A stretch of DNA of 23,144 bases. It comes from a virus. Positions 1 through 23,144 of this stretch are shown piece by piece (positions within the stretch are counted from its first letter, which is position 1; each line of letters begins with the position of its first letter). The position numbers and the translations under genes are program-made. Location: positions 489-23,632 of IMG/VR virus record IMGVR_UViG_3300000117_000258. One strand, given 5' to 3'. Below the pieces are notes generated by a model, which saw only the letters and a program-made list of their open reading frames with translations, had not been told where the DNA came from and did not search any database.

Positions 1-1170
1 CTGACCATCAGTCAGGTATTCGGTCATAACAAATATGCAGTCGTCTCCATTCCTAATGGCATAGCTAACGCAGAGAAATCATGTAAGCGTAGCTTGGAAT
101 GGTTAGAGAAGTTCGAGCGGATAAACATCTGCTTCGATAACGATGAGCTTGGCAAGTCAAAAGCTAAGAAGGTTGCTCAACTCTTTACACCCGGCAAGGC
201 GTTCATCGTGACGCTGCCCAGTAAGGATGCCAGCGACATGCTGCAAGACAATCAAGAGAGTGAGTTAGTCGATGCCCTCTGGGGTGCAAGACCTTACCAC
301 CCCGATGGTATTGTCGATCACGCTGGTCTGCTTGAGTACATCAGGAGACCCAAGAATAAAGAGAGCAAGCCCTACCCCTTCGACGGCCTGACAGAAAAGA
401 CGCACGGCATAAGGCGCGGTGAACTTGTAACAGTCTGCGCCGGTACAGGTGTGGGTAAGTCACAGTTCTGTAGGCAACTGACTGACACCCTCCTGCAAGA
501 TGGAGAGAAGGTTGGTTACATAGCTCTTGAAGAGAGTGTGCAGCGTACTGTCGAGGGGCTGATGTCTATTCGTCTGGGTAAAGCTATCCATACGGATACA
601 AGAGATTGGTCTGACCTGTCAGACAGCGAGCAGACAGAACGTATGCAGGTCTATCACGGGCTGAAGGGTCTGTATTGTTATGACCACTTCGGCAGCATCG
701 ATAGCCAGAACCTTATCAACCGTATCAGATTCATGGCTAAAGCATGTGACGTACACTGGGTTGTCCTCGATCACCTGTCGATCATGTCATCAGCGTTTGC
801 TGATGGTGATGAGAGACGCATGATTGACCAGACCATGACCACTCTTCGATCACTGGTCGAGGAGACAAACATTGGTCTGGTGTTGGTATCTCACCTACGC
901 AGACCTGATGGAAATAAAGGCTACGAGAATGGAATGGAGTTAAGCCTCTCTGCGTTGAGAGGTAGCCACTCAATTAGCCAACTGTCGGACAGCGTATTGG
1001 GCATCGAGCGCGACCTATCTGATGACAAAAATATCAGTGTCGTGCGTGTACTCAAGAACCGCTTCAGTGGTGATACAGGCGTGGCTTGTCGTATTCAATT
1101 CGATCCACTTACGACACTATTACGAGAATGTAATTATGAAGAAGAAGAAGGATCATCAAATGATTTTTGA
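1..1170 (+). CDS. Primase-helicase, T7 gp4-like (5' truncated)
   Basis: Bifunctional replication protein that primes the lagging strand and unwinds DNA as a hexameric ring. The frame is open from base 1, so the zinc-binding domain and part of the primase lie upstream. Visible in order: the end of a TOPRIM primase domain (FDNDELG, about bases 130-150); a RecA-like helicase with Walker A GTGVGKS (442-462); the LEESV element after it; Walker B-like VVLDHLS near 760-780; and SHLRRPDG and LRGSHSISQLSD, which match the T7 gp4 arginine-finger and sensor region. The C-terminus EEEEGSSNDF is acidic and ends in Phe, as in T7 gp4, where this tail docks on the polymerase. It ends 10 bases inside the next ORF. 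Recognition is very secure; the truncation is due to the window edge. Confidence 0.95.
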   Translation: MTISQVFGHNKYAVVSIPNGIANAEKSCKRSLEWLEKFERINICFDNDELGKSKAKKVAQLFTPGKAFIVTLPSKDASDMLQDNQESELVDALWGARPYHPDGIVDHAGLLEYIRRPKNKESKPYPFDGLTEKTHGIRRGELVTVCAGTGVGKSQFCRQLTDTLLQDGEKVGYIALEESVQRTVEGLMSIRLGKAIHTDTRDWSDLSDSEQTERMQVYHGLKGLYCYDHFGSIDSQNLINRIRFMAKACDVHWVVLDHLSIMSSAFADGDERRMIDQTMTTLRSLVEETNIGLVLVSHLRRPDGNKGYENGMELSLSALRGSHSISQLSDSVLGIERDLSDDKNISVVRVLKNRFSGDTGVACRIQFDPLTTLLRECNYEEEEGSSNDF

Positions 1171-1390
1171 TGCTGACGTTAAAGCGTCTGACTTCAACTC
1201 TGAAGTGAGAGACGCCTATCATACCGTCTTTGCAGCAGTGCAAGACGCTATCGAAAACCCTACCGATGTCATTGAGATACATCTCTTTGATAGTGGTACT
1301 AAAGATGTTGTCGAGGATTTGCTTAATGATCTAGCCATCATGTATCCCGAAGCAGACAACATCGAGCTAATCTTGGAGACAGTCCATTAG
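1160..1390 (+). CDS. Small acidic protein of unknown function
   Basis: About 76 residues beginning MIFDADVKASDF, rich in Asp and Glu. I recognise no domain. The start at 1160 is chosen because AAGGA at 1149-1153 stands about 6 bases upstream; an in-frame ATG at 1136 would add eight mostly Lys residues and has no better ribosome site. The gene overlaps the helicase end by 11 bases, and its TAG overlaps the presumed ATT start of DNA polymerase (ATTAG, 1386-1390). It is therefore translationally coupled between helicase and polymerase, which suggests a replication-associated role, but nothing in the sequence gives a function. Confidence 0.7.
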   Translation: MIFDADVKASDFNSEVRDAYHTVFAAVQDAIENPTDVIEIHLFDSGTKDVVEDLLNDLAIMYPEADNIELILETVH

Positions 1391-2090
1391 GCTTGTCTTT
1401 GATATTGAAACAGACGGTCTCGATCCAGATGTCATCCACTGTATAATTACTAAAGACATCGATAAACCTGACGATAATATCACTACCTACACAACTAACT
1501 GGCGTGATGCTTTACCTGTCATGGCAGAGGCTGATGAGTTAATCGGTCATAACATTATCGACTTCGATATACCCGTCATTCAGAAGTTTGAACCTGACTT
1601 TAAACCGAAGTCAGCTTCGGTATTAGATACGTTGGTATGGGCTAGGCTAGTAGCACCAGACATACGTAGTCGAGACTTCGACCGAAAAGATTTACCACCC
1701 AGACTTAACGGTTCTCATAGCCTCAAGGCATGGGGATTACGTCTTGGTAAATTGAAGGGAGACTTCGAGGGACCGTGGCACACAATGACAGACGAGATGC
1801 TGGAGTATGCTGTTCAGGATGTGCAGGTCACTCACTCCCTACATGATTACTTAGCTTCAAAGAAGTTCTCAAAAAAAAGTATCTCGCTCGAACACGCCGT
1901 ACATCGAATATGCTCCTCGCAAGAGCGTCACGGTTTTCTGTTCGACAAAGACAAGGCGTGGCAACTCGCAACATCCCTCGAAGAACAGAGGGAGAAGCTG
2001 GAGATACAGAACTCCAAGAGATATTCCCGCCATACGAAGTGCATACACCGTTCATGCCGAAGGCAACAAACTCAAAGTACGGGTACGTGA
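1386..2090 (+). CDS. DNA polymerase, N-terminal 3'-5' exonuclease part (first frame)
   Basis: Proofreading half of a T7 gp5-like family A polymerase. With the ATT at 1386 as start, the DnaQ-type motifs fall where expected: Exo I FDIETDGL (D6, E8), Exo II HNIIDFD (N56, D61), Exo III YAVQD (Y141, D145). T7-like sequence LEHAVHRICSSQERHGFLFD continues to about base 1960, then EEQREKLE to 2003. After that the frame runs into unrelated residues and stops at 2090, while the polymerase domain continues in the -1 frame from about 2003. An in-frame TAA at 1368 leaves no ATG, GTG or TTG before Exo I. ATT at 1386 has GGAG at 1375-1378 upstream, so it is the best start. Functional protein requires a frameshift, two polypeptides, or a corrected sequence. 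Confidence 0.85.
   Translation: MRLVFDIETDGLDPDVIHCIITKDIDKPDDNITTYTTNWRDALPVMAEADELIGHNIIDFDIPVIQKFEPDFKPKSASVLDTLVWARLVAPDIRSRDFDRKDLPPRLNGSHSLKAWGLRLGKLKGDFEGPWHTMTDEMLEYAVQDVQVTHSLHDYLASKKFSKKSISLEHAVHRICSSQERHGFLFDKDKAWQLATSLEEQREKLEIQNSKRYSRHTKCIHRSCRRQQTQSTGT
1605..1620 (+). repeat. CCGAAG-TCAG-CTTCGG hairpin, coding copy 1 of 4
   Basis: Perfect 6-bp inverted repeat with a TCAG loop inside the polymerase exonuclease domain, encoding PKSAS. The downstream bases (TATTAGATACGTT) match those after the copy at 6452 (AATTAGAAGCGTT) at 10 of 13 positions, so the repeat extends beyond the hairpin. Confidence 0.7.
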
Positions 2091-3145
2091 AGGGGGAGAT
2101 GACGGAGAAGGTAACGACAGTGACCTTCAACCCACAGTCTCGCCACCACATAGCGAACAGACTGAAGAACAAGTACCGTTGGAAGCCGAAGGAACACACG
2201 CCAAACGGTCAACCGAAGATCGATGAGACCGTACTTCAGTCTCTCAACTATCCCGAGGCACAGAAGCTGGCCGACTACTTTCTTATAGCCAAACGTATTG
2301 CAGCTTTAAGTGAAGGACGACAGGCTTGGCTATCAAACGTGAAGGAAGACAACCGTATTCATGGCAGGGTTCTGGTCAATGGTGCTGTCACTGGCAGGGC
2401 TACACACCGGAATCCCAACATGGCACAGATACCTAGCTGCCGTGTGCCTTACGGTAAAGAATGTCGTGAGTTGTTCACTGTGCCAGACGGTAAGGTACTC
2501 GTTGGTTCAGACGTATCAGGTCTTGAGTTGCGGGTACTCTCTCACTTCATGCACCCGCTGGACAAGGGTGCGTATGCCAGAGCCATACTCGAAGGTGATA
2601 TACATACCTTCAATCAGCAGAAGGCTGGGCTAGAGACACGCGATCAAGCCAAGACATTTATATATGCACTCATCTTTTCCGCAGGTGCAGAGAAGCTGGG
2701 TCAGATCGTTGGAGGTACGAGGGCAACAGGTTCAAAACTAAAGAAGCGTTTCTTTAAAGAACTACCTGCCCTCGACTCCTTCATAACCAAAGTTAAACAG
2801 AAGGCAGAAGACCAGGGATATTTAACTGGTCTCGATGGCAGACTGTTGAAGGTTCGTAGCCCTCACAGTTCTCCCAACCTCATTATCCAATCGGCTGGCG
2901 CTCTAATCTGCAAACGCTGGCTCATAGAAATCAATAAAGAAGTACACATCCAAGGACTGAGTGACCGCTGCCGTCAGGTGGCATGGGTTCACGATGAAGT
3001 TCAATGGGAATGTGATGAAGACGTAGGAGAATTATTCGGTGAACTCGCAGTTCGATCTATTAGAAAAGCAGGAGACTACTTCGGAATCAGAACACCTCTC
3101 GATGCTGAATATCGTATCGGAAGGGATTGGTCCCAAACACATTAG
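1910..3145 (+). CDS. DNA polymerase, C-terminal polymerase part (second frame)
   Basis: Family A polymerase domain of a T7 gp5-like enzyme, which copies phage DNA. True homology begins near 2003-2012 (TELQEIFPP). The first 30 or so residues after the ATG at 1910 are an out-of-frame reading of the exonuclease region and are probably not made. Motifs by base position: FNPQSRHHIANRL thumb region; NGAVTGRATHRNPNMAQIP; motif A GSDVSGLEL with catalytic Asp codon at 2510; motif B RDQAKTFIY with Lys at 2651 and Tyr at 2663 (the E. coli Pol I 762 position); motif C VHDE with Asp at 2993. Fused to the exonuclease part the protein would be about 586 residues, shorter than the 704 of T7. All catalytic residues are intact, arguing against a decayed gene. 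Confidence 0.88.
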   Translation: MLLARASRFSVRQRQGVATRNIPRRTEGEAGDTELQEIFPPYEVHTPFMPKATNSKYGYVKGEMTEKVTTVTFNPQSRHHIANRLKNKYRWKPKEHTPNGQPKIDETVLQSLNYPEAQKLADYFLIAKRIAALSEGRQAWLSNVKEDNRIHGRVLVNGAVTGRATHRNPNMAQIPSCRVPYGKECRELFTVPDGKVLVGSDVSGLELRVLSHFMHPLDKGAYARAILEGDIHTFNQQKAGLETRDQAKTFIYALIFSAGAEKLGQIVGGTRATGSKLKKRFFKELPALDSFITKVKQKAEDQGYLTGLDGRLLKVRSPHSSPNLIIQSAGALICKRWLIEINKEVHIQGLSDRCRQVAWVHDEVQWECDEDVGELFGELAVRSIRKAGDYFGIRTPLDAEYRIGRDWSQTH

Positions 3146-3506
3146 CGAAGAGTGGTTAGCTGGCTACCTCGATGGAGAGGGATGCTTTCTCGTTAAGAGC
3201 AGTACCGTTTGTGTAAAGGTTAATAGCTGCAATTACGAGATACTGTGCAGCATACAAGACCAGTATAGCGGGTCGATAACTACCCACTCAAAAGCTAAAG
3301 GTAATTCCAGAGCAAGCTGGACATGGGCGCTATATGGCGACCCTGCGATAGCACTCTGTAAGACGCTTCTTAACCATTTAAAAGAGAAGCAAGTGCAAGC
3401 TCTCGCACTGATTGCGTGGAGAGATAGTAAGTCTGAAGAGGTAGGAAAGTTTCTCACCTCTCAAAAGAAAACCCACTATGAACATTTGGACAGGAGAGAC
3501 AGTTGA
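3102..3506 (+). CDS. Free-standing LAGLIDADG homing endonuclease
   Basis: About 134 residues with one clear LAGLIDADG-type motif, EWLAGYLDGEG, close to the N-terminus, which in this family forms the dimer core and supplies the metal-binding acidic residue. A single motif implies a homodimer, as in I-CreI (163 residues). The ORF lies out of frame over the last 44 bases of DNA polymerase and its TGA overlaps the TTG start of the exonuclease. The start is uncertain. ATG 3102 lacks a clear ribosome site. GTG 3039 has AGGAG 11 bases upstream but would put about 40 residues before the motif. ATT 3141 overlaps the polymerase TAG in the same ATTAG arrangement as at 1386. The polymerase C-terminus is complete, so this is not inside an intron of that gene. 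Confidence 0.75.
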   Translation: MLNIVSEGIGPKHISEEWLAGYLDGEGCFLVKSSTVCVKVNSCNYEILCSIQDQYSGSITTHSKAKGNSRASWTWALYGDPAIALCKTLLNHLKEKQVQALALIAWRDSKSEEVGKFLTSQKKTHYEHLDRRDS

Positions 3507-4228
3507 GACTGTTAGTAGATGGAGACATTGTTGCTTACCGCACCGCTGCGGCACATGAAGAACCTATAGAATGGTACGAAGACTTCTGGACATTGCACAG
3601 CGATGCCAAAGAAGTGAACGCAGAGATAGACAACTATCTCGGCTGGTTAATGGAAGAGACGGAAGCAGACGGAATGATCGTCGCCCTAACCGACAGGGAG
3701 AACTTCCGTAAAGACCTGTGTACAGACTATAAAGCTAACCGCAAGACACAGCGTAAACCTCTATGCCTGAACGCCTCCAAAGAACACCTGCTAGAAACAT
3801 ATGACTGCCGGGTCTTCCCGTCCTTAGAGGCAGATGATGTCATATCTATGCTTGCTGATGACGATACGATTGTCGTGTCACCTGATAAAGACATGCTTCA
3901 AGTACCCGGCTTTCACTTTATCGATGGTGATCTTGTCAAGCGGGAACCAGAGGAATGTGTACGCTGGTTCTACATGCAGACTTTGATGGGAGATAGCTCA
4001 GACAACTACAAAGGTTGCCCCGGTGTAGGTCCGGTCAAGGCTGAGAAGTTGTTGAAGGACGTAGTAGACCCTGAAGCCTTATGGGTAGAGGTGCTAACAG
4101 CTTTTGAGAAAGCAGGGTTAAGTGAAGAGGATGCAATAGAAAACGCCCGTCTCGCATACTTGCTAAAAGCTCAAGACTATAACCATGAAACAAAGGAGGT
4201 CACACTGTGGCAACCTCCAACTCAATAA
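3503..4228 (+). CDS. 5'-3' exonuclease, T7 gp6-like (FLAP/PIN fold)
   Basis: Exonuclease of the T7 gp6 and Pol I N-terminal family, which removes RNA primers and degrades host DNA for nucleotides. It has 241 residues. Acidic metal ligands are visible in order: LLVDGDIVAYR at the N-terminus, LEADDVISML (109-117), SPDKDML (126-132) and GDSSDN (163-168). A helix-hairpin-helix CPGVGPVKAEKLL (about 172-184) follows. The TTG start at 3503 is supported by GGAG about 7 bases upstream and by the TTGA overlap with the preceding stop. It sits directly after polymerase and endonuclease, its usual T7-type location, and overlaps the next gene by 22 bases. Confidence 0.92.
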   Translation: MRLLVDGDIVAYRTAAAHEEPIEWYEDFWTLHSDAKEVNAEIDNYLGWLMEETEADGMIVALTDRENFRKDLCTDYKANRKTQRKPLCLNASKEHLLETYDCRVFPSLEADDVISMLADDDTIVVSPDKDMLQVPGFHFIDGDLVKREPEECVRWFYMQTLMGDSSDNYKGCPGVGPVKAEKLLKDVVDPEALWVEVLTAFEKAGLSEEDAIENARLAYLLKAQDYNHETKEVTLWQPPTQ

Positions 4229-4527
4229 GTCTGTCGATGCAAAGGTTAGCAGAGAAAGAAATGTACAATACTTCAGGCATCCACGGTGAACAGGAAGAAC
4301 TGTTTGATGAGATTAGCGCACCAAAGCATTACACCAGATGGAAATGGCAACCTATCGAGTTCATTCTCGCAAATGAGGTAGAGTTTTGGAGAGGTAACAT
4401 TGTCAAATATGCGATGAGGGCTGGCTATAAAGGCTCGACATGGGAAGACGAGATCAAAGATTTGGAGAAAGCCAAAGAATATATAGACATGCGGATTAGA
4501 GATATCAAAGGAGAACCCGTTGTCTAA
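4207..4527 (+). CDS. DUF3310 family protein (T7 gp1.7-type)
   Basis: A 106-residue protein whose core, SAPKHYTRWKWQPIEFI followed by the NIVKYAMRAGYKG segment and WEDEIKDLEKAKEYIDM, is the DUF3310 signature found in many phages. In T7 the related gp1.7 is a nucleotide kinase acting on dGMP and dTMP, so a role in nucleotide metabolism is possible. That is inference: this version is much shorter than gp1.7 and shows no P-loop. The GTG start at 4207 is preceded by a near-perfect ribosome site, AAAGGAGGT, about 6 bases upstream. Placement between the exonuclease and the reductase fits a nucleotide-supply role. Confidence 0.85.
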   Translation: MATSNSISLSMQRLAEKEMYNTSGIHGEQEELFDEISAPKHYTRWKWQPIEFILANEVEFWRGNIVKYAMRAGYKGSTWEDEIKDLEKAKEYIDMRIRDIKGEPVV

Positions 4528-4723
4528 CCCACTAAAGTTGACAAGCACATTTGAAGACTGCCAAAAGAAATTTTATACGCTCAGTCAATCCATCTCCGCA
4601 ACAATCGTCACTATGTATAGGTCTAAAACACCTTCTCCAGACGAGAGAGAACAGATCATGGCTGGTACTGAGAACCTAGAAAAATCCCTGAAACAGCTAG
4701 TAGATAATCTAAAGGAGCTTTGA
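4520..4723 (+). CDS. Small protein of unknown function
   Basis: A 67-residue protein, SNPLKLTSTFEDCQKKFYTL and onward, predicted mostly helical, with a C-terminal NLEKSLKQLVDNLKEL that could form an amphipathic helix. I recognise no family. The TTG start at 4520 is chosen because GGAG at 4510-4513 lies 6 bases upstream and the start overlaps the DUF3310 stop. Its TGA is followed at once by the GTG start of the reductase (TGAGTG), so the two are probably translationally coupled. It could be a small partner of the reductase, but nothing shows that directly. Confidence 0.7.
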   Translation: MSNPLKLTSTFEDCQKKFYTLSQSISATIVTMYRSKTPSPDEREQIMAGTENLEKSLKQLVDNLKEL

Positions 4724-6397
4724 GTGTTTCGATCTAATACAAATCCAATGTTCCGCTCAAAGTTTGCGGAAGATATCTTTAATCACAAGTACCGGCATGA
4801 AGGTGCAGAGACATTCAGCGAACTAGCGAAGACGCTGGTCGAGGATGTATGTCAGGATCACCTGACGGCAGACGAGAAGGAAACACTCACTGAGGCCATA
4901 GCTGCCCTCAAATTTGTGCCGGGTGGTAGGTACTTATATTACGCTGGGCGAGACAAGAAGTTCTTCAACAACTGCTATCTTCTCAAAAGCTCTGAAGATA
5001 CCCGTGAGTCATGGTCTAACCTTGCTTGGAAAGCTGCCTCCTGTCTGATGACAGGGGGTGGCATTGGCAACGATTACTCAGTGTATCGAGCATCTGGCAA
5101 CCCTCTAAAATCTACAGGAGGTACAGCCAGCGGACCCCTGCCCGCCATGAAGTTTGTCGATCACATTGGCGGCAGCGTTATGCAAGGTGGCTCACGGCGA
5201 TCTGCTATCTACGCCTCACTGAACCACAAGCACGGTGACATCGAAGAGTTTCTTACAGCTAAGAACTGGGATGAAATGCCTGTTGGTGACACCACTATGG
5301 CAGCGGCAAAAGAACAGGACTTTAACTTTAAGTGTCCGCTCGATCACACAAACATCTCGGTCAACTACGACACCGAATGGTTACTACGCTATTGGAACAC
5401 GGGAGAACTTGGAGACGTATTCACCAAGAATGTTGAACAGGCTTTACGCACTGCCGAGCCGGGATTCAGTTTCAACTTTTTCGATCAAGAAGACGAGACA
5501 GCGCGAAACGCTTGCACTGAAGTAACCAGCGCCAGCGATAGCGATGTATGCAACTTGGGCAGTATGAACCTTGGACGAATAGAGAATTTAGATGAATTAC
5601 GAACTATTACAGAGTTGGCTACGAAGTTCCTTATTTGCGGCACCCTTCGAGCAGAACTGCCATATCAGAAAGTATATGAAGTCAGAGAGAAAAATAGGAG
5701 ACTCGGGCTTGGACTTATGGGACTCCATGAATGGCTCATTAAAAGAGGCTCGAAGTACGAAGTTACACCGGAACTTCACCGTTGGCTGGGGATTTACCAA
5801 GGCGTATCTGATACTGTTAGCCGTTCTTTTGCTGACGCTCTGTCTATTAGCCGCCCTTGCGCCCGTCGCGCTATTGCTCCCACAGGCTCGATAGCAATCG
5901 TCGGAGGTACGTCCTCCGGTATCGAACCTATTTTCGCCGTTGCTTACAAGCGTCGGTATCTCAAAGGAAACAAAAGGTGGCACTACCAATACGTCATAGA
6001 TAGTGCCGCCCAAGAGATGGTGGAGCTATACGATGTTAAGCCTGACAGTATCGAGTCTGCACTCGACCTTTCGGAGGACTACGAACGCAGGATTAAGTTC
6101 CAATTCGACGTACAGAAGTATGTGGATATGTCGATTAGTTCGACAATTAATCTTCCGAAATGGGGAAGCAAACTAAACAACCCCGATACGGTCCAACCTT
6201 TTGCAGAAACACTAGCCAAATATGCTCACGGTTTACGAGGTTTTACCTGCTATCCCGATGGTGCCAGAGGTGGACAACCTTTAACACAGGTTTCCTATGC
6301 TGATGCTTTAGAAAATCTTGGCGAAGAGTTTGAAGAAGGTATCGAAGCGCATGATATCTGTGAGATCAGCGGTCATGGCGGTGTATGCAATGTATAA
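4724..6397 (+). CDS. nrdJ: Ribonucleotide reductase, probably class II (B12-dependent)
   Basis: Reduces ribonucleotides to deoxyribonucleotides for phage DNA synthesis. It has 557 residues; the GTG start follows AAAGGAG. Active-site residues are visible: C84 (FNNCYLLKS), the thiyl-radical region N262-x-C264-x-E266, and C276 in DVCNLGSMNL; C264 and its N-x-C-x-E setting match the radical cysteine and its partners, and C84 with C276 match the redox pair. Glycine-rich GGGIGNDYS and PTGSIAIVGGTSSGIEP loops also match the family. The tail CEISGHGGVC (C546, C555) is the expected re-reduction pair. No radical-generating beta subunit gene is adjacent, and related aquatic podovirus enzymes are adenosylcobalamin-dependent, so class II is preferred. 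Assignment to class I alpha is not fully excluded because a beta gene could lie outside the window. Confidence 0.9.
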   Translation: MFRSNTNPMFRSKFAEDIFNHKYRHEGAETFSELAKTLVEDVCQDHLTADEKETLTEAIAALKFVPGGRYLYYAGRDKKFFNNCYLLKSSEDTRESWSNLAWKAASCLMTGGGIGNDYSVYRASGNPLKSTGGTASGPLPAMKFVDHIGGSVMQGGSRRSAIYASLNHKHGDIEEFLTAKNWDEMPVGDTTMAAAKEQDFNFKCPLDHTNISVNYDTEWLLRYWNTGELGDVFTKNVEQALRTAEPGFSFNFFDQEDETARNACTEVTSASDSDVCNLGSMNLGRIENLDELRTITELATKFLICGTLRAELPYQKVYEVREKNRRLGLGLMGLHEWLIKRGSKYEVTPELHRWLGIYQGVSDTVSRSFADALSISRPCARRAIAPTGSIAIVGGTSSGIEPIFAVAYKRRYLKGNKRWHYQYVIDSAAQEMVELYDVKPDSIESALDLSEDYERRIKFQFDVQKYVDMSISSTINLPKWGSKLNNPDTVQPFAETLAKYAHGLRGFTCYPDGARGGQPLTQVSYADALENLGEEFEEGIEAHDICEISGHGGVCNV

Positions 6398-6427
6398 AGG
6401 GCCAATTAAGGAAACCTATTTAATTCA

Positions 6428-6634
6428 ATGTCAGTCAACATAACAATAAATCCGAAGTCAGCTTCGGAATTAGAAGCGTTACCTGATAACGTAGATGATC
6501 TTATAGCGTTATTAGATCAGGCTTTTCCTAACACTTCTCCCAAGTACGAAGAAGAATTAAAGGACTTTTATTACAGGGCAGGTCAAAGATCAGTCGTTAA
6601 TTGGGTTCTTCACTTACAACAAAGGACACAATAA
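6428..6634 (+). CDS. Small conserved phage protein, function unknown
   Basis: A 68-residue acidic protein beginning MSVNITINPKSASELEAL. The C-terminal part, FYYRAGQRSVVNWVLHLQQ, resembles short proteins found just before the portal gene in aquatic T7-like phages, judged from memory of the family rather than a search. AAGGAAA lies about 12 bases before the ATG, further than usual. The gene contains one of the four CCGAAG-N4-CTTCGG hairpins (6452-6467), encoding PKSAS, the same residues the hairpin encodes inside the polymerase exonuclease domain. It abuts the next gene (TAAATG). Confidence 0.75.
   Translation: MSVNITINPKSASELEALPDNVDDLIALLDQAFPNTSPKYEEELKDFYYRAGQRSVVNWVLHLQQRTQ
6452..6467 (+). 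repeat. CCGAAG-TCAG-CTTCGG hairpin, coding copy 2 of 4
   Basis: Identical to the copy at 1605, including the TCAG loop, and in the same reading frame (PKSAS). It lies 24 bases after the ATG of the small gene at 6428, so it would form near the 5' end of that reading frame and could affect its translation or mRNA processing. Confidence 0.7.
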
Positions 6635-6877
6635 ATGTGTATGTCTTCTCCATCAGCGGCACCTTCACAGCCGGTTATTGTAGAAAAGGACGCACCTGAA
6701 CCTGCACCAATCTTAAAAACCCGCACACCTGAAGGTGAAGAAACAGCGGTGGCAGCAGCGGATGATGTACAACAAGACACAGGTTCGATTAACGAAGGTG
6801 GTCTTGACGTAGGGACCGGGGCTTTAAGCATTCCCGGTACTAAGAAGAAAACTAGCAATTCCTCTACAGTTGTCTAA
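6635..6877 (+). CDS. Ala/Pro-rich small protein before portal, possibly gp7.3-like
   Basis: An 80-residue low-complexity protein. It starts MCMSSPSAAP, continues with Pro/Ala/Glu-rich sequence, and ends with a Gly-rich GTGALSIPG followed by KKKTSNSSTVV. AAAGGA stands upstream of the ATG at 6635. Its position immediately before the portal gene, its small size and its Gly-rich hydrophobic tail resemble T7 gp7.3, a small protein needed for tail assembly and adsorption. The similarity is one of place and style, not of clear sequence, so the function is a suggestion only. Confidence 0.7.
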   Translation: MCMSSPSAAPSQPVIVEKDAPEPAPILKTRTPEGEETAVAAADDVQQDTGSINEGGLDVGTGALSIPGTKKKTSNSSTVV

Positions 6878-6889
6878 CAGGAGTGTTTT

Positions 6890-8464
6890 ATGGATTTAGG
6901 ATGCTCGTCTAGGTACAACAAACTTGAGACTAAGAGGGAGAGGTACTTAGACAGAGCTAGAGAAGTTTCAGAACTAACTATACCTGCTCTTCTCCCTCCA
7001 GAAGGCTTTACTTCAAGCACAGATTTATACACACCTTATCAATCTGTTGGTGCTAGGGGTGTAAACAATCTCGCATCTAAACTATTGATGCTTTTACTAC
7101 CTCCTAACGTACCCTTCTTTCGGTTAATGCCTGATAACGAAACATCTCAGGAACTTAACAACAACCCTCAAGTTAAGGCAGAAGTTGAAGCTGCCCTATC
7201 TAAAATAGAACGTGAAGTTATGGATGAGATCGAGGCACAGGCTATACGAGTGTCTGTCTTTGAAGCTCTCAAGCACCTGTTGGTAACTGGTAATGTACTA
7301 ATACATCTACCTCCATCAGGATCACTAAAGATATTTCCTATTACAAACTTTGTATGCCGCCGCGACCCCGATGGAAGAATCTTAGAAATCATTGTTAAGG
7401 AAATGGTTTCTAGGGAAGCTATGGGAGGTGTAAACCTTAACTCTGTAGAAGGTGCGGTAGATATACAGTTAGAGAACAGCTACACAAACTCTGACGATAC
7501 ACCCTTATTTACCAAGATAGTTAAAGTAGAAGACAGGTATCAGGTCTATCAAGAGATTGATGATGTTATTCTCCCTGACAGTTTTGGAGAATACCCTGCT
7601 GACAGTCTGCCTTGGATGGCACTACGTATGGTACGGGTGGATGGTGAAGACTATGGCAGAAGTTTCTGTGAAGAAGTGCAGGGAGACCTGAAGAGTCTCG
7701 AAGCATTGACACAGGCTCTGGTAGAGTTTGCTGCTGCTGCTTCTAAACTTGTTTTCCTAGTGAGACCAAATGCTACAACCCGCAAGAGTGACCTTTCTGA
7801 TGCTAATAACGGCGACGTTGTTACAGGTGATGTCAATGACGTAGCTGTCCTACAGACAAACAAATATAACGACATGCGTGTCGTACTAGATTCGGTCCAG
7901 CGTATTGAAGAACGCTTGAAATTTGTGTTTCTCCTCAACGAATCAATACAGCGAAACGCAGACCGGGTGACAGCGGAAGAAATCCGCTTCATGGCAGAAC
8001 AGTTGGAACAAAGTTTATCCGGCGTTTATTCTCTCCTTTCCGTCGAGTTTCAACTGCCTTTGGTAAGTGTCCTAATCAAACGTATGCAGTCTAAGGGACA
8101 AATACCAACGCTTCCTAAAGGTGCTGTAAGACCTGTAATAGTGACAGGCACCGCAGCATTAGGACGGGGCAATGACCTCCAGAAGTTGAAGAGTTTTCTC
8201 TCCGATCTTATTCAACTTACTGGAGCGTCACCCCAATCTATTCAAAGAATTAATACTGGTGATCTTATTAAACGTCTCGCAACGGGACATGGTATAGAAG
8301 TAGACGGACTTGTACGATCTGAGCAAGAAATGGCGCAGATGATGCAAATGATGCAGCAACAGCAACTAGCGCAGACAGCTATGCAAGAAGGCGTTAAAGG
8401 TGCTGCTGGTCCGGCAGCTAAACAAATGATTGAGTCTGGAGGACTAGCACAGAATGTCGAGTAA
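6890..8464 (+). CDS. Portal protein (head-tail connector), T7 gp8-like
   Basis: Forms the dodecameric portal ring at the unique capsid vertex through which DNA is packaged and ejected. It has 524 residues, close to T7 gp8 (536). Family features: N-terminal KLETKRERYLDRAREVSELTIP, the YQSVGARGVNNLASKLLMLLLPP segment, a central LEALTQALVEFAAAASKLVFLV, the ERLKFVFLLNESIQRNADRVTAEEIRFM region, and a Gln/Met-rich helical C-terminus (MAQMMQMMQQQQLAQ). AGGAG precedes the ATG at 6890. The last 11 bases overlap the following gene. Identification is secure. Confidence 0.95.
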   Translation: MDLGCSSRYNKLETKRERYLDRAREVSELTIPALLPPEGFTSSTDLYTPYQSVGARGVNNLASKLLMLLLPPNVPFFRLMPDNETSQELNNNPQVKAEVEAALSKIEREVMDEIEAQAIRVSVFEALKHLLVTGNVLIHLPPSGSLKIFPITNFVCRRDPDGRILEIIVKEMVSREAMGGVNLNSVEGAVDIQLENSYTNSDDTPLFTKIVKVEDRYQVYQEIDDVILPDSFGEYPADSLPWMALRMVRVDGEDYGRSFCEEVQGDLKSLEALTQALVEFAAAASKLVFLVRPNATTRKSDLSDANNGDVVTGDVNDVAVLQTNKYNDMRVVLDSVQRIEERLKFVFLLNESIQRNADRVTAEEIRFMAEQLEQSLSGVYSLLSVEFQLPLVSVLIKRMQSKGQIPTLPKGAVRPVIVTGTAALGRGNDLQKLKSFLSDLIQLTGASPQSIQRINTGDLIKRLATGHGIEVDGLVRSEQEMAQMMQMMQQQQLAQTAMQEGVKGAAGPAAKQMIESGGLAQNVE

Positions 8465-9248
8465 ATATGGAGGTCGCGGGGGTTCCACTTGGAGACCGTC
8501 CGGTAAAGTCAGCGGTACAGATTGGTTCAATATCCCTACTGGCGGGGATAAACAAACCCGACAGACAAGGAATCGAAAATCAAATAAACAACGTAAACAA
8601 CCTACTGTGACTAGAAATTCAGGAAGTGGGTGGAGTCGTCTTGGGGCTGGGGTAGGGTCTGCCGCATTAATTTCTGGCATAGGGTTTATTGGTAACCAGA
8701 TAGACAAAAGCGGTATGCAAGCTCAAAGGAAATCTCAGAGGTATTTAAAAGATAATCCTACGTATACTGGAAGTAGTTACTTAGGAAAGAGTACATGGAA
8801 CGCTAACACCCGGTTAGCCCGTGAAGAGAATAAAAAAAGGGGAGGACCTAAAGTCCCTCAATCTGGTGTTATCGGTCCTCCCGTCAAGGAAATGCCGAAG
8901 CGTCCAATTTCTTCCCCTGTAGCTGAATCCAAATTCGACCAGAATGTGAAAGCTGCCATAGCAAAGTTTCCACCTCGTAAAACTGCTGCGCCGAATCCTG
9001 CGCCGAAGCTCCCTGCCCTAAAGACACAGACAGTCACCACACATTCTGTAGATAAAGTACGGAGCGGTGCCGCAGGTAGTGGTGGACCGCAAACAGGTAA
9101 GTCTAAAACCCGTGTAGCTTTCGAGAAACAGTTTGCTGCTGCGAGACAAAAGCAGGGAGCGGGAGGAACTTTTAAGTTTAAGAATCCTAATACCGGGAAA
9201 ACTACGACGCACACGACAGATTACAAGAAAGCTAAGAAGAAGAAATAA
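8454..9248 (+). CDS. Basic, low-complexity protein between portal and scaffold
   Basis: A 264-residue strongly basic protein with Gly, Ser, Lys and Pro bias. The N-terminus is SSKYGGRGGSTWRP, a short hydrophobic Gly/Ala stretch (GAGVGSAALISGIGFIGNQI) lies near residues 65-85, and a Lys tract YKKAKKKK ends it. I recognise no family. The hydrophobic segment could be a membrane or packing helix; the basic tail could bind nucleic acid. It overlaps the portal by 11 bases, and its TAA overlaps the next ATG (TAATG). T7 has no obvious counterpart of this size at this place, so it may be a lineage-specific virion or assembly protein. Confidence 0.75.
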   Translation: MSSKYGGRGGSTWRPSGKVSGTDWFNIPTGGDKQTRQTRNRKSNKQRKQPTVTRNSGSGWSRLGAGVGSAALISGIGFIGNQIDKSGMQAQRKSQRYLKDNPTYTGSSYLGKSTWNANTRLAREENKKRGGPKVPQSGVIGPPVKEMPKRPISSPVAESKFDQNVKAAIAKFPPRKTAAPNPAPKLPALKTQTVTTHSVDKVRSGAAGSGGPQTGKSKTRVAFEKQFAAARQKQGAGGTFKFKNPNTGKTTTHTTDYKKAKKKK

Positions 9249-9400
9249 TGGTTGAAAATAAGAAACCTTCTAAGAAAGAAGATCAGACAGAAGTAAAACT
9301 TGAATACCCTGTTTGGCCGGGATCAGTAGATGCGGAACCGGGTGTTCAATACCAGAAATTAAACGGAACACTGATTATGAAAGGCGATTTAGTTGGTTGA
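9248..9400 (+). CDS. Short ORF of 50 residues before scaffold
   Basis: Starts at the ATG that overlaps the preceding stop (TAATG, 9246-9250) and reads MVENKKPSKKEDQTEVKLEY, then PVWPGSVDAEPG and a short tail to TGA at 9398-9400. The next gene's TTG start at 9393 lies inside its end. The tight overlaps on both sides support translation. The N-terminal 16 residues are highly charged; the rest has a compact hydrophobic pattern, VQYQKLNGTLIMKGDLVG, that looks like a small beta unit. No family recognised. Confidence 0.65.
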   Translation: MVENKKPSKKEDQTEVKLEYPVWPGSVDAEPGVQYQKLNGTLIMKGDLVG

Positions 9401-10145
9401 AGAAGTCGTAATTCAAGCCGCTGAAACAGGACCGGAGGCTCCAGTAGAAGAGACTGCACCACAGTCTGAGGTAGCCTCTGAACGTCCTGAGTGGCTACCT
9501 GAGAAGTTTAACAGTGCAGAGGATTTGGCTAAAGCATATGGAGAACTTGAAGCTCAAAATACAAGAGCAAATCAACAACTGCCGGAACAGACTCCAGAAA
9601 CGCTGGACGTGCCTGAAGTTCAGAGTGATGTCAGCGAACCACAAAGTTCGCTTAATTTTGAAGAGATGTCGCAAGAGTTTAGCAGAGACCAAGGTCTTAG
9701 TCCTGAACGTTATGAACAACTGGAACGTGCGGGTATTCCTCGTGATATTGTTGATAGTTATATTGCTGGTCAATCTGCTGTAGGAAATCAAATCCGCTCA
9801 GAAGCAGAAAGTATTGTAGGAGGCTCCGAATCATATAACGACATGGTTAGCTGGGCGTCTCAAAGCCTTTCCGAAGGTGAGCAAGAGCAATACAACGCTG
9901 CTATGGCAAGCGGTAATAGAGACGCTATTCTAATGGCTGTACGAGGTCTACAAGGACGCTATCAAGCAGACTTTGGACAGTCACCTAACCTACGTCACGG
10001 AACATCAGAGCATCACCAAGGTGATATCTATAATTCTTGGGCGCAAGTATCGAGAGATATGGGATCAGACCAGTATAAAGCTGACCCTGCTTACAGGGCA
10101 GCGGTCGAGGAGCGGTTGGCTAGATCAGGCCCGCTCGCTTCTTAA
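9393..10145 (+). CDS. Capsid assembly scaffolding protein, T7 gp9-like
   Basis: Directs assembly of the capsid shell and leaves before maturation. It has 250 residues, acidic and helical, with no Cys. Family signs are RPEWLPEKFNSAEDLAKAYGELE near the N-terminus, which resembles T7-type scaffolds, an acidic linker, and a C-terminal helical half (SESYNDMVSWASQSLSEGEQ and onward) ending in ERLARSGPLAS. The TTG start at 9393 overlaps the short upstream ORF by 8 bases. Position directly before the major capsid gene supports the call. It is followed by a 133-base leader before the capsid gene. Confidence 0.9.
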   Translation: MVEEVVIQAAETGPEAPVEETAPQSEVASERPEWLPEKFNSAEDLAKAYGELEAQNTRANQQLPEQTPETLDVPEVQSDVSEPQSSLNFEEMSQEFSRDQGLSPERYEQLERAGIPRDIVDSYIAGQSAVGNQIRSEAESIVGGSESYNDMVSWASQSLSEGEQEQYNAAMASGNRDAILMAVRGLQGRYQADFGQSPNLRHGTSEHHQGDIYNSWAQVSRDMGSDQYKADPAYRAAVEERLARSGPLAS

Positions 10146-10278
10146 TCGTATTACAAATCTGAGTACCTATGACCCTCTACGGAGGATAATCTGTGAGAAA
10201 AGTGAGTAAACACCTCCTCTAATTCCGAAGGTAACTTCGGTTTTAATTTCAACATTTTAATCTTTAGGACTATAAGAA
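10146..10278 (+). promoter_or_regulatory. Leader region of the capsid gene
   Basis: A 133-base gene-free stretch, the longest apart from the capsid intron. It contains a small CCTC-TACG-GAGG inverted repeat near 10173-10184, the CCGAAG-GTAA-CTTCGG hairpin at 10225-10240, an A/T-rich tail, and TTTAGGA shortly before the capsid ATG. Being the largest spacer before the most highly expressed gene, it is the likeliest place for a phage promoter. I could not match any T7-type promoter consensus with confidence. Confidence 0.4.
10225..10240 (+). promoter_or_regulatory. Hairpin in capsid leader (copy 3 of 4)
   Basis: Perfect 6-bp stem CCGAAG/CTTCGG closed by a GTAA loop, a GNRA-type tetraloop, followed by TTTTAATTT. 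It could act as a weak intrinsic terminator after the scaffold gene, or as a 5' stabilising or processing structure on capsid mRNA. The same hairpin with the same loop precedes the tail-fibre gene at 20771, and TTAATTTCAA follows in both. Confidence 0.6.
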
Positions 10279-11497
10279 ATGTCTAACGCTACGATCTCTG
10301 ATCTTGGCAAGGTTAATAATGCTGGCACCGCAGATGCCCTTTTCTTGAAAGTTTGGGCTGGAGAAGTTCTTACGAGCTTTGAGCAGTATACTTGCACCGC
10401 TGATAAGCACATGGTGCGAGCCATTCCGTCAGGGAAGTCGGCACAATTTCCGGTTATGGGACGGTCAAGCGCCGCTTATCATACACCGGGTGCTGAAATC
10501 GTCGGTACAGCACTTAACCATAATGAGAAGATTATCACGATTAACGATCTTCTTATTAGCCACCATTTCTTAGCCTCGATCTCTGAAGCTAAGAACCACT
10601 ACGATGTACGCAGTGTTTATACTAATGAAATGGGCCGCGCTCTCGCGTTCCAAATGGATAAACACGTACTGCAAGTCATGGTAAAAGCTGCCAAGTCTAG
10701 CACTGCAAACGTCGGTGATACCAGTTACCCGTCAGGTACGATCATCACCAAGACCAACTCCAACACTGTAGCAGCGGATTTGATTTCTGCTATCTTTGAT
10801 GCGGCTGAAGCCCTGGATGATAACTACGTACCTGCCGAAGATCGTTTCTGCTACCTGAAGCCAGAGCAGTATTACCTGCTGGCTAACGCTAGTAACGCGA
10901 TCAACGTGGACTTCAGCGGCATGGGTTCTATTGCTGCCGGTGTTGTACCTCAACTCGCAGGTATCAACCTCATTAAAACCCCTCACCTCCCGACTACCAA
11001 TATTACTGGTACGGGCGTTGATGCGGGTGGTGCCGTTGCTTCCGCTGTTGTGGATGCGCGGAACACGGTTGCGCTTATTACGCACCCAAGTTCTGTCGGT
11101 ACGGTCAAGCTCATGGATTTGGCCGTCGAGATGGAATACGACATTCGCCGTCAGGGTAGAACTATACATTAACTGCCCCCCTATATCGTAAGATATGGGT
11201 TCACATTCCGTGAACTGCTGGAAGCCTAAGTCGCAAGATATGGTAATCAGCATCCAAGGCTATCAGGAATGGTAGCAAGGTTCAGAGACTAGATTTGAGT
11301 CCAGACCGGACGATAAAAATCCAAGAGCGCGGAACAACCTACGGGTTGAAGATATAGTCCCACACTCCAGAGAAATCTGGAGGCAGTAATTAAAAAATCT
11401 GCATAAGATAATGACGTTAATGGTAGCCAAATACGCTATGGGCCACGACATTTTGCGCCCAGAAGCATCTGTCCAAATTCGGACTGCTGCACCGTAA
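10279..11497 (+). CDS. Major capsid protein, T7 gp10-like, split by a group I intron
   Basis: Builds the icosahedral head. The coding sequence is exon 1, 10279-11157 (293 codons), joined to exon 2, 11414-11497 (27 codons and TAA), giving 320 residues, close to T7 gp10A (345). Family matches are GKSAQFPVMGRSSAAYHTPG, KIITINDLLISHHFLASI, NHYDVRS, NYVPAEDRF and HPSSVGTVKLMDLAVE. Exon 1 ends RRQG; exon 2 reads TLMVAKYAMGHDILRPEA, which aligns with the T7 C-terminal KYAMGHGGLRPEA. Without splicing, translation stops at TAA 11170-11172 after 297 codons with tail RTIH and lacks this conserved end. ATG 10279 follows TTTAGGA. The join is deduced from homology and intron structure, not from RNA. Confidence 0.93.
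11158..11413 (+). ncRNA. Group I self-splicing intron in the capsid gene (256 nt, no ORF)
   Basis: Core elements read by eye. P1: exon/intron GGGTAG (11154-11159) pairs with CTGCCC (11173-11178), giving a U-G pair exactly at the 5' splice site (U11157, G11175). P2: GTTCAC/GTGAAC (11199-11215). P7: GACTA (11287-11291) with TAGTC (11355-11359), embedded in the group I signatures TTCAGAGACTA and AAGATATAGTCC. A GTCC/GGAC hairpin (about 11299-11311) follows P7, suggesting subgroup IA. P8: CAACC-TACG-GGTTG (11335-11348). P9: CTCCAG/CTGGAG (11365-11382). The last base is G11413. A P10 candidate pairs TAAC (11170-11173) with exon GTTA (11416-11419). No endonuclease ORF is present. P3 to P6 were not traced. 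Confidence 0.93.
11414..11497 (+). CDS. Major capsid protein, 3' exon
   Basis: Twenty-seven codons plus TAA, reading TLMVAKYAMGHDILRPEA and then SVQIRTAAP. This is the conserved C-terminus of T7-like capsid proteins and has no start codon or ribosome site of its own suited to it. It is in frame with exon 1 only after removal of 11158-11413. It is listed separately because a plain ORF scan misses it. Confidence 0.9.
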   Translation, partial: TLMVAKYAMGHDILRPEASVQIRTAAP

Positions 11498-11515
11498 GGA
11501 GCAGTATCTTAAACT

Positions 11516-11550
11516 GTGGGGGGTCTCTAGTAGGCTCCCCACTTTCTTTT
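11516..11550 (+). terminator. Intrinsic terminator after the capsid gene
   Basis: An 11-bp stem, GTGGGGGGTCT (11516-11526) with AGGCTCCCCAC (11532-11542) including two G-U pairs, encloses a 5-base loop and is followed by TTTCTTTT. It lies 18 bases after the capsid stop and just before the tail-tube gene. T7 has its main terminator at the corresponding place after gene 10, where partial read-through lowers expression of tail genes relative to capsid. Confidence 0.88.
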
Positions 11551-11560
11551 AGGAATTTAA

Positions 11561-12172
11561 ATGGGACAACTTTATCCGACTACGGAACTAGAGGCAGTCA
11601 ACACGATTATAAGTACAATCGGTGAAGCTCCCGTATCTACCCTAGAGAACAATTCTCTGGAAGATGTGACTGCCGCTAAGAACATATTAAACGAGACCAT
11701 CGTAGATGTTCAAACATCAGGGTGGAACTTCAACAAAGAATACAATTACAAAATCAATCCAGATACTGACGGGTTTGTAAACATCCCTGCAAACGCCGTG
11801 TATGCCGACTCCTCAAACAGAGGTTCAACGGCTGATAAGGATATCGTCATTAGAGGTACTAAGCTCTATGACCGCGAGAACCAGACGTTTACGTTTACCG
11901 ATCCTCAATACGTAGACCTTATTCTAATCCTGCCTTGGGATGACCTCCCCCAACCTGCAAGACGTTACTGCACTATCAAAGCAGCAAGACGATTCCAGAA
12001 CCGTATATTTGGTTCAGACAGTCTCAATGGATTTACACAGATTGATGAGACCGAATCCCTCGTTCAGCTAGAGCAATCAGATTCCCGTTCCGAAGATGCA
12101 AACATGCTCACAGGGAACTGGGGTGTTTATAGGGTTCTTCGGCGCAATGGCTCTAGGAAATATAACATATGA
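11561..12172 (+). CDS. Tail tubular protein A, T7 gp11-like (adaptor)
   Basis: Forms the ring joining portal to nozzle. It has 203 residues, near the 196 of T7 gp11. Typical features are TTELEAVNTIISTIGEAPVS at the N-terminus, ILNETIVDVQTSGWNFNKEYN, DPQYVDLILILPWDDLPQPA, and a C-terminal ARRFQNRIFGSDSL region. ATG at 11561 follows TTTTAGGA just downstream of the terminator. Its TGA overlaps the start of the next gene (ATGA, 12169-12172), so tail tube A and B are translationally coupled. Confidence 0.93.
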   Translation: MGQLYPTTELEAVNTIISTIGEAPVSTLENNSLEDVTAAKNILNETIVDVQTSGWNFNKEYNYKINPDTDGFVNIPANAVYADSSNRGSTADKDIVIRGTKLYDRENQTFTFTDPQYVDLILILPWDDLPQPARRYCTIKAARRFQNRIFGSDSLNGFTQIDETESLVQLEQSDSRSEDANMLTGNWGVYRVLRRNGSRKYNI

Positions 12173-14250
12173 CGCTTGTATCTGATTCCATACCGTTCAT
12201 GGTTCATGGGGTTTCCCAGCAACCGGACCAAGTACGGAAACCTTACCAAGGTGAGATACAGATAAACGCACAGTCCTCCATTCAGAAAGGACTAAACAAG
12301 CGCCCACCCACCAATCACATAGCTAAAATACTCACATCCGCTGCCAGTAATGTTGGCGCACACATGATTGATCGAGGTGTAGGTAGCAGGTTTATAGTTG
12401 TCGTACAGAGCAACAACACTCTGGTAGGCACCAGTGTAAAGGTTTTCAACGCAGATACAGGTGCTGAATCAACTGTCACAGTATCTGCTTCCGATCTCTC
12501 CTATATGGTATGCTCCGATCCTAAAAAGGATTTAAGGTTTCTTACAGTCTTAGATGAGACTTACATTCTCAACCGTACAAAGACGGTAGCAATGTCTGCC
12601 TCACTATCTCCAAACGTAACCTTTACAGAAAAGCAGAAGTTTGAAGACCTGCCTACAACAGGCGTAAGTACAGGAGACATCTTCAAAGTAATAGGAGATA
12701 GCACAGATAAGTTTTCTACATTCTGGGTGGAGTATCAGAGTGGTTCTGTTTACGAAGAAATAGTAGCCCCTAACAACGCTTTCAGAATTGATAACCTGAC
12801 TATGCCTCATGTGCTTACACAGTCAGGTTCAAACTTTACCTACAACACCGATACGTGGACAGACCGCTTATGTGGTGATGGAGACACTAACGAAGACCCC
12901 GGCTTTATAGGTAAAAAACTTAATGCCGTGTTCTTCTTTAAGAACAGGTTTGGTCTCGTAGCTGATGAGTCAGTTGCATTTTCAGAATCAGGTAAGTTTA
13001 AGAACTTCTTCAGGACAACTGTTACAACCGTTGTAGACAGTGACCCTATAGACATCGATGTAACGCATACAAAGATTTCAGAAGTAGAACATGCTGTCCC
13101 GTTTAACGAACAGTTGCTTCTGTTTACGTCTACCAGCCAGTTCTTTATCGAGAGTAACGGCGCACTGACATCCTCCACTATATCCATTAATCCAGCTTCA
13201 GAGTTTGAGATGGATACAGCCCTATCTCCTGTTGCCTCTGGTGTGAACGTATACTTCTCACAGGTCAACGGTCAGTTCTCTAAAGTGCGAGAGTTGTTTA
13301 TAGCTACTGATCTAAGCACTCACGATGCTGCGGATGTCACAAGTCACGTACCTGAGTACATACCTAAAAATCTATTCAAAGCGGCGGCGTCTTCTTCTGA
13401 AGAACTCATATACTTTCTGACAACAGAGAACCGCAACCGCATCTACTGTTACAAATACAACTGGTCAGGTAATCAAAAGACACAAGCCGCATGGTCTTTC
13501 TACGAGTTTGACTCAGCAGACACGATACTGTGGTTAGAGATTATAGAGAATGTCACATACATAATGGTCTCTCGATCTGATGGTGTGTTTATAGACACTA
13601 TGGATTACCAGTGTCCCAACGATACAAACCTAACCTTCAACTCTAGGATTGACCGTAAGACCTCTCTCACAGGTAGTTTTAATGCGGGTACTAATCTCAC
13701 AACGTGGACCCTTCCTTACACAGTAGCTACCGACACTTCTATTACAGCGGTTAAAGGAGGTACTGGTGCTGACAAGGGTACAAACGTAACGACAGCAAGA
13801 CCCTCGACAACAACTGTCACAGCCGCTGGGGATCATAGTGGACAGGTCTTCTTATTAGGTATCCCCTACGATCTTCAATACAGGTTCAGTAACCAGTACG
13901 TAAGAGAATCCACAGGCATGTCTACGTCTATCGGTGAAAAGATGACGGTGCAAACAGGCCGCTTACAGATGCGTAGGTATACTATCTCATATCAGGACAC
14001 AGGGTTCTTTACTGTAGAGGTTCATCCAGACGGTAGGGACTTAAAGACTTATACCTTTGACCATAAGCAAGTAGGTCTGCCGGGATCACAGCCTGACAGA
14101 GTTGCTTTAAGCACAGGTTCATTCCGTGTTCCTATACTCACTAAGAATGAAGATTTCACTATTGATTTAAAAACAGGTTCTTACCTTCCCGCACAGTTCA
14201 TTCAAGCAGAATGGGAAGGTAACTACATAACTAGAACGAAACGGATGTAG
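12169..14250 (+). CDS. Tail tubular protein B, T7 gp12-like (nozzle)
   Basis: Forms the tail nozzle below the adaptor ring. It has 693 residues, somewhat shorter than the 794 of T7 gp12. The N-terminus SDSIPFMVHGVSQQPDQVR and the KPYQGEIQINAQSSIQKGLNKRPP segment are family hallmarks; KKLNAVFFFKNRFGLVADESVAFSESGKFKNFF and VPFNEQLLLFTSTSQFFIES lie mid-protein. The C-terminus is mixed beta-rich sequence ending EGNYITRTKRM. It overlaps the upstream gene by four bases and stops one base before the TTG start of the next gene. Confidence 0.93.
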   Translation: MTLVSDSIPFMVHGVSQQPDQVRKPYQGEIQINAQSSIQKGLNKRPPTNHIAKILTSAASNVGAHMIDRGVGSRFIVVVQSNNTLVGTSVKVFNADTGAESTVTVSASDLSYMVCSDPKKDLRFLTVLDETYILNRTKTVAMSASLSPNVTFTEKQKFEDLPTTGVSTGDIFKVIGDSTDKFSTFWVEYQSGSVYEEIVAPNNAFRIDNLTMPHVLTQSGSNFTYNTDTWTDRLCGDGDTNEDPGFIGKKLNAVFFFKNRFGLVADESVAFSESGKFKNFFRTTVTTVVDSDPIDIDVTHTKISEVEHAVPFNEQLLLFTSTSQFFIESNGALTSSTISINPASEFEMDTALSPVASGVNVYFSQVNGQFSKVRELFIATDLSTHDAADVTSHVPEYIPKNLFKAAASSSEELIYFLTTENRNRIYCYKYNWSGNQKTQAAWSFYEFDSADTILWLEIIENVTYIMVSRSDGVFIDTMDYQCPNDTNLTFNSRIDRKTSLTGSFNAGTNLTTWTLPYTVATDTSITAVKGGTGADKGTNVTTARPSTTTVTAAGDHSGQVFLLGIPYDLQYRFSNQYVRESTGMSTSIGEKMTVQTGRLQMRRYTISYQDTGFFTVEVHPDGRDLKTYTFDHKQVGLPGSQPDRVALSTGSFRVPILTKNEDFTIDLKTGSYLPAQFIQAEWEGNYITRTKRM

Positions 14251-14251
14251 A

Positions 14252-14743
14252 TTGCCTAAAATTACAGTTCCAGATTTAGATCTATACGTAAGACCGTTAG
14301 AAGATAATGACGCTGAAATAATCACACCTAATCTAAGAGACAGCGATGTCTTAGAGCTTGCCGCTACCATAGGGCCCGGCAAAACAACCCTCGATGCCGT
14401 ACAGTATTCTTGTAAAGTATCTAAAGAAAAATACACCTTGATATTAGATGGTAAACTTATTGCTGTTTGGGGTGTAGCTGATTCACAGATAGTGAATAAC
14501 TACGGAATACCTTGGTTAGTCGGGACTGATGATATTGAAAAGATATATGTAAAGGTAGCCCGTTATAGTAGGGATTGGGTAAAGCATATAAGCCGTGATT
14601 ACGAAGCTCTATATAATTTTGTTCATGTACCTCATTGGCAAAGCCAAAAGTGGCTTCAAATGTGTGGGTTTAATATTATCAGGTCTTATAAATACGGGTT
14701 TAACAATGAAGAGTTTTATTTATTTTTAAAGGAGTGTTCATAA
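14252..14743 (+). CDS. Internal virion protein A, T7 gp13-like
   Basis: A 163-residue protein in the gp13 place. Its C-terminal half, YEALYNFVHVPHWQSQKWLQ followed by MCGFNIIRSYKYGFNNEEFY, parallels T7 gp13 YDTLWNYVWVGNTSHIRFL and its acetyltransferase-like tail. The N-terminal MPKITVPDLDLYVRPLEDND starts like a GNAT domain. gp13 is needed for proper assembly of the internal core proteins. Whether any acetyltransferase activity exists is unknown. The TTG start at 14252 follows the previous TAG at once; the ribosome site is weak. Confidence 0.85.
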   Translation: MPKITVPDLDLYVRPLEDNDAEIITPNLRDSDVLELAATIGPGKTTLDAVQYSCKVSKEKYTLILDGKLIAVWGVADSQIVNNYGIPWLVGTDDIEKIYVKVARYSRDWVKHISRDYEALYNFVHVPHWQSQKWLQMCGFNIIRSYKYGFNNEEFYLFLKECS

Positions 14744-15358
14744 ATGTGTGGTGTTGTAGAGGCTGCGCTGGTAATGGCTGTAGTTGGTGCTATTGCAGGA
14801 CACATGGCTTCCGAAAACCTTGCTGATGCACAAACGGCGCAGAACAAAAAGATAGATGACGTTGCTTATGCTGGATACAAATCTCAGCTAAATGCTATTG
14901 ACAGAAAACAAGCACAAGAACGTCGCCAAATAGGTGCGAAGCAGTTTGAACAGTCTGTAGAAGTAAAGCAAACACAAGGTAGAACGAGTGCGGAACTAGA
15001 TCAGATGGGTCTTGGTCAACATGCTTTAGCAGGGAAAAGCCCAGACGCAATTATGCACGATATCCAGTTCCAACGTGGAGTAGGACAAGCCCGTCTCAAA
15101 CAGTACGAAACTGATATGCACCTAGAGATGAGTTCTAACAGAGAAATGGCGTACCTTAGTTATCAAGCCAAGAACTCTCAGCTACCTCTTGTACAGTATC
15201 CAAGCATGTTAGAGACAGGTATTGAGATTGCTGAAGCAGGTTTAGGTTATTATGAAAACCCTAACCGTAAGACATTTGGAAGCGATTTTAGAGGTACAAC
15301 AGGCCACACCGCAAGCCAATACAACAGTATGTCTAACGCTCAAGGAGTTCCTTGGTAA
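14744..15358 (+). CDS. Internal virion protein B, T7 gp14-like
   Basis: An ejection protein thought to form the pore in the host outer membrane. It has 204 residues (T7 gp14: 196). The N-terminus MCGVVEAALVMAVVGAIAGHMAS is a hydrophobic, Gly/Ala-rich membrane segment, as in gp14. It is followed by a long Gln-rich helical region (NAIDRKQAQERRQIGAKQFEQ and onward) and a C-terminal Gly/Asn-rich tail. AAAGGAG precedes the ATG at 14744. Its TAA overlaps the ATG of the next gene (TAATG). Confidence 0.9.
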   Translation: MCGVVEAALVMAVVGAIAGHMASENLADAQTAQNKKIDDVAYAGYKSQLNAIDRKQAQERRQIGAKQFEQSVEVKQTQGRTSAELDQMGLGQHALAGKSPDAIMHDIQFQRGVGQARLKQYETDMHLEMSSNREMAYLSYQAKNSQLPLVQYPSMLETGIEIAEAGLGYYENPNRKTFGSDFRGTTGHTASQYNSMSNAQGVPW

Positions 15359-17634
15359 TGGCAGAAAGTAAAGGAACAGGTTTCCGAAAGAACCCTAATG
15401 CGAGAGGACTTAGTAACACAGGTTTACAAGCTCTTGGAATAGGTGAAGCACCTCAGTACAAAGCATCAATCCCCAGCATACCTGCGATGAGTGGTAAAAA
15501 CCTGCGGGTAGAGGACACGCCGCTAGGTAAAGTGTCTGCTCTGGCTAATGCTTTAGGTTCAAAACTAGAAACCTATCAACAACAAAATCAAAAAAAGTGG
15601 GCTAGTGAAGCTGCCTTAAAAGCTGATCGAATTATCGATGATCACATAGCTAAAGGCATGACGTTTGAACAGATCGAGAAAGCTCGACAAGCTGGCGACA
15701 TACCTGAATTAGATACTGTGCTACAGGAGCGGAGTTTCAATTTCGCTTTCGGTGCTGCATCAGCTACTAACTTCTTTACCACAGGAAAAGGTTCTGAAGA
15801 GTATCAAAAGTCTTTGGATGAGTACAAAAGCAAACCGTACAACGAGCGTTCTACTTATAACCATGAGCAAGTTATAGCTACTATTGCTAACAAGTTTAGA
15901 GATACTAACAATCAGAATTTAGACTTACTATTAGGTTCTTCTCAAGAGATATCTAAGTGGTCTACTGAAAAGAGAGCAGAGTTCTTAAAGGTCAAAGAAC
16001 AGTTAAACGACTCTGACAGAGTTCAAACTGGTTCTACATTTCTGCTTACCACCATGAATGATTTTACTAAATTAGATGCCGATGCAGGTAGGACTCTTGA
16101 TGATTATATAAACTCTTTTCACTCAAGATTTGAAGCCGCTCTCGATAAGTTTGGTGGAAATAACAACGTCCCTAAAGCGTATTACAAACAGATTAAGCTC
16201 AATACTTTTGAAAACTTTATTACAAAAGCTAGGGTAGATGCTAACAACGGTAAGATTGAGGACGCTATTAAACAGTACAGAGTTGTTATGCACGGTCTTA
16301 GTACAAGCGCGGGGGGATCGTTACCTAGATTGATAGATGATAGGTCTGTCTATACTACTCTAGGAAACACTGGAGAAACAGGTAATAGCATTGTCCAGAA
16401 CGAAGCCCAGAGATTGTACGCCACAGCGGAAAAGGCAATAGCTAAATTAGTAGATACAGACAACACTGCTGCTATAGCTAAACATGCTACCGATCTGATA
16501 ATGGCGGGACAAGAACCTCATTTTATGACCAGAGTAGAAGGCACAAATGTATCCGTAGAAGGCGTCAGCGCCAAACGTGATAAAGTTTTACCTCTAGTAA
16601 TCAATAGCGTAATTGCTCAAGTAAATGATCTAAAAGATGTAGATGGCAAACCCCTACCTTCTCTCAATAAGAAAATAAGAACCTTTGTAAACTTATCACG
16701 GATAGGAAAAGACGAGGGACTTCGTTTCTTTAAAGGTGAGTTCAATCAGCTTGAAGCTGTTCTAAGCGGTGGAGATAAGGAAGAAATATTCAAACACGTT
16801 TGGAACAATAATGGACAAGGCGGGTCTTACGAGACGTTTCAGGCTATGAAGCAGATCAATCCTACCTTAGTAGATTACTACCTTCCTCCAGAATCCCCTA
16901 TGCGACGGTTCTTTGAAACATTCAACGCACAAAGAGTAGCGGGTAAAATTAATGCTGATAATATCAAGGAACAATTACTGTTTACTTGGCAATCTTCAAA
17001 GAACAATACAGGTCTCGGTACAACTGAAAAGAAAACCATAGAAGATACTTTAGCATCAATTAATAACGACATTGCCAAAACAGGTAGCTGGGGAGATGCT
17101 GTAATCCCTCCGTATATGCGTGGCAGACTTGCTCAAATATTACAGTACAGAGCTAAATTTGTTTACCCAACCCTTGATAAGACAACCCTACAAGAAGCGT
17201 TAAAAGAAGATTTACTAGGACGCTTAGTAGGCTTTGAACATAAGGGTCAAGAGCATGTGCTTATAGCAAGGTCTCCAGAAAACCTACGTTTACTACAGGA
17301 CACCAATCTACCTGCATATTTAGGTGCAAAGCTAGAAGAGTTTGTAGTCCAAAACAAAATACCCAAAACAATAACCGGCGAACATGATGTAACTATTACA
17401 AACGATCCTATAAACGGAGATAGGTTTATGTTTGTACATAGAAACACAGGTCTTCCGATAGGTTTGGAGTATAAACTAAGTACAACCTCTTCCTTTATGA
17501 TTAATCCAAACGATCCTGCGGACTACATGGCAAAGGTTGCTTTGGAAAGAAACAAAAGAATGATTGGTAAGATTAAAGAGGCGGTGGAAGAAACAGAAGC
17601 CGCTTTAACTAAACCCATAGGTGCCAAGCAATAA
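15358..17634 (+). CDS. Internal virion protein C, T7 gp15-like
   Basis: A component of the inner core that is ejected into the cell and helps build the trans-envelope DNA channel. It has about 758 residues (T7 gp15: 747), is mostly helical and soluble, and has no membrane segment or enzymatic motif that I can see. Identification rests on size, order (gp14-gp15-gp16), composition, and N-terminal GTGFRKNPNARGLSNTGLQAL. ATG 15358 is chosen as start because it overlaps the upstream stop (TAATG) and has AAGGAG about 10 bases before it; a TTG at 15352 in frame would add two residues. Confidence 0.87.
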   Translation: MAESKGTGFRKNPNARGLSNTGLQALGIGEAPQYKASIPSIPAMSGKNLRVEDTPLGKVSALANALGSKLETYQQQNQKKWASEAALKADRIIDDHIAKGMTFEQIEKARQAGDIPELDTVLQERSFNFAFGAASATNFFTTGKGSEEYQKSLDEYKSKPYNERSTYNHEQVIATIANKFRDTNNQNLDLLLGSSQEISKWSTEKRAEFLKVKEQLNDSDRVQTGSTFLLTTMNDFTKLDADAGRTLDDYINSFHSRFEAALDKFGGNNNVPKAYYKQIKLNTFENFITKARVDANNGKIEDAIKQYRVVMHGLSTSAGGSLPRLIDDRSVYTTLGNTGETGNSIVQNEAQRLYATAEKAIAKLVDTDNTAAIAKHATDLIMAGQEPHFMTRVEGTNVSVEGVSAKRDKVLPLVINSVIAQVNDLKDVDGKPLPSLNKKIRTFVNLSRIGKDEGLRFFKGEFNQLEAVLSGGDKEEIFKHVWNNNGQGGSYETFQAMKQINPTLVDYYLPPESPMRRFFETFNAQRVAGKINADNIKEQLLFTWQSSKNNTGLGTTEKKTIEDTLASINNDIAKTGSWGDAVIPPYMRGRLAQILQYRAKFVYPTLDKTTLQEALKEDLLGRLVGFEHKGQEHVLIARSPENLRLLQDTNLPAYLGAKLEEFVVQNKIPKTITGEHDVTITNDPINGDRFMFVHRNTGLPIGLEYKLSTTSSFMINPNDPADYMAKVALERNKRMIGKIKEAVEETEAALTKPIGAKQ

Positions 17635-20600
17635 TGTCAGAGCTATTTAATGTTTTAAACGTAGAGCAAGACACATCCCTAGCACCTTCTCCAACAAACG
17701 ACATTACTAAACCTGCGGAGTTCCCTACCGATCTATCAGATAGGATCATAGAGCAGGATTGGCTTGTTCCTAATCTTTGGGAACTTGTTACTGAGGGTAC
17801 GGCTGAAATCGACCTGGATTTTAAAGCTACCCCAGAGATGTTTGATGAAGCTAAAGAACGTGGTGTCCTACCTCAAAACTTTAACGCCTTTGCAGATGTC
17901 CAGAACCAACAGGAGTGGGACAGGACCGTAGCGGATATATTAGAAGAGCAACAGCTTGCTACCGATCTATCCGAACATGGTTGGACAGGTACAGGTTTGC
18001 GTATTCTGTTAAACGTAGGAGACCCCGCACTCTGGATAACCAGCCTTGGTACAGGAACACTAGGTAGTATCGGTATTGCGAACAGGATAGGACAGGCTAC
18101 ACGCACTGGCAGAGTAGCTTCTATGGCAGGTGTCACAGCCCTTGAAGGAGCCGCCTTAGAAGGTGTTGTAAGCGCCAACAAGGAGACCCTGACAGCCTCT
18201 GACGCTATTCAAAACATTCTAATTACCGCAGCGGCGGGTGGAATTTTAGGAGGGTTAGGTGGTGCTTTAGGCCGGAAGCTGACGGATGTTGAGAATACAC
18301 AGTTTGTAAGACAGGCTGATGAAGCAGGTATAGACCTTACTCCACAACAACGTGAAAACCTCCAGCCAGCTAGAGGCAAGGTAGTAGACAACTCTTCGGG
18401 TCCAGATGCTGATCTAGCACCTACCGCAATGTCTCATATCAAATTACCTTTTACTGATTTCAAAATCCCTATTCGTTTCGATATGGGAAACAAAATGAAG
18501 ACCTCTCCTAGCCAAGTCATATCAACGAGGTTATCTCGGCTGGCGCAGGATGTTGTTGCAGATACCAGCGGAGGAAAGGTCAACAAGATAAGTGCTACGG
18601 AACTAGGAGATAGACTGTACCAGACATGGCACGGCAGTTTCGGTGCAGAGTTATTTGTTCTTGAGAAACAGTTTCGCAACGAAGCAGGTACTCGTTTCTT
18701 AGGTAATGAAAGGGAACTGTTTGGACAGCTTACTGAACAAGCTGTAAGGCGCGAAGGAGACACGTTTGTAGATAGCTTAGACGACTTAAACGATGTGCAA
18801 AAAAAGCTAATCAAACAGTCAAGAGACTCGTATCGAAAGATGATGAGAATGATCCTGCAAGACCTCAAGGACGCAGGAGTAAAGAATGCAGATGAGATAG
18901 ACTTTAACGATCTGTATGTACCTCGCCGCATTTCTGTCAGTAAGCTAGGACAGATGATTGAAAAATCTGGTGGAGAAGAAAACTTCATAGATTTCGTATC
19001 ACAAGCGTACCTGTCAAAGCCCAGAGGTTTGAAGCTGGACGAAGCTACTGCAAGAGCTATGGCACGTATGTATGTAAAAGGTATTAAACGCGCTCACGCT
19101 GGAACCGCTGCCAACTTTGGGCAGGTATCCAAACAGAACATTGATGATGTCCGTAAGTTCTTCGATGAAGAAAGGGCTATGTATGGTGGCACTGAATATA
19201 CTGAAGAGATGTTTGAAACTATTAACGCTTTACTATCAAAGAAATCTACAAAGGGTAGTAATCTCAGCCGTAGAATAGACATCGATGAAACCTTTGAAGC
19301 AGTCGTAAACGGCAACAAGATACGCATGGAAGACCTGTTCGATAGCAATGCTTATTCAGGAATGGATAAGTACACTAGAGAAATGTCAGGCAAAATAGCT
19401 GCCGCAAGAGTGCTTAATATTACAGATGACACAGAGTTTGATGCTTTAATACGGGAGGCAAAGGAAGAAGTTCTACCGGGACACGCGGACTACAACCGGA
19501 TACAACGAGACGTTAAACGTGCAGAAGTTATGTACCGATCCCTGACAGGCAAACCTTTGCATGATAGGTCCGGTCCTATGAACACGTTTACGCAACTACT
19601 TCTCGACTACAATTATATGCGTGTGATGAACCAAGTAGGTTTAGCACAGTTATCGGAGTTTGGTAACGTCGCTTCTCTAGGTGGCTGGAGAGCTATGCTA
19701 CAAAACATGCCAGCACTAAGAGCAGTTCAAAGGGATATGGCGTCTGGTCAGATAACGGATGACGCTGTTCTTAGAGACTTTGAATCCTTGACAGGCATAG
19801 CTACTGACTGGGTTAGGTACGCTTCTGTTTCGGAAAGATATACCGGAACTTCAGGAGGTGAAGTAATAGGCAGTAACCTTACAGCCGGTCAAAAAAAGGC
19901 TTTAGAGATTGGTGTAAAAGGCAAGAGAATTACGAGCGTTATATCAGGTATGACACCTATCACCATGTATTCTCAAAGGTTGGCGGGTAAAACCTTTATA
20001 GGAAAGCTAGGCACCCTCTCTAATAAAACTCTAAAAGAAAGTGACCGTAGGAATTTTAGAGAGGTAGGCTGGTCAGATCAAACCACTGACAAGATTATGG
20101 GCCAATTAAGGAAAGCTACTTTTCATAAGGGAAAGTTAACTGATCTGAATATGGAAGACTGGCCTGTGGACTTACGAGAGGAGTTTGCCAACGGTCTATA
20201 CAGGTGGACAAACCGTGTTATCCAGACCAACGACATAGGCGCGACGGGTTACTGGATGACCACACCAATCGGTAAAGTGTTATCACAGTTTAGAACCTTT
20301 ATGCTTGTTTCATATGCTAAACAAACTTTACAAGCACTTCACCGAAGAGACTTTGCACACTTTTCAGCTTTTATGACCACATCTTTAATAGGTGGTTTAA
20401 CGTACATGGGACAAACCTACTTACGCACTGCTGGTGAAGACCCTGAATTATTTGATTTAGACAAGGTGGCTCTTGCAGGTTTTCAGAGAGGTGCATACGC
20501 CTCGCTTATACCGGGACTTATGGATGGCAGTTTAGAATTTATAGGTCTTGATCCTGTGTTCTCAAAGTACGGTAGAAGCACAGGAATGGCTTCAAGCCTG

Positions 20601-20768
20601 TGGTCAGGAAACCCCACAATTTCCTCTATAGATAAAATAGCAGATTTAGGAAAACTACCTTTTAAGATAGCTACCCACTCAGATACAGAAGGTAGTGATT
20701 TTATAGATTGGATGCCCTACCAGAACGCTTTGTTCATTAATACTTTAGCGGATCAATTAACAAAATAA
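17634..20768 (+). CDS. Internal virion protein D, T7 gp16-like, no transglycosylase domain seen
   Basis: The largest ejection protein, with 1044 residues against 1318 in T7 gp16. T7 gp16 begins with a lytic transglycosylase domain of about 150 residues; I see no such catalytic Glu motif in the N-terminal region here, so the cell-wall enzyme may be missing or supplied elsewhere. A hydrophobic Gly/Ala segment, NILITAAAGGILGGLGGALG (about 194-213), and a preceding ALWITSLGTGTLGSIG are possible membrane-inserting parts. C-terminal PIGKVLSQFRTFMLVSYAKQ and HFSAFMTTSLIGGLTYMGQT match the gp16 family end, where DNA transport motor function is mapped. It starts in a TAATG overlap. After its stop lies the 41-base fibre leader. 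Confidence 0.88.
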   Translation: MSELFNVLNVEQDTSLAPSPTNDITKPAEFPTDLSDRIIEQDWLVPNLWELVTEGTAEIDLDFKATPEMFDEAKERGVLPQNFNAFADVQNQQEWDRTVADILEEQQLATDLSEHGWTGTGLRILLNVGDPALWITSLGTGTLGSIGIANRIGQATRTGRVASMAGVTALEGAALEGVVSANKETLTASDAIQNILITAAAGGILGGLGGALGRKLTDVENTQFVRQADEAGIDLTPQQRENLQPARGKVVDNSSGPDADLAPTAMSHIKLPFTDFKIPIRFDMGNKMKTSPSQVISTRLSRLAQDVVADTSGGKVNKISATELGDRLYQTWHGSFGAELFVLEKQFRNEAGTRFLGNERELFGQLTEQAVRREGDTFVDSLDDLNDVQKKLIKQSRDSYRKMMRMILQDLKDAGVKNADEIDFNDLYVPRRISVSKLGQMIEKSGGEENFIDFVSQAYLSKPRGLKLDEATARAMARMYVKGIKRAHAGTAANFGQVSKQNIDDVRKFFDEERAMYGGTEYTEEMFETINALLSKKSTKGSNLSRRIDIDETFEAVVNGNKIRMEDLFDSNAYSGMDKYTREMSGKIAAARVLNITDDTEFDALIREAKEEVLPGHADYNRIQRDVKRAEVMYRSLTGKPLHDRSGPMNTFTQLLLDYNYMRVMNQVGLAQLSEFGNVASLGGWRAMLQNMPALRAVQRDMASGQITDDAVLRDFESLTGIATDWVRYASVSERYTGTSGGEVIGSNLTAGQKKALEIGVKGKRITSVISGMTPITMYSQRLAGKTFIGKLGTLSNKTLKESDRRNFREVGWSDQTTDKIMGQLRKATFHKGKLTDLNMEDWPVDLREEFANGLYRWTNRVIQTNDIGATGYWMTTPIGKVLSQFRTFMLVSYAKQTLQALHRRDFAHFSAFMTTSLIGGLTYMGQTYLRTAGEDPELFDLDKVALAGFQRGAYASLIPGLMDGSLEFIGLDPVFSKYGRSTGMASSLWSGNPTISSIDKIADLGKLPFKIATHSDTEGSDFIDWMPYQNALFINTLADQLTK

Positions 20769-20770
20769 AA

Positions 20771-20786
20771 CCGAAGGTAACTTCGG
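20771..20786 (+). promoter_or_regulatory. Hairpin in tail-fibre leader (copy 4 of 4)
   Basis: CCGAAG-GTAA-CTTCGG, identical to the capsid-leader hairpin, two bases after the gp16-like stop and 23 bases before the fibre ATG. It is flanked by AAAA before and AATTAATTTC after, so on the minus strand it resembles a terminator. The following TTAATTTCAA is shared with the capsid leader. It may be a bidirectional terminator or an mRNA stability element. Confidence 0.6.
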
Positions 20787-20809
20787 AATTAATTTCAAGG
20801 AAAATTTAA

Positions 20810-22297
20810 ATGGCTTTTGCACTCGTCAGGAGTACCGCTGACGGTAACAATACCCCTGTGACTTTAGGATTTAGCTACAGGAATACAGCGGATATTGTTG
20901 TTAAAGTAGCAGGTGTAACTAAAACTCTGACGACCCATTACACATTTCCTACTAGCAACACTATTGCGTTTACCTCGGGTAATGTACCTACAAACGGTCA
21001 GGTAATTGAAGTACGAAGACTAACCTCACATAGCGCACGTTTAGTAGACTATGTTGCAGGTGCTACGCTAACTGAAATAGACTTAGATACAGACAGCGAA
21101 CAAGCCTTCTTTATGGCTCAAGAGTCGCTGGATGTGGCTAACGACTCTATTACGCTAAATGCCTCTGATGTGTATGAGGGAAGTAATAAGAAGATTAGCA
21201 ACATTGCTGATCCTACGAGCGCACAGGACGCTGCAACTAAAGCATATGTGGATTCTAATATATCCAGTGGTGCTACCAATGCAGCTAGTGCGGCTACATC
21301 CGCTACTGCTGCCGCTGCCTCTGCTACTTCTGCAAGTTCTTCAAGTGCTACGGCTACCACAAAAGCGTCAGAAGCGGCGACGAGCGCCACTGCTGCTGCG
21401 GCAAGTGCCACATCGGCCACAGCATCGGCAGCAAGTGCCACGGCGGCAGCGGCCAATGCTGCGGCGGCGGAGGTCACGATAGCCAGTCAGGCTGAAGCAG
21501 AGGCGGGAACGAACAACGCCAATTCGATGACGCCGCTGCGAACAAAGCAGGCGGTTGATTCTTACGGGTTGCTTGCTTCCAACAACCTGTCTGACGTGAC
21601 CGCATCGACGGCCCGAACGAATCTTGGACTCGGAGACGCAGCTACAAAAACGGTTGGCACAAGCAACGGAAATGTCATTGCCGCAGACGCCACGGGTATT
21701 CCCGCAATCAACGGCTCGCAAGTCACAGCACTCAATGCCAGCAATTTGGCGAGCGGCACCGTCCCAACCGCACGGCTTGGCACCGGCACGGCATCGTCAT
21801 CTACTTTCCTCCGAGGCGATGGAAGCTGGCAAGCGGCGGGCGGCGGCAAAGTCGTGGCATACTCGAATACACACGTTTCAACTGACGCGTCGACAACCTC
21901 AACATTTCCGGACGATGACACAGCGCCGGGCTCCAGTGAAGGCGCAGAATATACAACGTTCACGCATACTGCCGCCTCGGCATCGAACAAAATCCTGATT
22001 CAGGTCATCGCGCAAGCAGCGACAAGTGGGGTTGTTGTTCCTGTCTTGGCGCTGTTCAAAGATTCTGGTTCAACCGCTGAGAGAACCACTTTTGAGGAAA
22101 CTCACGGGAATGGCCCCGTCATGATGACGCTTCAGCACCTCGACACCGCCGGATCGACGAGCGAAATCACCTATAAGTTGCGATTCGGATCGAGTGGCAA
22201 CACGGGCACTGTTTACCTTGGAAGCCAGCATCATTCTGGGGGTCGATGGGCTGACACTGGCGGCGTCAACATACAAATTTGGGAACTCGAAGCATGA
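20810..22297 (+). CDS. Tail fibre, T7 gp17-like N-terminus with chimeric distal part
   Basis: Recognises the host surface. It has 495 residues. Residues 1-150 form the T7 gp17-type tail-attachment domain (TLTTHYTFPTSNTIAF, VIEVRRLTSHSARLVDY). Residues 152-223 are an Ala/Ser/Thr stalk. Residues 241-290 contain TPLRTKQAVDSYGLL and NNLSDVTASTARTNLGL, modules common in fibres of many phages. The C-terminal third (KVVAYSNTHVSTDAS to HSGGRWADTGGVNIQIWELE) is a beta-rich tip. Base composition changes within the stalk near 21370 from A/T-leaning, GCT-type Ala codons to GC-rich GCG/GCC codons, pointing to a domain swap. AAGGAAA precedes the ATG. It is likely trimeric, by analogy. Confidence 0.9.
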   Translation: MAFALVRSTADGNNTPVTLGFSYRNTADIVVKVAGVTKTLTTHYTFPTSNTIAFTSGNVPTNGQVIEVRRLTSHSARLVDYVAGATLTEIDLDTDSEQAFFMAQESLDVANDSITLNASDVYEGSNKKISNIADPTSAQDAATKAYVDSNISSGATNAASAATSATAAAASATSASSSSATATTKASEAATSATAAAASATSATASAASATAAAANAAAAEVTIASQAEAEAGTNNANSMTPLRTKQAVDSYGLLASNNLSDVTASTARTNLGLGDAATKTVGTSNGNVIAADATGIPAINGSQVTALNASNLASGTVPTARLGTGTASSSTFLRGDGSWQAAGGGKVVAYSNTHVSTDASTTSTFPDDDTAPGSSEGAEYTTFTHTAASASNKILIQVIAQAATSGVVVPVLALFKDSGSTAERTTFEETHGNGPVMMTLQHLDTAGSTSEITYKLRFGSSGNTGTVYLGSQHHSGGRWADTGGVNIQIWELEA

Positions 22298-22608
22298 CCA
22301 AAATAAGCACAGTTTTGACGTGGAAACATCCGACGACACCATGGTCAATCCGAGACAATATCGTCGTCGAGTTCGAGGGCGGCGTCCCGTCCGCTGAAAC
22401 GCTTGCAACTTGGACCGCCGAATACGAGGCGGCGAAGCCGTGGGCAGATTTGCGGGAAGAACGCGACCGCCGTCTCGCCGAATGCGACTGGTGGGCGAGC
22501 AGCGATCTGACGATGAGCGACGAGCAGACGGCGTACCGCGCAGCCCTACGTGACTTTCCGGCAACAGTCGATCTGTCGAACATTGTATGGCCGGAGATCG
22601 ACGATTAA
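22294..22608 (+). CDS. Phage tail assembly chaperone-like protein
   Basis: A 104-residue protein. The C-terminal half, LREERDRRLAECDWWASSDL followed by TMSDEQTAYRAALRDFPA, is a signature of the small tail assembly chaperone family found beside tail-fibre genes of many long-tailed phages and prophages. ATG 22294 overlaps the fibre stop (ATGA), so the two are coupled, which fits a role in folding the fibre tip. Presence in a T7-like phage is unusual and agrees with import of the whole distal-fibre cassette. GC-rich codons match its neighbours to the right. Confidence 0.82.
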   Translation: MTKISTVLTWKHPTTPWSIRDNIVVEFEGGVPSAETLATWTAEYEAAKPWADLREERDRRLAECDWWASSDLTMSDEQTAYRAALRDFPATVDLSNIVWPEIDD

Positions 22609-22610
22609 AA

Positions 22611-22979
22611 ATGAACTCAATTGACCCGTCGCTTGTTGTCACACTGCTAGGCATGCTCGTTTCAATCGTGAGCGCGGCGGCAATTGTCCGGCAAAAACTT
22701 GCGGCGGTCATTGAGCAGATGAGGGACATCGAAACGCGACTACGAAAGCTCGACACGCGCTTCGATAAATCCGAGGTGCATCAATCAACGACCGAGCAAC
22801 GGGTGTCGGTGCTGTCCACCATGCTGTCACCAGAGCGGCGTCAAGTATTACACGAACGCCTCGCGACAATGGAGTCCCACTGCGAGACGTTGCGGCGCGA
22901 CGTGAACACGTTACAGCACATGCATAATGGTCGGCATCCAAGTGTGCCACCAGTTGAAAAGGTTGAGCATGATGATTGA
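22611..22979 (+). CDS. Membrane-anchored coiled-coil protein, possible holin or spanin-type lysis protein
   Basis: A 122-residue protein with one N-terminal hydrophobic segment, LVVTLLGMLVSIVSAAAIV (about residues 8-26). It is followed by a long charged helix with heptad-like spacing (MRDIETRLRKLDTRFDKSEV to LATMESHCETLRRDVNTLQH) and a His/Pro-rich tail. Location directly before an endolysin suggests a lysis role. One membrane segment with a large soluble coiled coil is not typical of a classical holin, so an i-spanin-like or other accessory role is equally possible. ATG 22611 is two bases after the previous TAA; its stop overlaps the endolysin start. Confidence 0.72.
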   Translation: MNSIDPSLVVTLLGMLVSIVSAAAIVRQKLAAVIEQMRDIETRLRKLDTRFDKSEVHQSTTEQRVSVLSTMLSPERRQVLHERLATMESHCETLRRDVNTLQHMHNGRHPSVPPVEKVEHDD

Positions 22980-23144
22980 CTGGCAGCGCTACCCCAATTT
23001 TTCCGAGAGCGAATTCCGATGCCGCTGCGGATGCGAGGCGTTCGTTTGCGATGTCGAATTGCTTGAGGTGTTGCAGTCTGTACGAACTGCATTTGGCAAG
23101 CCGATGAAAATAACGTCGGGCTACCGCTGTGAAAAGCATCCAAT
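22969..23144 (+). CDS. Endolysin, peptidase M15 family (3' truncated)
   Basis: Cell-wall peptidase expected to cleave peptide cross-links at lysis. The visible 58 residues read MMIDWQRYPNFSESEFRCRC and continue to KITSGYRCEKHP. The Cys-rich FRCRCGC near the start, LLEVLQSVRTAFGKPM, and SGYRC-x-x-H are hallmarks of the M15A type; the His is the first zinc ligand. The remaining ligands lie beyond the window. ATG 22969 or 22972 may start it; both lie inside the end of the preceding gene. GC-rich codon use fits the imported block. Confidence 0.9.
   Translation, partial: MMIDWQRYPNFSESEFRCRCGCEAFVCDVELLEVLQSVRTAFGKPMKITSGYRCEKHP

Follow-up and report, generated by a model that had tools for sequence, protein, structure and literature searches.

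The frame change between the exonuclease and polymerase parts of the DNA polymerase gene in the window is most likely an artefact of assembly or of consensus calling and not a new kind of gene. The window is the whole stretch of DNA analysed (23,144 nucleotides, positions 489–23632 of a virus record of 23,632 bases), and it very probably carries an ordinary, single-ORF T7-like (family A) phage DNA polymerase gene in whose sequence two strains were merged with a misregister of two bases. The gene order of the window is T7-like, with helicase (called by sequence, without a profile scan), DNA polymerase, exonuclease, ribonucleotide reductase, portal and capsid. The 3'-5' exonuclease part of the polymerase lies at 1386–2003 on the plus strand, with codons counted from 1386/1389, and its frame remains open until a stop codon at 2088–2090; the polymerase part of the same gene, also on the plus strand, occupies 2009–3145 (its frame running from 2006/2009 through 3145) in the -1 (equivalently +2) frame relative to the exonuclease part.

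The domain order is that of a gp5-like enzyme, an exonuclease followed by a polymerase. The exonuclease part matches PF01612 (E = 4.2e-5) with a score barely above the Pfam cut-off (23.9 versus 23.6 bits), while the polymerase part matches PF00476 above its cut-off with E = 4.1e-48. In PHROG_17 (phage DNA polymerase), profile positions 671–877 correspond to the exonuclease part and 877–1233 to the polymerase part, and because these positions are contiguous across both parts, no stretch of the profile is missing at the junction. These matches bear out the first-pass annotation, in which T7-like homology was placed in one frame up to 2003 and then in the -1 frame; its statement that no sequence is inserted was wrong, since within 2004–2011 of the plus strand the window has 2 nt that all close relatives lack and also carries a substitution relative to the nearest contig at 2011. 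The other main ORFs of the window are open, as judged by eye rather than scored. In the regions aligned by blastn between the window and two relatives of about 89% identity, the junction is the only uncompensated frame-breaking length difference seen in coding sequence, and the remaining frame-breaking gaps stand close together in twos or in clusters, for the most part where the alignment is poor.

Relatives were collected from IMG/VR by a scan with the polymerase part, which gave 38 loci, and by a scan with the exonuclease part, in which 80 of 96 matches were confirmed. Both parts are present in 113 of the 118 loci (L003–L120), those left out being L016, L032 and L039, without the exonuclease part, and L056 and L093, without the polymerase part; removal of four contigs that had been fetched twice left 109 distinct contigs, some of them partial at a contig end. 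Both parts lie in the same frame with no intervening stop in 108 of these 109, so that the frame change of the window does not behave as a conserved one of the cyanopodovirus type, and the single exception (L116) shows a cyanophage-type exonuclease/polymerase split about 40 codons upstream of the window site. The relatives L003 and L004 have 89% DNA identity to the window over 1773 bases, with about 90% residue identity in the exonuclease part and 95.5% identity in the polymerase part; they, together with L018 and L006, each carry the gene as one ORF that is 2 nt shorter at the junction, whereas in the window that ORF is interrupted at 2004–2011. L146 (PAPD01000016.1), the L003 phage as recovered in a separate assembly (99.98% identity to L003 over 6437 bases), is likewise unbroken and 2 nt shorter. 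The alignment with close relatives that had been suggested as a check thus returned unbroken genes, and the frame change is not conserved. The junction was found in no other contig of the viral contig collection, a scan that may leave out the window's own record. Two contigs (L132 and L133) match a 21-base pattern upstream of the junction; neither has an exonuclease or polymerase match, and the pattern match was taken as chance.

Several side observations concern these relatives and the surroundings of the gene. L146 comes from another assembly, where it is filed in a gammaproteobacterial MAG; this may be contamination or a hint at the host. Directly 3' of the junction, window positions 2012–2180 show about 93–97% identity to L003/L004, above most of the gene; this island may be a recombination tract or a selected element. 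No ATG, GTG or TTG precedes the first exonuclease motif of the polymerase gene (1371–1391), and the sole start candidate at the usual place is an ATT at 1386 that overlaps the TAG with which the upstream ORF ends. This ATT-only situation is common to L041, L003 and L004, and a TTG stands at the corresponding place in L018, L005, L006 and L044. At the other end of the gene, a small ORF at 3039–3506 overlaps the 3' end of the polymerase part and is similar to phrog_5046 (annotated as HNH endonuclease), with what we take to be a LAGLIDADG-like stretch; a similar ORF is found in L003, L004, L018 and L006.

The nearest contig, L041 (IMGVR_UViG_3300000117_003415), is informative because it is almost the same sequence. 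It has zero differences from the window over 148–2005 (1858 bases), all 205 of 205 residues of the exonuclease part are identical, and the 17 substitutions that separate the two outside the junction all fall in 1–147. At the junction itself L041 is 2 nt shorter, runs across in a single frame within the extent of its contig and differs at window position 2011; it is then identical to 2012–2049, where the contig ends, 38 bases past the junction. It should be kept in mind that the junction of L041 lies only 44 bases from the contig end, where assemblies are less reliable. Meanwhile, window positions 1–147 (plus strand) resemble L003/L004 rather than L041. At positions 1–635 of the record there are 84 aligned differences from L041, 21 from L003 and 16 from L004 (counted from the printed lists), and past 635 no difference from L041 occurs in the rest of the 2000 bases that were compared. 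This makes the record a strain mosaic, with an L003/L004-like stretch adjoining an L041-identical one at a border near window position 147.

A similar strain switch may explain the junction. Two co-occurring phage strains would have been merged by the assembler or the consensus caller at a variable site, and a misregister of two bases in this merge would have left the extra bases at 2004–2011, so that one strain switch could account for both the insertion and the substitution at 2011. The exact window string is obtained by switching once from the L041 allele, with a two-base shift, into a variant of the L003/L004-type allele that was not itself observed; the alleles actually seen in L003 and L004 do not give an exact string by one switch, and no contig bearing the hypothetical second allele was retrieved. 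We infer that the merging was computational rather than an event in a virion, because L041 breaks off near the same place and because a lytic phage should not long keep a replicative polymerase that is broken. The end of the L041 contig 38 nt past the junction would be expected where an assembly graph breaks at a strain bubble. Of the one-base sequence error proposed in the first-pass annotation, the sequence error is favoured and the single base is not, the fault being one of strain mixing or consensus over two bases. A one-base sequencing slip is out, as the window is longer by two bases and has a substitution next to them; a homopolymer error at the A8 run (1871–1878, plus strand) is out, as the run has equal length in L041, L003, L004 and L146; and an intein, intron or mobile insertion is out, as the extra bases are two only.

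Among the alternatives, one that is unlikely, though less so than the others, is a real two-base insertion, or illegitimate recombination of strains, affecting some of the phage population. It would leave a truncated exonuclease, little or no full-length polymerase and a defective or impaired genome, a state expected to vanish fast from a lytic phage, and it has to face an unbroken L041 and the confinement of the junction to this one contig (with the same reservation about the window's own record). The otherwise clean aligned coding sequence fits such an event, and the border near 147, which could itself be natural recombination, makes strain recombination plausible; a real recombination would give the same string as the computed merge. 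Recoding is highly improbable; here the two frames would be connected by slippage of ribosomes or RNA polymerase, either at the junction or on the A8 run. The exonuclease frame does contain A_AAA_AAA at 1871–1877, and the -1 frame is open without a stop from the A8 run to 3145. This heptamer is the sole X_XXY_YYZ motif in the exonuclease frame over 1865–2090 and lies 130 nt upstream of the junction, where there is none, as had been noted earlier from inspection; the earlier dismissal of the A8 run as the shift site also holds, for the run is present in the unbroken L041, L003, L004 and L146, slippage on it would put other residues in place of about 44 conserved ones, and the same slip in L003 meets a stop after about 115 codons. 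No stimulatory structure for programmed -1 ribosomal frameshifting was found, since the folding of RNA at the junction and downstream of it is no better than that of shuffled sequences (z = -0.64 and +1.33, computed without pseudoknots). Above all, conservation is lacking, even in L041, which shows no difference over 148–2005, and the recoding option raised in the first-pass annotation is not favoured.

It was also suggested that proofreading and polymerase parts might be made as separate proteins, with an internal start for the polymerase in the -1 frame, as annotated in P-SSP7. This was a sensible option, as the arrangement occurs in marine T7-like cyanophages, but there it is found at another site and in another clade, and for the window a functional split of this kind is as improbable as recoding. 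P-SSP7 and other cyanopodoviruses have exonuclease and polymerase in overlapping ORFs shifted by -1, and it has been reported (PMC3350473) that a putative frameshift or split variant in P-SSP7 was confirmed by proteomics. Twelve sequences served as a positive control, namely P-SSP7, ten records hand-picked from 49 found, and L116; in 11 of the 12 the frames of exonuclease and polymerase are offset by -1 at one common place (S-B28 and 7B11-B being near-duplicates at the junction), and in the twelfth, P-GSP1, the best exonuclease match stops early. The cyanopodovirus site lies just upstream of the SLEH motif, with an ORF overlap of about 40 nt and an internal start, whereas the window junction lies about 40 codons downstream of SLEH and is absent from every close relative. 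The polymerase frame of the window is open upstream of the junction and offers several possible starts, but these lack a Shine–Dalgarno-like motif, begin in sequence that is out of frame or lose the N-terminus of the polymerase part; the candidate at 2099 has a purine-rich stretch upstream, but the stretch is also present in the unbroken L003 and L004.

A related and very unlikely case is that the insertion is real and tolerated, with exonuclease and polymerase made separately or joined by slippage at the A8 run, as a very recent event. If true, the split DNA polymerase would have arisen a second time among marine T7-like phages, in addition to its origin in cyanophages. The merged-strain reading is retained here, and it means that a metagenome contig assembled from mixed strains can look as if it carried a split or recoded gene, a mimicry that a nearly identical contig exposes.

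Among the closest known systems, Pelagibacter phage HTVC031P and Roseobacter phage CRP-804 (marine Autographiviridae) share the domain order of the window gene and its primase–DNA polymerase–exonuclease neighbourhood, with about 53% identity in the polymerase part, but their DNA polymerases are annotated as one CDS (8850–10586 and 10257–12050, respectively), unlike the window with its frame change. Genuine exonuclease/polymerase frame changes do exist among marine T7-like phages, and where genuine they are conserved; the -1 split with overlapping ORFs is common to many cyanopodovirus DNA polymerases (L135–L145 and L116). In several records, such as P-SSP3, P-GSP1 and P-SSP6, no polymerase CDS is annotated at the split, and the records' own notes seem unsettled between two proteins and recoding. 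The 17A/17B genes of P-SSP7 and S-TIP37 resemble the window in their frames, which differ by -1 with overlapping ORFs, but their split sits about 40 codons further upstream and is a conserved feature of the examined relatives, while the change in the window is elsewhere, unique and confined to one contig. In addition, as described in PMC10580990, the OM43 phages MEP401 and MEP402 also have a marine-phage DNA polymerase in two ORFs, but unlike in the window the break lies inside the polymerase domain and is made by a small inserted ORF, possibly an intron.

Follow-up and report, generated by a model that had tools for sequence, protein, structure and literature searches.

A tail fibre of probable mosaic origin in an uncultured marine T7-like podovirus

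The tail fibre of an uncultured marine T7-like podovirus is very probably a mosaic, in which the native receptor-binding cassette gave way to one from a second podovirus lineage. We analysed a window of 23,144 nucleotides, the whole stretch of DNA that represents this phage (hereafter W). The window covers positions 489–23632 of a 23,632-bp record and, given that record length, ends where the contig ends. Comparison of sequences directly established the lineage affinities of the parts of the fibre, the position at which they switch, the near-identity to a donor and a further, independent swap that involved the same pair of lineages. According to this interpretation, the W fibre would have retained its own virion-attachment domain and Ala/Ser/Thr stalk, and the replaced cassette would consist of a connector, a jelly-roll-like tip and the cognate chaperone.

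The fibre gene and the lineages compared

The fibre of W is preceded by genes for helicase, DNA polymerase A, ribonucleotide reductase, portal, capsid, nozzle and internal virion proteins, and is followed by a PF16778 tail-fibre chaperone, a small gene and a truncated M15 endolysin (Table 1). It lies directly 3′ of the internal virion proteins, which is the T7-like order of a gp17-like gene. The PF03906 domain and the gene order both fit, and the fibre is of the T7 type. The replication region contains a ribonucleotide reductase barrel domain (PF02867) at 4724–6397. Several single N bases are present at ~210–490 of the record (L018), 5′ of the window, and none inside it.

We compared W with two groups of contigs. 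Lineage A comprises L004, L008 and the more distant L092 (66% DNA identity in the N-domain); lineage B comprises L005, L002 and L022, the last of which is shorter and matches L005. Over several kilobases 5′ of the stalk, W was ~72% identical in DNA to L004 and L008. An earlier sequence-only reading had called the attachment domain typical of this phage, which agrees with its 86–87% amino acid identity to L008 and L004; identity to pelagiphage fibres was 44–51%. The fibres of L005 and L002 begin with MSITVNAVHRRVQY and lack PF03906. The internal virion proteins adjoining them belong to phrog_6651, as opposed to phrog_342 in W, and a blastp search of the W protein against the L005 and L002 proteins gave no match. 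The attachment domain and the tip of the W fibre matched different phage groups, A and B. The same reading had described the tip and downstream genes as foreign, which the matches to L005 (99.7% over 22034–23030) and L022 (100% over 22142–23144) supported. L002 was 75% identical to W in DNA over 21494–22538.

Table 1. Positions of the features in the window
Feature	Position	Strand	Evidence
Internal virion protein, lineage A backbone, 5′ of fibre	17634–20768	+	phrog_342, E=1e-109; 80% aa to L004 and L008
Tail fibre gene, 495 aa	20810–22297	+	PF03906 Phage_T7_tail, residues 4–153, E=3e-35, above gathering score
N-terminal virion-attachment domain, lineage A	20810–21262	+	86–87% aa to L008/L004
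Ala/Ser/Thr stalk, first half	21263–21374	+	GC3 0.24, lineage-A composition
2-unit support interval of GC3 step	21338–21458	+	Codons 177–217; best 21374
Ala/Ser/Thr stalk, second half	21375–21487	+	GC3 0.59
Conserved block QAEAEAGTNNANSMTPLRTKQAVDSYG, A-type by protein; lineage switch at block end	21488–21568	+	82–88% aa to L004/L092; 62–71% to L002/L096/L099/L101/L108
Connector LLASNNLSDVTASTARTNLGL...FLRGDGSWQAAGGGK, donor type	21569–21841	+	First 18 aa (following DSYG) 100%/94% to L099/L096, 6% to L004/L092
C-terminal tip domain, ~151 aa	21842–22294	+	86–94% aa in seven contigs (other backbones or fragments); 55–62% in two more
Segment 99.7% identical to lineage-B contig L005	22034–23030	+	3 mismatches
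Segment 100% identical to lineage-B contig L022, to contig end	22142–23144	+	1003 bp
Tail fibre assembly chaperone, travels with tip	22294–22608	+	PF16778 (Phage_tail_APC), E=2e-11; 100% aa to L005/L022
Small gene in lysis region, lineage-B version	22611–22979	+	100% aa to L005/L022; 31–34% to lineage-A versions (L004/L008/L092)
M15 peptidase endolysin, lineage B, truncated by contig end	22969–23142	+	phrog_894, E=6e-18; 100% to L022

The lineage switch and the composition step

At the protein level, W was A-like through the block AEAEAGTNN..MTPLRTKQAVDSYG and donor-like directly after it. The W block, AEAEAGTNNANSMTPLRTKQAVDSYG, carries the A signature (RTKQA, NN-x-N), and the 18 residues following DSYG are those of the donor type (Table 1). 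Because the diagnostic residues change from A-type to donor-type at DSYG, the switch falls at ~21545–21568, outside the Ala/Ser/Thr stalk. This placement is clear, though the sample is not large (the block in two A-type fibres and in five of other lineages). The codons for KQAxDSYG, which are common to all compared lineages, contain the switch, and the N- and C-terminal fibre parts have different nearest lineages.

Overall GC was 0.40–0.45 upstream of ~21250 and 0.55–0.58 from there to the contig end. Raw GC overstates this change, as Ala codons are GC-rich, and we therefore tested GC3. Within the fibre, GC3 rose from 0.33 to 0.57, with the maximum-likelihood step at codon 188 (window 21374), and none of 2,000 synonymous-codon shuffles matched the observed step score. 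The sequence-only reading had reported an abrupt change in base composition and codon choice near 21370 with the frame unbroken, and both points held: the step was located at 21374 (support 21338–21458) and the 495-aa reading frame is intact across it. Its placement of the lineage seam there, in the low-complexity stalk, did not hold, as the diagnostic residues put the seam after the non-repetitive block. An exchange between lineages in the fibre and a composition step in the stalk both stand, therefore, but a lineage switch in the stalk does not. The GC3 step lies ~190 bp upstream of the protein switch (~21566), a distance by which composition alone can misplace a junction. None of L004, L008 and L092 had uniform composition across the whole fibre; each has its own GC3 step, beyond its stalk, and a different tip. 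The GC-rich stretch stops after the chaperone in these three relatives and reaches the contig end in W.

A GC3 step could also arise through codon-usage selection in the tip domain, with no recombination at all, and distal GC3 is indeed ~0.55 both in W and in relatives on other backbones. We consider this explanation highly improbable, given that the upward step is absent from distant N-domain relatives and that lineage affinity switches along the fibre. The L022 and L005 matches refute it for the tip, provided that they are not themselves chimeras, and the occurrence of near-identical tips on unrelated backbones led us to reject pure codon selection.

A single junction at 21566 fitted the composition 6.7 log-likelihood units worse than one at 21374, and a single event therefore does not explain everything. 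In the Ala/Ser/Thr run (codons 155–221), codons ending in G or C numbered 9 of 37 in the first half and 23 of 39 in the second (Fisher p = 0.003). Measured against the stalks of the three lineage-A relatives, codon use was typical in the first half (p = 0.69) and atypical in the second (p = 0.0003; z = 3.5 for A/S/T codons alone). Given this non-A composition of the second half, a second, mid-stalk junction is possible. The tip may have come from a GC-rich phage in which an A-type stalk and block were already joined to a B-type tip, such that the recent join lies in mid-stalk (~21374) and the switch at DSYG is an older, inherited join. We regard this history as a serious contender, somewhat short of an even chance. 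It would account for a support interval that leaves out the DSYG position and for a block that, like the second stalk half, departs from A composition (p = 0.001) despite its A-type protein. However, no such donor was found: a search with a 27-bp pattern spanning the composition step detected no other contig, a protein search with the stalk and conserved block matched L004 only, and neither revealed a relative with the same DNA in the second stalk half. Long common words were not found either, and this half is short (39 codons) and repetitive, such that local codon drift could mimic the pattern.

If true, a mid-stalk join with a GC-rich A-type donor would partly vindicate the sequence-only reading. 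Its suggestion that the Ala/Ser/Thr repeats are a hot spot for exchange was not demonstrated: words common to the stalk and the loci compared at that stage did not exceed 14 bp, and the swap between L004 and L169 described below has its left edge at the same non-repetitive block. Internal repeats were rejected as a recombination substrate, as the longest exact repeat inside the stalk was 11 bp.

The donor segment and the edges of the cassette

The connector is very widespread in marine viral contigs. Related sequence (NLSDV..TRTNLGLGDAATKTVG..NGSQVTALNASNL.SGTVPTARLGTGTASSSTFLRGDGSWQ) occurs in at least 242 viral stretches, some of them short fibre genes that lack an N-domain (L003, L008 and L026). 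At 8001–11935 of L008, the distal fibre is apparently split into short connector-first genes that follow a 294-aa anchor-plus-stalk protein. The tip is probably a trimeric jelly-roll head, as judged from a structure model with a mean pLDDT of 60; Foldseek matches of the C1q/Pgp3 kind were weak, and a resemblance to the C1q and Pgp3 trimer heads is only a lead. The tip had no match among the 50,697 phage records of an isolate collection and no relative in the genome contigs.

Over 21842–22033, W, L005 and L022 share the tip but differ in its alleles, mostly synonymously. L005 and L022 are identical to each other for ~900 bp (W 20969–21869) before and ~500 bp after a tip tract of ~270 bp (W ~21869–22140), in which they differ by ~20%; here a short stretch of the tip has been replaced by another allele. 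The full-length endolysin copy in L005 is PF08291 Peptidase_M15_3, and the W endolysin had no match in L004, L008 or L092.

The contig might instead be an assembly chimera of reads from two phages, with the join most plausibly at 22034–22141, the interval in which identity of W with the L005/L022 population sets in. Consistent with this, the 1003 bp at 100% identity to L022 stop exactly at the W contig end, and W has lineage-B lysis genes that its A relatives lack. However, the A-to-donor switch (21566) precedes every identical segment, with no long shared words there, and a join at 22034–22141 would itself require the true tip of W to have exact words in common with L022. The L004/L169 pair (80% amino acid identity), which shows an exchange of the same kind, cannot be a read-level chimera. 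This indirect evidence is mixed, and we consider a chimera unlikely. The run of W past the chaperone into the B lysis genes would reflect either an exchange of greater extent or, with low probability, an assembly switch inside the L022-identical segment.

L004, of lineage A, and L169, of lineage B, have a different tip in common, 80% identical over 546 aa, with chaperones that are 79% identical. Their similarity starts at L004 codon 253, at the same block and the same place as in W, and stops at the chaperone stop, beyond which L169 returns to 93% identity with L005. Because this pair shows these edges, A–B exchange is real and not only an assembly chimera; it is recurrent, with consistent edges. 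In L168, L169, L170 and L171, similarity to W begins at the chaperone stop, the right edge of the cassette. From the L004/L169 edges together with this one, we conclude that tip plus chaperone is the usual exchange unit, with concrete edges at the conserved block on the left and the chaperone stop on the right.

For the replacement of the native cassette in W, which we favour, the most likely route would be co-infection and then homologous recombination through the conserved block, which both lineages carry and which most likely provided a short left homology. The right edge usual in the wider family is the chaperone stop, and in this contig the donor sequence runs on into the small lysis-region gene and the endolysin. 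Selection may have acted on the new receptor-binding tip and its matching chaperone, presumably with a change of receptor. More tentatively, several unrelated marine podovirus lineages might draw on a common pool of tip-plus-chaperone cassettes through one docking block (AEAEAG...DSYG plus connector), with W also recording a very recent transfer that included donor lysis genes; we think this possible but doubtful.

Comparison with known fibre exchanges

In T7-like fibres, the N-terminal anchor (~140 aa) is conserved and the C-terminal receptor-binding domain has been acquired by horizontal transfer (PMC7693777). W is similar in keeping its PF03906 anchor and having a C-terminal part from another lineage. 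It differs in that its lineage is uncultured and marine, its small tip is without a match in the isolate phage collection and its seam was placed by sequence alone. Frequent replacement of the fibre C-terminal domain has also been described (PMC10386132). Receptor-binding domains are swapped between conserved flanking motifs (PMC10408124), and distal fibres of T-even phages by recombination at conserved motifs (Tetart et al. 1998, as cited in PMC10408124). The exchange in W resembles these swaps in having its left edge at a conserved block and its right edge near the end of the downstream gene, but here AEAEAG...DSYG plus connector forms the block, and the exchanged unit includes the chaperone. 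As in systems with a fibre tip and a cognate PF16778 chaperone, the tip and the chaperone next to it vary together in L004/L169 and L005/L022; unlike such a unit, the foreign segment in W extends past the chaperone. A literature search on co-transfer of tip and chaperone found nothing more specific. W is an ordinary modular exchange of a receptor-binding domain, the principle of which is long established. The cells to which a phage can attach change when its fibre tip is exchanged, and such an exchange between uncultured marine phage lineages is visible here at base resolution.
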